Source: Roseicyclus persicicus
GTDB taxonomy: Bacteria > Pseudomonadota > Alphaproteobacteria > Rhodobacterales > Rhodobacteraceae
Assembly (NCBI RefSeq): GCF_012395815.1
Contig: NZ_JAAZQQ010000001.1
Span: 620,001 to 684,000, forward strand
Reading direction: 5' to 3'
DNA length: 64,000 bases
Shown here: positions 1 through 64,000 of the stretch, in pieces
Numbering within the stretch: the first letter of the stretch is position 1
Layout: the number at the start of each line of letters is the position of its first letter
Notes under the pieces: generated by a model
The model's input: the letters and a program-made list of their open reading frames with translations, nothing else
Database searches by the model: none
Told to the model about the DNA's origin: nothing
Program-made: the position numbers and the translations under genes

Positions 1-1
1 G

Positions 2-2557
2 CGCCGTGTCCTCGCCACGGCGGCGGCCACCGTGCTGATCGCGCTCGCGCTGGGCTACCTGGTGCAGATGGCGCAAGAGGTCCGGCGCGAGATCGACGCG
101 CTGGCCACGGCGAATTCCGACAACACGCAATGGGCGCTGGCCCAGGCCGATGTCGACGTGCTGGCGCTGCAGGCCGCGATCGCCGCCGCCGGCGCCGCGC
201 CTGACACGTCCCTGCGCGACGTGCGCAACCGCTTCGACATCCTTTTCAGCCGCGTCCGCATCCTGTCCACCAGCCCGCTCTATGCCCTGATGCGACAGGA
301 TCCGGGCGTCGTGGCGGCGCTGGGGCGGATCGACGTCTTTCTGGCCGAGACCGTCCCGCTGATCGACGGGGACGACGCCGGGCTCCGCGCCGCGCTGCCG
401 GCCCTGTCCGCGCGCACCGAGGCGATCCGGGCCGAGGTGCGCTACGTCACGCTCGAGGGCGTGGCGGCGCTGGCGCGCGAGTCGGACGTGCAGCGCACGG
501 GCGTGGCCGCCACCCTGTCGCTGGTGTCGACCCTGACCGCCGCGCTGTTCTTCGTGATGATCGTGCTGCTGGCGTTGCTGGCGCATTTCGTGCGGCAGGA
601 ACGGGCCCGCGCCCGCGCCGAGCGGCACACGCGGGCGCGCCTTGCGTCGATCATCGCCACCTCGCTCGACGCGGTGCTGGTGGTCGACGAGGACAGCCGC
701 GTGATCGAGTTCAACGGCGCGGCCGAGCAGATCTTCGGCTACACCCGCGACGAGGCGCTGGGCGCCCGGATGGAGGACCTGATCGTCCCCGACCACCTGC
801 GCATGGCGCACAAGGACGGCATGGCGCGCTACCTCGCCACCGGCCAGAAGCGCATGATCGGGCAGGGCCGGATCCAGCTCGAGGCGCGGCGCAAGTCGGG
901 CGAGGTGTTCCCGATGGAGCTGTCGGTGTCCTCGGCCGAGACCCGCGGCGGCGAGATCTTCGTGTCCTTCGCCCGCGACATCTCGCGCCGCGTGGCGGCC
1001 GAGCGCGAGCTGATCCAGGCCCGCGACAAGGCCGTCGCCGGCGAGAAGGCCAAGGCCGACCTGATCGCGGTGATGAGCCATGAAATGCGCACGCCGCTGA
1101 ACGGGATGCTCGGCACGCTGGAACTGCTGGACACCGCCGGCCGCGACGCCCGCGAGGCCGAGTATCTCGACATCATCCGCGCCTCGGGCCGGCAGCTCCT
1201 GCACCATGTCGACACCGTGCTGGAGATCTCGCGCGCCGAGGCCGGCAAGATCGTGTTCGCGCAGGAGCCCTTCTCGCTGCCCGCCCTGCTGCGCGAGCTG
1301 GTCGAAAGCCAGCGCGTCGTCGCCGAGCATCGCGGCAACGCGCTGTCCCACCGGGTCGACATGCAGGGGCACGACCAGGTCGTCGGCGACCCCGCCCGCA
1401 TCCGCCAAGTCCTGCTGAACCTCGTCGGCAACGCGATCAAGTTCACCCGCAACGGGACCATCTGGGTCGAGGCCGAGCGCCTCGGCGGCAGCGACATGGT
1501 CGAGCTGCGGGTCGTCGACGACGGCATCGGCATCGACGCCGCCGACCAGGCCCGCGTGTTCGACGATTTCGTCACCCTCGACACCTCCTATACCCGCGCC
1601 GTCGGCGGCACCGGCCTCGGGCTCGCCATCGTCCGGCGCCTCGTCGTGGCGATGGGCGGCGAGGTGGGGCTGAAAAGCGAGAAGGGCGCGGGCAGCGTGT
1701 TCTGGGTCCGCCTGCCGCTGCCGTCGGTGACCCGCCTGGCCGCCGCGCTCCCGCCCGCCGTCCCCGGCCCGGCCGACGCGGCGCCCGTCCCCGGCCCGGT
1801 GCCGCCGATGAAGGTGCTGATCGTCGAGGACAACCGCATCAACCGCGTCGTCCTGCGCGACCTCCTGGAGCAGGACGGCCATCGCGTGGACGAGGCGCAT
1901 GACGGGCAGCAGGGGGTCGAGGCGGCGGCCCGCACCGCCTATGACATCGTGCTGATGGACATCTCGATGCCGGTGCTCGACGGGGTCGCGGCGACGCGCG
2001 CGATCCGGTCGGCCGAGGCGCGCGGCACCCGCCTGCCCATCGTCGCCCTCACCGCCCATGCCGCGCCCGCCGACAAGGAACGTTTCCGCGCCGCGGGGGT
2101 CGACGAGATCCTGGTCAAGCCGATCTCGCGGAAGGGCCTGCGCGCGGTCCTCGCCCGGTTCTCGCAGCACGGCGCCGCGGCGCCGTCCGAGCCCGGGGCC
2201 GAGGCGGCCGACCCCGCGCCGCTCGACCGGGCGCAGCTCGACGAGCTTGCCGCCGCGCTCGGGCCCGAGAAGGTCCGGGCGCTGGTCGGCGCCTACCTGT
2301 CCGAGACCGGCGCGGCGATCGCGGCGATCGTGGCCCGTCTCCAGACCGGCGCGGTCGACGCGTCGCTGGCCGACGCGGTGCACCACGCGGCGGGATCCTC
2401 GGCGCTGTTCGGGGCGCAGGCGCTCCGCGGCGCGCTGGCGGCGCTGGAGGACCGGATCCGCGACGGCGACGCGCCCGACGCGCAGGACGCCTCCGCGCTG
2501 GCCGAGGTCTGGACCCGGACCGCGCAGGCGCTGGAGGCGCTGAACACGGGCGCCTGA
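2..2557 (+). CDS. Hybrid sensor histidine kinase / response regulator with HPt domain (5' end outside window)
   Basis: Membrane sensor of a multistep phosphorelay. The frame is open to the window edge and the first codons encode a hydrophobic helix, so the true start lies upstream; numbering here is from the GTG at 32. Residues about 1-13 are the end of TM1, about 14-158 a helical periplasmic sensor, about 160-187 TM2, about 203-320 a PAS domain. The HisKA motif MSHEMRTPLNG has phosphoacceptor His350. An HATPase domain follows (DDGIGI, GTGLGLAIV), then a receiver domain with Asp643 in VLMDISMP and Lys in VKPIS, and a C-terminal HPt with His785 in HAAGSS. TorS/ArcB-type architecture; the signal sensed is unknown. 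Confidence 0.93.
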   Translation, partial: RRVLATAAATVLIALALGYLVQMAQEVRREIDALATANSDNTQWALAQADVDVLALQAAIAAAGAAPDTSLRDVRNRFDILFSRVRILSTSPLYALMRQDPGVVAALGRIDVFLAETVPLIDGDDAGLRAALPALSARTEAIRAEVRYVTLEGVAALARESDVQRTGVAATLSLVSTLTAALFFVMIVLLALLAHFVRQERARARAERHTRARLASIIATSLDAVLVVDEDSRVIEFNGAAEQIFGYTRDEALGARMEDLIVPDHLRMAHKDGMARYLATGQKRMIGQGRIQLEARRKSGEVFPMELSVSSAETRGGEIFVSFARDISRRVAAERELIQARDKAVAGEKAKADLIAVMSHEMRTPLNGMLGTLELLDTAGRDAREAEYLDIIRASGRQLLHHVDTVLEISRAEAGKIVFAQEPFSLPALLRELVESQRVVAEHRGNALSHRVDMQGHDQVVGDPARIRQVLLNLVGNAIKFTRNGTIWVEAERLGGSDMVELRVVDDGIGIDAADQARVFDDFVTLDTSYTRAVGGTGLGLAIVRRLVVAMGGEVGLKSEKGAGSVFWVRLPLPSVTRLAAALPPAVPGPADAAPVPGPVPPMKVLIVEDNRINRVVLRDLLEQDGHRVDEAHDGQQGVEAAARTAYDIVLMDISMPVLDGVAATRAIRSAEARGTRLPIVALTAHAAPADKERFRAAGVDEILVKPISRKGLRAVLARFSQHGAAAPSEPGAEAADPAPLDRAQLDELAAALGPEKVRALVGAYLSETGAAIAAIVARLQTGAVDASLADAVHHAAGSSALFGAQALRGALAALEDRIRDGDAPDAQDASALAEVWTRTAQALEALNTGA

Positions 2558-2582
2558 CCGGGGATGTCGGGGAAGGGGGGCG

Positions 2583-2631
2583 TTGGAGGCGAGTACCGGA
2601 ATCGAACCGGTGTGCACGGATTTGCAATCCG
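2583..2631. repeat. Left attachment-site repeat (duplicated 3' half of tRNA-Cys)
   Basis: This 49-bp segment is identical to 13615-13663. Read on the minus strand it holds the anticodon loop, variable and T arms, the acceptor 3' strand and CCA of tRNA-Cys. It lacks the 5' half of the tRNA, so it is a fragment left by integration and not a working gene. Confidence 0.93.
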
Positions 2632-2760
2632 AAACACTGTACTATGACGCCCGCAGACACTTGCCCATGTAAGCCGACAAAGCCCTTGTAAATAAGGCGT
2701 CTGGTGCCCATAGTATCCGATACAAGCGGACACCTGCGGACATATCTAGTAGGTTCGCCA

Positions 2761-2777
2761 GCTTACAAATCGCTTAC
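2761..2777 (+). promoter_or_regulatory. Paired GCTTAC motif, left copy
   Basis: Two GCTTAC hexamers start 11 bp apart, 13 bp before the integrase start codon. The same pair with the same spacing recurs at 13539-13555, just inside the right end, and inverted at 6965-6981 before the packaging genes. Possible integrase arm-type or regulator binding site. Confidence 0.5.
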
Positions 2778-2789
2778 ACGGGGGCACCG

Positions 2790-4064
2790 ATGGCCGACAG
2801 GAAGAAGCTCACCAAGACCGCGGTGGAGGCGATCGCGCCGCCCGAGGCGGGGCAGGTGCTTGTGTGGGATACCGAGCTTCGCGGCTTCGGTCTCAGGGTC
2901 TCGGCGGGTGGCGCGCGGGCCTACATCATGCAGCGCAAGGTCAACGGGCGCGACCGGCGGGTGACGATCGGCCGGGCCGACGACATGAGCGCCGAGGCCG
3001 CCCGCAAGGCCGCGCTCAAGCTTGCCGCGCAGTTCGCCGAGGGCAAGGACCCGGTGGCCGAGGCGAAGCGCCAGAAGGCTCGCCAGCTCACCCTGGCCGA
3101 CGCCTTCGACGCCTATGCGAAGGCCCCGAAGAAGAAGGGCAACGGCCGCGGAGCTCCGAAGAAGCCGCGCACGGTGCGCGACATCGAGGAGGCCGCCCAG
3201 CGCTTCGCCGATTGGCTGGACAAGCCCGTCACGGAGATTACCGGCAAGATGGTCCGCGACCGGCATGCGAAGCTCGCCGAGGCGTCGCCGGCACAGGCCA
3301 ATCTGGCCATGCGCTACCTGCGCGCGGCGCTGAACCATGTGATTGCCGACAGCGACGATGAGGACGACCCGATCCTCAAGCGCAACCCGGTCGACCGGCT
3401 GAACCGGCTGAACCAGTGGGCGCCCGCCATGCGCAAGACCGGGCATATCCCCGAGGACCGGCTGGCCGACTGGATCGCGGCCGTCCGGGGCGAGCTGGTC
3501 GGGCTCAAGCACGACGCCGAGCTGCGCGACGCGCTCCTGTTCATGCTCCTGACCGGGGCGAGGCGCGCCGAGGTGCTGGGCAACCCGCAGGATGGATACG
3601 CACCGCTGCGCTGGGCCGATGTGGACCTCGACCGGCTGACTGTCACCTTCGAGAATACCAAGAACAGGACCGACCACGAGCTGCCCCTCTCCGACCAGCT
3701 GGCCGACCTCCTGCGCGCCCGCAAGGACGTGGCCCGCGGCGAATTCGTTTTCGCTGATGCCGAGGGCGTGGTGCCGACCGACCTACGCAGCGCGCTGGCG
3801 CGGCTGGAGCGGGCGACCGGCTTCCGGGTGACGGCGCACGACCTGCGGCGCACCTTTGCCACGGTGGCCGCCCGCCTCGACATCTCGGCGTACAAGCTCA
3901 AGCGGCTGACCAACCACATCTCGGGGGGCGACGTGACGGCCGGGTATGTGCAGGTCACGACCGAGGATCTGCGCGACGCGATGCAGCGGATCGCCGACTA
4001 CATGCTCAGCCCCGGCCGCCGGAAGGCCGAGAACGTGGTGCAGCTCCGGGGGGTGGCGGGGTGA
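2790..4064 (+). CDS. int: Tyrosine recombinase (P4-type phage integrase)
   Basis: Site-specific recombinase that would integrate and excise the element at tRNA-Cys. The N-terminal region (about 1-90) has the DUF4102-like arm-binding fold of P4-type integrases (LTKTAVEAI, DTELRGFGLRVSAGG). A core-binding region spans about 100-190 and the catalytic domain about 215-400. Visible catalytic residues: Arg258 in TGARRAEVL, His350 and Arg353 in HDLRR, His376 in LTNH, Tyr386 in TAGYV. At 424 aa it has the normal family length and no damage. It sits 160 bp from the left attachment repeat and its stop codon overlaps the next GTG start. Confidence 0.95.
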   Translation: MADRKKLTKTAVEAIAPPEAGQVLVWDTELRGFGLRVSAGGARAYIMQRKVNGRDRRVTIGRADDMSAEAARKAALKLAAQFAEGKDPVAEAKRQKARQLTLADAFDAYAKAPKKKGNGRGAPKKPRTVRDIEEAAQRFADWLDKPVTEITGKMVRDRHAKLAEASPAQANLAMRYLRAALNHVIADSDDEDDPILKRNPVDRLNRLNQWAPAMRKTGHIPEDRLADWIAAVRGELVGLKHDAELRDALLFMLLTGARRAEVLGNPQDGYAPLRWADVDLDRLTVTFENTKNRTDHELPLSDQLADLLRARKDVARGEFVFADAEGVVPTDLRSALARLERATGFRVTAHDLRRTFATVAARLDISAYKLKRLTNHISGGDVTAGYVQVTTEDLRDAMQRIADYMLSPGRRKAENVVQLRGVAG

Positions 4065-4516
4065 GCGACATCGCTGATCTGGCCGACCCGATCGAGGTAT
4101 GGGAGATGGCGCTCGGCCGGCCTGCAGCCCTGGTCGAATTGCTTGAGGGCGGCGGGCCAATTTCGGCCCGCACGCGCGCAGCTCTGGCGCTGTACTTCCG
4201 CGGCGAGCTCAAGATGAAACGTGGGCGCCCGGGCGGTCAGGCCATCGCTTCCGTGTGGGCGCGCGAGATGGCCGAGTTCGAATACTGGCGGATCGCTCAG
4301 CGGCTTCGACAGCGGCGACGCTTCAAGGGCAAGCGAGATTGGCTGATCGAAAAGGTGGCGCTTCGGCATGGCCTGACCTTTGAACAGCTCAGGGACTTCA
4401 TCAATCGAAAGGACAAGCCGAAGAGCGGGCCTACATTCGGTGAGGGCGAGCGGTATGCCCTTTGGGCGGCACGGAATGGGCGTGATTTTTCGTTGAAGAA
4501 AGACAGCGGCGGCTAA
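4061..4516 (+). CDS. Hypothetical element protein, 151 aa
   Basis: I do not recognise the family. The GTG start at 4061 overlaps the integrase stop codon (4062-4064), so the two are probably co-translated. The protein is soluble with no signal or membrane segment. Its middle (about 45-110) is very basic (KRGRPGG, RLRQRRRFKGKRDW), followed by a short HTH-like helix pair (ALRHGLTFEQLRDFIN). That would suit a DNA-binding accessory protein, but this is inference only. Confidence 0.7.
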   Translation: MSDIADLADPIEVWEMALGRPAALVELLEGGGPISARTRAALALYFRGELKMKRGRPGGQAIASVWAREMAEFEYWRIAQRLRQRRRFKGKRDWLIEKVALRHGLTFEQLRDFINRKDKPKSGPTFGEGERYALWAARNGRDFSLKKDSGG

Positions 4517-4552
4517 CGCCAGTCTGCCCTCACAATCAATCGTGAGGGCATC

Positions 4553-4756
4553 ATGACAGACACCCACAACACCCTGCCGAAGCTGCGCACGACCGTTCAG
4601 GCAGCGCAGTACCTTGGCGTCAGCCCTAAGTGGCTGGAACGCGACCGCATGAACGGGGCGACCGTCCCCTTCATCCGCGTCGGGCGCCATGTCCGCTACA
4701 GCGAGACCGACCTGGCCGCCTTCCTATCCGCGAACCGCGAGGGGGTGGCGGCATGA
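4553..4756 (+). CDS. Excisionase-like helix-turn-helix protein
   Basis: A 67-aa protein with a MerR/excisionase-type winged HTH (HTH_17): VQAAQYLGVSPKWLERDR is the helix pair, and GRHVRYSETDLAAFL is the wing and final helix. Proteins of this form act as recombination directionality factors or as AlpA-type activators in integrative elements. Its place two genes after the integrase fits either role. The stop codon overlaps the next start as ATGA. Which role it plays cannot be read from the sequence. Confidence 0.8.
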   Translation: MTDTHNTLPKLRTTVQAAQYLGVSPKWLERDRMNGATVPFIRVGRHVRYSETDLAAFLSANREGVAA

Positions 4757-4953
4757 ACATCGAGCTTGCGAACGCACGGGCCACCAAGATCGCTTTGCTG
4801 ACCGGCACCATGCTTCAGGCCGAAGCAGAGCTTGCCGCGGGGCGGATCCCGCCTCACCGGGTCGAAGCCGTGCGCGTCGCGTCCGATGCGATGCTGTCGG
4901 TGTGCCGAAAGCAGGCCGCCGAGCTGGTGAAGGCCCTGGCCCCCCAGAAATAA
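4753..4953 (+). CDS. Small hypothetical protein, 66 aa
   Basis: The start ATG overlaps the preceding stop codon as ATGA, which supports translation by coupling. The protein is predicted to be mostly helical, soluble and rich in alanine, with two conserved-looking segments (GRIPPHRVEAVRVASDAML and VCRKQAAELVKAL). I do not recognise the family. A GC-rich hairpin follows directly, so it probably ends the early transcript. Confidence 0.6.
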   Translation: MNIELANARATKIALLTGTMLQAEAELAAGRIPPHRVEAVRVASDAMLSVCRKQAAELVKALAPQK

Positions 4954-4956
4954 CAA

Positions 4957-4980
4957 CCCCCGCCGGCGGCACGGCGGGGG
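4957..4980. terminator. GC hairpin after the early genes
   Basis: A perfect 8-bp stem (CCCCCGCC / GGCGGGGG) with an 8-nt loop begins 3 bases after the stop codon of the 66-aa gene. There is no T-tract, so it may be a weak or factor-dependent terminator. Confidence 0.4.
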
Positions 4981-5019
4981 CTGGGACTTCGTGAGGCTTG
5001 GACGGCTTCGTGGGGTATC

Positions 5020-5943
5020 ATGGCACCGCGCGCCGCCGGGGGCAACTCCCACGGCACAGCGAGCAGAGATATGGTTTATCAGGCCAGCCCGATAAAGCGG
5101 GCGCGAGCGACGAAAGACGAGATGGAGGAGCGCGCGGCGTTCCTCATCGACTACGCGAGGGCGCACGGCCCCGTGACAGTGCGGGGCCTATTCTACGCTG
5201 CGACAACGGCCCGGATGCCCGGCATCGAGAAAAGCGAGCTGGGGTATGCCAAGGTACAGTCCCAGGTGCTGAAGCTTCGGCGCGAGGGCCGCATGCCGTA
5301 CAACGCCATCGCCGACGCGACCCGGTACATGCGCAAGCCGCGCACCTTCGACGGGGTGGAGGATGCGCTCCAGAGCACGGCGCAGCTCTACCGCAAGGCC
5401 CTGTGGGCAGAGGCCGGCGAAGAGGTGGAGATCTGGGTCGAGAAGAGCGCGCTGGCCGGTGTGCTCTACCCGGTCACAGCGGAGTACGATGTACCCCTGA
5501 TGCCGACCGGCGGTTACACGTCCGAGACCTTCGCCCATGAGGCTGTCGACAGGATGAGGCGCACCGAGCGCACCCTGGTGATCTACAGCCTGTACGATTT
5601 CGACCGGAGCGGGAAGGACGCCGAGCTGTCGTTGCAGGAGAAGGTCGAGAGGTTTGGCGCTGAGTACGGGGTGCCGGTGGAGTTCAACTCCCTCGGGCTC
5701 AGCTTCGAGCAGGTGCAGGCCATGGACCTCCCGACCCGCCCGGCGAAGCGCAAGACCGTCGCCGACCAGCGGTGGCCCTATTCCTTCGCGGCCGAGCTGG
5801 ACGCGATCCCGCCCCATACGCTGCGCGAGATGGTGCGCGACGCGATCGAGGATCACCTCCCGCGGTGGCGGCTCGACCAGCTCAAGAGGATCGAGGCGGA
5901 AGAGCGCGCCCTGATGATGCGCTTCGCCGAGCAGGTGGCATGA
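5020..5943 (+). CDS. Spo11 / topoisomerase VI subunit A-like protein (Mini-A type)
   Basis: Type IIB topoisomerase A-subunit-like protein, 307 aa, encoded without a B (ATPase) subunit. The winged-helix part has TVRGLFY (53-59), matching the catalytic-tyrosine motif of Spo11/Topo VI-A (TVRDIFY in yeast Spo11), so Tyr59 is the candidate nucleophile. A TOPRIM domain follows: Glu141 in IWVEKSALAGVLY and Asp193/Asp195 in LYDFDRSG. A-subunit homologues without a partner B gene (Mini-A) are known from mobile elements. The gene ends 1 bp before the replication-type gene, suggesting a role in element replication. An alternative start is Met18 (5071). The fold call is strong; the activity is unknown. 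Confidence 0.8.
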   Translation: MAPRAAGGNSHGTASRDMVYQASPIKRARATKDEMEERAAFLIDYARAHGPVTVRGLFYAATTARMPGIEKSELGYAKVQSQVLKLRREGRMPYNAIADATRYMRKPRTFDGVEDALQSTAQLYRKALWAEAGEEVEIWVEKSALAGVLYPVTAEYDVPLMPTGGYTSETFAHEAVDRMRRTERTLVIYSLYDFDRSGKDAELSLQEKVERFGAEYGVPVEFNSLGLSFEQVQAMDLPTRPAKRKTVADQRWPYSFAAELDAIPPHTLREMVRDAIEDHLPRWRLDQLKRIEAEERALMMRFAEQVA

Positions 5944-5944
5944 C

Positions 5945-6496
5945 ATGGGCCGCGACCGGCGAAACGAAGGCGCCCCGGAGCACTTCACCAAGATGCTGCG
6001 GGTCAACATGGAGGCGCCCGCCTGGCGCGCGCTCAGCGTCCATGCGCAGGCGCTTTACCCATGGCTCAAGCTCGAATGGAAAGGGCCTCAGGCGAACAAC
6101 AACGGGCGTATCGAGATGTCAGTGCGACAGGCGGCCGACCTCCTCGGGTGCTCGCGGGAAACAGCCGCGCTCGCGCTGCGCGACCTCCAGCGCAAGGGGT
6201 GGCTGGCGGTGACGCAGGCGGCATGCCTGGGGCTCAAGGGCGCTGCCCGCGGCAATCAGTATGAGCTGACCGAGATTGCGCTACCGGGAGAAGGCCGAAG
6301 GCCGCGGAACCTGTTCCGCGACTGGAAGCCCGACCGCGAATTCCCCTTCGCCGACATCCGCACCAACAACCCCTCCGGCAGGAACGGAAGGCAGAAGCCT
6401 GTCATGCGTAGCAGGACGCCACGTCATGCCCAGCAGGACGAAGCGGAACACCACGTCATGGCAGGCAGGACGTCAGAGGCGGCCACGTCATGCTGA
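5945..6496 (+). CDS. HTH replication-type protein of phage/element
   Basis: A 183-aa protein starting 1 bp after the Spo11-like gene. The N-terminal half is a winged-HTH domain of the kind found in phage and plasmid replication proteins (ALSVHAQALYPWLKLEW, then SVRQAADLLGCSRETAALA and LRDLQRKGWLAV as HTH and wing). The C-terminal 45 residues are polar and disordered, and their codons overlap the iteron-like repeats at 6401-6546, so part of this tail may be shaped by DNA function. An initiator or helicase-loader role is inferred from domain and position. Confidence 0.65.
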   Translation: MGRDRRNEGAPEHFTKMLRVNMEAPAWRALSVHAQALYPWLKLEWKGPQANNNGRIEMSVRQAADLLGCSRETAALALRDLQRKGWLAVTQAACLGLKGAARGNQYELTEIALPGEGRRPRNLFRDWKPDREFPFADIRTNNPSGRNGRQKPVMRSRTPRHAQQDEAEHHVMAGRTSEAATSC

Positions 6497-6546
6497 GCAG
6501 GACGAAAGGCCCCGAAAATCGCCCGGCACGTCATGCTGAGCAGGAC
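6401..6546 (+). repeat. Iteron-like direct repeats, possible replication origin
   Basis: Five direct copies of a 20-bp unit, consensus cacgtcatgctgagcaggac, with GTCATG at 6401, 6423, 6455, 6487 and 6530. Spacings are 22, 32, 32 and 43 bp, about 2, 3, 3 and 4 turns of B-DNA, so all copies lie on one face of the helix. Spacings are not multiples of 3 and the array runs past the stop codon at 6496, so it is not a protein repeat. Position at the end of a replication-type gene fits an iteron origin. Confidence 0.6.
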
Positions 6547-6630
6547 ACCCTTATCTACCAGCCCCATGGGGGCGCGACCTCTACGCCCTGCGCTCTCCTA
6601 CCCGACGCATCGACGGCAGGGGCGCGCGTC

Positions 6631-6824
6631 CTTGGGCAACTTGCCCAAGCACAGGACCACTCCGGCACCGCTACGCCTCAGGGGGCTTTACCATGCCAGC
6701 CTGATAAACGGTCGGGCCAACGTACCGCCGCGCTGTCGCAACTTGCGACAGGAGCAGTCGGGCGATCCGCACTTCCAACTTGGAAGAGGACATCGCTGAT
6801 GGTGAGCAGCAAGTTGATGCTCAC
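6631..6824. repeat. Cluster of four palindromes with a shared CAA-C/G-TTG centre
   Basis: The 6547-6997 gap has no convincing gene. It holds perfect inverted repeats at 6631-6649, 6733-6751 and 6772-6786, each centred on CAACTTG, and at 6802-6824 with CAAGTTG in the loop. The arms differ (CTTGGG/CCCAAG, CTGTCG/CGACAG, CTTC/GAAG, GTGAGCA/TGCTCAC) but stay complementary while the centre is kept. This could be an array of operators or a structured RNA leader before the packaging genes. Confidence 0.6.
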
Positions 6825-6964
6825 GCCAATACGGGCTGGGGCAGGGGTCGGAGCCGATCGAGGGCCGAAAGTGCCCCTGATAGCACGCATCGGACACTGT
6901 ATCCGGTGCAATCAACGTGCAAAGGCTTGTTATGCATTGGTGATCTTCCGATCATCATGCAATA

Positions 6965-6981
6965 GTAAGCCAAGTGTAAGC
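6965..6981 (-). promoter_or_regulatory. Paired GCTTAC motif, internal inverted copy
   Basis: GTAAGC occurs at 6965 and 6976, the reverse complement of the paired GCTTAC motif at both ends of the element, with the same 11-bp period. It lies 16 bp before the GTG start of the first packaging gene, so it may control the late operon. Confidence 0.5.
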
Positions 6982-6997
6982 GAGAAAGGCTGAGAAC

Positions 6998-7366
6998 GTG
7001 CCCAAACCCGTGGTCCCCGACCGCTTCGAAGCGGGATACCTCGACCGGATGGACGGCCGCACCGCGCTGGCCGCCGAGATGCGCGCCCGGTGGCAGGAGC
7101 TGACCGACGACCTGGGCGGGGCTGACCGCATGTCCTATGCCAAGCGCAGCCTGTGCGAGCGTGCCCTGTGGCTGGAGCACTGGATACGGGAGGCCGAGCG
7201 GGCGCTGGCCGAGGGGCGCCCCGAGGACTTCGACGTGTCCCGGTGGGTGTATGCCAGCAACTCCCTGCAAGGCATCTTCGCCAAGCTGGGCCTCGACCGG
7301 GTGGCGCGCGACGTGACCGACCTGCGGGAGTACATGGCGAAGGCCAAGGCGGGCGGCGATGGCTGA
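6998..7366 (+). CDS. Probable terminase small-subunit-like protein
   Basis: A 122-aa helical, charged protein with a GTG start preceded by GAGAAAGG. It overlaps the start of the large terminase gene by 8 bp. The position is where phages keep the small terminase subunit, which recognises DNA for packaging. I see no clear HTH; the region SYAKRSLCERALWLEHWIR and the following helices are all that stand out. The call therefore rests mainly on gene order. It could instead be a phage protein of unknown role. Confidence 0.5.
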   Translation: MPKPVVPDRFEAGYLDRMDGRTALAAEMRARWQELTDDLGGADRMSYAKRSLCERALWLEHWIREAERALAEGRPEDFDVSRWVYASNSLQGIFAKLGLDRVARDVTDLREYMAKAKAGGDG

Positions 7367-8753
7367 CGGCTTCACCATCCTCGACGCCATGACCGACCCG
7401 GCGCTGTTCGGCGACCAGTTCGGCGGGCCGTCCTTCGCGGGCTGGCGCGCCCTCCTGGCGGCCTTCTATGGCCTCGACCTGACCGACGAGGACCGGGCGC
7501 TGGTGGCGTCCATCACCGGGCGCGAGGAGGCGACACCGGACACCCTGCGCGAGCTGTGGCTGGCTGTGGGCCGGCGGGGCGGCAAGAGCAACGTGTCGGC
7601 GCTGGTTGCGGGCTTCGAGGCGGCCTTCCGCGATCACCGGGACCGGCTGTCACCGGGCGAGTGGGCCACTGTCCTCCTGATCGCGGCCGACCGGGCGCAG
7701 GCCCGCACCCTGATGCGCTACGTCCGGGGCCTGTTCGAGAACCCCATGCTGCGCCGCATGGTGGTGCGGGAGACCGAGACCGGGCTGGAGCTGTCCAACC
7801 GCTGCGCCATCGAGATCGGTACGGCGAGCTTCCGGTCGGTCCGCGGCTACACGCTGGCGGCCGTGGTCTGCGACGAGATAGCCTTCTGGCAGGTCGAGGG
7901 GGCCTCGCCTGATGCCGAGATCATCGCGGCTCTTCGTCCTGCCCTAGCGACGCTGGACGGGCGGCTGGTGGCCCTGTCCTCGCCCTACGCGCGGCGGGGC
8001 ATGCTGTGGGAGACCTACCGCCGGCACTTTGGGGGCGAGAGCGGGCGTGTGCTGGTCGCGCAGGCGCCATCGCGGACGATGAACCCGACGCTGCCCGAGC
8101 GGGTGATCGAGGAGGCCATGCGGGAGGACCCGGCGCGGGCCAAGGCCGAGTACCTGGCCGAGTTCCGCACCGACATCGCGTCGCTGATCGCGCCCGAGCT
8201 GATCGAGCAGGCGACGCGGCCGAAGCCGCTGGAGCTGCCCCCGGTGCGGGGCGAGCGGTACGTCGCCTTCGTGGACCCTGCGGGCGGTGGCGCGGACGAG
8301 TTCACGCTGTCGATCGCGCACCGGGAGGGCGACGCGGTGGTGGTGGACCTGGTACGGGGCGCCCATGGGAGCCCGGCGCAGATCGTGGAGGAATATTCGT
8401 CGCTCCTGAAGCGGTACGAGCTGCGCGAGGTGACGGGGGACCGGTACGCAGGCCGCTGGCCGCGCGACGAGTTCCTGCGCTGGGGCATCCGGTACGAGGT
8501 CAGCGAGCTGGACCGGTCGGCGCTGTACCTGGAGCTCCTGGCGGCGATGAATTCGGGGCGGGTCGAGCTGCCCCCTTGTCCGCGGCTGGCGCGGCAGTTG
8601 CAGGCGCTGGAGCGCCGCACGGGCCGCAGTGGGCGGGACATGGTGGATCACCCGCCGGGCGGTCACGACGACCGGGCGAACGCGCTTGCCGGTGTGGCGG
8701 CGCTGGTGACGGCACCGCGGCACTTCTGCCGGGTGGCCGAATTGAGGCTGTAG
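7359..8753 (+). CDS. Phage terminase large subunit
   Basis: ATP-driven DNA-packaging motor and nuclease, 464 aa. The ATPase domain has Walker A GRRGGKS (71-77), Walker B AVVCDE (168-173) and a coupling motif VALSSPY (204-210). The C-terminal RNase H-like nuclease shows the expected acidic residues: Asp306 in FVDPAGGG, Asp361 in TGDRYAG and Asp437/438 in HDDRANAL. Full length and undamaged. It is followed by scaffold and capsid genes with no portal gene, which is unusual because the portal normally sits directly after the large terminase. Confidence 0.93.
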   Translation: MADGFTILDAMTDPALFGDQFGGPSFAGWRALLAAFYGLDLTDEDRALVASITGREEATPDTLRELWLAVGRRGGKSNVSALVAGFEAAFRDHRDRLSPGEWATVLLIAADRAQARTLMRYVRGLFENPMLRRMVVRETETGLELSNRCAIEIGTASFRSVRGYTLAAVVCDEIAFWQVEGASPDAEIIAALRPALATLDGRLVALSSPYARRGMLWETYRRHFGGESGRVLVAQAPSRTMNPTLPERVIEEAMREDPARAKAEYLAEFRTDIASLIAPELIEQATRPKPLELPPVRGERYVAFVDPAGGGADEFTLSIAHREGDAVVVDLVRGAHGSPAQIVEEYSSLLKRYELREVTGDRYAGRWPRDEFLRWGIRYEVSELDRSALYLELLAAMNSGRVELPPCPRLARQLQALERRTGRSGRDMVDHPPGGHDDRANALAGVAALVTAPRHFCRVAELRL

Positions 8754-8771
8754 CGATGAAAGGACAGCAGG

Positions 8772-9296
8772 ATGGCTGACGACGACGACAAGGACGGGCT
8801 GGAGCCCAGCGGTCTTGTGGCGAAGAACAAGGAGCTCCTGGCCGAGGTGAAGGGCCTCAAGGCTCGCGTAAAGGAGCTGGAGGAGGAGCTGGGCAAGGCC
8901 GCCGGCCGCGCCGAGGTGGCCGAGGCCGAGGTGCGGCGGATCACGCTGGACGAGCCGGTGGAGGCCGTGCTGGGCGACCTGTTCGCGGTGAAGCTGAAGT
9001 ACGTGATGCCCGACCTGCGCGAGCACTTCGACTTCCGGCTTGAGGACGGCGCCGTGCGCTTCGTGACCGCCGAGGGCGAGCCGGTGAAGATCGAGGAGGC
9101 CGGCGGCAAGCGTGACGCGCAGTTCACGGCCTCCGATGTGCGCCGGGCGCTGGAGGCCCATGGCGGCTTCGACCAGGTGCTGGTTTCCGAGTTCAAGGGC
9201 GGCTCCGGGAAGCCTCCGGGGTCCAACTCCGGCGGCATCCGAGTTCCCCCAAAGGACCGGCAGGCGAAGGTTGAACCGCGATTCGGCCTGCGGTAG
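8772..9296 (+). CDS. Probable capsid scaffolding protein
   Basis: A 174-aa acidic protein lying between terminase and major capsid genes. Residues about 15-60 form a strong coiled coil (LLAEVKGLKARVKELEEEL, then A/E-rich heptads). A globular middle follows and the tail is basic and disordered (KPPGSNSGG to the end). Coiled-coil plus basic tail, and location immediately before the coat gene, are typical of scaffolding proteins that guide procapsid assembly. I do not recognise a named family, so the function is inferred. The 130 bp after it contain only the capsid leader. Confidence 0.6.
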   Translation: MADDDDKDGLEPSGLVAKNKELLAEVKGLKARVKELEEELGKAAGRAEVAEAEVRRITLDEPVEAVLGDLFAVKLKYVMPDLREHFDFRLEDGAVRFVTAEGEPVKIEEAGGKRDAQFTASDVRRALEAHGGFDQVLVSEFKGGSGKPPGSNSGGIRVPPKDRQAKVEPRFGLR

Positions 9297-9426
9297 ACTG
9301 CAACCAGCGCGTGGCGGCATGGCCCGAGGTCAGCCGCCCGCGCGTCCCCAGCGGCCGAGCCGCACCGACAGCGCCTCAGAGGGGCGCGGCGTCTTTCCCC
9401 GAAATCGAGAGACATGAGGTGCAGCT

Positions 9427-10425
9427 ATGGCTGTCGTCCAACTCGCGGACGTGATCGTCCCTACCGTATTCACCGACTACGTGGTGCAGAACACCATGGA
9501 GACCAGCGCTCTGGTGCAGGCCGGCATCGTGGCGCGAAACGCGGCGATGGAGCAGCAGCTCCAGGCCGGTGCGGACTCCTTCGCCGTTCCCTTCTGGAAC
9601 GACATCGCCGACGACGAGGCGAACATCACCAACGACAACCCGGCCTCGACCGCGACCCCGCGCAAGATCGGGACCGGCAAGCAGGTGGTCCGCAAGAGCT
9701 TCCTGCATAATTCCTGGTCCGCGATGAACCTGGCGAGCGAGCTTGCCGGCGCCAACGCGCTCCAGCGCATCCAGGACCGCGCGGCGGCCTACTGGACGCG
9801 GCAGCTCCAGCGCCGGCTGATCTCGTCGCTCAACGGCATCCTGGCCGACAACGTGGCGAACGACAGCGGTGACATGGTGGTGGACATCTCCGGCGAGACC
9901 GGGGCCGCGGCCGTGTTCTCGGCGTCTGCGGTGATCGACGCCGCCGCGACCATGGGCGACCAGATGGGCGCCGTCTCGGGCATCGCCATGCACTCGGACG
10001 TCTACACGCTGGCGCTGAAGAACGACATGATCGAGACCATCCCGGACAGTCAGGGCGGCATGATCCGCACCTTCCGCGGGATGGCTGTGATCGTGGACGA
10101 CCTTCTGCCCGTGTCGAGCGGCGACTACACGACCGTCCTGTTCGGGCCGGGGGCCGTGGGCTGGGGTCTGACCGCGCCGCGCATCGCGCAGGGCACCGAG
10201 GTGGAGAACCTGCCCGGCGCCGGCAACGGTGGCGGCCAGCAGATCCTGCACTCGCGCATCAACATGGCGATGCACCCGGCGGGCTTTCAGTGGCTCGAGG
10301 GGTCGGTCGCGGGCGAGAGCCCGACCATCGCCGAGCTGGCCCTGGCGGCCAACTGGAACCGCGTGGTGGAGCGCAAGGCCGTGGGCCTCGCCTTCCTGAT
10401 CGCCCGGGTCGAGGCGGCCGCCTGA
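9427..10425 (+). CDS. Phage major capsid protein
   Basis: A 332-aa coat protein. The start (VQLADVIVPTVFTDYVVQN), the following SFAVPFWNDI stretch and the long central helix are typical of a coat family found in many siphophages (P22/HK97-like fold). No protease domain or cleavable delta region is obvious, in keeping with assembly on a separate scaffold. ATG at 9427 is preceded by GAGGTG. The stop codon overlaps the next ATG. It does not look like the capsid protein of the Rhodobacter gene-transfer agent. The protein is complete and uninterrupted. Confidence 0.88.
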   Translation: MAVVQLADVIVPTVFTDYVVQNTMETSALVQAGIVARNAAMEQQLQAGADSFAVPFWNDIADDEANITNDNPASTATPRKIGTGKQVVRKSFLHNSWSAMNLASELAGANALQRIQDRAAAYWTRQLQRRLISSLNGILADNVANDSGDMVVDISGETGAAAVFSASAVIDAAATMGDQMGAVSGIAMHSDVYTLALKNDMIETIPDSQGGMIRTFRGMAVIVDDLLPVSSGDYTTVLFGPGAVGWGLTAPRIAQGTEVENLPGAGNGGGQQILHSRINMAMHPAGFQWLEGSVAGESPTIAELALAANWNRVVERKAVGLAFLIARVEAAA

Positions 10426-10691
10426 TGACCCGTGATCCATTCGATGATCGCCGGTCGGGTCTGAACGACCCGGCCGAGGGCCTGATCCAGGTCACGCCCT
10501 CCGACACGACGGATCTCGGCGTCATCTGCCGGGGCCTCTACGTGGGCAACGCTGGCGACGTGGCGGTGCGGGCCTCCGACAACACCGAGGGGGTTTTCGA
10601 GAACGTGGCGGCAGGGACTTTCCTGCCGGTGCGCGCCCGCCGCGTGCTGGAGACCGGGACGACCGCGACCGGCATCCTCGGGCTGTACTGA
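10425..10691 (+). CDS. Spike base protein, RCAP_Rcc01079-like
   Basis: An 88-aa protein whose pattern is that of the head-spike base of the Rhodobacter capsulatus gene-transfer agent: ITPSD-like VTPSDTTDL near residue 25, GLYVGNAGDVAVRA in the middle, AAGTFLPVRARRVL and then TTATGILGLY at the end. In the GTA this protein anchors spikes on the capsid. It follows the capsid gene here with overlapping stop and start codons, which supports a head-surface role. Identification is from remembered family pattern, not a search. Confidence 0.7.
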   Translation: MTRDPFDDRRSGLNDPAEGLIQVTPSDTTDLGVICRGLYVGNAGDVAVRASDNTEGVFENVAAGTFLPVRARRVLETGTTATGILGLY

Positions 10692-10966
10692 TGGCCCGGG
10701 GCGCCGAGATCGCCGGGTTGGAGGTCCGGGACATCGAGCTGTACCAGCCGCCGCAGGTGGTGGACAGCTTCGAGGTCCTGGCCTCCTTCACCCTGCGGAT
10801 CTGGCCCTTCAAGATGCGCGGCTGCGAGCTGGCGCGGGCTGAGAACGGCAAGATCGTCCCATGGCTTCCCGAGGACGTGTTCCTCCTCAAGGCCAAGGTG
10901 CGCGACGTGCTGACCCACGAAATCCTCGCGCGCTTCCGCGACGCGGGCCACGACCTCAAGGAATAG
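10691..10966 (+). CDS. Small phage structural-region protein, unknown function
   Basis: A 91-aa protein whose ATG shares a base with the preceding stop codon. The core FTLRIWPFKMRGCELARAE, then a lysine- and proline-containing turn and VFLLKAKVRDVLTHEI, suggests a small beta-barrel plus helix. Similar short proteins with a GC-E-L-x-R motif occur in phages near capsid genes, but I know no assigned function. By position it might be a head-completion or connector protein. There is no signal sequence or membrane segment. Confidence 0.6.
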   Translation: MARGAEIAGLEVRDIELYQPPQVVDSFEVLASFTLRIWPFKMRGCELARAENGKIVPWLPEDVFLLKAKVRDVLTHEILARFRDAGHDLKE

Positions 10967-10970
10967 GCCG

Positions 10971-12452
10971 ATGGTCGATATCGCAACGCTCGCCATCGCG
11001 GTGGACAGCACGCGGCTGCGGCAGGGCACCCGGGACCTTGACCGCATGGGCGACCAGGCAACGGCCACGGGCGCGCAGGTCGCGCGCTCGGCGGCGCAGA
11101 TGACCAACGGCTTCAACACGACCGCCCGTGCGGCCCAGGGCATGGGCGGGGCAGGTCTGCGCAACACCATGATGCAGCTCTCCCAGGTCGCCCAGCAGGC
11201 CAGCGCGACCGGCCGGCCGCTCCAGGCGCTGGCGATCCAGCTTCCCGACCTGACGCTCGCCTTCGGGCCCCTGGGCATTGCGCTGGGCGCGGCGGCGGGC
11301 GCCTTCCTGCCCTTCATCGCCAACGCGCTCCGGGCCGAGGATGTGACAGGCGACCTGATCGCTGAGCTCACGCAGATGCCGGGCGGGCTAAGTGCCATGC
11401 GGGCGAGCATCGCCGAGCTGTCCGATCTCCAGGACGCCTACACGCAAGCCATTCACGCCAGCGGCGGCGCCTCGACCGGGCTGGCCGCCCGCGTGGTTGC
11501 CAACTCCCGGACCGAGTTCGAGGCCCGGCGCGAGGTGCTGGAGGTTGAGATGCAGCTCCTGCGCATCCGGGGCGAGGAGCAGCGCATGCAGCTCCAGAAC
11601 CTCCAGGACCAGCAGCGAATGCAAATCGGCAACCGGATGGAGCAGATCGAGTTGTTCCGAGGTCAGGAGCGAGATGGGTACTGGTCCCCGATCGGGGCGC
11701 CGAACATGGGGCTTGGGACCGAGCTGCACGGGTCCGCGGTGGACCGCATGCACGTCCTGGCGATGCAGCGGCTCAGGGCCGAGCTGTCCCTCACGGAGCT
11801 GGCGCTGGAAGAGGCCGACGCGGCGCTGGAGGCGAGCTTCCTCGGGCCGGGTGAGGCCGGCGACCTGCCGGGCACAGGGGGCGGCCGTGCGCGCGCCGCG
11901 CAACTCGCCGACGAGGTGGAGCAACTGACCGAGGCGATGGAGTTCCTGGAGGCCCAGCAGCAGACGATGCAGGACGGCTTCCTGGACGCCATCGTGGCGG
12001 GCGAGGACCTGACCGAGGTATTCCAGCGGCTGGCGGCCACCATCGCCCGCGCGGCGCTGGAGGCAGCCTTGTTCGGCGACGGTCCCCTCGCCGGGCCCCA
12101 GATGGGCGGCGGGCTCCTCGGGCCGCTGTTCTCCAGCATCTTCGGCGGCTTCCGCGCAGGCGGCGGCCCCGTGTCCTCTGGTCATGCCTACATGGTGGGC
12201 GAGAACGGCCCGGAGCTGTTCGCTCCGCACGCCCCTGGCACGGTGGTGCCTGACGTCGGCGGGAACAGCGGCCCCGGCGTCACGGTGAACGTCATCAACA
12301 ACTCGGGCGAGCAGGTCGAGACGCGGGAAAGCCGCGGCCCCGATGGCCAGCGCCTCATCGAGGTCGCAGTGGGCCGCGCTATCGCCTCGGGCAGGTTCGA
12401 CCGCGCGCTCGGCTCCCGCTACGGCAGCAAGCCCCAAGGAACGCGCCGCTAG
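10971..12452 (+). CDS. Tail tape-measure-like protein
   Basis: A 493-aa protein. The start VDIATLAIAVDSTRLRQGTR and following coils, the hydrophobic segment at about 90-115 (LGIALGAAAGAFLPFIANAL), the long coiled regions and the C-terminal GGPVSSGHAYMVGENGPELF motif are all hallmarks of tape-measure proteins, which set tail length and help DNA entry. It is short for this family; at about 1.5 angstrom per residue it would specify a tail near 74 nm. No tail tube, chaperone or baseplate genes accompany it. The stop codon interlocks with that of the convergent gene (CTAG at 12449-12452). Confidence 0.8.
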   Translation: MVDIATLAIAVDSTRLRQGTRDLDRMGDQATATGAQVARSAAQMTNGFNTTARAAQGMGGAGLRNTMMQLSQVAQQASATGRPLQALAIQLPDLTLAFGPLGIALGAAAGAFLPFIANALRAEDVTGDLIAELTQMPGGLSAMRASIAELSDLQDAYTQAIHASGGASTGLAARVVANSRTEFEARREVLEVEMQLLRIRGEEQRMQLQNLQDQQRMQIGNRMEQIELFRGQERDGYWSPIGAPNMGLGTELHGSAVDRMHVLAMQRLRAELSLTELALEEADAALEASFLGPGEAGDLPGTGGGRARAAQLADEVEQLTEAMEFLEAQQQTMQDGFLDAIVAGEDLTEVFQRLAATIARAALEAALFGDGPLAGPQMGGGLLGPLFSSIFGGFRAGGGPVSSGHAYMVGENGPELFAPHAPGTVVPDVGGNSGPGVTVNVINNSGEQVETRESRGPDGQRLIEVAVGRAIASGRFDRALGSRYGSKPQGTRR

Positions 12453-12697
12453 GCCGCCAAGCTCTCGATCTCTGCCTCGCACACATACTCATGGGTCAGC
12501 CGGATCACGTCTTCGACACTCAGGCTATAAGGTACCGGCGACATGCCATCCGCCTCGATCCACGACCCGACGACTTCATTGAAGACGAGGATCGCGTAAC
12601 CCTCTCCACGCTTTACGAGCTTGAAGCCGATCTTGGCTAGCCGTTTCTGCATGCGCTTGGCGAGACGTTCTTCGGTGGGGGTCTTAAAGCTCTTCAT
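12449..12697 (-). CDS. Small basic hypothetical protein, 82 aa
   Basis: The start at 12697 is chosen because AAAGGG lies about 10 bases before this ATG and the longer frame upstream looks non-coding. The N-terminus is strongly basic (TEERLAKRMQKRLAKIGFKL), followed by a beta-rich half that seems to hold a short conserved domain (GEGYAILVFNEVVGSWIEAD). I do not recognise it by name; similar small proteins occur in rhizobial and rhodobacteral elements. The 178 bp between this gene and the repressor hold no gene that I can see. Confidence 0.65.
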   Translation of the reverse strand: MKSFKTPTEERLAKRMQKRLAKIGFKLVKRGEGYAILVFNEVVGSWIEADGMSPVPYSLSVEDVIRLTHEYVCEAEIESLAA

Positions 12698-12875
12698 GGG
12701 ACATACCCTTTCAATGCGCTGATGCGCTGTTTCAGTGGATATGCGCCTTACCGCGGAGCCTTGCCCTGCTACCCCTTGGCTGTGCCATCTGCGGCGATGG
12801 CGTTGGGGCAGGACTATAGGATGTAGCGGCCGACACCCGCCGCTCCCTGAAACCTGGCACGTCAAATGGGCCGCG

Positions 12876-13109
12876 TCAAGGATCGAGCTTCCTGAGCCTC
12901 ACGCCGGGGCCGCCCCCGTTCTCGGGGATGAACTCGACACCGGCCTCGACCAGGGCGCGCTCGATGGTCGCGTGCGCGTATCCAGGTCCGGTGGCTTCCG
13001 TCTCCGCGCGCGTGACGGTGTTCCGGTGGACGCCAGCATGCTCGGCGAGGTCGCGCACCGACCAGTTGAGGAGCGCACGCGCCGCCCGAATTTGTGCACT
13101 TGTCACCAT
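12876..13109 (-). CDS. XRE/cI-type helix-turn-helix repressor
   Basis: A 77-aa DNA-binding protein. The HTH is plain: IRAARALLNWSVRDLAEHAG then VHRNTVTRAETEATGPG, ending in the VEFIPENGGGPGVRL wing common in small alphaproteobacterial XRE proteins. It is transcribed against the rest of the element and faces a rightward gene across a 51-bp gap. A 19-bp repeat pair, one copy of which covers its own start codon, suits autoregulation. It is the natural candidate for the element's repressor. The start could also be an in-frame ATG 12 codons upstream. Confidence 0.85.
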   Translation of the reverse strand: MVTSAQIRAARALLNWSVRDLAEHAGVHRNTVTRAETEATGPGYAHATIERALVEAGVEFIPENGGGPGVRLRKLDP

Positions 13110-13143
13110 TCTCTGCCCCTGATATTGTGCCTGTGTCACCATT
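13092..13143. promoter_or_regulatory. Operator-like direct repeat between divergent genes
   Basis: TTGTGC-N3-TGTCACCATT occurs at 13092-13110 and 13125-13143, 33 bp apart (three helical turns). The first copy covers the repressor start codon. This suits cooperative binding by the neighbouring XRE protein. Confidence 0.55.
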
Positions 13144-13160
13144 ACCCCCATGAGGAGACC

Positions 13161-13535
13161 ATGACAATGACCGTCGAAAAGCTTTCGCTGCACCAGCGCC
13201 GCAACTTCGAAAATACCGAGGACGCCATCAACCGCCTGCGTGGGGTTTTGACCGCGATCGACGCGCTGTCGCAGGACACCAACGCGCTTTCGCATTGCGC
13301 CGAGAGCGACGCGATCCTGGTGCTGGTCGGGATCTCTCAGGACCTTCTCGCGGTGGTGCAGCGCAGGCATGCGCAGGAGTGGGTCGGGCTCGGCGGGCAC
13401 TCCGATATCCTGACCGAGGCCGAGGAGGCCGAGGCGCTCGGCAAAGATGCGGTGGCGGCCGATCTCGATCTGGCGGCGAAGGCGGCGCAGCTCATGGCCG
13501 ACAGCATCAGCAGGTCGTCCAGCGCACCCGCCTGA
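13161..13535 (+). CDS. Hypothetical element protein, 124 aa, divergent from the repressor
   Basis: The start at 13161 follows GAGGAG at a good distance. The protein is all-helical, acidic towards the C-terminus, with no signal or membrane segment. The first half (HQRRNFENTEDAINRLRGVL, ALSHCAESDAILVLVGISQD) resembles small helical bundle proteins seen in phages, but I cannot name a family. Being the first rightward gene facing the repressor, it would be the gene controlled from the repeat pair at 13092-13143; a lysogeny-switch or cargo role is possible. Confidence 0.7.
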   Translation: MTMTVEKLSLHQRRNFENTEDAINRLRGVLTAIDALSQDTNALSHCAESDAILVLVGISQDLLAVVQRRHAQEWVGLGGHSDILTEAEEAEALGKDAVAADLDLAAKAAQLMADSISRSSSAPA

Positions 13536-13538
13536 GCG

Positions 13539-13555
13539 GCTTACTTTCCGCTTAC
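13539..13555 (+). promoter_or_regulatory. Paired GCTTAC motif, right copy
   Basis: Two GCTTAC hexamers 11 bp apart begin 3 bp after the 124-aa gene and 60 bp inside the right attachment repeat. This mirrors the pair near the left end and suggests a binding site used at both element ends. Confidence 0.5.
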
Positions 13556-13564
13556 TAACGACAA

Positions 13565-13593
13565 GGGCGCCTCTCGGGGCGCCCTCTGTTTTT
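13565..13593 (+). terminator. Rho-independent terminator at the right end of the element
   Basis: A perfect 7-bp stem GGGCGCC / GGCGCCC with a 6-nt loop is followed by TCTGTTTTT. It lies between the last element gene and the attachment site, and would stop rightward element transcription from running antisense through tRNA-Cys. Confidence 0.85.
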
Positions 13594-13614
13594 CGTCTAA
13601 GTGCTTGAAAAGAT

Positions 13615-13663
13615 TTGGAGGCGAGTACCGGAATCGAACCGGTGTGCACGGATTTGCAATCCG
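13615..13663. repeat. Right attachment-site repeat within tRNA-Cys
   Basis: Identical over 49 bp to 2583-2631. It covers the tRNA-Cys sequence from the 5' side of the anticodon stem to one base past the CCA end, the usual crossover region for tRNA-targeting integrases. The copy here keeps the tRNA gene whole. Confidence 0.93.
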
Positions 13664-13689
13664 CTGCGTAACCACTCCGCCAACTCGCC
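13616..13689 (-). tRNA. tRNA-Cys (GCA)
   Basis: A 74-nt cloverleaf on the minus strand. The acceptor stem GGCGAGT pairs with ACTCGCC, the discriminator is U and CCA is encoded. The anticodon loop reads TTGCAAA, giving anticodon GCA, and the T loop is TTCGATT. The gene is intact because the element supplies an identical 3' half. Confidence 0.97.
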
Positions 13690-13842
13690 GTCGCCGGGAT
13701 ACCGTGTCAGGTATCGCAACGGGGCGCCCCGCGCAAGGCGCGAAAGGGGGCAAACGTCGCAGAGACGCAGCCGCCCGTTGCGCGATCCCGCGGGCTGTGC
13801 CAAGACTTCGACAGCTCAACTAGACGAATTGGTTCAGTTCCC

Positions 13843-14496
13843 ATGGCAGACTTCGCCGCCCGTCGCCGCACCATGGTCGACACCCAGATCCGTCCCTCGG
13901 ACGTCACCAGCTTTCCGATCCTCGACGCCATGCTCAGCGTCCCGCGCGAGGCCTTCGTGCCCGGCGGGATGCGCGATCTGGCCTATGTCGGCGGCCCGGT
14001 GCCGCTGTCGGCCGGGCGTCAGCTGATGGAGCCCCGCACCATCGCCAAGATGCTCGCCGCGCTGAAGGTGACGCCGTCCGACCTCGTGCTCGAGATCGCG
14101 CCCGGCATGGGCTACACCACCGCGCTGCTGGCGCGCATGGCCGAGGCCGTGGTCGCCGTGGAGGAGGACGAGGGCCTGGCCCGCGAGGCCGAGGCCGCGC
14201 TGTCGGCCCACGACATCCACAACGCCGCCGTGCTGACCGGCCCGATGGCCGCGGGCAGCCCCCGCAACGGCCCCTACGACGCCATCGTCGTCTTCGCCGG
14301 CGTCGAGGAGATCCCCCCGGCGCTGATCGACCAGCTCAAGGAGGGCGGGCGCATCGCGGCGGTCTTCATGCAGGGCGCGCTGGGCGAGATGCGGCTGGGC
14401 CACAAGGTGCACGGCGCGGTGTCGTGGCGGATGGAGTTCAACGCGACGGCCCCGGTTCTGCCGGGCTTTGCGCGGGTGCCCGGCTTCGTGTTCTGA
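13843..14496 (+). CDS. Protein-L-isoaspartate O-methyltransferase family protein
   Basis: A SAM-dependent methyltransferase of the Pcm family, 217 aa, cytoplasmic. The N-terminus RRRTMVDTQIRPSDVTS is typical of the alphaproteobacterial branch found next to tolC. The SAM-binding motif I is VLEIAPGMGYTTALLA, where Pcm proper has E-I-G-T-G-S-G-Y; the altered glycine loop means the activity may differ from classic isoaspartate repair. Motif II is YDAIVVFAGVEEIP. The gene is co-oriented with tolC 90 bp downstream, a conserved pairing in Rhodobacterales, and begins about 150 bp beyond the tRNA. Confidence 0.85.
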   Translation: MADFAARRRTMVDTQIRPSDVTSFPILDAMLSVPREAFVPGGMRDLAYVGGPVPLSAGRQLMEPRTIAKMLAALKVTPSDLVLEIAPGMGYTTALLARMAEAVVAVEEDEGLAREAEAALSAHDIHNAAVLTGPMAAGSPRNGPYDAIVVFAGVEEIPPALIDQLKEGGRIAAVFMQGALGEMRLGHKVHGAVSWRMEFNATAPVLPGFARVPGFVF

Positions 14497-14586
14497 CCGG
14501 GCCGCCGCGCCGGGGCGCCCGGGCAGGCAGGGCGCACCGATACGTGACGAACAGGGCGGCAGGCCCGACAGGTATGAGGTGACGCG

Positions 14587-15972
14587 ATGACGAGCAGGAT
14601 CTTCCGCACGGGCCGCGGCCTGGTCGCGGCGCTGGCCGTGGTGGCGATGACCGCCGGGGCCGCGGCGGCCGACTCGCTGCGGCAGGCGATGGCCGACGCC
14701 TACCGCAACTCGCAGCTGCTGGAACAGAACCGCTACCTCCTGCGGCTGTCCGACGAGGGCGTGACCCAGGCCGTCGCGCAGCTCTATCCCACGCTCACCT
14801 TCATCGCCGGCACCAACCGCGACCTGATCAACGACACCACCACCTCGACCGCCCGGCTGGTGGCCGAGATGGTGATCTACGCCGGCGGCGGCCGCACCAG
14901 CGCCCGGCGCGGCGCCGAGGAGACGGTGAACGCCGCCCGCCAGCAGCTGGTCGCGCTCGAGGCGCAGGTGCTGCTGGACGCCGTCACCGCCTATCTCGAG
15001 GTCTGGGAGGCGCAGCAGGTCGTCTCGGTCCGCGAGGCCAACGTGCGCGTCCTGACCCAGCAGCTGCGGGCCGCGCGCGACCGCTTCGAGGTCGGCGAGG
15101 ACACCCGCACCGATGTCGCGCAGGCCGAGGCGCAGCTGGCCACCGCGCGCTCCAACCTCGCCGCCGCGCAGGGCACGCTCGAGATCGCGCGCGAGATCTT
15201 CAACCTCGCCGTCGGCCGCTATCCCAACGGCCTGACCGGCCCCGGCGGCCTGCCGAACCTGCCCCGCTCCGAGGCCGAGGCCGGCCAGCTGTCCCGCCAG
15301 CAGCACCCCGCCGTGCTGGCGCTCCAGCACGAGGTCGCCGCCGCCGAGTTCGCCGTGCAGGAGGCCCGCGCCGCGACCCGGCCGAACATCACCCTCGACT
15401 TCACGGCCACCGACACCTTCCAGGCGACCAACCCGTTTCTCGAGGGCGAAAGCGCCTCGGTCGGCCTGACCCTGACCCAGCCGATCTACCGCGGCGGCCA
15501 GCTTGCCTCGATCGAACGCCAGGCGCTGGCCCAGGTCGAGGCCGTGCGCGCCGCGCTGAACCGGCAGACACAGCTGAACCTGCAGGCGGTCGGCACCGCC
15601 TTCGCGCGGTTCCAGATCGCGACCGCGCAGATCCAGGCCTCGGACCAGCGCATCCGCGCCGCCGAGCTGGCCTTCGAGGGCGTGCGAGAGGAGGCGGCGC
15701 TGGGCGCGCGCACCACGCTCGACGTGCTCGACGCCGAGCAGGACCTGCTCGAGGCCCGCATCAGCCGCATCGAGGCCGAGGCCGACCTCTACGCCTCGGC
15801 CTATGGCATCCTTTCCGCCGCCGGCCTGCTGACCGTCGGCCGGCTGGACCTGCCGGTGCCCGAATACGACGTCGAGGCCTACGGCGCGGCCTTCCCCGGC
15901 GGCGTGCCGCGGGTGCTGTCGCCGCAGGGCGAGCGGCTCGACAGCCTGTTGCGGTCCATCGGCCGGGACTGA
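14587..15972 (+). CDS. tolC: TolC family outer-membrane channel
   Basis: Outer-membrane component of type I secretion and efflux systems, 461 aa. A signal peptide covers about residues 1-27 (cleavage near AAAADS). Two OEP repeats follow, rich in coiled coil: the first about 30-230, the second about 245-440. Typical strings are RDRFEVGEDTRTDVAQAEAQ and ARTTLDVLDAEQDLLEAR, the paired T-x-x-D-V/L-D-A-E motifs of the channel helices, and LTQPIYRGGQ in a beta segment. Length is normal. No ABC exporter or membrane-fusion gene is adjacent, so its partners lie elsewhere. Confidence 0.92.
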   Translation: MTSRIFRTGRGLVAALAVVAMTAGAAAADSLRQAMADAYRNSQLLEQNRYLLRLSDEGVTQAVAQLYPTLTFIAGTNRDLINDTTTSTARLVAEMVIYAGGGRTSARRGAEETVNAARQQLVALEAQVLLDAVTAYLEVWEAQQVVSVREANVRVLTQQLRAARDRFEVGEDTRTDVAQAEAQLATARSNLAAAQGTLEIAREIFNLAVGRYPNGLTGPGGLPNLPRSEAEAGQLSRQQHPAVLALQHEVAAAEFAVQEARAATRPNITLDFTATDTFQATNPFLEGESASVGLTLTQPIYRGGQLASIERQALAQVEAVRAALNRQTQLNLQAVGTAFARFQIATAQIQASDQRIRAAELAFEGVREEAALGARTTLDVLDAEQDLLEARISRIEAEADLYASAYGILSAAGLLTVGRLDLPVPEYDVEAYGAAFPGGVPRVLSPQGERLDSLLRSIGRD

Positions 15973-16132
15973 ACCGCGGGCGCGGATCCGTCGCATTCCA
16001 GCTATCCGTTGTGCGGACGGGCACTTGCGGCTATCCTGTGCGGCAAGGCTCCCGGCCGAGGGGCCGTCTTGTCATGGCCGCGGGGCGCGGGCCGACCCGT
16101 CCCAGCCCATGGATGTCGAGGAGTGAGCGGTC

Positions 16133-17245
16133 ATGTCGGACCCCGCGAAATCCGCTACCGAGATCGAGGACGTGCTTGCGTCCATCCGCCGGCTGGTGGC
16201 GGACTCCGGCTCCGCCGCGTCCCGCGCGGCCGCGCCGCCGGCCGATGCCGGCGACAAGCTGGTGCTGACGCCCGCCCTGCGCGTGACCGACCCCGACGAC
16301 CCCTGGGCGCCCGTGCGCCGGCAGTCCGCGCCCGCCGCCGTCGCCGCGGACACCGCCGCCGATGACGATGGCGACGACGACACCGATGACGACCCGGAAT
16401 GGGGCCTCGAGGACCGGCTCGCCGACTGGGGCGAGATCGAGGAAAGCGGCGACGAGGCCGTGGCCGAGGCCCTTGCCGAGGGCCATGCCGACGACACCGG
16501 CCCGCCGCCCCCGCTGTCCGATCCTGCGCCCCGTCGCGTGGCCGAGTTCGTGGCCGAAGTCACGCCCGACGAGTTCGTCGCCGAGGTCACGCCCGGCGAG
16601 TTCGAGCCCGAGACCGGCGACGCCGATTGGCCCGGCACCGGCGCCGACCGGGCCCTGCGCGAGCTGGCGATCGTCCGCGGACAGGCCGCCGCCGAGCCGG
16701 ACCCCGCGCCCGAGGCGGAGCCCGAGGCGGTCGAGACCGCCGCCTGGTCCGACGCCGCACCCGAGCCGGCCCCGCACGCGGCCGAAGGCGACGCGGCGGA
16801 CGCCCCCGAGATGGTCGGGGCCGAGACCGCCGACTGGTCCGCCTCCGAGCCGCAGATGCCCCCCGACACCCCCGACGAGGCTGCAAGCCCGATGACCCCC
16901 GACGACCGTCCCGAGGCCCCTGCCGATGCGGAGACCGCCGATCCGGGGTTCACGCCGATCTTTTCCCGCCGCACCGAGGCGCGGCGCTGGTCCGGCCCGG
17001 CCGACGGCGACGCGGCGGGCGGCGACGCCCACGCCGAGATCGAGGATCTCGGCGAGACCGAAACGCCCTTCACCTTCCCCGACCCCGAGGAGGGCATCCT
17101 CGACGAGGAAACCCTGCGCGAGCTCATCGCCGAGGTGATCCGCGAGGAGCTCCAGGGCGTGCTTGGCCAGCGCATCACCCGAAACGTGCGCAAGATGGTG
17201 CGCCGCGAGATCCGGCTCGCGCTCGCCGCCGAGGATTTCGAGTAA
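16133..17245 (+). CDS. DUF2497 / PopZ-like protein
   Basis: A 370-aa acidic protein built like PopZ, the polar organizer of alphaproteobacteria. The N-terminus has the family motif IEDVLASIRRLVAD (residues 10-23). The middle, about 40-315, is low-complexity Pro/Glu/Asp/Ala sequence. The C-terminal helical module LRELIAEVIREELQGVLGQR then ITRNVRKMVRREIRLALAAE is the self-assembly region in PopZ. The disordered spacer is much longer than in Caulobacter PopZ (177 aa in total). A cell-pole role is inference. GAGGAG precedes the start. Confidence 0.75.
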   Translation: MSDPAKSATEIEDVLASIRRLVADSGSAASRAAAPPADAGDKLVLTPALRVTDPDDPWAPVRRQSAPAAVAADTAADDDGDDDTDDDPEWGLEDRLADWGEIEESGDEAVAEALAEGHADDTGPPPPLSDPAPRRVAEFVAEVTPDEFVAEVTPGEFEPETGDADWPGTGADRALRELAIVRGQAAAEPDPAPEAEPEAVETAAWSDAAPEPAPHAAEGDAADAPEMVGAETADWSASEPQMPPDTPDEAASPMTPDDRPEAPADAETADPGFTPIFSRRTEARRWSGPADGDAAGGDAHAEIEDLGETETPFTFPDPEEGILDEETLRELIAEVIREELQGVLGQRITRNVRKMVRREIRLALAAEDFE

Positions 17246-17299
17246 CCCCGGGCCCCGCCGGCCCTTGACCGCCGGGGGGCGGCACCCGAGGTTACGCCC

Positions 17300-18160
17300 A
17301 TGTTCCCGATCCGCGACCACAACCCGTCGAACCGCACGCCCTTCGTCACCTGGGCGCTGATCGCGCTGAACACGGTCATCTTCCTGAGCTACTTCCCCAG
17401 CCTCTCGCAGGCCGAGCCGCTGCTGGCCGCCTTCTTCGCCGACTGGGCGCTGGTCCCGGCCGAGGTGCTCTCGGGCCTCGACGGCCACACGGTCGTCACG
17501 TCGATGTTCCTGCATGGCGGCTGGATGCACCTGATCGGCAACATGCTGTTCCTGTACATCTTCGGCGACAACCTCGAGGACCTGATGGGGCACTTCTGGT
17601 TCCTCGTCTTCTACCTCGCCTCGGGCATTGGCGCCGCGGCGGGTCAGATCCTGTCCGACCCGACCTCGACCGTGCCCATGGTCGGCGCCTCCGGGGCCAT
17701 CGCGGGGGTCATGGGGGCCTACCTCCTGTTCTTCCCCCGTGCCCGGATCGACGTGCTGGTCATCATCGTGGTGCTGATCCGCATCTTCACGATCCCGGCG
17801 TGGCTGATGCTGGGGCTGTGGTTCGGCCTGCAGCTGGTCAACGGGCTGGCGATGGACGTCGCCGGCGGCGGCGGGGTGGCCTACTGGGCCCATGCCGGCG
17901 GCTTCGTGGCGGGGGTGGTGCTGGCGCTGCCGCTGTGGCTGCGGCTGGGCGGGCCGGGCTACTGGCAGCGCTGGCACGGCAAGCCGCCCCATGACGAGGT
18001 CGAGTACGTGATCGAGCGCGGCCGGAGCAGCCCGATTCCCCGTGTCCGCCGCGTCACCTCCACCCGCGCGGCCACCCGCCCGCTTGCGGATCTGGCCCGC
18101 GTGCCCCGCAGCGGCACCCGCCGCGGGCCGCGCTCGCCCTGGTCCGGCGGCCGCGACTGA
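17300..18160 (+). CDS. Rhomboid family intramembrane serine protease
   Basis: An inner-membrane protease of 286 aa with about six to seven hydrophobic segments. Catalytic Ser131 lies in GASGAIAG and catalytic His198 in YWAHAGGF; HGGWMHLIGNMLFLYIFGDN (about 72-91) is the characteristic HxxxN-type loop 1/TM2 region. The last 60 residues are basic and disordered (RSSPIPRVRRVTSTR onward) and would face the cytoplasm. It starts 54 bp after the DUF2497 gene and is probably transcribed with it. Substrate unknown. Confidence 0.93.
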   Translation: MFPIRDHNPSNRTPFVTWALIALNTVIFLSYFPSLSQAEPLLAAFFADWALVPAEVLSGLDGHTVVTSMFLHGGWMHLIGNMLFLYIFGDNLEDLMGHFWFLVFYLASGIGAAAGQILSDPTSTVPMVGASGAIAGVMGAYLLFFPRARIDVLVIIVVLIRIFTIPAWLMLGLWFGLQLVNGLAMDVAGGGGVAYWAHAGGFVAGVVLALPLWLRLGGPGYWQRWHGKPPHDEVEYVIERGRSSPIPRVRRVTSTRAATRPLADLARVPRSGTRRGPRSPWSGGRD

Positions 18161-18221
18161 CCCGCCCGGGCCGCGCCGGGCGTCGGGCCCCGATGAATCG
18201 TGGCAATATCGTGACAAAAAC

Positions 18222-18249
18222 TTGATGACCGCGTGACCGCACCTATATT
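18222..18249 (+). promoter_or_regulatory. Sigma-70-type promoter for the DUF6280 gene
   Basis: TTGATG (18222-18227) and TATATT (18244-18249) are separated by 16 bp, 165 bp before the start codon. The 160-bp leader that follows is lower in GC than its surroundings and contains no gene. Confidence 0.5.
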
Positions 18250-18414
18250 TCGCGCTCGGGGCTTCATCCGGATACCGGAAACTGTGCGTTTCCACTCCAA
18301 GCCATGCAACCAGCACATACCATGTATGTCGAGATTGCATCACAGAATCGCACGCTTTTCGGGCAGAAGGGTCGCCACGCCGAAATTGCAAGAGCAAAAA
18401 CAAGGAACGACGAA

Positions 18415-18738
18415 ATGCGAGATTTCGTTGATGGCACGGCCTTCAACTTCGAACAGGGTCAACGCGCGCGGAAGCTTTTCGCGGCGGTGGTTCTGGCTGC
18501 GCTCGACGACGCGATCGCGGATGACAAGAAATACGGCAACGGCCCGGAGCAGATCGCCCGCTGGGCCCGCTCGCGCGATGGCCGCGAGGTTCTGAGCTGC
18601 GCCGGCATCGACCCCAACGAGCGCGTCGTGCAGGGGCTGATGAAGTTCGTGGCGCAGGGCGTCCGGACCTCGGTCGCCCTCAGCCGCGAGGAAAGCGAGC
18701 GCCGCAACCAGGCCGAGGCCGAGGCCGAAGCGGCCTGA
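18415..18738 (+). CDS. DUF6280 family protein
   Basis: A 107-aa soluble helical protein conserved in Rhodobacterales. The start at 18415 is preferred over upstream ATGs because AAGGA lies 9 bases before it and the family begins MRDFVDGTAFNFEQGQRARK. The remainder contains AALDDAIADDKKYGNGPEQI and a SCAGIDPNERV stretch, and ends in an alanine/glutamate tail. Its function is not known. It has its own promoter and a strong terminator, so it is a single-gene transcript. Confidence 0.8.
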   Translation: MRDFVDGTAFNFEQGQRARKLFAAVVLAALDDAIADDKKYGNGPEQIARWARSRDGREVLSCAGIDPNERVVQGLMKFVAQGVRTSVALSREESERRNQAEAEAEAA

Positions 18739-18763
18739 GCCCGGTCCCGACCCGGATCGGAAG

Positions 18764-18786
18764 CGCGCCCTTCGGGGCGCGTTTTT
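18764..18786 (+). terminator. Rho-independent terminator after DUF6280
   Basis: A perfect 7-bp stem CGCGCCC / GGGCGCG with the stable tetraloop TTCG is followed directly by TTTTT. It begins 26 bp past the stop codon and separates this gene from the convergent amidohydrolase operon. Confidence 0.9.
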
Positions 18787-18814
18787 CATTGCAGGCGGCG
18801 CCGCCGCTGCCGGG

Positions 18815-20308
18815 TCAGATCCAGTCGCGGTAGAACGCGGCCACGGGCCCGTGGAGCGCCTTTGCCAGTCGCGCGAGGGCCATCTCCGCCTCGCTCCGCG
18901 GCGCGTCGAGGGCGCGGGCGATGGCCTCCAGCACCGCGTCGCGGTCCACCCGCGTGAAGCGGCCGTCATGGTACACGGTCTCGCCGCCCACCAGCACCGT
19001 GCGGACCGCGCCGGCCTTGGCCCGCCGCACGAGCACGTCGACCAGCGGCAGGCCGGGGTCCTGGTGGGGCCAGGTGACCGCGCGCCAGTCCAGCAGCACG
19101 ATATCGGCCAGCCGCCCCGGCGCCAGCCGCCCGATCCGCCCGGCGAAGGGCGTGGTGGCCGCGCCGTGCTCGGTTGCCATGCGCAGGATCTGCGTGGCCG
19201 TGGGGCAGGGGCTGGCGTGGCCCGGCGCCCGGTGCAGCGTCAATGCCAGCCGCATCTCCTGCAGCATGTCGCGGTCGTCGTTGATGCCGGCCTCGTCGAT
19301 GCCGAGGGCCACCGGCACCCCGCTGGCCAGGAACCCGTTCAGGTCGGCGGTGCCGCTCTTGAGGCGCAGGTTGGACGAGCAGTTGTGGCACAGGCAGCCG
19401 CCCCGCTCGGCCAGCAGCGCGATGTCGTCGGGCGTCATCCAGACCCCGTGGCCGATGGTCAGCTGCGGGCCGACGAGGCCGAAGCGGTCGATATGCTCCA
19501 GCGCCGAGCCGCCGGTGCGGCGGCGGGCGTATTCGGCCTGGTAGGGCGTCTCCAGCAGGTGCATGTGCATCGGCGCGCCGGTGGCCTCGGCGATCCGTGC
19601 GGCGCTCTCCAGCGCGGCGTCCGACAGCCAGTGCAGGTTCGACGGCGCGATCTGGATGCCGATCAGCGGCGCGGCCGCCCAGCGGTCCCGCAGCGCGTGG
19701 AAGACGGCGATCTGGTCGGCAAGCGGCAGGCCGAACCCCGTCAGGTAGGCCGCCGTGGGCGCGCGCAGGTCTTCGGGCAGCGATGCCACGAAGGCCGCGT
19801 CGGCGTCGTAGATCATGCGGTTCTGGTCGCGCAGCGCGAAGGAATAGGACGCCCGCATCCCCAGCTCGACATAGGCGCCGAGGATCGCCTCGGCCCGCGC
19901 GATGACCGCGTCGGTGTCGCCGGGCGCCCGGCTGTGCAGGTGCTGGACGGTGGTGACCCCCGAGGCCACCATCTCGAAGGCCGAGAACAGCGTGTCGAGC
20001 CGCGGGTGCACGTCGCGCATGGCCAGGCGTTCGGGAAACCACAGCTCCAGCGGCTGGTCCCGCGCGCCCAGCTGGAACGGCGTCAACCCGACGTGGTGGT
20101 GGGCGTTCACCAGACCCGGGATCGCGACCATGCCGCGGCCACCGACCTCGGGCGCCTCCGGGTGGGCACGGCGCAGGTCGGACGCCGGGCCGATTGCGGC
20201 GATGGTCGCGCCATCGACGAGGATCGCGGCGTCCTCGACGATCTCGGGCGTGCCGTCGGCGGCGAAGCCCGTCACGATCCGGTCGGCGACGACAAGCGTT
20301 CCGCTCAT
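18815..20308 (-). CDS. Amidohydrolase (AtzA/TrzN/guanine deaminase-type)
   Basis: A metal-dependent hydrolase or deaminase of the amidohydrolase superfamily, 497 aa, cytoplasmic. Metal ligands are visible: HxH in VNAHHHVGLTP (about 69-75), His in MHMHLLETP, His in IGHGVWMTPDD and Asp in LGIDEAGINDD. The N- and C-terminal beta sandwich (LVVADRIVTGFAADGTPEI; GRLAPGRLADIVLLD) is typical of the cytosine/guanine deaminase and chlorohydrolase branch. Last gene of the leftward operon, overlapping the racemase stop by 4 bp. Exact substrate unknown; context suggests a nitrogen heterocycle. Confidence 0.88.
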   Translation of the reverse strand: MSGTLVVADRIVTGFAADGTPEIVEDAAILVDGATIAAIGPASDLRRAHPEAPEVGGRGMVAIPGLVNAHHHVGLTPFQLGARDQPLELWFPERLAMRDVHPRLDTLFSAFEMVASGVTTVQHLHSRAPGDTDAVIARAEAILGAYVELGMRASYSFALRDQNRMIYDADAAFVASLPEDLRAPTAAYLTGFGLPLADQIAVFHALRDRWAAAPLIGIQIAPSNLHWLSDAALESAARIAEATGAPMHMHLLETPYQAEYARRRTGGSALEHIDRFGLVGPQLTIGHGVWMTPDDIALLAERGGCLCHNCSSNLRLKSGTADLNGFLASGVPVALGIDEAGINDDRDMLQEMRLALTLHRAPGHASPCPTATQILRMATEHGAATTPFAGRIGRLAPGRLADIVLLDWRAVTWPHQDPGLPLVDVLVRRAKAGAVRTVLVGGETVYHDGRFTRVDRDAVLEAIARALDAPRSEAEMALARLAKALHGPVAAFYRDWI

Positions 20309-20958
20309 GCCTGCGCCCCCTGCTGCAGCCGCGCGACGGACAGGCGTACCGCGGCCGGCACCGGCTCGACCAGGGGCACGGGCGTGCGGGCGGCCAGCGC
20401 GCGCGCGGCTTCGGCCAGGGGGCCGCCGCCGATCACCACGGCCTCGGCGCCGCCCTCGGCCACGGCCGCCTCGATGGCGGCGGCCAGCGCGTCCTCCAGG
20501 GCCGCGGCGTCGGCGGTCAGGGCGACGGGGTCGCCGGGCGTCGTCCAGGTGCCGGCGAAGTGCCGGTGCCCGTGCCGGGCCGCCGTCGCGGCGATGGCAA
20601 CGGCCAGGGCCGGCGTCGTCGTGACGACGGCAAAGCGCCGCCCGCCCCGCGCGGCCTCGGCCATGCCCGCCTCGGCGATGCCGGTGACGGGGCAGGGCAG
20701 GGCGGCGCGCAGGGCGTCGAGGCCCGGGTCGCTGAAGGCGGCCACGATGACGGCGTCGGCCTGCCCGAGCGAGGGCGCCAGCGCGGCCACCGCCTCGGCC
20801 GCGACGACGAAGGCGGCGGGCTCGGTGATCAGCGGCGCGCCGAAGGCGGCGGTGTGGCCGATCACCTCGGCCCGGCCCCCGGCCTCCCGCGCGGCGATGG
20901 CGACCATGCGGCGCGTGATGTCGGCCGAGGTGTTGGGGTTGACCAGCGCGATCCTCAT
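20305..20958 (-). CDS. Asp/Glu/hydantoin racemase family protein
   Basis: A 217-aa racemase of the HyuE/allantoin racemase family. The start RIALVNPNTSADITRRMV carries the family's N-P-N-T-S motif. The first catalytic cysteine position, usually in a -FGDPGL- or -CFDPGL-like motif, reads AAFSDPGLDALR, and the second region reads EAVVIGGGPL where the usual C-x-G is G-G-G. Both cysteines are therefore missing, as no Cys occurs at either site. Either the enzyme is not a racemase or it uses another mechanism. It has 4-bp overlaps with both neighbours. Confidence 0.8.
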   Translation of the reverse strand: MRIALVNPNTSADITRRMVAIAAREAGGRAEVIGHTAAFGAPLITEPAAFVVAAEAVAALAPSLGQADAVIVAAFSDPGLDALRAALPCPVTGIAEAGMAEAARGGRRFAVVTTTPALAVAIAATAARHGHRHFAGTWTTPGDPVALTADAAALEDALAAAIEAAVAEGGAEAVVIGGGPLAEAARALAARTPVPLVEPVPAAVRLSVARLQQGAQA

Positions 20959-21839
20959 GGCGCGGCCTCGCGGAAGGCACGGGCGATGTCGATCCGCCGC
21001 GCGATCCAGAGGCGGTCGCGTCGGCGGGCGAGCTCGGCGAGGATGCGGTCAAAGGCCGGGAACCGGGCGGGGCGGCCGACGATGCGCAGGTGGAACCCGA
21101 TGTTCAGGAGCCGCGGCAGCCCCGCCTCGGCCTCGGCCTGCAGCACGTCGAGCGCCTCGGTGACGTAGTCCACCATCTCGCCGGGCCGCACGAAGCCGTT
21201 GGGGTGGAAGAACTTCATGTCGTTGGTGTCGAGCGCGTAGGGCACCACCACAAGGCCCGAGGGGTCGCGGTAGGGCAGGTCGTCGTCGAAGGCGTTGGAG
21301 GTGTAGACATAGCCGCGCTCGGCCAGCAGTTGGCGGGTCCAGGGGCTTTCGGCACCGCGGCAGAAAAAGCCACGGGGGGCCTCCCCGGTCGCCGCCGCGA
21401 TGGCCGCGCCCGCGCGGTCGAGATCGGCGCCCTCGGCCTCGGGGGTGTCGTAGTCGGCGTGCGGGCGCCAGAGCCAGCCGTGGCAGGCAGTCTCGTGCCC
21501 GTCGGCCGCCAGCGCCGCGAGCACGGGCGCGGCCCGCTCGGCCGCACGGCCACAGGCGAACAGCGTCGCGGGGATGGCGTGCCGGCGCAGCGCCGCGGCC
21601 ATGCGCCAGGCCCCCGCCCGCGTGCCGTAGGCGAAGATCTGCGCCTGTCCGGGGTCGGGCCGGTCATCCGGCACCACCGACAGCACCTCGCCGATGCGCT
21701 CGTTCGCCGGGTCGCCGTCGATCACCTGCCGCTCGGCGCCTTCCTCGACGTTCACCACCACCGACACGGCCAGCCGCGCGCCGTTCGGCCAGCGCAGGTC
21801 GGGCCAGGCGCCGCCGTAGCCGATCAGGTCGCGGGTCAT
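20955..21839 (-). CDS. PuuE-like polysaccharide deacetylase family protein (copy 1)
   Basis: A 294-aa NodB-fold hydrolase close to the metal-independent allantoinase PuuE. Seen: RLAVSVVVNVEEGAERQVID with the N-x-E-E-G motif, AYGTRAGAWRM, GHETACHGWLW, SPWTRQLLAERGYVYTSNAF, PYALDTNDMKF and LLNIGFHLRIVGRPARF. PuuE opens the hydantoin ring of allantoin, so a cyclic ureide is a reasonable substrate class. It overlaps the paralogue upstream by 4 bp and the racemase downstream by 4 bp. Confidence 0.85.
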   Translation of the reverse strand: MTRDLIGYGGAWPDLRWPNGARLAVSVVVNVEEGAERQVIDGDPANERIGEVLSVVPDDRPDPGQAQIFAYGTRAGAWRMAAALRRHAIPATLFACGRAAERAAPVLAALAADGHETACHGWLWRPHADYDTPEAEGADLDRAGAAIAAATGEAPRGFFCRGAESPWTRQLLAERGYVYTSNAFDDDLPYRDPSGLVVVPYALDTNDMKFFHPNGFVRPGEMVDYVTEALDVLQAEAEAGLPRLLNIGFHLRIVGRPARFPAFDRILAELARRRDRLWIARRIDIARAFREAAP

Positions 21840-22768
21840 GGCGCGAACCCGGCCGGGCAGGGGCGCGGCGCCCAGTCGGGCAGGCCCAGCCCCGCGCGCC
21901 AGGCCCGGGCGATCTGGGCCCGGGTCGCGAACCAGACGCCCTCATGCCGCAGCGCGTGATCGAGGAACGCCTCGAGCCCGCCGATCCGCGCCGGCCGCCC
22001 GATGATGCGCGTGTGCAGCCCGATCGACAGCATCCGCGGCGCATGGCGCGCCTCGGCGTGGAGCCGGTCGAAGGCGTCGATGCAGTAGCGCGCGAAGTCT
22101 GACCCGAAGACGAAGCCGCCGCCGTTGTAGAACCGCATGTCGTTGGTGTCGAAGGCGTAGGGCAGCACCACGTGCGGGCCCGCCGCGGTGTCGACCATGT
22201 AAGGCAGGTCGTCGTTGTAGGCGTTGCTGTCGTAGAGGAACCCACCCTGTTCAATCAGCAGCGACCGGGTGAGGGGCGACGTGGCCGAGCGCGTGTGCCA
22301 GCCGAGCGGCGGCGTGCCCGCGGCCCCGGCGATGGCGGCCACGGCCTGCGCGATCGCGCGGCGCTCGGTGGCTTCGTCCATGTGGACGTGCCGTTCCCAG
22401 CGCCAGCCATGGGCGGCGACCTCGTGGCCGTCGGCGACCGCCTCGGCGGCGATCCAGGGCGTCGCGGCGACGGCGCGGCCGCAGGCGTTGAGGGTGACCG
22501 CCACGCCGCGCCGGCGCAGCGCGTCGCGGATGCGCGGCCAGCCGGCCCGCGGCCCGTATTCGAAATGGCTTTCCATGCAGAGGTCGCGGACGCCCTCGAC
22601 GCGCTCGACCGCCTCGTAGATATGCTCGTTGCGCTCGTCGCCGTCGCCGAGGGACAGCTCGGCGCCCTCCTCGATGTTGACGACCACCGACACCGCCAGC
22701 CGCGCCCCGCCGGGCCAGGTGATGTCGGGGGCGCCGCCCCGGTAGCCGGCGAAGTCGCGCCCGGTCAT
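21836..22768 (-). CDS. PuuE-like polysaccharide deacetylase family protein (copy 2)
   Basis: A 310-aa tandem paralogue of the next gene in the operon. The start at 22768 gives the family's N-terminus (MTGRDFAGYRGGAPDITWPG) and a 4-bp overlap with the BtpA stop. Motifs: VSVVVNIEEGAELSLGDGDE, HFEYGPRAGWPRI, GHEVAAHGWRWERH, YDSNAYNDDLPYM, PYAFDTNDMRFY, MLSIGLHTRIIGRPARI. The pattern is nearer to PuuE than copy 1 is (GDGDERNE loop kept). Two copies side by side suggest two successive ring or amide hydrolyses, or a heteromer; this is inference. Confidence 0.86.
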   Translation of the reverse strand: MTGRDFAGYRGGAPDITWPGGARLAVSVVVNIEEGAELSLGDGDERNEHIYEAVERVEGVRDLCMESHFEYGPRAGWPRIRDALRRRGVAVTLNACGRAVAATPWIAAEAVADGHEVAAHGWRWERHVHMDEATERRAIAQAVAAIAGAAGTPPLGWHTRSATSPLTRSLLIEQGGFLYDSNAYNDDLPYMVDTAAGPHVVLPYAFDTNDMRFYNGGGFVFGSDFARYCIDAFDRLHAEARHAPRMLSIGLHTRIIGRPARIGGLEAFLDHALRHEGVWFATRAQIARAWRAGLGLPDWAPRPCPAGFAP

Positions 22769-23550
22769 GCCCCGCCCGCCGCGTCCATGAAACGCCGGCA
22801 CAGGTCGGCGTCCCAGCGCAGGATGTCGTCGTCGCCGGCCCCCGCCCGCATCAGCGCGCTCGAGACGATCACACCGTCCGACGCGGCCAGGGCCTGGGCG
22901 GCATTGTCCTCGGTTACACCGCCGCCGATCAGGATCGGCCGCCCGGGCACCGCCTTGCGCACCGCGGCGATGCGGTCGAGGGTGTCGGCAAAGCTCCCCC
23001 CCGTGATGATCAGGCCGTCCGCCCCCACCTTGGCCGCCCAGTTGGCGGCGAAGGGCTGCGGCTCGTCCGACAGGGGTCGCGCGGTGCGGTCGTGGACATC
23101 GGCGAGGATCGCGATGTCGGGCCGTCCCAGCGCCGCCCGGTACGCGACGGCCGCCGCGCCCAGCCCGTGCCGGGGGCCCTCGGCCGTCATGGCCCCGCCG
23201 ACGAAGACCTTGAGCCGCACGAAATCGGCGCCGGCCGCATGGGCGACGGACAGGGCCGCCACCGGGTCATGCGCCTCGATGATGATGCCGAGACCGAGAC
23301 CCGGCACCTCGGCCCGGATCAGCCGCCCGAGGCTCGCCATCAGGGCCAGCGTGTCGGGGGTGGCGGGCCCGGCGGTGCGGGTCTGGTCCTGCAGCTTGAT
23401 CCACGGGATGCCCGCCGCGGCGAAGACGCGTGCGTTGGTGACCGCGTAGTCCTCGTACCAGGCGACCGAGCGGTGCCGCGACAGGGCGAAATCGGGCAGG
23501 TGCAGCGCGGCGATGACGGGCGGCCGGGATGCGAACAGGGTCAGGGGCAT
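22765..23550 (-). CDS. BtpA/SgcQ family TIM-barrel protein
   Basis: A 261-aa cytoplasmic barrel protein of the BtpA family. Signs: PPVIAALHLPDF at the start, IPWIKLQDQT, LGIIIEAHDPVAALSVAHAAG, DFVRLKVFVGG, IAILADVHDRT, GADGLIITGGSF and RPILIGGGVTEDNA. Members occur as SgcQ in sugar-phosphate operons and beside PfkB kinases and SIS proteins; the biochemical reaction is not established. The barrel ends in a phosphate-binding GGG loop, so a phosphorylated sugar substrate is a fair guess. It shares 10 bp with the kinase upstream. Confidence 0.85.
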   Translation of the reverse strand: MPLTLFASRPPVIAALHLPDFALSRHRSVAWYEDYAVTNARVFAAAGIPWIKLQDQTRTAGPATPDTLALMASLGRLIRAEVPGLGLGIIIEAHDPVAALSVAHAAGADFVRLKVFVGGAMTAEGPRHGLGAAAVAYRAALGRPDIAILADVHDRTARPLSDEPQPFAANWAAKVGADGLIITGGSFADTLDRIAAVRKAVPGRPILIGGGVTEDNAAQALAASDGVIVSSALMRAGAGDDDILRWDADLCRRFMDAAGGA

Positions 23551-24563
23551 TCGGCGACCTCCTCGCCAAGGGTGGCACGCAAGGCGGCGCGGTCGGGGGG
23601 CAGCGCCCCATCGGCGCCGAAGCATTCGACGATCCGCGCGGCCGAGATCGCGCCGTGGCGCGCGGCGCGCAGCGGGTCGCCGGTCTCGACCAGACCGGCC
23701 AGGAACCCGCCGCAGAAACTGTCGCCCGCGCCGGTGGGGTCGAGCGTGCGCGCCGGCGCCGGCGGCACGGCGACGGGGGCGGCCGCGGCCCGATCCCAGA
23801 CCAGCACGCCCCGCGGCCCGAGCTTGACCGCGACCGCGCCGGGGCAGCGGGCGGCGATCGCCGCCAGCGCGTCGGCGATGCCCGCGCCGGGCACCAGCGC
23901 GCGCAACTCCACCTCGCTGGGCAGGAAGGCGTCGATGCGGGCCAGGATCGGCGTGATCTCGTCGAGGGTGTAGTCGGCCAGCTGCCAGCCGGGGTCGGCG
24001 GTGACGACCGCGCCGCCCGGCGCGAAAACGTCCAGCATGGCCAGCATCACCCCGGGCTGGCTGGGGGCCAGGTGCACGCCCCGCGCATGGCGCCAGGCCT
24101 CGGGCACCTGCGACGGGGTCAGCGGATGGCGCACGCGGAAGTCGGAATAGCTGATCTCGCCGGGGGCCTCGCGGCGCGCCAGCAGGTCGCGCCATCGGGC
24201 GATCTGCGCCGCGGTCAGGCGGTCGGTCGGAAAGCCGGCCTCGGCCAGCGCGTCTGGCGGGCTCGACAGGCCCTCGTCGCGGTGGCCGTCGGCGTCGTAG
24301 ATGAACCAGTTGCAGGAGCTGAGCCGCTCGTCCGACCAGGCCACGCCGCCGAGGTCGATGCCGTGCTGTTCCAGCCGGGCGATGGTGGCCCGTGGATAGC
24401 TCTCGACCGCGCAACTGACGAGGCCGACACCCGGCGCCCACATCAGGGCGCCGACCGCCGAATAGGCGCCGTTGCCGCCGGCCTGCGCCAGCGCGACCTG
24501 GCCGTCGGCCGAGATCACGTTGTCGACCGTAAGCCCCCCGACGGTGACCAGCTCGGGCGCCAC
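23541..24563 (-). CDS. PfkB family carbohydrate kinase
   Basis: A ribokinase-like kinase, 340 aa, phosphorylating a sugar or nucleoside. Motif 1 region: QAGGNGAYSAVGALMWAPGV near residue 33; motif 2: TLDPTGAGDSFCGGFLAGL with the catalytic Asp in GAGD. A GTG start at 24563 is chosen because GGAGG sits just before it and it follows the SIS stop codon by 1 bp; there is no ATG near the N-terminus. Part of the seven-gene leftward operon. Substrate unknown. Confidence 0.87.
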   Translation of the reverse strand: MAPELVTVGGLTVDNVISADGQVALAQAGGNGAYSAVGALMWAPGVGLVSCAVESYPRATIARLEQHGIDLGGVAWSDERLSSCNWFIYDADGHRDEGLSSPPDALAEAGFPTDRLTAAQIARWRDLLARREAPGEISYSDFRVRHPLTPSQVPEAWRHARGVHLAPSQPGVMLAMLDVFAPGGAVVTADPGWQLADYTLDEITPILARIDAFLPSEVELRALVPGAGIADALAAIAARCPGAVAVKLGPRGVLVWDRAAAAPVAVPPAPARTLDPTGAGDSFCGGFLAGLVETGDPLRAARHGAISAARIVECFGADGALPPDRAALRATLGEEVAECP

Positions 24564-24564
24564 C

Positions 24565-25677
24565 TCACCCTCCGAGGCGCGGCGCACCGAGGCCCAGCGC
24601 GTCCCGCTCCACCGCAGCGTGGTAGCCGAACAGGTGCAGCGGCACGCTGTAGAGGATCGGGGCGGTTTCCCAGGCGACGGCGGGCAGGCGCCAGACGACA
24701 TCCGCGATTTCGGCGATCTCGGTCTCGCCCTCGGGCACCAGCGCGATGCAGACGCCCTCGCTCCCGCGGCTCATGATCGCGGTTTCCACGGCCCGCGGGT
24801 GGCTGGCCATGTCGGGCGCGATCAGGAACATCGGGTCGCCGGCCTTCTGCGTCCGGTAGTGGTGATATTCCTCCAGCGGGAAGGCGTAGGCGTGGATCGG
24901 CGCCAGTTCCTTGAGCTTGGCCGCGCCGAAGGCGGCGGGCGCGTAGTGCGGGCCGGCGCCGGCCAGCAGCACGAGGTCGGCGCGCGCCAGCCGCGCCGCC
25001 AGGGCGCGGGCCGGCTCGTAGAGCGCCTCGGCCACGGCATCGACAAGGCCGGGCAGGGCGTCGAGCGCCGCCTGCAGGGACGCCGTGTGCTGCCCGCGCG
25101 CCTCGGCGATCGCGGCGACGAGCGCCAGCTTGAGCGCCATCGCCGCCGTGCTCGACTGGGTCGGCCAGCCGCCGCGGGTGGCGCGGATGTGTAGCGCGCC
25201 CGGGAACTCCTCCATCAGCGGTGAGCCCAGCGTGTTCGACAGGCCGATGGTATAGGCGCCGCGGGCCGCGGCCCCCTTCAGCCCCTCGATCACCGGCTCG
25301 GTCTTGCCGCTGGAGCTGAGGCCGATGACCACCGTCTCCGCGTCCACCACGTCGAGGCCGTAGGTGGCGAAGTCGAACGCCTCGCAGGGCTCGCATACCG
25401 CGCCGAGCGTCCGTTCCACCACGTGGCGCACGCCGTAGCCCGAGATCCAGCTGTCGCCGCAGCCCACCATCGCCACGCGGCGGATGCGCCGGCCGGCCAG
25501 GTCCGCGGCGATCTTCGCCAAGGGGCCGGTGTTGGCCTCGAGCGTCGCGCGGATCGCTTCGCCCTGCGACATCATCTCGGTCCGCGTGAGCGCGACGCGC
25601 CGAAACCGTTCGGGATCGCCGGCCGCATCGGAGGACGATTCGCGGCGGATTTCCTGCAGGCGTTGCTCAATACTCAC
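24565..25677 (-). CDS. SIS domain sugar isomerase/deaminase-like protein
   Basis: A 370-aa protein with two SIS domains, like the isomerase half of GlmS, AgaS and FrlB. First domain: RVAMVGCGDSWISGYGVRHV, then VVIGLSSSGKTEPVIEGLKG (the Ser/Thr phosphosugar loop). Second domain: VLLLAGAGPHYAPAAFGAAK and EEYHHYRTQKAGDPMFL. These enzymes act on phosphorylated keto- or aldo-sugars, including removal of an attached amine or amino acid. First gene of the leftward operon, 121 bp from the divergent DeoR gene. Confidence 0.87.
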   Translation of the reverse strand: MSIEQRLQEIRRESSSDAAGDPERFRRVALTRTEMMSQGEAIRATLEANTGPLAKIAADLAGRRIRRVAMVGCGDSWISGYGVRHVVERTLGAVCEPCEAFDFATYGLDVVDAETVVIGLSSSGKTEPVIEGLKGAAARGAYTIGLSNTLGSPLMEEFPGALHIRATRGGWPTQSSTAAMALKLALVAAIAEARGQHTASLQAALDALPGLVDAVAEALYEPARALAARLARADLVLLAGAGPHYAPAAFGAAKLKELAPIHAYAFPLEEYHHYRTQKAGDPMFLIAPDMASHPRAVETAIMSRGSEGVCIALVPEGETEIAEIADVVWRLPAVAWETAPILYSVPLHLFGYHAAVERDALGLGAPRLGG

Positions 25678-25798
25678 GTCGCTCTTCCTTTCGTGTCATC
25701 CTGACGCGGCGGGGCGGCCGCTGTCGCAAGAAACTGCTTCGCTTTCGGTATCTGTCACTTAAGTAAGAAACACAAGACTGCATCGTGAGGGTCCTGCC
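25678..25798. promoter_or_regulatory. Divergent control region of the SIS operon and deoR-type gene
   Basis: This 121-bp gap must hold both promoters. It contains CTTTCG at 25688 and 25742 and the AT-rich patch CTTAAGTAAG near 25756-25765, unusual in this GC-rich DNA. DeoR/AgaR proteins bind repeated TTTCG-type boxes, so these are candidate operators. Confidence 0.4.
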
Positions 25799-26599
25799 AT
25801 GTCCGACGCCAGCCAGGCAACGCAACTCAATCCGCGGCACGAACGCATCCTGGAAATGCTGAACCGCGACCGGGTGGTGGAGGTCGCCAGGCTGTCCGAG
25901 GTGCTTGGGGTTTCGGCGGTGACGATCCGGTCCGACCTCGACACGCTGGAGCGCCGGATGCTGCTGCGCCGGATCCGGGGCGGGGCGACCTCGGTGCAGG
26001 CGGCCCGCTTCGTGCGGCCGCTCGAGTTGCCCAGCCAGAGCTTCGGCGCGGAAAAGGAGCGCATCGGCGCCATGGCCGCGCGCATGGTGCGCGACGGTGA
26101 GACGATCATCCTCGACGCCGGCACCACGACGCGCGCCATGGCGCTGGCGCTGCCGGCCGACCTGCGCGACGTGGTCGTCATCACGAACAGCCTCGATATC
26201 GCCATTTCGCTGGAAACCCACGCCGGCATCACGGTCATGCTGACTGGCGGCACGGTCAAGAAGACCGGGCGCAACCCGCGGTCCCGGTCGCTGATCCCGC
26301 CCTTCGCGGGGCTGGTCCTGGCGCAGCTCAATGCCGATTGCGCCTATCTGTGCTGTGCCGGGGTCGACGCGGACCGCGGCTTTACCAACGCCCATTTCGA
26401 GGAGGTCGAGATCAAGCGCGCGATGCTGGCCGCGGCCCGCCGGGTGGTCGTGCTGGGCGATCACGGCAAGCTGGGCCATGTGGCCGGCGCGCGAATCGCG
26501 GGGCTCGAGGAGGTCTCCACGCTGGTCACGGACGCCGGCGCGGGGCCCTCGGATGTCGCCGCGCTGACCGCTGCGGGGCTCGACGTGATCCTCGCCTGA
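25799..26599 (+). CDS. DeoR/GlpR family transcriptional regulator
   Basis: A 266-aa repressor-type regulator of sugar catabolism. The N-terminal winged HTH is RHERILEMLNRDRVVEVARL then SEVLGVSAVTIRSDLDTLER with the DeoR signature RRIRGGA. The C-terminal DeoRC domain, which binds phosphosugars, shows DGETIILDAGTTTRAMA and the later CCAGVDADRGFTN and VVVLGDHGKLG. It faces the SIS/PfkB operon and precedes the importer genes, so it probably controls both and senses a sugar phosphate made by the kinase. Confidence 0.93.
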   Translation: MSDASQATQLNPRHERILEMLNRDRVVEVARLSEVLGVSAVTIRSDLDTLERRMLLRRIRGGATSVQAARFVRPLELPSQSFGAEKERIGAMAARMVRDGETIILDAGTTTRAMALALPADLRDVVVITNSLDIAISLETHAGITVMLTGGTVKKTGRNPRSRSLIPPFAGLVLAQLNADCAYLCCAGVDADRGFTNAHFEEVEIKRAMLAAARRVVVLGDHGKLGHVAGARIAGLEEVSTLVTDAGAGPSDVAALTAAGLDVILA

Positions 26600-26772
26600 T
26601 CCGCGGATCGCCGCTTTTTTGTGCGCCCGGGCCGGCGGCCGGTGAGCAAAGCCGCAAACGCGCTTGACCGACTCGGGTTATTGCGAAAGGTTTCGATTAT
26701 AGGAAAAACAAAAGTAACGTTGGGCGATGCGGGCCAGAACCCGCGGATGACCACAGCACAGGGAGCTGACCA

Positions 26773-27819
26773 ATGAGACTGACCCGAAGGACGGTGCTGG
26801 GCGGGCTTGCCGCCACGACCACGCTGGCAAGCCCCTCGATCCTGCGCGCGCAGACCCGCGAACTGGTGATGATCGGCTACGGCAACGACCAGGACGCGCC
26901 GCTGATCGCCGCCGGCGCCGAGCTGGGGCGCCGCCATCCCGGCGTGAGCCTGCAGGTCATCGGCGGCCTGTCGGCCGAGGCGCTGGCCCAGATCAAGGCC
27001 GCGCGCGGCAACTCGCCCTACGACTTCGCGGTCATGGGCTCGCCCGCGATCATCAACGCGCTGGCCGAGGACGTGCTGGTGCCGCTCGACTTTTCGCGCA
27101 TCTCCAACTCGGCCAATGTCGACCCGCGCTTCATGCCCTACGGCTACGACGTCGGTCAGCCGATCTGGTTCGAGGGCATCGGCGTCGCCTACGACACCAC
27201 CAAGATCTCGACCCCGCCGACCACCTGGGCGGATCTCTGGAGCGGCGAATACAACGGCCGCATCGGCATGTGCCGGCCGCAGTCGAACCTCGGCCTCGGC
27301 GTGCTGGCCGCCACCTGCGAAGCCTTCGGCATGGCGCAGGACGACATGACCTTCGCGCTGGAGAAGTGGCAGGAGCTGGACCCCCTCGTCGGCCGGAGCC
27401 CGCCGCTCCTGCAGCAGATGATCGAGCGCGGCGAGGTCGACCTTGCGCCGCTGTGGCACGTCAACTCGGCGCTGGCCGCCTCCACGGGCCTGCCCATCGG
27501 CTACGCCAAGCTGACCGGGCCGGGGCCGCTGATGCTGCCGACCAACATCGTGCAGTTCGTCAACACCGCCGAGGGCACCGCGGACCTCGTGCACGAGTTC
27601 ACCGACATCCTGCTGACGCCCGAGATCCAGACCATGGCGGGCAGCGCGCCGATCTACTTCGGCACGGTGGTGCAGGGGATCGAGGTGCCGGCGGACGCCG
27701 CGCCCTACGTGCCCTCGACGCCCGAGGAACTGGCCGGCACGACCTCCCTCGACTGGCCGTCCTTCGCACCGCTGCGCGGCGAGACGGTGGAGACCTTCGA
27801 CCGCATGTTCGCGGCATGA
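26773..27819 (+). CDS. ABC transporter substrate-binding protein (PotD-like)
   Basis: A periplasmic binding protein of 348 aa with a Tat-type signal (MRLTRRTVLGGLAATTTLAS, cleavage after ILRAQT). The fold is the family-1/spermidine-putrescine type: YDFAVMGSPAIINALAEDVL, VGQPIWFEGIGVAYDTTKI and WADLWSGEYNGRIGM are landmarks. It is the first gene of a four-gene importer whose stop and start codons overlap (ATGA) at each or nearly each junction. The 173-bp leader holds an AT-rich stretch with a TTTCG box (26691) but no clear promoter. The ligand is not polyamine by necessity. Confidence 0.9.
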   Translation: MRLTRRTVLGGLAATTTLASPSILRAQTRELVMIGYGNDQDAPLIAAGAELGRRHPGVSLQVIGGLSAEALAQIKAARGNSPYDFAVMGSPAIINALAEDVLVPLDFSRISNSANVDPRFMPYGYDVGQPIWFEGIGVAYDTTKISTPPTTWADLWSGEYNGRIGMCRPQSNLGLGVLAATCEAFGMAQDDMTFALEKWQELDPLVGRSPPLLQQMIERGEVDLAPLWHVNSALAASTGLPIGYAKLTGPGPLMLPTNIVQFVNTAEGTADLVHEFTDILLTPEIQTMAGSAPIYFGTVVQGIEVPADAAPYVPSTPEELAGTTSLDWPSFAPLRGETVETFDRMFAA

Positions 27820-28898
27820 TGCAAGGACCGACCGGTCCTGCGACCTCGGTCGCCACGACGTCCCCGGTGCTGCGCATCGGGGGCGTCGGCAAGCGCTTCG
27901 GCACGTTCACCGTGCTGGACGACTGTTCGCTCGACGTGGCCGAGGGCGAGATCGTCACGCTGCTCGGGCCGTCGGGCTGCGGCAAGACCACGCTCCTGCG
28001 CTGCATCGCGGGGTTCTGGGATGCCGACAGCGGGTCGATCACCATCGACGGGCAGGACATGGCCCGGGTGCCGGTCAACCGCCGCCCCGTCGGCGTGGTG
28101 TTCCAGAGCTATGCGCTGTTCCCCCACCTCACCGTCGCCCGCAACGTCGGTTATGCGCTGCGGATGCAGGGGGTGCCCCGCGCCGAGGCCGCGCGCCGGG
28201 TCGCCGCCGCGCTCGAGACGGTGTCGCTGACCGGGTTCGAGGACCGCTATCCCGCCCAGCTGTCGGGCGGCCAGCAGCAGCGCGTCGCCATCGCGCGCGT
28301 GCTGGTGATGGAGCCGCGCGTCCTGCTGCTGGACGAGCCGTTCAACGCGCTCGACGCCAAGCTGCGCGGCACCATGCAGGTGGAGCTGCGCCAGCTGATC
28401 AAGAGCCTCGGGCTGACCTCGATCTTCGTCACCCATGACCAGGAGGAGGCGCTGACGATGAGCGACCGCATCGCCGTCATGCGCGCCGGGCGGATCGAGC
28501 AGGCCGCCCCCCCGGACGAGATCTTCGACCGCCCCGCCACCGCCTACGTGGCCGATTTCATCGGCTCGTCGAATTTCTGGCCGTCCCTGGTCGCCGATGG
28601 CCGCGTGTCCCTGCCCGACGGGCAGAGCGTGGCCACGGGTCTCAGGGGCGCCGTCCGCGTGATGGCCCGCCCCCACAACCTGCAGATCGCGCCGCCCGCG
28701 GCCGGCCCGTGGCAGGGCCGGGTCGCCTTCCAGCGCTCGGTCGGGCCTCTGGTCGAATACCATGTCGAGACGGAGGGCGGCGACGCCATGGTCAAGGTCG
28801 TCGCCATGCGACGCGCGCAGGACCGCGGCTTTGCCGACGGCACCGCCGTCAGCCTGCGCATCGTCGATCCGGCGCTCTGCGCCGTCTACCCCGCCTGA
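27816..28898 (+). CDS. ABC transporter ATP-binding protein (PotA-like)
   Basis: The ATPase of the importer, 360 aa. Walker A is LLGPSGCGKTTLLRCIAGF, the Q-loop VVFQSYALFPHLTV, the signature LSGGQQQRVAIARVL, Walker B VLLLDEPFNALDAKLR and the switch His in FVTHDQEEALTMSD. The C-terminal 110 residues form the TOBE domain seen in PotA and similar importers. The start ATG at 27816 overlaps the binding-protein stop; a second ATG follows immediately. Peripheral membrane protein on the cytoplasmic face. Confidence 0.93.
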   Translation: MMQGPTGPATSVATTSPVLRIGGVGKRFGTFTVLDDCSLDVAEGEIVTLLGPSGCGKTTLLRCIAGFWDADSGSITIDGQDMARVPVNRRPVGVVFQSYALFPHLTVARNVGYALRMQGVPRAEAARRVAAALETVSLTGFEDRYPAQLSGGQQQRVAIARVLVMEPRVLLLDEPFNALDAKLRGTMQVELRQLIKSLGLTSIFVTHDQEEALTMSDRIAVMRAGRIEQAAPPDEIFDRPATAYVADFIGSSNFWPSLVADGRVSLPDGQSVATGLRGAVRVMARPHNLQIAPPAAGPWQGRVAFQRSVGPLVEYHVETEGGDAMVKVVAMRRAQDRGFADGTAVSLRIVDPALCAVYPA

Positions 28899-29830
28899 TG
28901 GCCGAGGCATCCTACACCGCGCCGCTGGCGACCCGCGGCCTTGGCGAGCGCCTCGTCGATGCGCTGCTGTCGGGGCGCGGCATCTGGCCCGCGGTGCCCG
29001 CGATCATCGTGCTGACCGTCGTCGCGGTGATCCCCTTCGTCATCCTGCTGTCGCTCGGCTTCTCGGACATGGAGGTGTCGCGCGGGGCCATCGTCTCGCA
29101 GACCTTCTCGCTCCAGCACCTCACCAACGCGCTGACCGATCCGCTGTACTGGACGACCTTCCAGCGCTCGATGACCCTTGCCCTGACCACGACGGCCCTC
29201 TGCATCTTCTTCGGATACCCGGTGGCCTACCTGTTCCTGATCGGCGGGCGCTGGACCCGGCGGCTGATCCTGGTGCTGACCATCGCGCCGCTGCTGACCA
29301 GCGGCATCGTGCGGACCTACGCCTGGCTGGTGATCCTGGGCGGCCGCGGCGTGGTGAACTCGACCCTGATGAGCCTCGGGCTGATCGACCAGCCGCTGCG
29401 GATCATGAACACGCACTGGGCCGTGCTGATCGGGATGGTGCAGATCCACCTGCCGGTGATGATCCTGCCGCTCATCGCGGTGATGAGCCGCCACGACGGC
29501 CGTCTTGTGGAGGCCTCGGCCAATCTCGGCGCCTCGCGGCTGGGAACTCTGCGCACCGTGATCCTGCCGCTCAGCGTGCCGGGCATCGGCACCGGGGCGG
29601 CGCTGGTGTTCACGCTCAGCTACACCACCTTCGTGGTCCCGCAGCTGCTGGGCGGAGGCAACTACCTGAACGCGGCGACGATGATCTACGAACAGGTCGT
29701 CTATTCGCTGGAATGGAGCAAGGGGTCGGTCAGTTCCATGATCCTGATGGTGACCTGCCTGATCGTGCTGGTGGCCATCGCGCTGGTGACCAACCATTTC
29801 ACCCGCTGGACCAAGGGGCGCGACGCATGA
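28898..29830 (+). CDS. ABC transporter permease (PotB-like)
   Basis: An inner-membrane permease of 310 aa with about six transmembrane helices, starting at an ATG that shares one base with the ATPase stop. The EAA loop that docks the ATPase reads EASANLGASRLGTLRTVILP. Membrane segments include AVPAIIVLTVVAVIPFVILL near residue 32 and ILMVTCLIVLVAIALV at the end. The stop overlaps the second permease start as ATGA, fixing the pair as co-translated. Confidence 0.92.
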   Translation: MAEASYTAPLATRGLGERLVDALLSGRGIWPAVPAIIVLTVVAVIPFVILLSLGFSDMEVSRGAIVSQTFSLQHLTNALTDPLYWTTFQRSMTLALTTTALCIFFGYPVAYLFLIGGRWTRRLILVLTIAPLLTSGIVRTYAWLVILGGRGVVNSTLMSLGLIDQPLRIMNTHWAVLIGMVQIHLPVMILPLIAVMSRHDGRLVEASANLGASRLGTLRTVILPLSVPGIGTGAALVFTLSYTTFVVPQLLGGGNYLNAATMIYEQVVYSLEWSKGSVSSMILMVTCLIVLVAIALVTNHFTRWTKGRDA

Positions 29831-30642
29831 GGGCGTTCCGGCATCTGTCGCTGTCCGATGCGCTGGGCATCGGCCTGATCCTCTGCGTGGCGGTGTTTTC
29901 GCTCCTGCTGCTGGTGGCGCCGTCGATCATCGTGGTGATGATCTCGTTCGACACCCGCGCCTTCGTCAGCTTCCCGCCCGAGGGGTTCACGCTGCGCTGG
30001 TATGCCGAGGTGTTCGAGCAGGGCGAGCTGGTCGATGCCATGCTGAACAGCCTGCAGGTCGGCCTGACCGTCACGCTCCTGTGCATCCTGCTCGGCGTGC
30101 CGACGGCGCTGGCCTGCGCGCGGGGGCGGTTCCGCGGCACCACCGCGCTGTCGGTCTTCGTGCTGGTGCCGCACATGGTGCCAGGGATCGTGCTGGGCGT
30201 CGCGGTGCTGTTCGCGGGCGCGCTGGTGGGCGTGTCGCCGTCGATCTGGCTGCAGTCGGTCGCGATCACCGTGTTCATCCTCGCGGTGATGGTGCGCACG
30301 GTGCAGAGCCGGCTGGTGCGCCTCGACCCCGCGCTGGAGGAGGCCGCCGCCAACCTGCGCGCGACCCCGTTCCAGAGCCTGCGCACCGTGACCTTCCCGC
30401 TCCTGATGCCCGCGATCCTGGCCGGCGCCGTCTTCACCTTCGTCGAAGGCTTCGACAACCTGTCGGTGGCGATCTTCACCCACGGCTTCCGCGACCGGCC
30501 GCTGCCGGTGGAACTGCTGGCGCTGGTCCAATACACCAGCTCGCCCCTCGTCGCGGCGGTGTCGGGCGTGCAGATCGTGCTGGCCATCGCCGCGCTGGTG
30601 GCGGTGTCGCTCAGCATCGGCCTCGACAACGTCAACGACTGA
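29827..30642 (+). CDS. ABC transporter permease (PotC-like)
   Basis: The second permease of the importer, 271 aa, about six transmembrane helices. The EAA motif is EEAAANLRATPFQSLRTVTF, and the region GFTLRWYAEVFEQGEL after the first helix is characteristic of PotC-type permeases. Helices include IGLILCVAVFSLLLLVAPSI and VQIVLAIAALVAVSLSIGL. It ends the operon; the 98 bp that follow to the FAD enzyme hold no gene. Confidence 0.92.
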   Translation: MRAFRHLSLSDALGIGLILCVAVFSLLLLVAPSIIVVMISFDTRAFVSFPPEGFTLRWYAEVFEQGELVDAMLNSLQVGLTVTLLCILLGVPTALACARGRFRGTTALSVFVLVPHMVPGIVLGVAVLFAGALVGVSPSIWLQSVAITVFILAVMVRTVQSRLVRLDPALEEAAANLRATPFQSLRTVTFPLLMPAILAGAVFTFVEGFDNLSVAIFTHGFRDRPLPVELLALVQYTSSPLVAAVSGVQIVLAIAALVAVSLSIGLDNVND

Positions 30643-30740
30643 CCGAGGCGGCCGCCGCAGGCCGGTGCGCGGCCCCGAATTTCGTTGTGAACGGACCGCG
30701 CCGCACCTACGCTTTTCAAAAGACGTGCGCCGGAGCGGGA

Positions 30741-33632
30741 ATGCCCAAAGACAGTGCCGATCTGGCGAGAACCCTCGCGCGCAGCGTCGAGGGCGACGTG
30801 CTGGCCGACCCGTTCTCGCGCGGGCGCTATGCGACCGATGCCTCCTTCTACCAGATGATGCCGCGGGCCGTGCTCGTGCCGCGCCACGCGGACGACATCG
30901 CGGCCGCCATCGCGGTGGCGCGCGATGCGGGCGTGCCGATCCTGCCGCGTGGGGCGGGCACCTCGCAGTGCGGGCAGACGGTGAACGACGCGCTGGTCAT
31001 CGACACCACGGTGCATGTCAACGCGCTGCTGGAGCTCGATGTCGCGGGGCGGCGCTGCGTGGTGCAGCCGGGGATCGTGCTGGACGACCTGAACCGGGCG
31101 CTCAGGCCGCACGGGCTGTGGTTCCCGGTCGATGTCTCGACGGCGTCGCGGGCGACCATCGGCGGCATGGCCGGCAACAATTCCTGCGGGGGCCGGTCGC
31201 TGCGCTACGGGATCATGCGCGACAACGTGCTGTCGATCGACGCGATCCTGGCCGACGGCACGCGGCGGCGGTTCGGGCCGGTGGAGGGCGCAGACGATCC
31301 TCTGGCCCGCGATCTCATCGCGCTGGGTGTCCGCGAGGCGGCCGAGATCGACGCGCGGTTCCCCAAGCTGATGCGGCGCGTGGGCGGCTACAACATCGAC
31401 GCGCTGGTGCCGGGCGCGGGCAGGCCGAACCTGGCGCATCTGCTGGTCGGCTCCGAGGGGACGCTGGCCTTTTCCACCGCGATCGAATTGAAGCTGTCGC
31501 CCCTGCCGGGCGTGGTCGGACTGGGCGTCTGCCATTTCCCGACCTTCCACCAGGCGATGGAGGCGGCGCAGCACCTGGTCACGCTGGGCCCGCAGGCGGT
31601 GGAACTGGTCGATGCCACCATGATCGCGCTGGCCCGCGACATCCCGCTCTTCCGCGCCACCGTGGCCGAGGTGGTGACCGGCGAGCCCGACGCCCTCCTG
31701 CTGGTCGAATTCGCCGAGGGCAGCGCCGAGGCGAACGCGCGCAAGCTGCGCGAGCTCGACCAGATGATGGGCGACCTCGGCTTTGCCTGGTCGGGCGAGG
31801 GGCGGCGCCGGGGCGGGGTGACGGCCTTCACCGACAAGGGCCTGCAGGACCGGATCGCCCATCTGCGCAGCGCGGGCCTCAACATCATGATGTCGATGAA
31901 GGAGGCCGGAAAGCCCGTGTCCTTCGTCGAGGATTGCGCCGTCGCGCTGCCGGATCTCGCCGACTACACCGCCGGGCTGACCGAGATCTTCGCCCGCCAC
32001 GGCACGCGGGGCACCTGGTATGCCCACGCCTCGGTCGGCTGCCTGCACGTGCGGCCGATCCTGAACCTCAAGCTAGAAAAGGACGTGGCCGCGATGCGGG
32101 CCATCGCCGAGGAATGCTTCGACCTCGTCGCGCGCTACAAGGGCTCCCATTCGGGCGAACACGGCGACGGCATCGTGCGGTCCGAGTTCCACGACCGCAT
32201 GTTCGGGCCGCGCATGGTCGCGGCCTTCGGCGAGGTCAAGCAGCGCTTCGACCCCGCGGGCCTGTTCAACCCCGGCAAGATCGTCGACGCGCCCCGCATG
32301 GACGACCGGAGCCTGTTCCGCTACCCGCCGGCCTACGCGGCCTCCACCCTGCGGCCGGCGCTGGACTGGTCCGCCTGGCCGGGCGGGGCCGGGGGTTTCC
32401 AGGGCGCGGTCGAGATGTGCAACAACAACGGCGCCTGCCGCGCGCTGAAGGGGGGTGTCATGTGCCCCTCGTTCCGGGTGACGCGGGCCGAGCGCGACCT
32501 GACGCGCGGGCGGGCCAACGCGCTGCGGCTGGCGCTGTCGGGGCAGCTGGGGCCGGACGCGCTGACCTCCGACGCGATGGCCGAAAGTCTGAAGCTCTGC
32601 GTGTCCTGCAAGGGCTGCAAGCGCGACTGCCCCACCGGCGTCGACATGGCGCGCATGAAGATCGAGGTGCAGGCCGCCCGCGTCGCGGCGCGGGGCCTGA
32701 CGCTGCACGACCGGCTGGTCGGCTACCTGCCGCGCTATGCCCCGGCCCTGTCGCGGGCGCCTTGGCTCGTGGGCCTGCGCAACGCCGTGCCCGGCCTCGC
32801 GCGGCTGGCCGAGGGGGCCACGGGTTTCACCGCAACCCGGCCCCTGCCGGGCTGGAGCCGCCGCCCGTTCCGCGACGCCGAGGCCGATGCGGCGGAGCCG
32901 GGGGCGATCCTGCTGGCCGACTGCTTCAACCGCTACATGGAGCCCGAGACTCTCCGGGCGGCGGGCCGCGTGCTGGCCGCCGCCGGTCTGCCGGCCCGGA
33001 CCGCGCGGGCCCCGGACGGCGGTCGGCCGCTCTGCTGCGGGCGGACCTTCCTGTCGGTCGGGCTGGTCGAGGAGGCGCGGGCCGAGGCCTCGCGGCTGAT
33101 CGCGGCGCTGCTGCCGCTGGCGCGGGGGGGCGTGCCGATCGTCGGGCTGGAACCCAGCTGCCTCCTGACCCTGCGCGACGAGATCCCCGCGCTCCTGCCC
33201 GGCCCCGAGGCCGAGACGCTCGCCCGGCAGGCGGTGCTGCTGGAGGAGCTGATCGCCGCAAGGGCCGATGCGGGCGAGCTTTCGCTGGCGCTCCGGTCAC
33301 CGGCGCCGCGCGTTATGCTGCACGGGCATTGCCACCAGAAGGCGATGGGCGTGATGCCGGCGATCCAGCGCAGCCTCGCGCTCCTGCCCGACACCGAGGT
33401 GGAGGTCGTCGAGAGCAGCTGTTGCGGCATGGCGGGCGCCTTCGGCTACGGGGTCGAGACGCACGAGATCTCGCGCAAGATGGCCGAGCTCGACCTGATC
33501 CCGGCGGTGCGGGCGGCGGGGGACGACACGCTGATCGTGGCCGACGGCACGTCGTGCCGGCACCAGATTGCGGATCTTGCCGGCCGCAGCGCGCTGCATG
33601 TCGCGCAGGTGCTGGACCGGGCGCTGGCCTAG
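30741..33632 (+). CDS. FAD-linked oxidase with Fe-S domain (YdiJ/D-2-hydroxyglutarate or D-lactate dehydrogenase type)
   Basis: A 963-aa fusion oxidising a D-2-hydroxy acid and passing electrons to Fe-S clusters. An FAD_binding_4 (PCMH) domain spans about 45-250 (PRGAGTSQCGQTVNDALVID; GGMAGNNSCGGRSLRYG) and the FAD-oxidase C domain about 260-525 (GEHGDGIVRSEF with catalytic His). Fe-S ligands: CNNNGACR..MCPSF near 565 and CVSCKGCKRDCPTG near 620. A C-terminal CCG-type domain has CCGRTFLSVGL and ESSCCGMAGAFGY. E. coli YdiJ has the same order. The start follows GGAGCGGG. Convergent with the next gene, overlapping by 4 bp. Confidence 0.9.
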   Translation: MPKDSADLARTLARSVEGDVLADPFSRGRYATDASFYQMMPRAVLVPRHADDIAAAIAVARDAGVPILPRGAGTSQCGQTVNDALVIDTTVHVNALLELDVAGRRCVVQPGIVLDDLNRALRPHGLWFPVDVSTASRATIGGMAGNNSCGGRSLRYGIMRDNVLSIDAILADGTRRRFGPVEGADDPLARDLIALGVREAAEIDARFPKLMRRVGGYNIDALVPGAGRPNLAHLLVGSEGTLAFSTAIELKLSPLPGVVGLGVCHFPTFHQAMEAAQHLVTLGPQAVELVDATMIALARDIPLFRATVAEVVTGEPDALLLVEFAEGSAEANARKLRELDQMMGDLGFAWSGEGRRRGGVTAFTDKGLQDRIAHLRSAGLNIMMSMKEAGKPVSFVEDCAVALPDLADYTAGLTEIFARHGTRGTWYAHASVGCLHVRPILNLKLEKDVAAMRAIAEECFDLVARYKGSHSGEHGDGIVRSEFHDRMFGPRMVAAFGEVKQRFDPAGLFNPGKIVDAPRMDDRSLFRYPPAYAASTLRPALDWSAWPGGAGGFQGAVEMCNNNGACRALKGGVMCPSFRVTRAERDLTRGRANALRLALSGQLGPDALTSDAMAESLKLCVSCKGCKRDCPTGVDMARMKIEVQAARVAARGLTLHDRLVGYLPRYAPALSRAPWLVGLRNAVPGLARLAEGATGFTATRPLPGWSRRPFRDAEADAAEPGAILLADCFNRYMEPETLRAAGRVLAAAGLPARTARAPDGGRPLCCGRTFLSVGLVEEARAEASRLIAALLPLARGGVPIVGLEPSCLLTLRDEIPALLPGPEAETLARQAVLLEELIAARADAGELSLALRSPAPRVMLHGHCHQKAMGVMPAIQRSLALLPDTEVEVVESSCCGMAGAFGYGVETHEISRKMAELDLIPAVRAAGDDTLIVADGTSCRHQIADLAGRSALHVAQVLDRALA

Positions 33633-34696
33633 CCCTCGCCCGGAAAGGGCGCCGCGATCCGGCAGTCGGCGGCCAGCGCGTTCAGGTCGCGGCGCAGCGC
33701 CGGCGTCAGGGCCAGCCCGTCGCGGCGGCGGGCGGCGGCCTTGGCGGTCTTGCCGTCGCCGGGCAGGCGCACCGGGTCGTGGCCGGGCAGGGGGGGCGAG
33801 GCGCGGAATTCGGCGAAGACGCGCGCCGCCGCCTCGGCAAAGCCGTCGCCCAGCCCGAAGGCCGCGGGGTCGAGGGCCGCGACGAACTGGCCGGTGTTGG
33901 TCTCGGAGGTCGTGTCGGTGGTGAAATCCACCACGTCCGACCCGAAGGCCGCCCCGTTCAGCAGCCCCGCCAGCAGCCCGATGGCGACCGACAGGCCGTA
34001 GCCCTTGGCGCCGCCGATGGGCAGCAGGAACCCCTCGCCCCGGCGCGCGGGGTCGGTCAGGGGCTGGCCGTCGCGGCCGACCATCCAGCCCTCGGGCATC
34101 GGCAGGCCCTGCTGGGCGAGGGTCTTGATCTTGCCCATCGCGGCGACCGTGGTGGCCATGTCGAACACGAAGGGATCCGGCCCGGCCGTGGGCGCCGCGA
34201 TGGCGACGGGGTTGGTGCCGAGCAACAGGTCGGTGCCGCCCCAGGGCGGCAGGTGGTTGGCGCTCCCGACGGCGGCGGCGAGGCCCAGAAGCCCCGCCTC
34301 GGCCTGCGGGCGGACGTAGAGCGCCAGCGGGCCAGCGTGGTTGCCGCGCCGGACGCCGACCCAGCCGATGCCCGCGTCGCGCGCCTTGGCGATGGCCAGG
34401 TCGCGCGCCGCGGCCATGGCGAGGTGCCCCAGCCCGTTGTCGCCGTCGATCAGCGCGGTGGCGACCGTCTCCTTCACGACGCTGACGCGCGCCGCGGGGT
34501 TGCAGCCGCCGCCGGCCAGCCGCGCGAGATACTGGCGCAGGCGAAACACGCCGTGGGTGCCGTAGCCGTAGATGTCGGCCTCGACCATCAGGCCTGCGAC
34601 GGTGTCGGCGTCGGGGCCGGGCACGCCGCGGCTGGCCAGCGCCTGCGCGACGAAGCCGCGCAGGCGCTCGGCTGGGATCGGGCCGGCCTCAGCCAT
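33629..34696 (-). CDS. Ldh family malate/L-lactate/ureidoglycolate dehydrogenase
   Basis: An NAD(P)-dependent 2-hydroxyacid dehydrogenase of the type II malate/lactate family, 355 aa, unrelated to classical Rossmann LDH. Landmarks: EADIYGYGTHGVFRLRQYL with the catalytic-region His, VGVRRGNHAGPLALY, LLGTNPVAIAAPTAGPDPF (cofactor site) and GAKGYGLSVAIGLLAGLLNG. It starts inside the last bases of the upstream permease gene (8-bp overlap), so it belongs to the leftward transporter operon and probably acts on the imported compound or its product. Confidence 0.9.
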   Translation of the reverse strand: MAEAGPIPAERLRGFVAQALASRGVPGPDADTVAGLMVEADIYGYGTHGVFRLRQYLARLAGGGCNPAARVSVVKETVATALIDGDNGLGHLAMAAARDLAIAKARDAGIGWVGVRRGNHAGPLALYVRPQAEAGLLGLAAAVGSANHLPPWGGTDLLLGTNPVAIAAPTAGPDPFVFDMATTVAAMGKIKTLAQQGLPMPEGWMVGRDGQPLTDPARRGEGFLLPIGGAKGYGLSVAIGLLAGLLNGAAFGSDVVDFTTDTTSETNTGQFVAALDPAAFGLGDGFAEAAARVFAEFRASPPLPGHDPVRLPGDGKTAKAAARRRDGLALTPALRRDLNALAADCRIAAPFPGEG

Positions 34697-35549
34697 CGTA
34701 GGCGCCGACGCGTTCCTTGTGCCAGAACACGACCTTGCGCTGGGTCCAGGTCACCAGCGCGTAGAGCGCCAGACCGACCAGGCTGAGATAGAGGATCAGC
34801 GAGAACACCCGGGGGGTGTTCAGCTGCGAGGCCGCGACGCGGATCAGCTCGCCGAAGCCGCGCCCGCCGCCGAGGAACTCGCCGGTGATTGCGCCGGCCA
34901 TGACGCCGACGGCGCCGATCTTGAGCCCGGTGAAGATCTGCGGCAGCCCCGTGGGCAGCTTCATCTTGATCAGCGTCTGCCAGCGGCTCGCGCCCATGGT
35001 CTTGAACAGCATCCGGGCGTTCTCGTCGGCCGAATGCAGGCCCGCGGCGGTGCCCACCACGATCGGGAAGGTGGCGATGAAGGCTGCAAGCGCGACCTTG
35101 GATTCGATCCCGAAGCCCAGCCAGGCCACGAACAGCGGCGCGAAGGCGACCTTGGGCATGGTGTCGATGGCCACGAGATAGGGCATTACCGCCTTTTCGC
35201 CGAAGGCCGTCTCGCCCACCAGCACGCCCAGCGAGAAGCCGATCGCGATGGCCAGCGCGAAGCCGTAGATCACCTCCTTGATGGTGATCCAGAGCGCGCC
35301 CAGCATGTAGCCCCCGGTCAGGAGGTTCTGGCCGACGAAGATCATGTCCTCGAGCGTTTCCCACGGCGTCGGCAGGATGATGGGCGAGACGATGCCGAGG
35401 CTCGTCACCAGCTGCCAGACGCCTATGAACACCACGAAGACGAAGGTCATCGCGGCCCAGCGCGGGACGGAGTCGATGAAGGCGACTTCCTGGACCCAGA
35501 CGGTGTCCTGCCCGTCGTCCACGGCACGGTCGGTCTGAACGTCGCTCAC
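34689..35549 (-). CDS. ABC transporter permease (NitT/TauT family)
   Basis: An inner-membrane permease of 286 aa. Six or so transmembrane helices, beginning WAAMTFVFVVFIGVWQLVTS; the EAA-type loop includes FKTMGASRWQTLIKMKLPTG. The pattern is that of SsuC/TauC/ThiX importers for sulfonates, nitrate or pyrimidine precursors. It overlaps the ATPase stop by 4 bp and the dehydrogenase start by 8 bp. Confidence 0.92.
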   Translation of the reverse strand: MSDVQTDRAVDDGQDTVWVQEVAFIDSVPRWAAMTFVFVVFIGVWQLVTSLGIVSPIILPTPWETLEDMIFVGQNLLTGGYMLGALWITIKEVIYGFALAIAIGFSLGVLVGETAFGEKAVMPYLVAIDTMPKVAFAPLFVAWLGFGIESKVALAAFIATFPIVVGTAAGLHSADENARMLFKTMGASRWQTLIKMKLPTGLPQIFTGLKIGAVGVMAGAITGEFLGGGRGFGELIRVAASQLNTPRVFSLILYLSLVGLALYALVTWTQRKVVFWHKERVGAYDG

Positions 35550-36355
35550 ATGTCTTCTCCCTTGTCGAGCATGCCGCGGATGTAGTCGACGATCTCGCCG
35601 AATTCGTGGGTCGTCATCATGTGCAGGGTGCGCGGGCGCGGCAGGTCGACCTTGACCACCTCCGCGATGCGGCCCGGACGGGGCTTCATGACCACGATCT
35701 CGTCCGACAGGATCACCGCCTCCTGGATCGAGTGCGTCACGAGGAAGGCGGTGGCCTCCTGCTCGCGGCAGATCCGCTGCAGTTCCATGTTCATCATGTC
35801 GCGCGACAGCTCGTCGAGCGCGCTGAAGGGCTCGTCCAGCAGCAGCACGGCGGGTTCGGTGATCAGCATCCGGCAGATCGAGGTGCGCTGCGCCATGCCG
35901 CCCGACAGCTCGTTGGGAAAGACGTTCTCGAACCCCTTCAGGCCGACGAGCTCCATCAGCTCATGCGCCTTGTCCAGCGCCTTCTTGGCGGCCGCCTTGC
36001 CGTCCCGGATCTCGATGGGCAGCACGATGTTCTCGGCCGCCGTCTTCCACGGGAACAGGGTGGCCTGCTGGAACATCATGCCGATGTCGCGGCGCGGGCC
36101 GGTCACCGGCTTGCCCTGCAGGACGACGCGCCCCTTCGTGGGCGGGATCAGCCCCGCCATGATCTTCAGCAGGGTGGACTTGCCGCACCCGCTCGACCCG
36201 ATGACCGAGGTGAAGCTGCCCTTGCGCAGCGTCAGGTTGACGTCCTGCAGCGCCACCACGAGGTTGCGCGCGTAGGTCTTGCTGACGTTGCTCAGCTCGT
36301 AGACCGGCGCGCCAATTGGCGCGCCGGCATAGTCGTGAACAAGGGCCGCGGTCAT
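35546..36355 (-). CDS. ABC transporter ATP-binding protein (NitT/TauT family)
   Basis: The ATPase partner, 269 aa. Start at 36355 is chosen from the 4-bp overlap with the binding-protein stop. Walker A is VIGSSGCGKSTLLKIMAGLI, signature LSGGMAQRTSICRML, Walker B VLLLDEPFSALDELSR, switch FLVTHSIQEAVILSDE. Near the N-terminus, codons for GAPIGAP contain a perfect 24-bp palindrome (36304-36327). Confidence 0.92.
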   Translation of the reverse strand: MTAALVHDYAGAPIGAPVYELSNVSKTYARNLVVALQDVNLTLRKGSFTSVIGSSGCGKSTLLKIMAGLIPPTKGRVVLQGKPVTGPRRDIGMMFQQATLFPWKTAAENIVLPIEIRDGKAAAKKALDKAHELMELVGLKGFENVFPNELSGGMAQRTSICRMLITEPAVLLLDEPFSALDELSRDMMNMELQRICREQEATAFLVTHSIQEAVILSDEIVVMKPRPGRIAEVVKVDLPRPRTLHMMTTHEFGEIVDYIRGMLDKGEDM

Positions 36356-37380
36356 CCGTTGATCGCCGCGTTGGCCGCGATGACGAAATCGTTCGTCCAG
36401 GCGGCGCTCAGGTCGTCGAGCGGGCCGGGGATCTCGCCGCCGGCGACGAGCGAGGCCTGCCACTCTTCCCAGACTTCCGCCGGGTAGAGGCCGAGCGGCC
36501 CGCCTTCCTCGACCGGCAGGGTCTTGGAGCGCACCGCGTCGAACAGCGCTGACTGGAACTCCCGGTCCTCGCCTTCCTGCGGGTTGCCGGCCGCGAGATG
36601 GGCCAGCGCCGCCTCGCGGTTGGCATCGTCGAGCGCGAAGGCGTGGCCGCGCATGTGCGCCCGCACCCAGGCCTCGACCAGGCCGCGGTCGTTGCGGATG
36701 ATGTCGCCCATGGTTGCGATGCCGTTCCCGAAGAAGCGCGCGAACTCGGGCGGGGTGATGTCGCGCACCGCCATGCCGCGCTGGTTCAGGATCGCCGCGT
36801 CGGCGGTCGAGGCGGAATAGGCGCTGATCTCGCCGTTCAGGAAGGCCGCCGTCGCCGGGCCGCCGTCACCCACCGTCAGGAAGGTGTAGTCGGTGCCCTC
36901 GACCATGCCCGACCCGTTCAGCACGTTCCGCGCAAAGCCGACCTCGGCGCCGTCCGCCGTGCCGGTGCCGATCACCGTGCCGCGCAGCCCCTCGACGCCC
37001 TGGATGTCCGACCCGTCCTGCACGACGATGCCGAAGTTCGACCGCGCCGCCACGTTGTAGATGGCGACCGCGTCCACCCCGCGCGAGCGCGCGGCGAGCA
37101 CAGGGCCGGGACCGGGCCGGCCGAACTGCGCCTGGCCGGCCGACAGGGCCTGCAGCACCGCGCCCGAGCCGTTGATCGCCTCGACGCGCACGTTCAGGCC
37201 CTCGTCCGCGAAGTAGCCTTCGCCGATCGCGATGAAGACCGGGAACGAGTTGATCGCCGAGGGGCTGGGCTGCACGAAGGTGACGTCGCGCATCCCCTGG
37301 GCCCATCCGCGGCGGCCGAGCAGCCCGAGCGCCGGCACCGATGCCAGCGCCGAGGCGGTGAAGCTTCTTCTGGTAATCAT
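36352..37380 (-). CDS. ABC transporter substrate-binding protein (NMT1/THI5-like)
   Basis: A periplasmic binding protein of 342 aa with a Tat-like signal (MITRRSFTASALASVPALGL, cleavage near GWAQG). The mature part has the NMT1/THI5/SsuA fold: PVFIAIGEGYFADEGLNVRV at the start, then SAGQAQFGRPGPGPVLAARS and LRGTVIGTGTADGAEVGFAR. It is the first gene of the leftward importer operon that includes the Ldh-family enzyme. Ligand unknown; sulfonates, pyrimidines and aromatic acids are all known for the family. Confidence 0.9.
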   Translation of the reverse strand: MITRRSFTASALASVPALGLLGRRGWAQGMRDVTFVQPSPSAINSFPVFIAIGEGYFADEGLNVRVEAINGSGAVLQALSAGQAQFGRPGPGPVLAARSRGVDAVAIYNVAARSNFGIVVQDGSDIQGVEGLRGTVIGTGTADGAEVGFARNVLNGSGMVEGTDYTFLTVGDGGPATAAFLNGEISAYSASTADAAILNQRGMAVRDITPPEFARFFGNGIATMGDIIRNDRGLVEAWVRAHMRGHAFALDDANREAALAHLAAGNPQEGEDREFQSALFDAVRSKTLPVEEGGPLGLYPAEVWEEWQASLVAGGEIPGPLDDLSAAWTNDFVIAANAAING

Positions 37381-37443
37381 CTCTGGTCTCTCCTCCCTTG
37401 TTGTGCAGCCCTTCGGTCGCGCGGTGGCGCGGCGCGGGGGCCC

Positions 37444-38370
37444 TCAGACGGCGCGCACGGGGTTCCTGAGCGTGCCGATGCCGGAAATCTCGCAGACGAC
37501 GACGTCGCCATCCTTGAGGAAACGGGGCGGGTCCATGGCGTAGCCGACGCCCGAGGGCGTCCCGGTCGCGAGGATGTCGCCCGGCTCGAGCGTGAGCCCC
37601 TCGGAGAGCGAGGCGATGAGGGTCGGGATGTCGAAGATCATGTCGCCCGTGTTGCCGTTCTGGCGCCGCTCGCCGTTCACGGTCAGCCCTATGGACAGGG
37701 CGTGGGGGTCGCCGATCTCGTCGGCGGTCACGATCCACGGGCCGAGCGGGCAGGACCCGTCGAGCCCCTTGCCCTTGAAGTACTGGCCGCCGTGGCGGCG
37801 CTGGATGTCGCGGGCGGTGATGTCGTTCAGGATCGTGTAGCCGAACACATGGTCGTAGGCCGCGGACTTGGGGATGTTGCGGCCGCCCTTGCCGATGACC
37901 AGCGCCAGCTCGACCTCGTAGTCGATCGCGGTGGAAACGGCCGGGAACACCAGCACGTCGCCCTCGGGCGGCACCAGCGCGGTCGGCGGCTTGGTGAAGA
38001 ACACCGGGTGCTCGGTCACGCCCACGTTCTGCTTCTGCGCGCGGTCGCCCTCGGCGATGTGCTCGGCGTAGTTGCGGCCGACGCAGAAGATGTTCTTGCG
38101 CGGGGCCGGGATCGGCGCCATCAGCGGCGCGCCCCCGGGCGCCATCGCGCCCCCGTGCCGGCCGCCCTCGGCCTCGGCCACGAGGGCCGCAAGCGCCGCC
38201 TGCGCCCCGGGGCCCGCCTCGATCAGCGCCTGCAGCGAGCCGGTGCGCAGGGCCTCGCCGGCCGGCCCGGCCACGTCCCTAGCGGCCAGCGCCACGTCCA
38301 GCCGCGCGCCGGAGTTCAACACGGCGACGCAGCGCGCCCGCCCATCCACGGAAACCGTAGCCAGTCTCAC
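37444..38370 (-). CDS. Fumarylacetoacetate hydrolase family protein
   Basis: A metal-dependent hydrolase or decarboxylase of 308 aa. Active-site strings: NIFCVGRNYAEHIAEGD, FTKPPTALVPPEGD, AIDYEVELALVIGKGGRNI (metal ligands Glu/Glu/Asp), GYTILNDITARDIQ and GDILATGTPSGVGYAMDPP. Such enzymes cleave acylpyruvates or act in catechol and sugar-acid breakdown. It is divergent from the GntR gene and shares its palindromic operator region; the importer operon follows 63 bp downstream on the same strand. Confidence 0.9.
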   Translation of the reverse strand: MRLATVSVDGRARCVAVLNSGARLDVALAARDVAGPAGEALRTGSLQALIEAGPGAQAALAALVAEAEGGRHGGAMAPGGAPLMAPIPAPRKNIFCVGRNYAEHIAEGDRAQKQNVGVTEHPVFFTKPPTALVPPEGDVLVFPAVSTAIDYEVELALVIGKGGRNIPKSAAYDHVFGYTILNDITARDIQRRHGGQYFKGKGLDGSCPLGPWIVTADEIGDPHALSIGLTVNGERRQNGNTGDMIFDIPTLIASLSEGLTLEPGDILATGTPSGVGYAMDPPRFLKDGDVVVCEISGIGTLRNPVRAV

Positions 38371-38487
38371 CCGGCGCTCCTCCCTCTGTCAGACGTCCCC
38401 CGGCGCCCCGCAGCTCCCCCCGCGACTCGCCCCTCGTCTTTCGTCTTTCGCTCATTTTCCTGCCGGGATATCGTTTCGAGCAATCAA

Positions 38488-38503
38488 CCAATCAGCGGAT
38501 TGG
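38488..38503. promoter_or_regulatory. Palindromic operator upstream of GntR gene
   Basis: CCAATC-AGCG-GATTGG is a perfect inverted repeat 7 bp before the GTG start of the regulator and between it and the divergent hydrolase. The same half-sites, CCAAT...ATTGG, recur at 39206-39223, so this is a good candidate for the regulator's own binding site. Confidence 0.6.
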
Positions 38504-38510
38504 GCGGACC

Positions 38511-39191
38511 GTGACGGCATCGAACGACCTTTCACACCGGCTGCGCGACCTGATCGACAACGCGGGCTATCGCCACAACGACCGGGTCCCGCCCGAGCGC
38601 GAGCTGTGCGAAGCGCTGGGCACCACGCGCAACAAGCTGCGCCGCGCGCTGGCCGAGCTGGAGGCGCAGGGCCTGATCTGGCGGCACGTGGGCCGGGGCA
38701 CCTTCGTCGGCTCGCGGCCGGTGCTGAACCTCGAGGATGTCACCTTCCTGCGCGACCAGATCAAGCCGCACCAGGTCGTGACGGTGCGGTTCACGATCGA
38801 GCCGGAACTGTGCCGCCTGGCCGCGCGCCACGCCTCCAAGTCCGACCTCGAACAGATGCGGCTCTGCGCGGCGCGCTGCCGCGAGGGCGAGGACTGGCGC
38901 ACCTACGAGGCGTGGGACAACAACCTGCACCACGCCATCGCGCGCGCCACCCACAACCAGCTTTTCCTCTATTTCTTCGAGACGCTGAACTCGGTGCGGC
39001 GGGCCATCGTCTGGGGGCAGCCGCGCGCGACGCGCAAGCCGGGCGAGAACTACTCCAGCTTCCTCGAACACGATGCCATCGTGTCGGCCATCGCCGCGGG
39101 CGACGGGGACGAGGCCGCGCGGATGATGGTGACGCACCTCAAGTCGGTCTATTCCCGGGTGCTGCCCTCCAGTATCCCCGCCGACGCGTGA
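38511..39191 (+). CDS. GntR family regulator (FadR subfamily)
   Basis: A 226-aa transcription factor with a GTG start. The winged HTH is YRHNDRVPPERELCEALGTT followed by RNKLRRALAELEAQGLIWRH and VGRGTFVGSR. The C-terminal FCD domain is all-helical with metal/ligand histidines in WDNNLHHAIARATHN and FLEHDAIVSAIAAGD. FadR-type regulators respond to organic acids. Two matching palindromes flank the gene, upstream and just downstream of it, which implies control of itself, the divergent hydrolase and the following hydrolase. Confidence 0.92.
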   Translation: MTASNDLSHRLRDLIDNAGYRHNDRVPPERELCEALGTTRNKLRRALAELEAQGLIWRHVGRGTFVGSRPVLNLEDVTFLRDQIKPHQVVTVRFTIEPELCRLAARHASKSDLEQMRLCAARCREGEDWRTYEAWDNNLHHAIARATHNQLFLYFFETLNSVRRAIVWGQPRATRKPGENYSSFLEHDAIVSAIAAGDGDEAARMMVTHLKSVYSRVLPSSIPADA

Positions 39192-39205
39192 TCCCGCGCG
39201 CCTGC

Positions 39206-39223
39206 ACCAATTCCCGAATTGGT
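39206..39223. promoter_or_regulatory. Palindromic operator upstream of second FAH-family gene
   Basis: ACCAATT-CCCG-AATTGGT is a perfect 18-bp inverted repeat, sharing CCAAT...ATTGG and the same geometry with the palindrome at 38488-38503. It lies 150 bp before the hydrolase gene at 39377. Confidence 0.6.
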
Positions 39224-39376
39224 TCCTGCCGATCGCGCAGCAGGGTCTTGCAATCGGGCCGTGTCCGTCGTGATCAATCGGCACGGCCGTGACGCACGGG
39301 ACGGCGGGGCCGCGCCCCGACCCGCCCGCGCGTCGCCTTGCCGGGCTTGCAGCCAGGACCGCTCAGGAGGAAGAGA

Positions 39377-40060
39377 ATGCCCGATCACGTGATCCCCGCC
39401 CCCCAGGTGCCGACCATCCCGACAGCCGATGGCGGCGCGTTTCCCGTCCGGCGGGTCTATTGCATCGGCCGTAACTTCGCGGCCCATGCGGTCGAGATGG
39501 GGCATGATCCCGACCGGGAACCGCCGTTCTTCTTCCAGAAGAACCCCGACAACCTGGACGCCTCGGGCGAGTTTCCCTACCCGCCGCATTCCTCGGACGT
39601 GCACCACGAGGTGGAACTGCTGGTCGCGCTGAAGTCGGGCGGCACCAACATCCCGCTGGCCTCGGCGCTGGACCACGTCTGGGGCTACGGCGTGTGCCTG
39701 GACATGACCCGGCGCGACCTGCAGGGCGAGGCCAAGAAGATGGGCCGCCCCTGGGAGATCGGCAAGGCGTTCGAGCGCTCGGGCCCGGTCGGCCCGCTGC
39801 GGTCGGTCGCCGAGGTGGGGCATCCGTCCGAGGGCCGCATCGCGCTCCTCGTCAACGGCGAGACGCGGCAGGAGGGCGACCTGAACCAGATGATCTGGAA
39901 GGTGCCGGAGATGATCTCGTACCTGTCGGACTATTTCGAGCTGCAGGCCGGCGACGTGATCATGGCGGGCACCCCCGCCGGCGTGAACGCCGTGCAGCGC
40001 GGCGACGTGATGGACGCCACCATCGACGGCGTGGGCACGCTCAGCATCAAGGTCGTCTGA
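39377..40060 (+). CDS. Fumarylacetoacetate hydrolase family protein (fumarylpyruvate hydrolase-like)
   Basis: A 227-aa FAH-family enzyme, the short form close to fumarylpyruvate hydrolase. AGGAGG lies 7 bases before the ATG at 39377, which decides the start. Motifs: RVYCIGRNFAAHAVEMG, FFFQKNPDNLD, DVHHEVELLVALKSGG (metal site), YGVCLDMTRRDLQ, and GDVIMAGTPAGVNAVQRGD. It would hydrolyse an acylpyruvate formed in aromatic acid breakdown; likely regulated by the GntR protein. Confidence 0.9.
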   Translation: MPDHVIPAPQVPTIPTADGGAFPVRRVYCIGRNFAAHAVEMGHDPDREPPFFFQKNPDNLDASGEFPYPPHSSDVHHEVELLVALKSGGTNIPLASALDHVWGYGVCLDMTRRDLQGEAKKMGRPWEIGKAFERSGPVGPLRSVAEVGHPSEGRIALLVNGETRQEGDLNQMIWKVPEMISYLSDYFELQAGDVIMAGTPAGVNAVQRGDVMDATIDGVGTLSIKVV

Positions 40061-40125
40061 CCGGCCGCGCCGGACGGTCGCGCAGATGGCCGCGTGCCGT
40101 CTGCGGGCCGGTCGGCGCGCAGGGC

Positions 40126-40211
40126 TGGTGCGGGCGGTGGGACTCGAACCCACACGGCCTGACGGCCCACGGATTTTAAGTCCGATATGTCTACCATTCC
40201 ATCACGCCCGC
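40126..40211 (-). tRNA. tRNA-Leu (UAA)
   Basis: An 86-nt class II tRNA on the minus strand. The acceptor stem GCGGGCG pairs with CGCCCGC and CCA is encoded (TGG at 40126-40128). The anticodon loop CTTAAAA gives anticodon UAA, the long variable arm GGGCCGTCAGGCCGT is typical of leucine tRNAs, and the T loop reads TTCGAGT. Confidence 0.97.
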
Positions 40212-40268
40212 ACGGGCGCCATGGCTAGCCCCTCGGGGGCGGCTTGTCCATCGCCGGGGCCCGGGGGG

Positions 40269-40293
40269 CTGCGCGCCCGGACAGGGCGCGCAG
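40269..40293. other. Strong GC hairpin in the gap after tRNA-Leu
   Basis: CTGCGCGCCC and GGGCGCGCAG form a perfect 10-bp stem with a 5-nt loop. There is no T-tract. It sits in the 284-bp gap between tRNA-Leu and the YoaP-like gene, in which I see no gene. It could end antisense transcription or shape the tRNA leader. Confidence 0.4.
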
Positions 40294-40495
40294 CGCGGTG
40301 GCTGTGGCAAGCAACGGACAGCTCCGCCGGACCCGAGCCGGCGGGCACCGCGGAGTGTCGCAAGCAAGGGTTAACGCCGCGTTGACGGCCCCTGGGGCGG
40401 CCTGCGGGCGTATTGCGGCAGATCAAGGCGCGCCCCGGCACGATCCGGCATCCTGTCCCTCGACGCGCGGGCGAGTGATGGCAAGGAGAGGGGTC

Positions 40496-41290
40496 ATGAC
40501 CCATCGCAGCCGGGATACGGTGACGGTGTCACCGCCTACCTTCGACCGGATGGATTTCGCCCGGGTCGACGCGACGCTCCCCGCCGCGCATGCCCCCTTC
40601 GACCGCGACTGGCTGATGGCCCGCTTCGCCGAGGGGCTGCAGATCCGGATGCTGCGGCCGCCCTGCGAGGGGCTGGTCCTGTTCCAGCCCGGCCGCCTGG
40701 CCTGGCGCCCGGTCGAGGGCGCGGACCGGGCCGTGGTGGTCCATGACCTGCGGGTCGGGGCGGGGCCGCTGGCCCGCGAGGGCGCCGCGCGGCTCTGGGC
40801 GGCGGTGGAACGCTTCGCGGCCTATTACGGCTATGCCGCCGTGCTGGCGCTGACCGGTGCGGGGCCGGGGCTGATCGCGCCCGCGAACGGGCCGGGCCGC
40901 GGCTGGCTGACGCTCGACCGCAGCCCCTTCGGCGACCGGCTGGTGGGGCGCATCCTGCAGGGGCCGCTGGCCCTGCCGCGCCTGCCGCAGGACTGGGCGA
41001 TGCGCGCCGCGGCGCTGGGCCCCGGCGTCGTGATCCAGACCACCGGCGAGAGCGCGACGCTCGAGGCCCGGGCCCGCGCCGTCACCGCCGCGCTGGCCCC
41101 GCATGGCGTGCGCGTCCGCCACGACCGCGCCACCTGCGCCGAGGAGACCCGGTGCTGCGCCGTGCGGCCGGGCGCCGCCTATGCCGTGGTCCTCGACGGC
41201 CGCTACCTCGGCGGGCCGGAGCTGGGCCCCGAGGGCATCCTGCGCGCCGCCCTCGGCGCCGTCGGCCCCGAGGCCTACAGCCCCGCGTAG
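40496..41290 (+). CDS. YoaP-like GNAT/thioredoxin-fold protein
   Basis: A 264-aa cytoplasmic protein; AAGGAGAGG precedes the ATG at 40496. The N-terminal half follows the YoaP/GNAT pattern ([17 protein letters not shown], then [10 protein letters not shown] and VVVHDLRVG), while the C-terminal half looks like the YoaP thioredoxin-like domain ([20 protein letters not shown], then [20 protein letters not shown]). A Cys-Cys pair at the usual position suggests redox or metal binding. The typical acetyl-CoA loop is weak, so enzyme activity is uncertain. It converges on apt, overlapping it by 16 bp. Confidence 0.55.
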
Positions 41291-41823
41291 GTGCACAGCG
41301 CGTGCACCGGCACGCCCATGGCCTCCAGCCGCTTGCGACCGCCGAGATCGGGCAGGTCGACCACGAAGGTACAGCCCACCACCTCGGCCCCCAGCCGCTC
41401 GATCAGCCGGATCCCGGCCTCGGCGGTGCCGCCGGTGGCGAGCAGGTCGTCGACCAGCAGCACCTTCTGCCCCGGTTCCAGCGCATCGTCGTGGATCTCG
41501 ACCGTGGCGCGGCCGTATTCCAGCTCGTAGTCCTGCTCGATCGTCCGGGCGGGCAGCTTGCCCTTCTTGCGGATCGGCACGAAGCCCTTGGACAGCTGGT
41601 GCGCCACCGCGCCGCCGAGGATGAAGCCGCGCGCCTCGAGACCCGCCACCATGTCGATCTTTTCGCCCACGAAGGGCGCGAGCAGCTGGTCCACCGCGAG
41701 GCGGAACCCGCGCGCGTCCTGGAACAGGGTGGTCACGTCGCGGAACAGGATGCCCGCGTGCGGAAAGTCGGGGATGGTGCGGATGTAGTCCTGGACGGTC
41801 TTTTGGCTGGGCATCTGGGGCAA
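41275..41823 (-). CDS. apt: Adenine phosphoribosyltransferase
   Basis: Purine salvage enzyme making AMP from adenine and PRPP, 182 aa, cytoplasmic homodimer. The PRPP-binding motif is [17 protein letters not shown] and the adenine-loop segments are [16 protein letters not shown] and [17 protein letters not shown]. Length and motifs are standard. It follows the DUF2927 gene by 20 bp on the same strand and sits near mtnP, which produces adenine from methylthioadenosine. Confidence 0.96.
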
Positions 41824-41843
41824 CGAGTCCTTGCGTGGGCGGC

Positions 41844-42512
41844 TCAGAGGCGGGGGTAGTGACGGCGCAGCGCGGCGGCATCCTGCCCGCGCAGCCAGAC
41901 GGTGGAATTGCCGGTCTCCGAGAAGATCGAGCGCGTGTAGGCCGGCGAGGCGATGTCGGTCGGCAGGCCCATGGCCTGCACCAGCTCCTCCAGCACCACC
42001 GAGGCGATCTCGCGGCGGCGGATGTCGGCGCTGATGGCGATGGCGGCGGCGACGATGTCCTCGCCGCGGGAGCGCAGGGCGACGCGGGCGATGGCGATCT
42101 CGGCGCCGTCAAGCTCGGCCACGCTGGTGCCGCCGATGGTGCCGCCCTGGGGCGTGTCGACGAGGTAGAGCGGCACGTCGAGCTCGCCCTCGTAGGCGCG
42201 GGTCAGGTAGAGCCCGGCGCCGACCGCGTTGATCTCGGCGATGGCGTCGTCGAGCGCCCGGTCGATCAGGTCGAGCTTGTAGGTCGGGAAGGCGGCCGCG
42301 ACGGCGGCGATGCCGACCCGGAGCTGCAGGCGCTGCTCGTCCGGCCAGCGGATCAAGGGTTTGGCGCAGGCGCCGCCGGGCGGGGCGGCGCAGGCGACGA
42401 GGCGGTAGAAGGCCTCGTCGGAGATCAGGTCGGGCACCGCGATGAATTCCTGCGCCGACGCCTGCGGCGCGGCGAGGAGGACGGCGAGGGCAAGGGGCAG
42501 GGCGGACCGCAT
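41844..42512 (-). CDS. Secreted DUF2927 family protein
   Basis: A 222-aa exported protein; the start at 42512 gives a compact signal peptide ([20 protein letters not shown], cleavage before QEFIA). The mature domain ([20 protein letters not shown], then [17 protein letters not shown] and [18 protein letters not shown]) looks like the metalloprotease-like DUF2927 family, where the last helix resembles a minimal zinc-protease region but without HExxH here. Function unknown. Probably co-transcribed with apt. Confidence 0.7.
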
Positions 42513-42697
42513 GGGCACAGGTGAGGCCAAAGGCCGGTCGCGTGCAAGCGGGGGCCGGCGCTTGCGCGCGCGGTTGTTGCGCGGCTGCCGCCGCGCGGGG
42601 GCGCGCCGCTGCCGCGGCGCGGGGGGCGGTGGCCCGGCGTGGCGCGGGGTGGGGGCCGGGCAGGGGGGCGCTGCCCCCGTCGCCTGCGGCGACTCCC

Positions 42698-42726
42698 CCG
42701 GAGTATTTCGGAAGCAAAGATGAGGG
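42698..42726 (+). repeat. REP-like intergenic repeat, family A
   Basis: CCGGAGTATTTCGGAAGCAA then AGATGAGGG. The same element with one base changed occurs at 56487-56515 and 56737-56765, and a degenerate inverted form at 44451-44484 and 54542-54577. All copies lie between genes, usually near 3' ends. Confidence 0.8.
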
Positions 42727-42737
42727 GTGGGGTGGCG

Positions 42738-43637
42738 TCAGGGCCGCAGGTGGCGGGCGAGGAAGGCGAGGGAGGCGGCGCGCATCGCCGGGGTCTCGAC
42801 GTGGCCGGTGGTGTCGGAGAGGTGGATCTCGAGCGCGGCGGGGGCGGCGGCATAGGCGCGGCGCAGGCGCGCGAGGGCCGGGTCGCGGGCCGCGGGCGGG
42901 GTCAGCGGGTCGGCCGCGCCGAGCGCCACCAGCTGCGGCCGCGGGGCGACGAGGGCCGCGACGTCGCCCATGTCGCCGCGGGGCAGAAGGCCCGGCACGG
43001 TCATGTAGGGCCCGTGCAGGTCATGCGCGCCGGTGGCGATCAGCGGCTCGATGTCGGCCAGCACGCAGAGCTGGGCGCAGGCCGCCACCCGCGGCTCCAG
43101 CGCGGCGAGCCAGTAGGCGTGGGTGCCGCCCATCGACAGGCCGAGCGTGGCGATGCGGCCGGCGTCGATCTCGGGGCGGGCGCCGAGCCAGCCGAGCGCG
43201 CGGCCGAGGTCGGCCAGCATCGCGCCCATCAGGGGCTGCCCGCGCCAGAGCCCGGCCTTGGCCAGGGCCGCCTCGGGGCCCTCGCCCTGCCGCGCGCCGA
43301 AGGGGGCGAGGTCGATGGCGAGGCTCGCGATGCCGAGATCGGCCAGCGCCGGGCCGTAGGGGCCCCGCAGGGCCGGGCGGCCGGCCAGCAGCTCCTCGGC
43401 GCCGGTCTCGTAGCGGTTGCCGTGGGCGTGGCAGTAGAGCACCGCCGGGAAGGGCCCGGGGCCGGCGGGGCGCAGGTAGAGGCCGGGGATCGGCGCCTCG
43501 CCCGGGAAGGTCAGGCGGTGCAGCGCGTGGCGGCCCAAGGGCTCGGCCGGCCCGATCCGCGCCGGGGCCGCGGCCGGGGGCGCGGCGGGCAGGCCGAGGA
43601 GCGCCCGCAGGACCGCACGGTCGAGGCGTCCGCTCAT
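42738..43637 (-). CDS. Alpha/beta hydrolase (dienelactone hydrolase-like)
   Basis: A 299-aa serine hydrolase, cytoplasmic. The nucleophile elbow is IATLGLSMGGTHAYW; the catalytic Asp is probably in VALGAADPLTPP and His in DTTGHVETPAM. The oxyanion region is FPAVLYCHAHGNRYETG. It resembles the acetyl xylan esterase/dienelactone hydrolase branch; the substrate is unknown. The start overlaps the LysE gene stop by 4 bp, so the two are translationally coupled. Confidence 0.88.
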   Translation of the reverse strand: MSGRLDRAVLRALLGLPAAPPAAAPARIGPAEPLGRHALHRLTFPGEAPIPGLYLRPAGPGPFPAVLYCHAHGNRYETGAEELLAGRPALRGPYGPALADLGIASLAIDLAPFGARQGEGPEAALAKAGLWRGQPLMGAMLADLGRALGWLGARPEIDAGRIATLGLSMGGTHAYWLAALEPRVAACAQLCVLADIEPLIATGAHDLHGPYMTVPGLLPRGDMGDVAALVAPRPQLVALGAADPLTPPAARDPALARLRRAYAAAPAALEIHLSDTTGHVETPAMRAASLAFLARHLRP

Positions 43638-44263
43638 GCCGCCCCCCGCTCGACCGTGGCCATCAGGAGCGCCATCCCGATGATCCCCGCCGCCCCGGCC
43701 CGCGCCACCCAGGGCAGCACCGCCGGCCGCAGCAGCCGCGCCCGGAGCCGGTCGGCCATCAGCGCGTAGCCGAGCGCGTTCAGCGCGGCGAGCGTCATGT
43801 AGCTCGGCACCATGATCGCCGCCTGCACCGCGTAGGGGCGGGCGGGGTCGATGAACTGCGGCGCGAAGGCCATGAAGAAGGCGATCGCCTTGGGGTTCAG
43901 GACCGTCACCGTCACCGCCCGGCCGAAGCTCTGGCGCGTGGCGACCGTGCCGGTGGCCGCCAGCGCCCGCCCGGCGCCCGGCGCCGCGCGCCACAGGCCA
44001 AGCCCGAGCCACAGGAGGTAGCCGACCCCCACCCATTTCAGCACCTGGAACAGCGTGGGCGAGCCCATCACCAGCGCCCCGATCCCCGCCAGCGACAGGG
44101 TCAGGGCCACCGCCCCGCCCAGCGCCACCCCCGCCGCCGTGGCCAGCGCCACGCGCCGCCCCTGGCTCAGCGCCAGCGACACCACCAGCATGACCGTGGG
44201 CCCGGGCAGCACGAGGATCGCCACCGACGCCGCGAGGAAGGCGAGCCAGCTGTCGAGGGGCAT
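43634..44263 (-). CDS. LysE family amino-acid exporter
   Basis: An inner-membrane exporter of 209 aa with five or six helices. The N-terminal motif SVAILVLPGPTVMLVVSLAL and NPKAIAFFMAFAPQFIDP are characteristic of LysE/RhtB proteins, which export amino acids or their derivatives. The start at 44263 is preferred because the sequence upstream is non-coding repeat DNA. Confidence 0.9.
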   Translation of the reverse strand: MPLDSWLAFLAASVAILVLPGPTVMLVVSLALSQGRRVALATAAGVALGGAVALTLSLAGIGALVMGSPTLFQVLKWVGVGYLLWLGLGLWRAAPGAGRALAATGTVATRQSFGRAVTVTVLNPKAIAFFMAFAPQFIDPARPYAVQAAIMVPSYMTLAALNALGYALMADRLRARLLRPAVLPWVARAGAAGIIGMALLMATVERGAA

Positions 44264-44450
44264 GAGAGGGGCGGGCTCCGCGGGTGACCTGTGGCCGCCA
44301 CTCAAGCCGCAAAGCGCGCGATTGTCACGCGGCCTTGTGGGGGGCAGGGGGTCACAGGGCGCCATGGGCTCACCGGCCGCGCCCGACGGACCGGGCGCCG
44401 GCGCGCCCCGCGGGGCCGGGGATGCCGCGCGTCGCCGCGCTGACCCGCAC

Positions 44451-44546
44451 CCCTTCATCTTTCCCCAAATACGCCCTTCGGGAGGACCGGCTGCCCGGGG
44501 CGCAGCGTCGCTCATCGCCGTAGGGCGGGCCTCGGCCCGCCGCCCC
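44451..44546. repeat. Two REP-like repeats between mtnP and lysE-type genes
   Basis: The 294-bp gap 44264-44557 holds no gene. At 44451-44484 is the inverted family A element (CTTCATCTTTCCCCAAATAC then GCCCTTCGGGAG). At 44517-44546 is family B, GTAGGGCGGGCCTCGGCCCG then CC, a near-perfect palindrome that recurs twice at 54610-54683. Confidence 0.75.
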
Positions 44547-44557
44547 CTTCCGCCGCC

Positions 44558-45427
<870 letters not shown>

Positions 45428-45578
45428 CCCGCCGTCCTCCGTCGCTGCGCCGCCTGCCCACAGGGAAACCACGCCCGCCCCCCGACCGGCAAGGGGCAAG
45501 GCGCACGTTGATCGGCGTCAAGGCCGCGGGGCGGGCAAGGGTGGTAAGATGCTTTCCAGGATCGGGAGGAGACCTGCC

Positions 45579-46142
45579 ATGACCGCACGGATCGTCGTCT
45601 ATTCCCTCACCGGGGTGACCCGGCGCCTTGCGCAGCGCCTGTCGGGCGAGACGGGAATGCCGGTGTCCGAGATCCGCTGCCCGGCCCATGCCGGGCCGCT
45701 GGGCCTGCTCCGCGCGGTGCGCGACGCGATCCTGGGGCGCGTGCCCGAGATCGAGGTGGTGCCGCCCATCGGCGCGGCCGAGGCGCTGGTGGTGGGCGGG
45801 CCGGCCTGGTTCGGCCGCCTCGCCCCGCCCTTGCGCAAGCTCCTGTCGCAGGCGCGGCGCCTGCCGCCGGTGGTGGGCGTGATCGTGACGCGGGCCCATG
45901 CCGGCTCGGGCTACCGGATCGAGCGCGACCTGGCGTCGTTCCTCGGGGCCCACGCGCCGGGGCCGCTGGTGCTCCTGTCGCACGAGGTCGGCCAGCCCGA
46001 GGCCCGCGGCCGCGTCCGCGACTACGCCGACAGCCTCCGCGAGCGCCTGACGCCGCGCGCCGCGAACCTGCCGCGCCCGCCGGTGTCGCCCGCCCCCCGC
46101 CGCGGACGGGTGCCCGTCACTCGCCGGGACGGTTCAGGCTGA
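45579..46142 (+). CDS. Flavodoxin family protein
   Basis: A 187-aa FMN-binding fold. GGGAGGAGA lies 8 bases before the ATG at 45579. The phosphate loop YSLTGVTRRLAQRLS matches the S-x-T-G-x-T pattern and the second flavin loop is ALVVGGPAWFGRLAPPLRKL; the third is VTRAHAGSGYRIERDL. The C-terminal 35 residues are basic and disordered. Its 3' end overlaps the convergent flavin reductase gene by 26 bp, an antisense overlap of two flavin-related genes. Confidence 0.85.
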   Translation: MTARIVVYSLTGVTRRLAQRLSGETGMPVSEIRCPAHAGPLGLLRAVRDAILGRVPEIEVVPPIGAAEALVVGGPAWFGRLAPPLRKLLSQARRLPPVVGVIVTRAHAGSGYRIERDLASFLGAHAPGPLVLLSHEVGQPEARGRVRDYADSLRERLTPRAANLPRPPVSPAPRRGRVPVTRRDGSG

Positions 46143-46722
46143 AGGTCTCGCGGATCACCGAGTAGTCGCGGTAGCCCATCCGCGTGAGCGGGTGGAAGGC
46201 CAGCACGTCGAACACGCCGTCCCGCAGGCAGTCGTCGCGCAGGTGCACGCCCGTCACCTCGCCGAAGACGGCGAAGTTGCTCTCGCCCTCCAGCTTCACG
46301 ATCTGCGTCAGCCGGCATTCCAGGTTCGCCGGGGCGCCCGCGACCCGCGAACAGGCGATGGTCCGGCACGCCGCCCGCTCGATCCCCGCCAGCGCGAACT
46401 CGTCGGTGTCCCTGGGCCAGGGCCCCGAGGTCCGGTTCATCGCGTCCTTCATCGCGTATTCCACAACGTTCACGCAGAACACGCCGGTCTCGCGGATGTT
46501 GGCGACCGTGTCCTTGGTGTCGCCCCGGTCGGGCTTGGCGCTGGTCGAGGCGAACATCACCTGCGGCGGCACGTAGGCCACCGCGTTGAAGAAGGAGTAG
46601 GGGGCGAGGTTCTCCGACCCGTCCGCGCCGCGGGTGGAAATCCAGCCGATGGGCCGCGGCGTCACGATGGCGTTGAACGGGTTGTGCGGCAGGCCGTGGC
46701 CGTCCTCGGGGCGGTAGAACAT
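46117..46722 (-). CDS. Flavin reductase-like domain protein
   Basis: A 201-aa FMN-binding split-barrel protein. Landmarks are NPFNAIVTPRPIGWISTRGA, ENLAPYSFFNAVAYVPPQVM, DTVANIRETGVFCVNVVEYA and ANLECRLTQIVKLEGESNFA. Relatives reduce flavin for partner monooxygenases or bind FMN in redox roles. The gene is complete and converges on the flavodoxin gene. Confidence 0.88.
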   Translation of the reverse strand: MFYRPEDGHGLPHNPFNAIVTPRPIGWISTRGADGSENLAPYSFFNAVAYVPPQVMFASTSAKPDRGDTKDTVANIRETGVFCVNVVEYAMKDAMNRTSGPWPRDTDEFALAGIERAACRTIACSRVAGAPANLECRLTQIVKLEGESNFAVFGEVTGVHLRDDCLRDGVFDVLAFHPLTRMGYRDYSVIRETFSLNRPGE

Positions 46723-46806
46723 CGGGCGTCATCCCTCCTCGCGTTTGTGCGAGACCTATCGGCGTGATAGGGGCGATACCAGAGGCGCAGGGCAAAAAAG
46801 ACGGGC

Positions 46807-47283
46807 ATGTATCAGCTGATCCAGGAAAAGCCGGAGGACCGCTGGGAGGTCGAGGCGCTCTACGATCTCTGCTTCGCGCCCGGCCGAACGGCGCTGTCGT
46901 CCTACCGCCTGCGCGACGGGGTGCCGCCGGTCGCCCGCCTGTGCCTCGTCGCGCGCGACGCCGACGGCATCCTGGCCGGCGCGATCCGGTTCTGGCCGGT
47001 GCGGGTGGGCCGCGCCGAGGCGCTGCTGCTTGGCCCGGTGGCGGTGCACCCCACGCGGCAGGGCGAAGGCCTGGGCGGGCTGCTGATGCGCGAGGGGCTG
47101 GCCCGCGCCGAGGAGGACCGCTGGCCGCGCATCCTGCTGGTGGGTGACGAACCGTATTACCGGCGCTTCGGCTTCACGAAGCTGGAGGGCGTGGAGATGC
47201 CGCCGCCGACGAACCCCGCCCGCGTTCTGGGGATCGGCGACTGGGAGGGGGTCACGGGCAAGGTCAGGCCCTGGGCGCACTGA
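46807..47283 (+). CDS. GNAT family N-acetyltransferase
   Basis: A 158-aa acetyltransferase. The acetyl-CoA loop is LGPVAVHPTRQGEGLGGLLM (V-H-P-x-x-Q-G-x-G-x-G), and the C-terminal strand is ILLVGDEPYYRRFGFTKLEG, typical of the YhbS-like subfamily. Substrate unknown. It ends 16 bp before a row of palindromes that separate it from the convergent GMC gene. Confidence 0.9.
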   Translation: MYQLIQEKPEDRWEVEALYDLCFAPGRTALSSYRLRDGVPPVARLCLVARDADGILAGAIRFWPVRVGRAEALLLGPVAVHPTRQGEGLGGLLMREGLARAEEDRWPRILLVGDEPYYRRFGFTKLEGVEMPPPTNPARVLGIGDWEGVTGKVRPWAH

Positions 47284-47298
47284 CGGCGTCGTCGGAGG

Positions 47299-47387
47299 CC
47301 GGAAAACTCGAGTTTTCCGGCCCGAAAAACGCGCGTTTTTCCGGCGAGAGCCTGCAGTTTCTCGACAGGCAAAACTGCAGTTTTGCC
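47299..47387. terminator. Three tandem perfect palindromes, bidirectional terminators
   Basis: In the 110-bp convergent gap: a perfect 22-bp palindrome at 47299-47320 (GGAAAACTCGAGTTTTCC core), 18 bp at 47324-47341 (AAAAACGCGCGTTTTT core) and 20 bp at 47368-47387 (CAAAACTGCAGTTTTG core). Each has an A-run before and a T-run after its centre, so each can act as a terminator on both strands. Confidence 0.75.
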
Positions 47388-47393
47388 AGCGCG

Positions 47394-49007
47394 TTACCCC
47401 CGCAGCCGCGCCCGGATCATCTCGGCCGCTTTCTCCGCGATCATCGTCACCGGCGCGTGGGTGTTGCCGCTGGTGATCGTCGGCATCACCGAGGCGTCCG
47501 CGACCGACAGCCCCCCGATCCCCTTCACCACCAGCTCCGGCGTGACCACCGCGCCCTCGTCCGGCCCCATCCGCGCCGTCGAGACCGGGTGGAAGATCGT
47601 GGTCGAGATGTCGCCTGCCGCCTTCAAGAGCGCCTCCTCCCCGTCGACCTGCGGGCCGGGCTTGATCTCCACTGGCCGGAACTCCGCCATCCGCCGCGTC
47701 GCCATCAGCGCGCGGGCATGGCGGATCGAGTCGACCGCGACCTGCTGATCGGCCGGGGCCGACAGGTAATTCGGCTTGATCGCCGGGGGCTTCATCGGAT
47801 CGGCCGAGGCGATGTGCACCGAGCCCCGGCTTTCGGGGCGCAGGTTGCAGACCGACACCGTCAGCGCGGGGAAGCGGTGGAGCGGCTGGCCGAAGGCGTC
47901 GAGCGACAGGGGCTGGACGTGGTACTCGATGTTCGGCGTCTCGTGCTCGGGCGAGGACCGGGTGAAGATGCCGAACTGCGACGGCGCCATCGCCAGCGGC
48001 CCCGAGCGTTTCAGCGCGTAGTCGAGCCCGATCTTCAGCTTGCCCAAGGGGCTCGCGTACCAGTCGTTCAGCGTCCGCGCCCCCTCGATGCGGAAGATGG
48101 TGCGGATCTGCAGGTGGTCGGCCAGGTTCTCGCCCACGCCCGGCGTGTCCTGCACCACCCCGATCCCGAGTTCCTGCAGCAGATCCGCCCGCCCGATCCC
48201 CGACAATTCGAGAATCTTCGGCGTCCCGATGGCGCCCGCCGACAGCACCACCTCGCCCTCGGCCCGCGCGTGGTGGGCCGCCCCGTCCTGCCGGAACACG
48301 ACGCCCGTCACCCGCCGCCCGTCGAGCGTCAGGCGCAGCACCTCGGCCCCGGTCACGATGCGCAGGTTCGGCCGCTTGCGGGCGGGATCGAGGAAGGCCT
48401 TGCGCGCGTTCCAGCGCAGGCCGCCCTTCTGGTTGACCTCGAAATACCCCGCGCCCTCGTTGTCGCCGCGGTTGAAGTCGTCGGTGCGCGGGATGCCCAG
48501 CTCCGCCGCCGCCTCGGCCACCGCGTCGAGGATCGGCCAGCTGAGGCGTTGCTTTTCCACCCGCAGCTCGCCCTCGCCGCCGTGGTCGGCGTCGCCGCCG
48601 CCGTGATAGCCCTCGGACCGCCGGAAATAGGGCAGCACGTCGTCCCAGCCCCAGCCGGTGTTGCCCATCTGCCGCCACAGGTCATAGTCCCGCGCCTGCC
48701 CGCGCATGTAGATCATGCCGTTGATGGAGGAGCAGCCGCCCAGCACCTTGCCGCGGGGGTAGTTCAGGGCGCGGCCGTTCAGCCCCGGCTCGGCCTCGGT
48801 CTTGAGGCACCAGTCGAGCGAGGGGTCGCCCATCGCGTAGAGGTAGCCCACCGGCACATGCACCCAGAGGCGGTTGTCGCTGCCCCCGGCCTCCAGCAGC
48901 AGCACCTTGAGCGACGGGTCCGCCGACAGCCGGTTCGCCAGCACGCAGCCCGCCGAGCCCGCGCCCACGATCACCACGTCCCAACCGCCGAAATCCCGCA
49001 GCTCCAT
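47394..49007 (-). CDS. GMC family oxidoreductase (choline/alcohol dehydrogenase-like)
   Basis: A 537-aa FAD-dependent alcohol oxidase or dehydrogenase. The FAD-binding motif is VVIVGAGSAGCVLANRLSAD, the GMC signature 1 is PRGKVLGGCSSINGMIYMRG, and signature 2 is VVLSAGAIGTPKILELSGIG. The catalytic His is probably in TTIFHPVSTARMG, with a second base near SGNTHAPVTMIAEKAAEMI. The start at 49007 gives the family N-terminus. The likely substrates are primary alcohols or choline-like compounds; no bet regulator or betaine aldehyde dehydrogenase is adjacent. Confidence 0.92.
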   Translation of the reverse strand: MELRDFGGWDVVIVGAGSAGCVLANRLSADPSLKVLLLEAGGSDNRLWVHVPVGYLYAMGDPSLDWCLKTEAEPGLNGRALNYPRGKVLGGCSSINGMIYMRGQARDYDLWRQMGNTGWGWDDVLPYFRRSEGYHGGGDADHGGEGELRVEKQRLSWPILDAVAEAAAELGIPRTDDFNRGDNEGAGYFEVNQKGGLRWNARKAFLDPARKRPNLRIVTGAEVLRLTLDGRRVTGVVFRQDGAAHHARAEGEVVLSAGAIGTPKILELSGIGRADLLQELGIGVVQDTPGVGENLADHLQIRTIFRIEGARTLNDWYASPLGKLKIGLDYALKRSGPLAMAPSQFGIFTRSSPEHETPNIEYHVQPLSLDAFGQPLHRFPALTVSVCNLRPESRGSVHIASADPMKPPAIKPNYLSAPADQQVAVDSIRHARALMATRRMAEFRPVEIKPGPQVDGEEALLKAAGDISTTIFHPVSTARMGPDEGAVVTPELVVKGIGGLSVADASVMPTITSGNTHAPVTMIAEKAAEMIRARLRG

Positions 49008-49086
49008 CGCGCCCTCCCGCTTGCCCGCCGCCGGGTTTACCCCCGGCCCGCGGCCCGCGTCCAGCGTGCGTGGACCGGCGCGCCCG

Positions 49087-50358
49087 TCACCGGTCCGGAG
49101 GCGTCCACTCCGCCGGCGGCACATCCCGCCGCCGGAGCCGCAGCGCTAGCCCCAGCGCCACGCCGACCCCGATCGCCACCGTCAGGTCGGCGAAGACCGT
49201 CAGGACCAGCGTCAGCCCCAGGAGCACCCGGTCCGACACCCGCCCCGCCGTCGCGTAGCCGCGCCAGTGCTGCGGCTCGGACATGTTCCAGGCGGTCACC
49301 AGCAGGAGCCCCGCCAGCGCCGGCATCGCCAGATACCCCGCCAGCGGCGCCGCGGCCCACATCACGACGAGGATCGTCAGCGCGTGGAAGATGCCGGCCA
49401 GCGGCGTGCGCCCCCCGGCGCGCACGTTGGTCGCCGTGCGCGCGATGGCCCCCGTGGCGGGCAGGCCGCCCATCAGCGCCGAGCCGATGTTCGCCACGCC
49501 CTGCGCCAGGATCTCGGCGCTGGGCCGGTGCTGCCCGGCCACCATGCGGTCGGCCACCATGGCGGACAGGAGCGACTCGACCCCCGCAAGGAACGCGATG
49601 ATGAGGGCCGAGGGCAGCAGCTCCACCAGCCGCGCGACGCTCATCTCGGGGATCGCGGGCCGGGGCAGCGTCGCGGGCAGGGCGCCGAAGCGGGCACCGA
49701 GCGTGTCGACCGGCAGCGCCAGCAGCGCCACCGCCGCCGAGGCCCCGGCCACCGCCACGATCAGGCCGGGAAAGCGCGGAAAGGCGCGGCGCAGCGCCAC
49801 GATGGCGACGACGGTGCCGACGCCCACGGCAAGGCTGGCCCAATCCAGCGTGCCGCGCGCGGCCCAGATCGCGGGCAGGCGCTCCAGTGCCTCGGCCGGC
49901 GTGCCGGCGGGCAGGGTGATGCCCACCGCGTCGGGCAGCTGGCTGAGCGCGATGATCGCCGCAATGCCGATGGTGAAGCCGTTGATGACCGGCTCAGGCA
50001 CCAGCCGGATCAGGCTGCCCGCCCGCATCAGCCCCGCCGCGACGAGGATGACGCCCGCCATCAGGGTGGCCAGGATCAGCCCGTCCAGCCCGTGCTCGGC
50101 GATCACCGCGTGGACCACGACGATGAAGGCCCCCGTCGGCCCGCCGATCTGCACCCGGCTGCCCCCCAGCGCCGAGATCAGGAACCCCGCCACGATGGCC
50201 GTCACCAGCCCCGTCGCGGGCGGCGCGCCCGAGGCGATGGCGATGGCGAGGCTGAGGGGCAGGGCGACCATGGCCACGGTGATGCCCGCGACCAGATCGG
50301 CCAGCACGCTGTTCGGCGTGCTCTGGGGCAGCGTGGTCAACAGCTTGGGTGTCAGCAT
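49087..50358 (-). CDS. SulP family anion permease lacking a STAS domain
   Basis: An inner-membrane anion transporter (sulfate, bicarbonate or similar) of 423 aa with 10 or more helices. The SulP start region is DLVAGITVAMVALPLSLAIA, followed by LGGSRVQIGGPTGAFIVVVH and the later GLPATGAIARTATNVRAGG. The protein stops just after the last helix, without the cytoplasmic STAS domain most SulP proteins carry. ATG at 50358 is chosen; a GTG seven codons upstream is possible. Confidence 0.9.
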   Translation of the reverse strand: MLTPKLLTTLPQSTPNSVLADLVAGITVAMVALPLSLAIAIASGAPPATGLVTAIVAGFLISALGGSRVQIGGPTGAFIVVVHAVIAEHGLDGLILATLMAGVILVAAGLMRAGSLIRLVPEPVINGFTIGIAAIIALSQLPDAVGITLPAGTPAEALERLPAIWAARGTLDWASLAVGVGTVVAIVALRRAFPRFPGLIVAVAGASAAVALLALPVDTLGARFGALPATLPRPAIPEMSVARLVELLPSALIIAFLAGVESLLSAMVADRMVAGQHRPSAEILAQGVANIGSALMGGLPATGAIARTATNVRAGGRTPLAGIFHALTILVVMWAAAPLAGYLAMPALAGLLLVTAWNMSEPQHWRGYATAGRVSDRVLLGLTLVLTVFADLTVAIGVGVALGLALRLRRRDVPPAEWTPPDR

Positions 50359-50455
50359 CGGGCACGTCGGGCGGGCCACGCCGCCGGGGCCGTCCCCCTT
50401 GCATCCGTTGGCCGTGCCGATGATTGCGCCGCCGCAGGGGTGGGCGCAAGGGGCC

Positions 50456-52699
50456 TCAGCCCTGCCGCTTGAGCCACTCCATCACGGCGGGGCGGACCGA
50501 CTGCGCGCCGCTGGCGCGCGCCTCGTTGATGACGGCGCGGGCCTCGCGCAGGTCGACCCGCCGCAGCAGCGACTTGACCGGCCCGATCGAGGCCGGGCGC
50601 ATCGACAGGGTGCGCAGGCCGATGGCCGCGAAGCACACCGCCTCGACCGGCCGCCCCGCGTCCTCGCCGCAGAAGCTGAGCGGCGTGTCGGTGTCGCCGC
50701 AGCGGTGCACGATCTGTTCGAGGAACGTCAGGAAGCTGACGTTCAGCGTGTCGTAGCGCCGCCGCACCCGCTCGTTCTCGCGGTCGGCGGCGAAGAAGAA
50801 CTGCTTGAGGTCGTTGCCCCCGATCGAGATGAAGTCGCAGTCCTCGAAGAACCGCCGCGGCGCGAAGGCAAGGCTCGGCGTCTCGAGCATCGCGCCGATC
50901 TCCAGCTTCTCGGGCAGGGTGTGGCCCAGCGCCGCCTCGCGGTCCATCTCGCGCAGCAGGTGGTCGCGCGCCTGGGTGTATTCCTCCAGCTGGGCGACGA
51001 AGGGGAACATCACCGTCAGCGCCCGGCCGTTGGCGGCCCGGATCAGCGCCTGCAGCTGCATCCGCATCACGCCGGGCTTGTCCAGCCCCACCCGGATCGC
51101 CCGCCAGCCGAGCGCCGGGTTCGGCTCCTCGGTCGGCTTCATGTAGGGCAGCACCTTGTCCGAGCCGATGTCGAGGGTGCGGAACACCACCCGCTTGCCG
51201 CCGGCGGCGTCCATGACGCGGGCGTAGAGCGCGGCCAGCTCGCCCCGCCGCGGCACCTTGTTGCGGGTCAGGAACTGCAGCTCGGTGCGGAACAGGCCCA
51301 CCCCCTCGGCGCCCGACGAGGGCAGCGACGGCAGGTCGGCCATCAGCCCCGCGTTCATCTGCAGCGACACCACCGTGCCGCACAGCGCCTCGGCCGGCTT
51401 GTCGCGGATCGAGGCGTAGCGCTCCTGCGCCTCGGCCTGCATGGCCAGCTTGTCGCGGAAGGCCGAGGCGACGGCGTCCTCGGGGCGCAGGTGCACGATG
51501 CCCTGGTCGCCGTCGACCAGAACGAGGTCGCCGTTCAGCGCCTCGGTGGTGATCTGCCGGGCATGGATCACCAGCGGGATCGCCAGCGCGCGGGCCACGA
51601 TGGCGGCATGGCTGCCGACCGAGCCTTCCTCGAGGATCACCCCCTTCAGCCGCCGCCCGTAATCCAGGAGCTCGGCCGGCCCGATGTTGCGCGCGACCAG
51701 CACCGGGTCGGCGGGCAGCTCGGCGCCGGTGTCCTTGCCCTGTCCCGTCAGCCGCCGCAGCAGCCGGTTCGACAGGTCGTCGAGGTCGTGCAGCCGGTCG
51801 CGCAGGTAGGCGTCGGGCACGGTTTCCAGCCGCGCGCGCGCGGTCGACTGCTCCTTTTCCACCGCGGCCTCGGCGCTGAGGCCGCGGGCGATGTCCTCCT
51901 CCATCCGGCGCATCCAGCCGCGGGAATGGGCGAACATGCGGTAGGCCTCCAGCACCTCCCGCTGCTCGGCGTCGCCGGTCGGCGCGCGGGTCAGCATGTC
52001 GTCGATGTCGAGGCGCAGCTGGTCCACCGCCGCGTGCAGGCGCTTGAGCTCGGCCTCGGGGTCGTCGGCCACGGGCCGCGTCACCACCACGCGCGGCTCG
52101 TGCAGCCAGACATGGCCCATGGCCGTGCCCTCCTGCGCGCAGGTGCCGCGGATCATCACCTGGCTCTTGTGGCGTTCGGCCAGCGCCGCGCCCTCGCCGA
52201 TGAAGGCGCCCAGCTCGGTCATCTCGGCCAGCACCATGGCCACGACTTCGAGCGCGTAGATCTCGTCGTCCGAGAACTCGCGCGCCTCCTTGGACTGGAC
52301 CACCAGCACGCCCAGCCGCTCGCCGAGCCGCTGGACCGGCACGCCGAGGAAGCTGGAATAGCGCTCCTCGCCCGTCTCGGGCATGTAGCGGAAGCCGCGC
52401 TCGGCGGGCGCATTGGCGGTGTTGATCGGCTGGGCCGAGCGCGCGACGCGGCCCACGAGGCCCTCGCCGATCCGCATCCGGGTGACGTGGACCGCCTCGG
52501 GCGCGAGGCCCTGGGTGGCGCACAGCTCCAGCGTGTCGGCATCGCGCAGCAGGTAGATCGAGCACACCTCGGTGCCCATCGAATCCGCGATCAGATGGGT
52601 GATCCGGTCGAGCCGCTCCTGCCCGGCGCTCGCGTCGGCCATCACCGCCTGCAGGCGGCTGAGGAGCTTTCTGCTCTCTGTTTCCGTACCCTGTGCCAT
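50456..52699 (-). CDS. ptsP: Phosphoenolpyruvate-protein phosphotransferase, nitrogen type
   Basis: Enzyme I-Ntr, 747 aa, first step of the regulatory nitrogen PTS, passing phosphate from PEP to NPr. An N-terminal GAF domain covers about 15-160 (SMGTEVCSIYLLRDADTLEL). The EI N-domain follows, with the phospho-His loop GSVGSHAAIVARALAIPLVI near 365. The PEP-utilising barrel shows GVGLFRTELQFL, RTLDIGSDKVLPY, NPALGWRAIRVGLD and CGEDAGRP. It lies downstream of lysC, as in many alphaproteobacteria. The ATG at 52699 follows a GTG codon that might also be used. Confidence 0.95.
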   Translation of the reverse strand: MAQGTETESRKLLSRLQAVMADASAGQERLDRITHLIADSMGTEVCSIYLLRDADTLELCATQGLAPEAVHVTRMRIGEGLVGRVARSAQPINTANAPAERGFRYMPETGEERYSSFLGVPVQRLGERLGVLVVQSKEAREFSDDEIYALEVVAMVLAEMTELGAFIGEGAALAERHKSQVMIRGTCAQEGTAMGHVWLHEPRVVVTRPVADDPEAELKRLHAAVDQLRLDIDDMLTRAPTGDAEQREVLEAYRMFAHSRGWMRRMEEDIARGLSAEAAVEKEQSTARARLETVPDAYLRDRLHDLDDLSNRLLRRLTGQGKDTGAELPADPVLVARNIGPAELLDYGRRLKGVILEEGSVGSHAAIVARALAIPLVIHARQITTEALNGDLVLVDGDQGIVHLRPEDAVASAFRDKLAMQAEAQERYASIRDKPAEALCGTVVSLQMNAGLMADLPSLPSSGAEGVGLFRTELQFLTRNKVPRRGELAALYARVMDAAGGKRVVFRTLDIGSDKVLPYMKPTEEPNPALGWRAIRVGLDKPGVMRMQLQALIRAANGRALTVMFPFVAQLEEYTQARDHLLREMDREAALGHTLPEKLEIGAMLETPSLAFAPRRFFEDCDFISIGGNDLKQFFFAADRENERVRRRYDTLNVSFLTFLEQIVHRCGDTDTPLSFCGEDAGRPVEAVCFAAIGLRTLSMRPASIGPVKSLLRRVDLREARAVINEARASGAQSVRPAVMEWLKRQG

Positions 52700-52848
52700 C
52701 ACCCTCGCCCGCGGACGCGTCCTGCGGCGGCCGCCGTCCCGGGGATCAGGGATAACGTGCCGCGGGGGCGCGGCGCAACGGGCATGGCGGGATTACGCCA
52801 CGACGGGAAAGGCCGGGGGCGTCCATGCCGCACCCGGCCGGGCGGCGC

Positions 52849-53076
52849 TCAGGCGTCGAAGGCGTCGGCGAAGACGTGGCGCACGATGTCGTCGCGCTTG
52901 AGGCCGATGCGGGCCAGCTCGTCGTCGCTCAGGGCCTGCAGCCGCTGCACGCGGTCAAAGCGCGCCTGGGCGTTGCTGCCGAGCGCGACGGCCCGGGCCA
53001 GCGCCCGGAAGAAGGCCGCGACCGGCGCGGTGCCCCGGCTGGGGATGGCGGAAAGGGGAAGGGTCTGGGTCGTCAT
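52849..53076 (-). CDS. DUF1127 domain protein
   Basis: A 75-aa protein with the C-terminal DUF1127 motif (RVQRLQALSDDELARIGLKR). The start at 53076 is fixed by GGAGG eight bases before it. DUF1127 proteins in Rhodobacterales and Rhizobiales bind RNA and influence phosphate or stress responses, and the family's conserved arginine-rich segment is partly kept here. It stands alone between lysC and ptsP; the 146 bp that follow it carry no gene. Confidence 0.8.
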   Translation of the reverse strand: MTTQTLPLSAIPSRGTAPVAAFFRALARAVALGSNAQARFDRVQRLQALSDDELARIGLKRDDIVRHVFADAFDA

Positions 53077-53152
53077 GGGAACCTCCGCGAGACGCGTGTG
53101 TTGTCCTGTCGACCCCTCAGATAATCCGATGCGCCGGGCCTGGTTAGGCCCG

Positions 53153-53182
53153 ATGCTGCAATGCAGCATTGCACATGGTGCA
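53153..53182. other. Pair of short palindromes between lysC and the DUF1127 gene
   Basis: ATGCTGCA-A-TGCAGCAT (53153-53169) is a perfect odd palindrome and TGCAC-ATG-GTGCA (53170-53182) follows at once. They lie after lysC and before the DUF1127 promoter region, so they could be an operator or a terminator without a T-tract. Confidence 0.35.
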
Positions 53183-53216
53183 TGTGTCCCCGCGCGCCCG
53201 GCGCGGGGGTGGGGCG

Positions 53217-54455
53217 TCAGGCCGCGCGGTCCAGCCCGAAGGCGTCGTGCAGCGCCTGCACGGCCAGTTCAAGGTACTTGCGGTCCACCAGCACCGAGAC
53301 CTTGATCTCGGAGGTGGTGATGACCTTGATGTTGATGCCCTCGTCGCGCAGGGTCTGGAACATCTTGGCGGCGACGCCCGCGTGGCTGCGCATCCCGATG
53401 CCGACGATCGACACCTTGCAGACATCGGTGTCGGCGACCAGCCGGCCGAAATCGACCAGCCCGGCGGCCTTGGCGTCGGCCATCGCCTTTTCCGCCCGCT
53501 TCACCTCGTTCACCGGGCAGGAGAAGGTCATGTCGGTGGTGCCGCCCTCCGAGATGTTCTGCACGATCATGTCGACGTTCACGCCGGCCTCGGCCAGCGG
53601 CCCGAAGATCGCGGCGGCGATGCCGGGGCGGTCGGCCACCTGGGTCAGGGTCAGCTTGGCCTCGTCGCGGGAATAGGCCACACCGGCCACCACGTTGCTT
53701 TCCACGATATCCTCCTCGGCACAGACGAGCGTGCCTGCCTCATCCGACATTTCCTCGAAGCTCGACAGAACCCGGAGCTTCACGTTGTAGCGCATGGCCA
53801 GCTCGACCGACCGGGTCTGCAGCACCTTGGCCCCGAGGCTCGCCAGCTCCAGCATCTCCTCGAAGGCGATCCGGTCGAGCTTGCGCGCCTTGGACGTGAT
53901 CCGCGGGTCGGTGGTGTAGACCCCGTCCACGTCGGTGTAGATGTCGCAGCGCTCGGCCCCGAAGGCGGCGGCGAAGGCGACGGCGCTGGTGTCGCTGCCG
54001 CCGCGCCCCAGCGTGGTGATCCGGCCCTCGCGGCTGATCCCCTGGAAGCCCGCGATCACCGCGACCTTCATGCCTTCCTCGAACTTCTTCAGGATGTTGG
54101 CGGTCGGGATCTCCTCGATCCGCGCCGCGGCATGGGCGGACGTGGTGATCAGCGGCACCTGCCAGCCCTGCCAGCTGCGGGCCGGCACGTCCATCTCCTG
54201 CAGCGTCAGGGCCATCAGCCCCGCGGTCACGTTCTCGCCCGAGGACACCACGGCGTCATACTCGCGCGCGTCGTAGAGCGGCGAGGTCTCCTCGACGAAG
54301 CCCACCAGCTTGTTGGTCTCGCCGGCCATGGCCGAGACGATGACGATCACGTCGTAGCCGTTCGCGACCTCGCGGCCCACGCGCTTGGCGGCGCGGCGGA
54401 TGCGGTCGAGCGTGGCGACCGAGGTGCCGCCGAATTTCATCACCAGAATGGGCAT
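53217..54455 (-). CDS. lysC: Aspartate kinase
   Basis: First enzyme of the aspartate family pathway (Lys, Thr, Met, diaminopimelate), 412 aa. N-terminal kinase motif ILVMKFGGTSVATLDRIRRA, then VSAMAGETNKLVG and TLGRGGSDTSAVAFAAAFGA. Two ACT domains at the C-terminus (about 265-410; AKLTLTQVADRPGIAAAIFG and VCKVSIVGIGMRSHAGVAAK) would give feedback inhibition by lysine and threonine. The alternative internal start that makes the beta subunit in some bacteria cannot be confirmed from sequence. Confidence 0.96.
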   Translation of the reverse strand: MPILVMKFGGTSVATLDRIRRAAKRVGREVANGYDVIVIVSAMAGETNKLVGFVEETSPLYDAREYDAVVSSGENVTAGLMALTLQEMDVPARSWQGWQVPLITTSAHAAARIEEIPTANILKKFEEGMKVAVIAGFQGISREGRITTLGRGGSDTSAVAFAAAFGAERCDIYTDVDGVYTTDPRITSKARKLDRIAFEEMLELASLGAKVLQTRSVELAMRYNVKLRVLSSFEEMSDEAGTLVCAEEDIVESNVVAGVAYSRDEAKLTLTQVADRPGIAAAIFGPLAEAGVNVDMIVQNISEGGTTDMTFSCPVNEVKRAEKAMADAKAAGLVDFGRLVADTDVCKVSIVGIGMRSHAGVAAKMFQTLRDEGINIKVITTSEIKVSVLVDRKYLELAVQALHDAFGLDRAA

Positions 54456-54540
54456 GGACGTCCCCTTGCCAGACGCCGCGCGTCATACGGCGCGCCGCCC
54501 CGCCCCGCAAGGGTGCGGTTGCCGCGCCCTGCGCGACCCA

Positions 54541-54683
54541 TCCCCTTCATCTTTCCCCAAATACGCCCTTCGGGAGCACCGCCTCCACCCCGCCCCACGC
54601 CTGCCAGACGCCGTAGGGCGGGCCTCGGCCCGCCACCCCCGTCCAACCGGCGCCCCCGTAGGGCGGGCCTCGGCCCGCCACCC
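54541..54683. repeat. REP-like repeat cluster after the SDR gene
   Basis: The 256-bp gap 54456-54711 holds an inverted family A element (54542-54577, CCCTTCATCTTTCCCCAAAT then ACGCCCTTCGGGAG) and two copies of the family B palindrome (54610-54640 and 54653-54683, GTAGGGCGGGCCTCGGCCCG then CC). No gene is visible. Confidence 0.8.
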
Positions 54684-54711
54684 GGTCGCCGCCCGCAGGC
54701 GGCGAAACCCC

Positions 54712-55356
54712 TCAGAACGCGTGCGCCCGCCCGTCCCAGGTCTCGAAACACCCGGTCGTCGCCACCGCCAGCGCCGCGAAGCGCTCCACCAGCCCCGCCA
54801 CGGCCTCGTCGGTGCCGATATCGGCGCCGGTCCCGCCCATGTCGGTGCGCACCCAGCCCGGGTGGTAGATCCCCACCGCGATCCCCCGCGGGGCGAGGTC
54901 GGTCGCAAGATTCCGGCCGAGGTTGATCGCCGCCGCCTTGGATGCCCGGTAGATGTAGCTGCCCCCGGTGTTGCGGGTGGACGACCCCATCTGGCTCGCC
55001 ACGATGGCGATCTTCGGTGCCGCGGATCGCGCGAGGTTCGGCAACAGCGCCTGCACCGTCAGGAACACGCCCGTCACGTTCACCGCGAAGGTCGCCGCCC
55101 AGAGCTCGGGCGCGAAGCCGTCCTCAAGGCTCTGCCCCTTGTCGAGGTAGACGCCCGCGTTGCAGATCAGGAGGTCGACGGCCCGGTCGCCCATCTTGTC
55201 GGCCAGCACCTTGACCGACACCGGGTCGGTCACGTCGAGCGCGAGGCAGCCCGCCGCGTCGCGCGCCGTCGCGGTGACCTCGGCGCCCCGCGCCCGGTAG
55301 GCGGCGGCAAGCTCCGCGCCGATGCCGCGGTTGGCGCCCGTGATCAGAACATGCAT
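54712..55356 (-). CDS. Short-chain dehydrogenase/reductase
   Basis: An NAD(P)-dependent SDR of 214 aa, Rossmann fold. The cofactor motif is VLITGANRGIGAELAAAYRA, NAG motif LLICNAGVYLDKGQ, catalytic Ser in VASQMGSSTRNTGG and Tyr-x3-Lys in YIYRASKAAAINL. It resembles the CsgA/YciK-like group of C-factor type SDRs. The ATG at 55356 yields the family N-terminus MHVLITGANRGIG. Substrate unknown. Confidence 0.92.
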   Translation of the reverse strand: MHVLITGANRGIGAELAAAYRARGAEVTATARDAAGCLALDVTDPVSVKVLADKMGDRAVDLLICNAGVYLDKGQSLEDGFAPELWAATFAVNVTGVFLTVQALLPNLARSAAPKIAIVASQMGSSTRNTGGSYIYRASKAAAINLGRNLATDLAPRGIAVGIYHPGWVRTDMGGTGADIGTDEAVAGLVERFAALAVATTGCFETWDGRAHAF

Positions 55357-55459
55357 GGCCGGTCCCTTCCTGTTGCGGTCCCAAGGGGTAGCCCGCGGCC
55401 CGGGGATTGCAAGCCGCGCCCCCCCGCGCCACGCTGCCCCGCGACAGGAGGACCCGCCG

Positions 55460-56431
55460 ATGCGCTTCACCCAAGACGAGCTTCGCGCCGCCCATGCGCT
55501 GGTGACCCGCCACATGGCGCCGACGCCGCAGATCGCCTGGCCGCTGCTGGCGGAACGGACCGGGGCGCAGGTCTGGGTCAAGCACGAGAACCACACCCCC
55601 ACGGGATCCTTCAAGCTGCGCGGCGCGATCACCTTCATCGACTGGGTGCGGCGCGCCCACCCCGACGCGCGCGGCATCTGCACCGCGACCCGCGGCAACC
55701 ACGGGCAGGGGCAGGCGCGGCAGGCCCGCGCCGCGGGGCTGGTGGCCAGGGTCTACGTGCCGCGCGGCAACTCGGTCGAGAAGAACGCCGCGATGCGGGC
55801 CTTCGGGGCGGAGCTGATCGAGTTCGGCGACGACTTCGATGCCGCGCGGGAGGAGGCCTACCGCGTGGCCGACGCCGAGGGGCTTGTCGTCGTGCCGCCC
55901 TTTCACCCGGAGCTGGTGCGGGGCGTGGCGACCTACGGGTTGGAGCTGTTCACCGCGGTGCCCGACCTCGACACGGTCTACGTGCCGATCGGCTGCGGCT
56001 CGGGCATCTGCGGCACGATCCTCGCCCGCGACGCGCTGGGGCTGAAGACCGAGATCGTGGGGGTGGTGAGCGAGAACGCGGCCACCGCCAAGCTGTCGGT
56101 CGAGGCGGGGCGGCCGGTGCCGACCGACAGCGCGCGCACCTTCGCCGACGGCATGGCGGTGCGGGTGCCGGTGCCCGCGGCGCTCGACATCTACGGGCCG
56201 GGGGCGGCGCGGATCGTGAAAGTGTCGGACGCCGAGGTGGCCGGGGCGATCCGGGCCTATTTCACCGACACCCACAATGTCGCCGAGGGGGCGGGGGCGG
56301 CGCCGCTGGCGGCCATGATGCAGGAGCGGGAGCGGATGGCGGGGCGGAAGGTGGGGGTAATCCTGTGCGGCGGGAACATCGATACCGACTGGTTCCTGAC
56401 GGTGATGCGGGGTGGGGTTCCGGTGGTCTAA
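55460..56431 (+). CDS. Threonine/serine dehydratase (PLP-dependent)
   Basis: A PLP enzyme of the tryptophan-synthase-beta fold, 323 aa. The PLP lysine is in NHTPTGSFKLRGAITF; the phosphate-binding loop GCGSGICGTI is the glycine-rich site. It has no regulatory ACT domain, so it is a catabolic-type dehydratase for threonine, serine or hydroxyaspartate. The ATG at 55460 follows GACAGGAGGAC. The 3' end, from about codon 276, is copied imperfectly 226 bp downstream. Confidence 0.9.
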   Translation: MRFTQDELRAAHALVTRHMAPTPQIAWPLLAERTGAQVWVKHENHTPTGSFKLRGAITFIDWVRRAHPDARGICTATRGNHGQGQARQARAAGLVARVYVPRGNSVEKNAAMRAFGAELIEFGDDFDAAREEAYRVADAEGLVVVPPFHPELVRGVATYGLELFTAVPDLDTVYVPIGCGSGICGTILARDALGLKTEIVGVVSENAATAKLSVEAGRPVPTDSARTFADGMAVRVPVPAALDIYGPGAARIVKVSDAEVAGAIRAYFTDTHNVAEGAGAAPLAAMMQERERMAGRKVGVILCGGNIDTDWFLTVMRGGVPVV

Positions 56432-56486
56432 GCGCGCCTGCCGGACGTCGCGCGGGATGGAAATACCCGGGGCGCTGCCCCGGACC

Positions 56487-56515
56487 CCGGAGTATTTCTG
56501 AAGCAAAGATGAGGG
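56487..56515 (+). repeat. REP-like repeat, family A, after the dehydratase gene
   Basis: CCGGAGTATTTCTGAAGCAA then AGATGAGGG. Its last bases fuse into the duplicated 3' end of the dehydratase gene at the shared GAGGGGG sequence. Confidence 0.8.
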
Positions 56516-56657
56516 GGCGGGGGCGGCGCCGCTGGCGGCCCTGATGCAGGAGCGGGAGCGCATGGCGGGGCGGAAGGTGGGGGTGATCCTGTGCGGCGGG
56601 AACATCGATACCGACTGGTTCCTGACGGTGATGCGGGGTGGGGTGCCGGTCGTCTGA
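56511..56657 (+). pseudogene. Duplicated 3' end of the Thr/Ser dehydratase gene
   Basis: 147 bp that repeat 56285-56431 at a constant 226-bp offset with six base differences, including a TAA to TGA stop change. It encodes the last 48 codons of the dehydratase but has no start or upstream part, so it cannot be a gene. The unit copied appears to be gene end plus spacer plus repeat, since a second family A repeat follows it. Confidence 0.85.
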
Positions 56658-56736
56658 CGTCGCGTGGGGTGAGCAGCCCCGGGGGCTCTGCCCGTCGCCA
56701 TTGTCGCTCGGACCAATGGCGCGCCAATGGCGACCC

Positions 56737-56765
56737 CCGGAGTATTTCTGAAGCAAAGATGAGGG
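56737..56765 (+). repeat. REP-like repeat, family A, after the duplicated fragment
   Basis: Identical to the copy at 56487-56515 over 29 bp. The spacer before it contains GTCGCCATTG and CAATGGCGAC, a 10-bp inverted repeat. The rest of the 364-bp gap 56432-56795 has no gene. Confidence 0.8.
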
Positions 56766-56795
56766 GGGCGGGGGCGCGTTAACCTTAACGGGGGG

Positions 56796-57479
56796 TCAGG
56801 CGGGGAGGTATTTGGCGGCTTCCTTGCGCGCGAAGGGCTTCAGGGTTTCGCCATGCGCGGCGAGCCAGGCGGCGACCGTCGCGGGGTCGCGTTTGGACAG
56901 GTCGCGCAGCCACCAGGCAATGGCCTTCTGGATGAACCAGTCGCGGTCGGGGGCCAGCGTCGCGCACCAGCCGAGGATGCGGGTCCGCGCGGCGGCCTCG
57001 GTCGGGTTCGGGTGGCGGGATTTCGTGAAGGGCAGGGTGAAGACCAGCGCCGCGCGGCGGGTCCACATGTGGTCGGAGGTCACCCAGCCCTCGACCTCGT
57101 CGAGCCGGGCGGGGACCTGCACCATCCGTTTCTGCCCCGACTGCGCCACGGCGTCGGCGATGGCCCAGCTGTCGAACTCCGGCACGAAGCCCGCGAGGCA
57201 GGCCCAGGCCGCGGCGTCGTCGGGGCGCATCCGGGCCTGCAGGAACAGCTTTCCGGCGACGATCCGCGCCTCGAAGATGTCGCTGGCCCAGAGACCCTGC
57301 GCCAGCGCCACCAGCGCCGGCTGGTCCAGCGCCTTGCGCCAGCCCTCGGCCATCTCGCCGGTGAGCGCGTTGGACAGGCCCAGCACCTCGCGCGTCTGCT
57401 TGTGGTAGGCGGCCATTTCGGCCGCGCGGGCCGGGTCGGCCTGGGCCCGCAGGGCGGCGATGGCGTCCTCGGGCGTCAT
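56796..57479 (-). CDS. DNA alkylation repair protein (AlkD-like HEAT repeats)
   Basis: A 227-aa all-helical protein of the AlkC/AlkD DNA glycosylase family. Helical repeats include VLGLSNALTGEMAEGWRKAL, FVPEFDSWAIADAVAQSGQK, and VTSDHMWTRRAALVFTLPF with the W-x-R-R-A motif typical of AlkD, plus FIQKAIAWWLRDLSKRDP. It would remove bulky or charged alkyl lesions. Last gene of the glmU-glmS operon; its start overlaps the GNAT stop by 4 bp. Confidence 0.87.
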   Translation of the reverse strand: MTPEDAIAALRAQADPARAAEMAAYHKQTREVLGLSNALTGEMAEGWRKALDQPALVALAQGLWASDIFEARIVAGKLFLQARMRPDDAAAWACLAGFVPEFDSWAIADAVAQSGQKRMVQVPARLDEVEGWVTSDHMWTRRAALVFTLPFTKSRHPNPTEAAARTRILGWCATLAPDRDWFIQKAIAWWLRDLSKRDPATVAAWLAAHGETLKPFARKEAAKYLPA

Positions 57480-58068
57480 CGGGGCCGCGCCAGTTGCCAG
57501 TCGAGGTGCGCCCGCACGGTGGGCCAGTCGCCGGCGGTCACGGAATAGACCGCCGTGTCGCGGATCGTGCCGTTCGGCAGGCGCATGTGCGCCCGCAGGA
57601 TGCCGTCGAGCTGCGCGCCCAGCCGTTCGATCGCGCGGCGGGACTGGGCGTTGAGGCGGTGGGTGCGGAACTCGACCGCGAGGCATTGCCACACCTCGAA
57701 GGCGTGGCCGAGCATCAGGCGCTTGGCCTCGGTGTTCACGGGCCCGCGCTGGGCCGAGGGGGCGATCCAGGTGGAGCCGATCTCGACCCGGGGGCCGGCG
57801 TGGTCGATGTGCATGAAGCTGGTCATGCCCACGGGCCGGCCGGTGGCGTCGCAGGTGGTGAAGGGGATCATGGAGCCCGCCTCGCGCAGGCCGAGGCGGC
57901 GGTCGATCTCGGCCGCCATCCCCTGCGGCGATGGGACGGAGGTGTACCACAGGTCATGCAGCCCGCCTTCGGCGCTCGCCGCGGACAGCGCCGGGGCGTG
58001 GTCGGGCGACAGGGGCAGGAGCGTGACGTGCCGGCCCCGCAGCGTCAGCTCGGGCGGCCCCAGCCGGG

Positions 58069-58072
<4 letters not shown>
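57476..58072 (-). CDS. GNAT family N-acetyltransferase (RimJ/RimL-like)
   Basis: A 198-aa acetyltransferase of the large Acetyltransf_3 group: LTLRGRHVTLLPLSPDHAPA at the start, GMTSFMHIDHAGPRVEIGST, then QRGPVNTEAKRLMLGHAFEV as acetyl-CoA region, and VEFRTHRLNAQSRRAIERLG as the last helix. The relatives acetylate amino groups of proteins, peptides or small molecules. Coupled by 4-bp overlaps to glmS upstream and the alkylation repair gene downstream. Confidence 0.9.
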
Positions 58073-59880
<1,808 letters not shown>

Positions 59881-59883
59881 GGC

Positions 59884-61251
59884 CTACCCTTTCCTCGACG
59901 CCTTGATCGCGCGGAGCCGATCCATCAGCTTTTCCGCCAGACCAAGCTTGTTGACCTGTTTCGCCCGCCCCAGCGCCAGCGCGCCGGCGGGCACGTCCTG
60001 CGTGATGACCGAGCCCGAGGCCGTCATCGCCCGGTCGCCCACCGTGACCGGCGCGACCAGCATCGTGTCCGACCCGATGAAGGCGTTGCGGCCCACCACC
60101 GTGCGGTGCTTCATCACCCCGTCGTAGTTGCAGGTGACGGTGGCCGCGCCGATGTTGGTGCCCTCGCCGATCTCGGCGTCGCCGATGTAGCTGAGGTGGT
60201 TGACCTTGGCGCCCTCGCCGATCAGCGATTCCTTCACCTCGCAGAAGTTGCCCACATGGGCGCGGTTGCCGATCTCGGCGCCGGGGCGCAGACGGGTGTA
60301 GGGCCCGACGATGGCGCCCGCGCCGACATGGCAGGCCTCGAGGTGGCTGAAGGCGCGGATGCGCGCGCCCGATTCCACCGTGACGCCGGGGCCGAAGACG
60401 ACGTAGGGCTCCACCTCGGCGTCGCGGCCGACAAAGGTGTCGAGGGCGAAGATCACCGTCTCGGGCGCGGCCATGGCGACGCCGGTTTCCACCATCTCGG
60501 CGCGTTTCGCGGCCTGAAAGGCGCGCTCGGCCGCGGCAAGCTCGGCGCGGGAGTTGATGCCGAGCGTCTCGGCCTCGGGGCAGAGGATGGCGGTGGCGCT
60601 GAGGCCCTCGGCGATGGCCAGCGCGGGCACGTCGGTCAGGTAGTATTCGCCCGCCGCGTTGGCGTTGCCGACCTGCCCGAGCAGCCGCAGGAGCGTCGCG
60701 GCATCGGCCGCCATGAGCCCCGAGTTGCAGGTGGTGACGGCCAGTTCCTCGGGCGTCGCGTCCTTGGCCTCGACGATGCGCAGGAGGCGGTCGCCCTCGC
60801 GGATCAGCCGGCCGTAGCGGCCCGGATCGGCGGCCTCGAAGCCCAGCACCACGATGTCGTGGGCCGCGCGTGCCGCGCGCATCGCCTCGAGCGTGTCCGC
60901 GCTGACGAAGGGCGTGTCGGCGTAGAGGACGATGGCGTCGCCCTCGAACCCCTCCAGCGCCGGGGCGGCCTGCAGCACCGCGTGGCCGGTGCCCTGCTGC
61001 ACCTCTTGCCGGACGCAGGTGGCGAAGGGCGCGAGGTCGGCCACCGCCGCCTCGACCTCCTCGGCGCCGTGGCCCGTCACCACCACGACGCGCGACGGCT
61101 CCAGCGCCGCGCCGGCGGCCAGCGCGTGGGCGATCAGGGGCACGCCGCCCAGCTTGTGGAGCGGTTTCGGCAGGTCGGAGTTCATCCGCGTGCCTTGGCC
61201 CGCCGCCAGCACGATCAGCGCGACGGGGCGGGGGCTGCCTGTGTCGGACAT
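59884..61251 (-). CDS. glmU: Bifunctional GlcN-1-P acetyltransferase / GlcNAc-1-P uridylyltransferase
   Basis: Final two steps to UDP-GlcNAc, 455 aa. The uridylyltransferase domain opens with VLAAGQGTRMNSDLPKPLHK and has VLYADTPFVSADTL as metal site. The C-terminal left-handed beta helix carries hexapeptide repeats (GPYTRLRPGAEIGNRAHVGN) and the catalytic His region SYIGDAEIGEGTNIGAATVT with TCNYDG. Length and order are standard. It faces the HAD gene across a 127-bp divergent gap. Confidence 0.97.
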   Translation of the reverse strand: MSDTGSPRPVALIVLAAGQGTRMNSDLPKPLHKLGGVPLIAHALAAGAALEPSRVVVVTGHGAEEVEAAVADLAPFATCVRQEVQQGTGHAVLQAAPALEGFEGDAIVLYADTPFVSADTLEAMRAARAAHDIVVLGFEAADPGRYGRLIREGDRLLRIVEAKDATPEELAVTTCNSGLMAADAATLLRLLGQVGNANAAGEYYLTDVPALAIAEGLSATAILCPEAETLGINSRAELAAAERAFQAAKRAEMVETGVAMAAPETVIFALDTFVGRDAEVEPYVVFGPGVTVESGARIRAFSHLEACHVGAGAIVGPYTRLRPGAEIGNRAHVGNFCEVKESLIGEGAKVNHLSYIGDAEIGEGTNIGAATVTCNYDGVMKHRTVVGRNAFIGSDTMLVAPVTVGDRAMTASGSVITQDVPAGALALGRAKQVNKLGLAEKLMDRLRAIKASRKG

Positions 61252-61378
61252 GGGTCTGCCTGCCTTCCTCGAGTTGTGGCCGTTTTACCCCAGGCGGGCC
61301 GTGGCGCAAGCCGCGCCGGCTTCACTTTGCCCAACGCCCTGTTACATGGCCGGGCGGAAACCCGCCGAAAGGACGCCG

Positions 61379-62044
61379 ATGCGCTGCGTGATCTTCGACC
61401 TCGACGGAACGCTGGCCGATACGGCGGGCGACCTGATCGCCGCCTGCAACGCGGCGCTGGGGGTGCTGGGGCACGCCCCGCAACTGGCGATGGGGGCCGA
61501 CGATGCGACCGCCTTCCGGGGCGGGCGGGCGATGCTGCGGCTGGCGGCGGGGCGGCTGGGGGTCGACGACGCCGAGGCGCTGGTCGAGGCGGGCTACCCG
61601 GTGCTGCTGGCGGCCTATGGCGAGGCCATCGACCGGCACACCACCCTCTATCCCGGCGCGATGGCGGCGGTGGCCCGCCTGAAATCCAACGGCATCGCGG
61701 TGGGCATCTGCACCAACAAGCCCGAGGGGCTGGCCGAGACCCTGCTGCGCCGCATGGGGGTGCGCGACGATTTCGCCGCGCTGATCGGCGCCGACACGCT
61801 GCCGGTGCGCAAGCCCGACCCCGCGCCCTTCCGCGAGGCGGTGGCGCGGTCGGGCGGCGCGCTCGACCGGTCGATCCTGATCGGCGACACGATCACCGAC
61901 CGCGACACCGCGCGCGCCGCCGGGCGGCCCTGCGCGCTCGTCACCTTCGGGCCCACCGGCCGCGCGGTGGCCGAGCTGGCGCCGGAGGCGCTGATCGACC
62001 ATTACGACGGGCTGGACGCCATCATCGACCGGCTCATTCCCTGA
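61379..62044 (+). CDS. gph: HAD hydrolase, phosphoglycolate phosphatase-type
   Basis: A 221-aa phosphatase. Motif I is VIFDLDGTLADTAGDLIAA with nucleophile Asp; motif II is GICTNKPEGLAETLL; motif III Lys is in RKPDPAPF; motif IV is ILIGDTITDRDTARAAG. The family recycles 2-phosphoglycolate, and a gph gene next to glmU/glmS is a frequent Rhodobacterales arrangement. GAAAGGA lies about 10 bases before the ATG. The divergent gap with glmU holds both promoters. Confidence 0.88.
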   Translation: MRCVIFDLDGTLADTAGDLIAACNAALGVLGHAPQLAMGADDATAFRGGRAMLRLAAGRLGVDDAEALVEAGYPVLLAAYGEAIDRHTTLYPGAMAAVARLKSNGIAVGICTNKPEGLAETLLRRMGVRDDFAALIGADTLPVRKPDPAPFREAVARSGGALDRSILIGDTITDRDTARAAGRPCALVTFGPTGRAVAELAPEALIDHYDGLDAIIDRLIP

Positions 62045-62087
62045 CGGGGCATTGACGTGCGGGGCAGGGCGGCCAATTCTCCGCCCC

Positions 62088-63281
62088 ATGGAAAAACCCG
62101 TATTCACCGGCAAGTTCACCCAGCAGGAGCCGATCCCCGAGGCCGCGATCGAGGCGGCCGTGCGGGTCATGCGCTCGGGCCGGCTGCACCGTTACAACCT
62201 TCTGCCGGGCGAGGAGGGCGAGGTGTCCGCCCTCGAACGCGAATTCGCCGCCTATACCGGCGCGCGGTACGCGCTGGCCGTCGCCTCGGGCGGCTACGCC
62301 ATGGGCTGCGCGCTCAGGGCGCTGGGCGTCGGGCCGGGGGACCGGGTGCTGTCGAACGGCTTCACGCTGGCCCCGGTGCCGGGCGCGATCGCCTCCGTGG
62401 GCGCCGAGCCGGTCTTCGTCGAGACGACCGAGAGCCTGACCATCGACCTCGATGACCTCGCGGTGAAGGCCGCATCCTCGGGCGCGAAGGTGCTGCTCCT
62501 CAGCCACATGCGCGGGCACATCTGCGACATGGAACGGCTGGTGCAGGTCGCCGCCGCCCATGGCCTGCAGGTGGTCGAGGATTGCGCCCACACCATGGGC
62601 GCGGCGTGGAAGGGCGTGCCGTCCGGGCGGCACGGGATCATCGGCTGCTACTCGACCCAGACCTACAAGCACATGAACTCGGGCGAGGGCGGACTGCTGG
62701 TCTCGGACGACGCCGACGTGATGGCGCGGGCCATCATGTTGTCAGGATCCTACATGCTATACGGCCGGCACTCTGTGGGTCCATCTGTGGATAGGTACGA
62801 AAACGTAAAGTACGTCACCCCCAACGTCTCGGGCCGGATGGACCATCTGCGCGCCGCGATCCTGCGCCCGCAGCTGGCCGACCTGCCTGCCCAGATCGCC
62901 CGCTGGAACGCGCTCTACCGCACGGTCGAGGAGGGGCTGCGCAACACCCCCGGCCTCAAGGTGATCGAGCGCCCGCCGCAGGAAACCATCGTCGGTTCCT
63001 CGATCCAGGTGCTGCTGCCCGGCTGGGCGCCCGACCGGGTGCGCGCGCTGGTCGCCGGCTGCGCCCGGCGGGGGGTGGAGCTGAAATGGTTCGGCGCCGA
63101 GGAACCCGTCGCCTTCACATCGCGCTACGACAGCTGGCGCTACGCCCCGCCCCAGCGCCTGCCCAGGACCGACGCGATCCTCGCCGGCCTCATCGACATG
63201 CGCCTGCCGCTCACCTTCTCCGAGGCCAACGCCCGCCTGATCGCCGAGATCATCCGCGACGAGGTCCGCGCCGCCGCCTGA
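62088..63281 (+). CDS. DegT/DnrJ/EryC1/StrS family PLP aminotransferase
   Basis: A sugar aminotransferase-type PLP enzyme, 397 aa. The PLP-binding Lys lies in STQTYKHMNSGEGGLLV (about residue 197), with DCAHTMGAAWKGVPSG as the cofactor Asp region and LAVASGGYAMGCALRALGVG as the phosphate site. It starts 43 bp after gph. No sugar-nucleotide dehydratase or glycosyltransferase is adjacent, so its pathway is unknown. Codons for about residues 218-242 (62739-62812) are unusually A/T-ending for this gene. Confidence 0.9.
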   Translation: MEKPVFTGKFTQQEPIPEAAIEAAVRVMRSGRLHRYNLLPGEEGEVSALEREFAAYTGARYALAVASGGYAMGCALRALGVGPGDRVLSNGFTLAPVPGAIASVGAEPVFVETTESLTIDLDDLAVKAASSGAKVLLLSHMRGHICDMERLVQVAAAHGLQVVEDCAHTMGAAWKGVPSGRHGIIGCYSTQTYKHMNSGEGGLLVSDDADVMARAIMLSGSYMLYGRHSVGPSVDRYENVKYVTPNVSGRMDHLRAAILRPQLADLPAQIARWNALYRTVEEGLRNTPGLKVIERPPQETIVGSSIQVLLPGWAPDRVRALVAGCARRGVELKWFGAEEPVAFTSRYDSWRYAPPQRLPRTDAILAGLIDMRLPLTFSEANARLIAEIIRDEVRAAA

Positions 63282-63358
63282 CCCCCCGAAACGGGGGATG
63301 GCGGGGCGGGCCCGCGCGATGCCAGATCGCCGCAACCGCACGCTTCGAGGGTTCCGCC

Positions 63359-63784
63359 ATGCTCCGCCGCACCGTCCTTGCCCTGGCCCTGCTTGCCGCG
63401 CCCGCCCCGGCCCTGGCCGAGTGGGTCCACATCCCGTCCGCCGCCCGTGCGCAGGCGACGGGGGAGGGCGGCGTGATGCTGGCCGTCGAGTGCGGATCGA
63501 CCGGCGTGCCCGGCCTCAACGTCGAGGAGATCTGGCCGACGACCGAGTGGGTCTCGGTCGACATCGTGATCGGCACGACCGAATACCGCCTCGAGGCGCG
63601 CTGCGAGGCCGGGGTCTGCCCGCTGAACCTGATGAGTTTCCCGATGATCGCCGACGTGATGGAGACGCTGCAATCCGGCCGCGAGGCGGTGATCTCCTAC
63701 ACGCAGGGGGCCTACATCGGCCGCGTCCCGCTGGCCGGGTCGCGCGACGCCATCGGGCGGGTGCTGGCGGAATGCCCGGTCTGA
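63359..63784 (+). CDS. Small exported protein, 141 aa
   Basis: An N-terminal signal peptide is clear (MLRRTVLALALLAAPAPALA, cleavage before EWVHI). The mature part has a beta-rich look with two pairs of cysteines (VECGST and RCEAGVCPL) that may form disulfides. I do not recognise the domain. It is followed by another small exported protein whose start overlaps its 3' end by 13 bp, and the two share a similar layout, so they are probably paralogues or partners. Confidence 0.7.
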   Translation: MLRRTVLALALLAAPAPALAEWVHIPSAARAQATGEGGVMLAVECGSTGVPGLNVEEIWPTTEWVSVDIVIGTTEYRLEARCEAGVCPLNLMSFPMIADVMETLQSGREAVISYTQGAYIGRVPLAGSRDAIGRVLAECPV

Positions 63785-64000
63785 TCCGCGCCGCCGTTGC
63801 ACTGATGCTTGCCGCCGGCCCGGCGCTGGCCGACTGGACGTACGACCCCGCGACGCAACGGGCCCAGCCCGCCGACCCCGTGGGGCCCTTCCTGGCCGTG
63901 ACCTGCGCGGCGCCCTTCATCGACCTCACCCTCGAAGGCCACGCGCCGCCCGAGGCCGACACGGTATTCCTGCTGAGCATCGACGACGAGACCTGGGCCT
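63772..64000 (+). CDS. Small exported protein, cut by the window edge
   Basis: The ATG at 63772 lies inside the end of the preceding gene. The frame is open to the last base: a signal peptide (MPGLIRAAVALMLAAGPALA, cleavage before DWTYD) then DPVGPFLAVTCAAPFIDLTL with a cysteine in the same relation as in the upstream gene. The 3' end lies beyond the window, so the family cannot be named. Confidence 0.65.
   Translation, partial: MPGLIRAAVALMLAAGPALADWTYDPATQRAQPADPVGPFLAVTCAAPFIDLTLEGHAPPEADTVFLLSIDDETWA

Follow-up and report, generated by a model that had tools for sequence, protein, structure and literature searches.

Mini-A is the name given to type IIB topoisomerase-like proteins that are encoded by viruses and plasmids (Takahashi et al. 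2020, as cited in PMC8185306, PMC7614492 and PMC11302465), and the protein of Pseudomonas phage NP1 is given as an example in a figure legend of PMC7614492. In the available excerpts of the same three reviews no activity is reported for any Mini-A, archaeal members are stated to be wholly uncharacterised, and the activities given for the related Topo VIII are only weak. Topo VIII is, according to the accessible part of PMC7614492, a type IIB relative found on plasmids and integrated elements. Its B (ATPase) part mostly lies in the same chain, whereas the protein studied here, which resembles it in belonging to a mobile element, has no such part in its 307 aa. The gene was identified in a 64,000-nt stretch of the Roseicyclus persicicus genome, the whole of which is referred to below as the window.

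The open reading frame at 5020–5943 (forward strand) is open throughout, as first described. Met18 (position 5071) is probably its true start, because the longest ORFs of four relatives (L016, L021, L022 and L023) begin at the corresponding place; residues are numbered here from 5020. L-numbers denote loci of relatives fetched for comparison, and G-numbers the genomes that were searched. A profile search linked the protein to PHROG 6247 ('DNA topoisomerase'; E=3.4e-41); no match was obtained in Pfam at E≤1 or in NCBIfam at E≤0.01. A tblastn search at E≤1e-3 returned 70 phage and 37 plasmid records, the Haloarcula californiae icosahedral virus 1 (HCIV-1) among them. The Mini-A of NP1 is 34.3% identical to the window protein over 77% of the query (tblastn, E=1e-25), and a homologous gene of the archaeal plasmid LC711082.1 is annotated as 'Topo Mini-A/DNA topoisomerase VI'. 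Since the NP1 protein is named Mini-A and the window protein is homologous to it, the product of 5020–5943 is, judged by its sequence, a Mini-A, a Topo VI-A/Spo11-type protein, and it adds one member to an already named family. The two proteins share a length of about 300 aa, a tyrosine, the TOPRIM Glu, Asp and Asp residues, the lack of a B subunit and a location in a mobile element. Unlike the described case, that of the window resides in a capsid-gene-bearing satellite integrated at a tRNA-Cys gene, adjoining an initiator gene with iterons; searches of the open-licence literature, limited to the terms used and including passages of PMC12324425, turned up no paper reporting a Mini-A in such a setting.

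The identification was extended to the level of the fold. An AlphaFold2 model of the window Mini-A, built from 64 input sequences, had a mean pLDDT of 90.1 and a pTM of 0.80. When this model was compared with 350,542 PDB chains using Foldseek, the six best matches were all Topo VI-A chains (M. mazei and M. jannaschii), with E values ranging from 1.0e-4 to 2.6e-3 (five at E≤1e-3) and identities of 9–14%. TM-scores for these matches were only 0.29–0.37, and the rmsd was approximately 17–18 Å over long alignments, presumably because the two domains of the modelled protein are oriented differently from those of Topo VI-A. A fold search of BFVD gave one match below 1e-3, which is nameless. Comparisons of sequence profiles with PDB sequences were inconclusive, and the identification therefore relies on the fold. 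When 27 Mini-A proteins were combined into a profile, the top-ranking sequence was M. jannaschii Topo VI-A (1d3y), at an E value of only 0.13, with the Asp-x-Asp motif in register and the tyrosine likewise, the latter in a second, negative-scoring stretch; this match was lost with a 64-protein profile, and nothing relevant was found with the window protein alone.

Conservation of the putative active site was assessed in an alignment of 134 sequences: that of the window, ten from annotated records among the 107 matched phage and plasmid records, and 123 obtained from 124 loci after one had been dropped for its length. Arg55, Tyr59, Glu141, Asp193 and Gly198 are each present in all 134, whereas Asp195 is replaced by Asn in a single sequence and kept in the other 133; the set contains near-copies, and NP1-like proteins (the best 80 of 597 relatives from that scan) weigh heavily in it. 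The corresponding residues of M. jannaschii Topo VI-A are Tyr103 and Asp249/Asp251. Values of dN/dS (NG86) for the Mini-A genes were 0.037/0.335 between L002 and L015 and 0.19/1.2 between the window and L002. The initial annotation had proposed a Topo VI-A-like protein with Tyr59 as candidate catalytic residue and Glu141, Asp193 and Asp195 as the acidic residues, and had mentioned the Mini-A family. It is apparent that the proposal agrees with these data: homology to NP1 identifies Mini-A as the right family, the model has the winged-helix and TOPRIM fold of Topo VI-A and Spo11, the absence of which was to count against the idea, and the four residues, variability of which among close homologues was likewise to count against it, are invariant or nearly so.

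The predicted absence of a B subunit was also borne out, in that none could be recognised. The host genome, which is 99.88% complete, gave no match at E≤1 to Topo-VIb_trans (PF09239). It gave none at E≤1 to TP6A_N either, so that the protein, although Topo VI-A-like in fold, failed the profile search for Topo VI-A that the initial annotation had suggested, and differs in this respect, as in its low identity to the fold matches, from Topo VI-A and Spo11. In 14 control genomes TP6A_N was found in six and Topo-VIb_trans in seven, each scoring above the cut-off in four. No B part is fused to the window protein, in which no Pfam ATPase domain occurs. A B partner may yet exist that has diverged beyond the reach of PF09239.

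The Mini-A gene lies in an element of 11,032 bp, measured from repeat start to repeat start, which is bounded at a tRNA-Cys gene by perfect direct repeats of 49 bp. The left att copy (2583–2631) corresponds to the 3′ part of tRNA-Cys, and the right copy (13615–13663) overlaps the intact tRNA-Cys gene (13616–13689, reverse strand). Unless otherwise stated, the genes of the element are on the forward strand. They begin with a tyrosine integrase (2790–4064; PF00589 at 9.9e-14, Arm-DNA-bind_3 at 3.4e-15 and phrog_1 at 2.4e-46), a hypothetical protein of 151 aa that has no family match (4061–4516), an AlpA/excisionase-type HTH protein (4553–4756; HTH_17 at 5e-9 and the excisionase family phrog_1840 at 1.3e-5) and a small ORF ahead of Mini-A that is known as a reading frame only (4753–4953). 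A perfect 9-bp G+C-rich hairpin, noted by eye, is situated between this ORF and Mini-A (4957–4980). Beyond Mini-A and the initiator-like gene described below are a small gene with no family match, placed where a terminase small subunit would be expected (6998–7366), the terminase large subunit (7359–8753; phrog_2 at 4.6e-24), a head scaffolding protein (8772–9296; phrog_206 at 1.3e-7) and the major capsid protein (9427–10425; phrog_247 at 1.6e-97 and Gp13-like at 2.4e-7). The capsid gene is followed by two small proteins defined by their reading frames (10425–10691, with a 38% identical match in L197, and 10691–10966), a tape-measure-like protein of 493 aa (10971–12452; phrog_8892 at 3.6e-13), and, on the reverse strand, a small ORF (12449–12697, a reading frame) and an HTH-repressor-like small protein (12876–13109), named by eye, which has tblastn matches in L023, L025, L188 and L192. 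The scan of ten element proteins, which did not extend to the smallest ORFs, revealed neither a portal nor a head protease nor a lysis gene.

The integrase and the perfect repeats at tRNA-Cys confirm that the element is integrative, as had been proposed; its capsid and terminase genes make it more specific than that, and on its gene content it looks like a phage satellite. The tape-measure-like protein is short for a tail ruler, and no other tail gene was recognised among the scanned proteins. Capsid and terminase genes with no recognised portal were also seen in L149 and L150, in which some of the ORFs were scanned, and the window capsid protein has five viral-contig relatives, on contigs of 4–11 kb. 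The tRNA-Cys region was examined for a conserved empty site in three genomes of the same genus, but the histidine kinase found to the left of the element was absent from the stretches read. In one genome of the same genus (G492, contig C23) a second att-like copy is located approximately 22 kb from the tRNA-Cys gene, and the site therefore looks like a hot spot of integration.

Among described satellites, the capsid-forming cfPICI are the most similar, and they carry a portal and a head protease. The window element resembles them in its integrase, AlpA-type gene, own terminase and capsid genes and small size. It differs in that neither portal nor protease was recognised among the ten proteins scanned and in that Mini-A and a tape-measure-like gene are present; it is also smaller, at 11 kb, than the 14 kb given as the cfPICI average in PMC10803314. 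One related element, L185, has no Mini-A match; it does possess a portal and a protease, as well as an integrase, terminase, capsid and an initiator of the same family. Two large proteins, of approximately 410–470 aa and 870 aa, occur together in L018 (8735–12594), L025 (6896–10890) and L184; the pair is common to integrated elements with and without Mini-A, and that of L018 has no PHROG match.

A single base separates the Mini-A stop codon from the start codon of the next gene (5945–6496, forward strand), which encodes a winged-helix protein resembling replication initiators. It matches phrog_270 ('replication initiation protein') at 6.4e-4 and HTH_Crp_2 at 7.9e-6, the latter with a score of 26.2 bits, just below the cut-off of 27. 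Over the end of this gene lie five iteron copies on the forward strand (6401–6549), which constitute a putative origin; their starts are spaced at 22, 32, 32 and 43 nt, close to whole helical turns. The 20-nt iteron has three matches in the window at up to three mismatches, as compared with a mean of 0.00 in 100 shuffles. These observations agree with the initial annotation, in which the gene had been placed beside a replication-type gene and an iteron-like array. The gene order, with iterons behind, recurs in relatives: arrays at the matching place show spacings of 22, 32 and 44 in L002 and L015 and of 22 and 32 in L020 (with its near-copy L041), the iteron sequences differing in each case; L025 has there a 40-nt repeat in two copies, 55 nt apart. 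The same initiator family adjoins two types of Mini-A that are approximately 29% identical, those of the window and of L025.

Homologues of the initiator were detected in 35 of the 295 family genomes at E≤1e-6, the host genome included. In eight of these, again including the host, the initiator is at least 49% identical; Mini-A stands beside it in three and not in the other five (G125, G288, G260, G074 and G274), where the initiator is 49–59% identical and Mini-A was found neither in the genome nor in the 12–18 kb surrounding the initiator. A required role for Mini-A in iteron replication was therefore rejected. The initial annotation had suggested a nicking, cleaving or decatenating role in replication of the element; any such role would have to be a dispensable one.

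Mini-A itself was detected at E≤1e-10 in 11 of the 295 family genomes; across the order, 14 of 390 genomes gave a match at E≤1e-8, the host being counted in both. Among relatives Mini-A stays while the neighbouring module varies. In a tree of 30 Mini-A rows, whose neighbour labels were assigned by hand, the neighbour was a Rep protein in six, structured RNA in six, Prim-Pol in four, a Toprim primase in four, AAA_25 in three, D5 in two and DUF3987 in one, so that one of seven neighbour types was found in 26 rows; none was recognised in the other four. The label changes 16 times on the best tree, 13 of whose 27 inner branches are weak, as compared with a mean of 20.7 when labels were shuffled (0 of 200 shuffles gave so low a number), and the labels are thus partly clustered. 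The tree left out the copies L041, L194, L206, L222 and L224, together with L123 and its copy L207, L042, the G436 match and the phage loci L043–L122 and L126–L146. Of seven viruses whose neighbourhoods were read, five (NP1, BKO1-3, RDJL Phi 2, Delta and Pam3) have Mini-A among replication or nucleotide genes, the NP1 neighbours including a Sak4-like annealing protein and a Cas4-domain exonuclease. The other two, 118970_sal1 and HCIV-1, have mostly hypothetical neighbours, one of those in 118970_sal1 being of ThyX type. Among three plasmids read, that from Streptomyces has dnaE and lexA near Mini-A, and the neighbours in LC711082.1 and a Paenibacillus plasmid are mostly hypothetical.

Related satellites have a non-coding block that is flanked on one side by Mini-A (or another small gene) and on the other by the connector and terminase genes. 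The block is approximately 330 nt long and contains a structured RNA with a core of about 190–220 nt; loci are L124 (960–1490), L125 (925–1450), L196 (10880–11300), L199 (10818–11330), L195 (10860–11079) and L206–L224. An alignment was made of 20 of the 28 loci that have an 18-nt core motif, L179, L180, L183, L206, L207, L209, L222 and L224 being left out; the motif is invariant because it served as the search key. The consensus has 41 pairs, with 97.9% of cells paired as against at most 47.4% when slid by 1–3 columns, the structure having been derived from the alignment on which it was scored. Thirteen pairs are changed on both sides, and none of 500 shuffles scored as high on any measure. 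Folding of single sequences was no better than that of shuffles (z of -0.08 and 1.00), and the case for a structured RNA therefore rests on covariation. Rfam gave no match at gathering thresholds in seven loci scanned, six of which carry the RNA. The RNA was found in 8 of the 295 family genomes at E≤1e-5; the host genome is not among them, and the window gave no match at E≤1.

Five loci (L208, L209, L213, L216 and L223), for which 1.7–6 kb of upstream sequence was at hand, have the structured RNA without Mini-A; the idea that Mini-A is the sole replication protein of these satellites was therefore dropped. Directly upstream of the RNA is a conserved protein of about 86 aa (L213, 3141–3401; L216, 2783–3043; L223; L209; and L196, 10608–10868, the last located by eye), which occurs in elements with and without Mini-A and, in the single instance scanned, matched nothing in Pfam. 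In L219, a contig of 10,865 bp, pieces of the block are found at both ends (10580–10677 and 128–335), and this contig could be a circular or terminally redundant molecule.

A-type subunits cut both strands of DNA, the tyrosine of one protomer acting with the metal site of the other. As the tyrosine and the acidic residues are kept in nearly all sequences and no B subunit is in sight, ATP-independent double-strand cleavage by a homodimer is the simplest reading. Such a dimer would make Tyr59-linked double-strand breaks, with Mg2+ held by Glu141, Asp193 and Asp195; it would do so without an ATPase subunit or ATP, and perhaps rejoin the ends. In many elements Mini-A is next to replication genes, which suggests as its substrate the replication intermediates of the element, be they supercoiled, catenated or joined molecules. 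The optional occurrence of Mini-A suggests an accessory protein, able to serve with any replication starter that the element has. We thus lean, by a modest measure, towards Mini-A being a catalytically intact A-subunit-type enzyme, carried by a capsid-gene-bearing satellite, that would act as an accessory by B-independent double-strand cleavage on the element's replication intermediates.

The same lack of a recognisable B subunit, and hence of the means for strand passage, would suit a protein that starts recombination in the manner of Spo11, its irreversible breaks in element or helper DNA beginning recombination-dependent replication or the formation of concatemers for packaging, with no topoisomerase-like rejoining. 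The Sak4-like and Cas4-domain proteins near the NP1 gene, and the terminase genes in the window element and many of its relatives, are consistent with this. Apart from the integrase, however, the ten window proteins scanned included nothing recognisable as the product of a recombination gene, and many relatives have a primase or initiator of their own, so that replication need not begin from breaks; a recombination starter consequently seems rather unlikely. JetD of the Wadjet system also belongs to the Topo VI-A-type nuclease superfamily, and two of three Mini-A proteins have weak matches to the JetD model in their TOPRIM part (NP1, E=0.0014; L025, E=2e-4), as might be expected if Mini-A cut the DNA of competing plasmids, helper phages or the host. 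The window protein is the one without such a match, three other window proteins scanned with PADLOC likewise have no Jet match, and in the five tailed phages noted above Mini-A is found among replication or nucleotide genes, all of which makes interference improbable.

That Mini-A is a functionless phage remnant, left in a degraded prophage that has lost its portal and tail genes, would account for the lack of any recognised portal or protease, and of any tail gene except the tape-measure-like ORF, among the ten scanned proteins. Against this, the named genes are open, the 49-bp att repeats are perfect, dN/dS is low among relatives, the catalytic tyrosine is kept in all 134 sequences and compact relatives recur. 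Decay is accordingly a very improbable explanation.

Accessory B-independent cleavage, the reading favoured here, might be carried further. Mini-A could be a general-purpose break-and-rejoin enzyme, independent of B, that satellites and phages attach to any starter (an initiator with iterons, a primase, a Prim-Pol, a RepA-type ATPase, a D5 helicase or the structured-RNA module), and with which even very small elements could resolve what their replication produces, independently of host gyrase or Topo IV; we advance this tentatively, as a possibility that we would not expect to prevail. The gene studied here is small and intact, and the 11-kb element around it has defined ends and a probable origin; it is hence a clean place in which to ask what Mini-A does without a partner. 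The answer bears on the way in which a Topo VI-A module functions when its ATPase partner is missing, and hence on the origin of Spo11.
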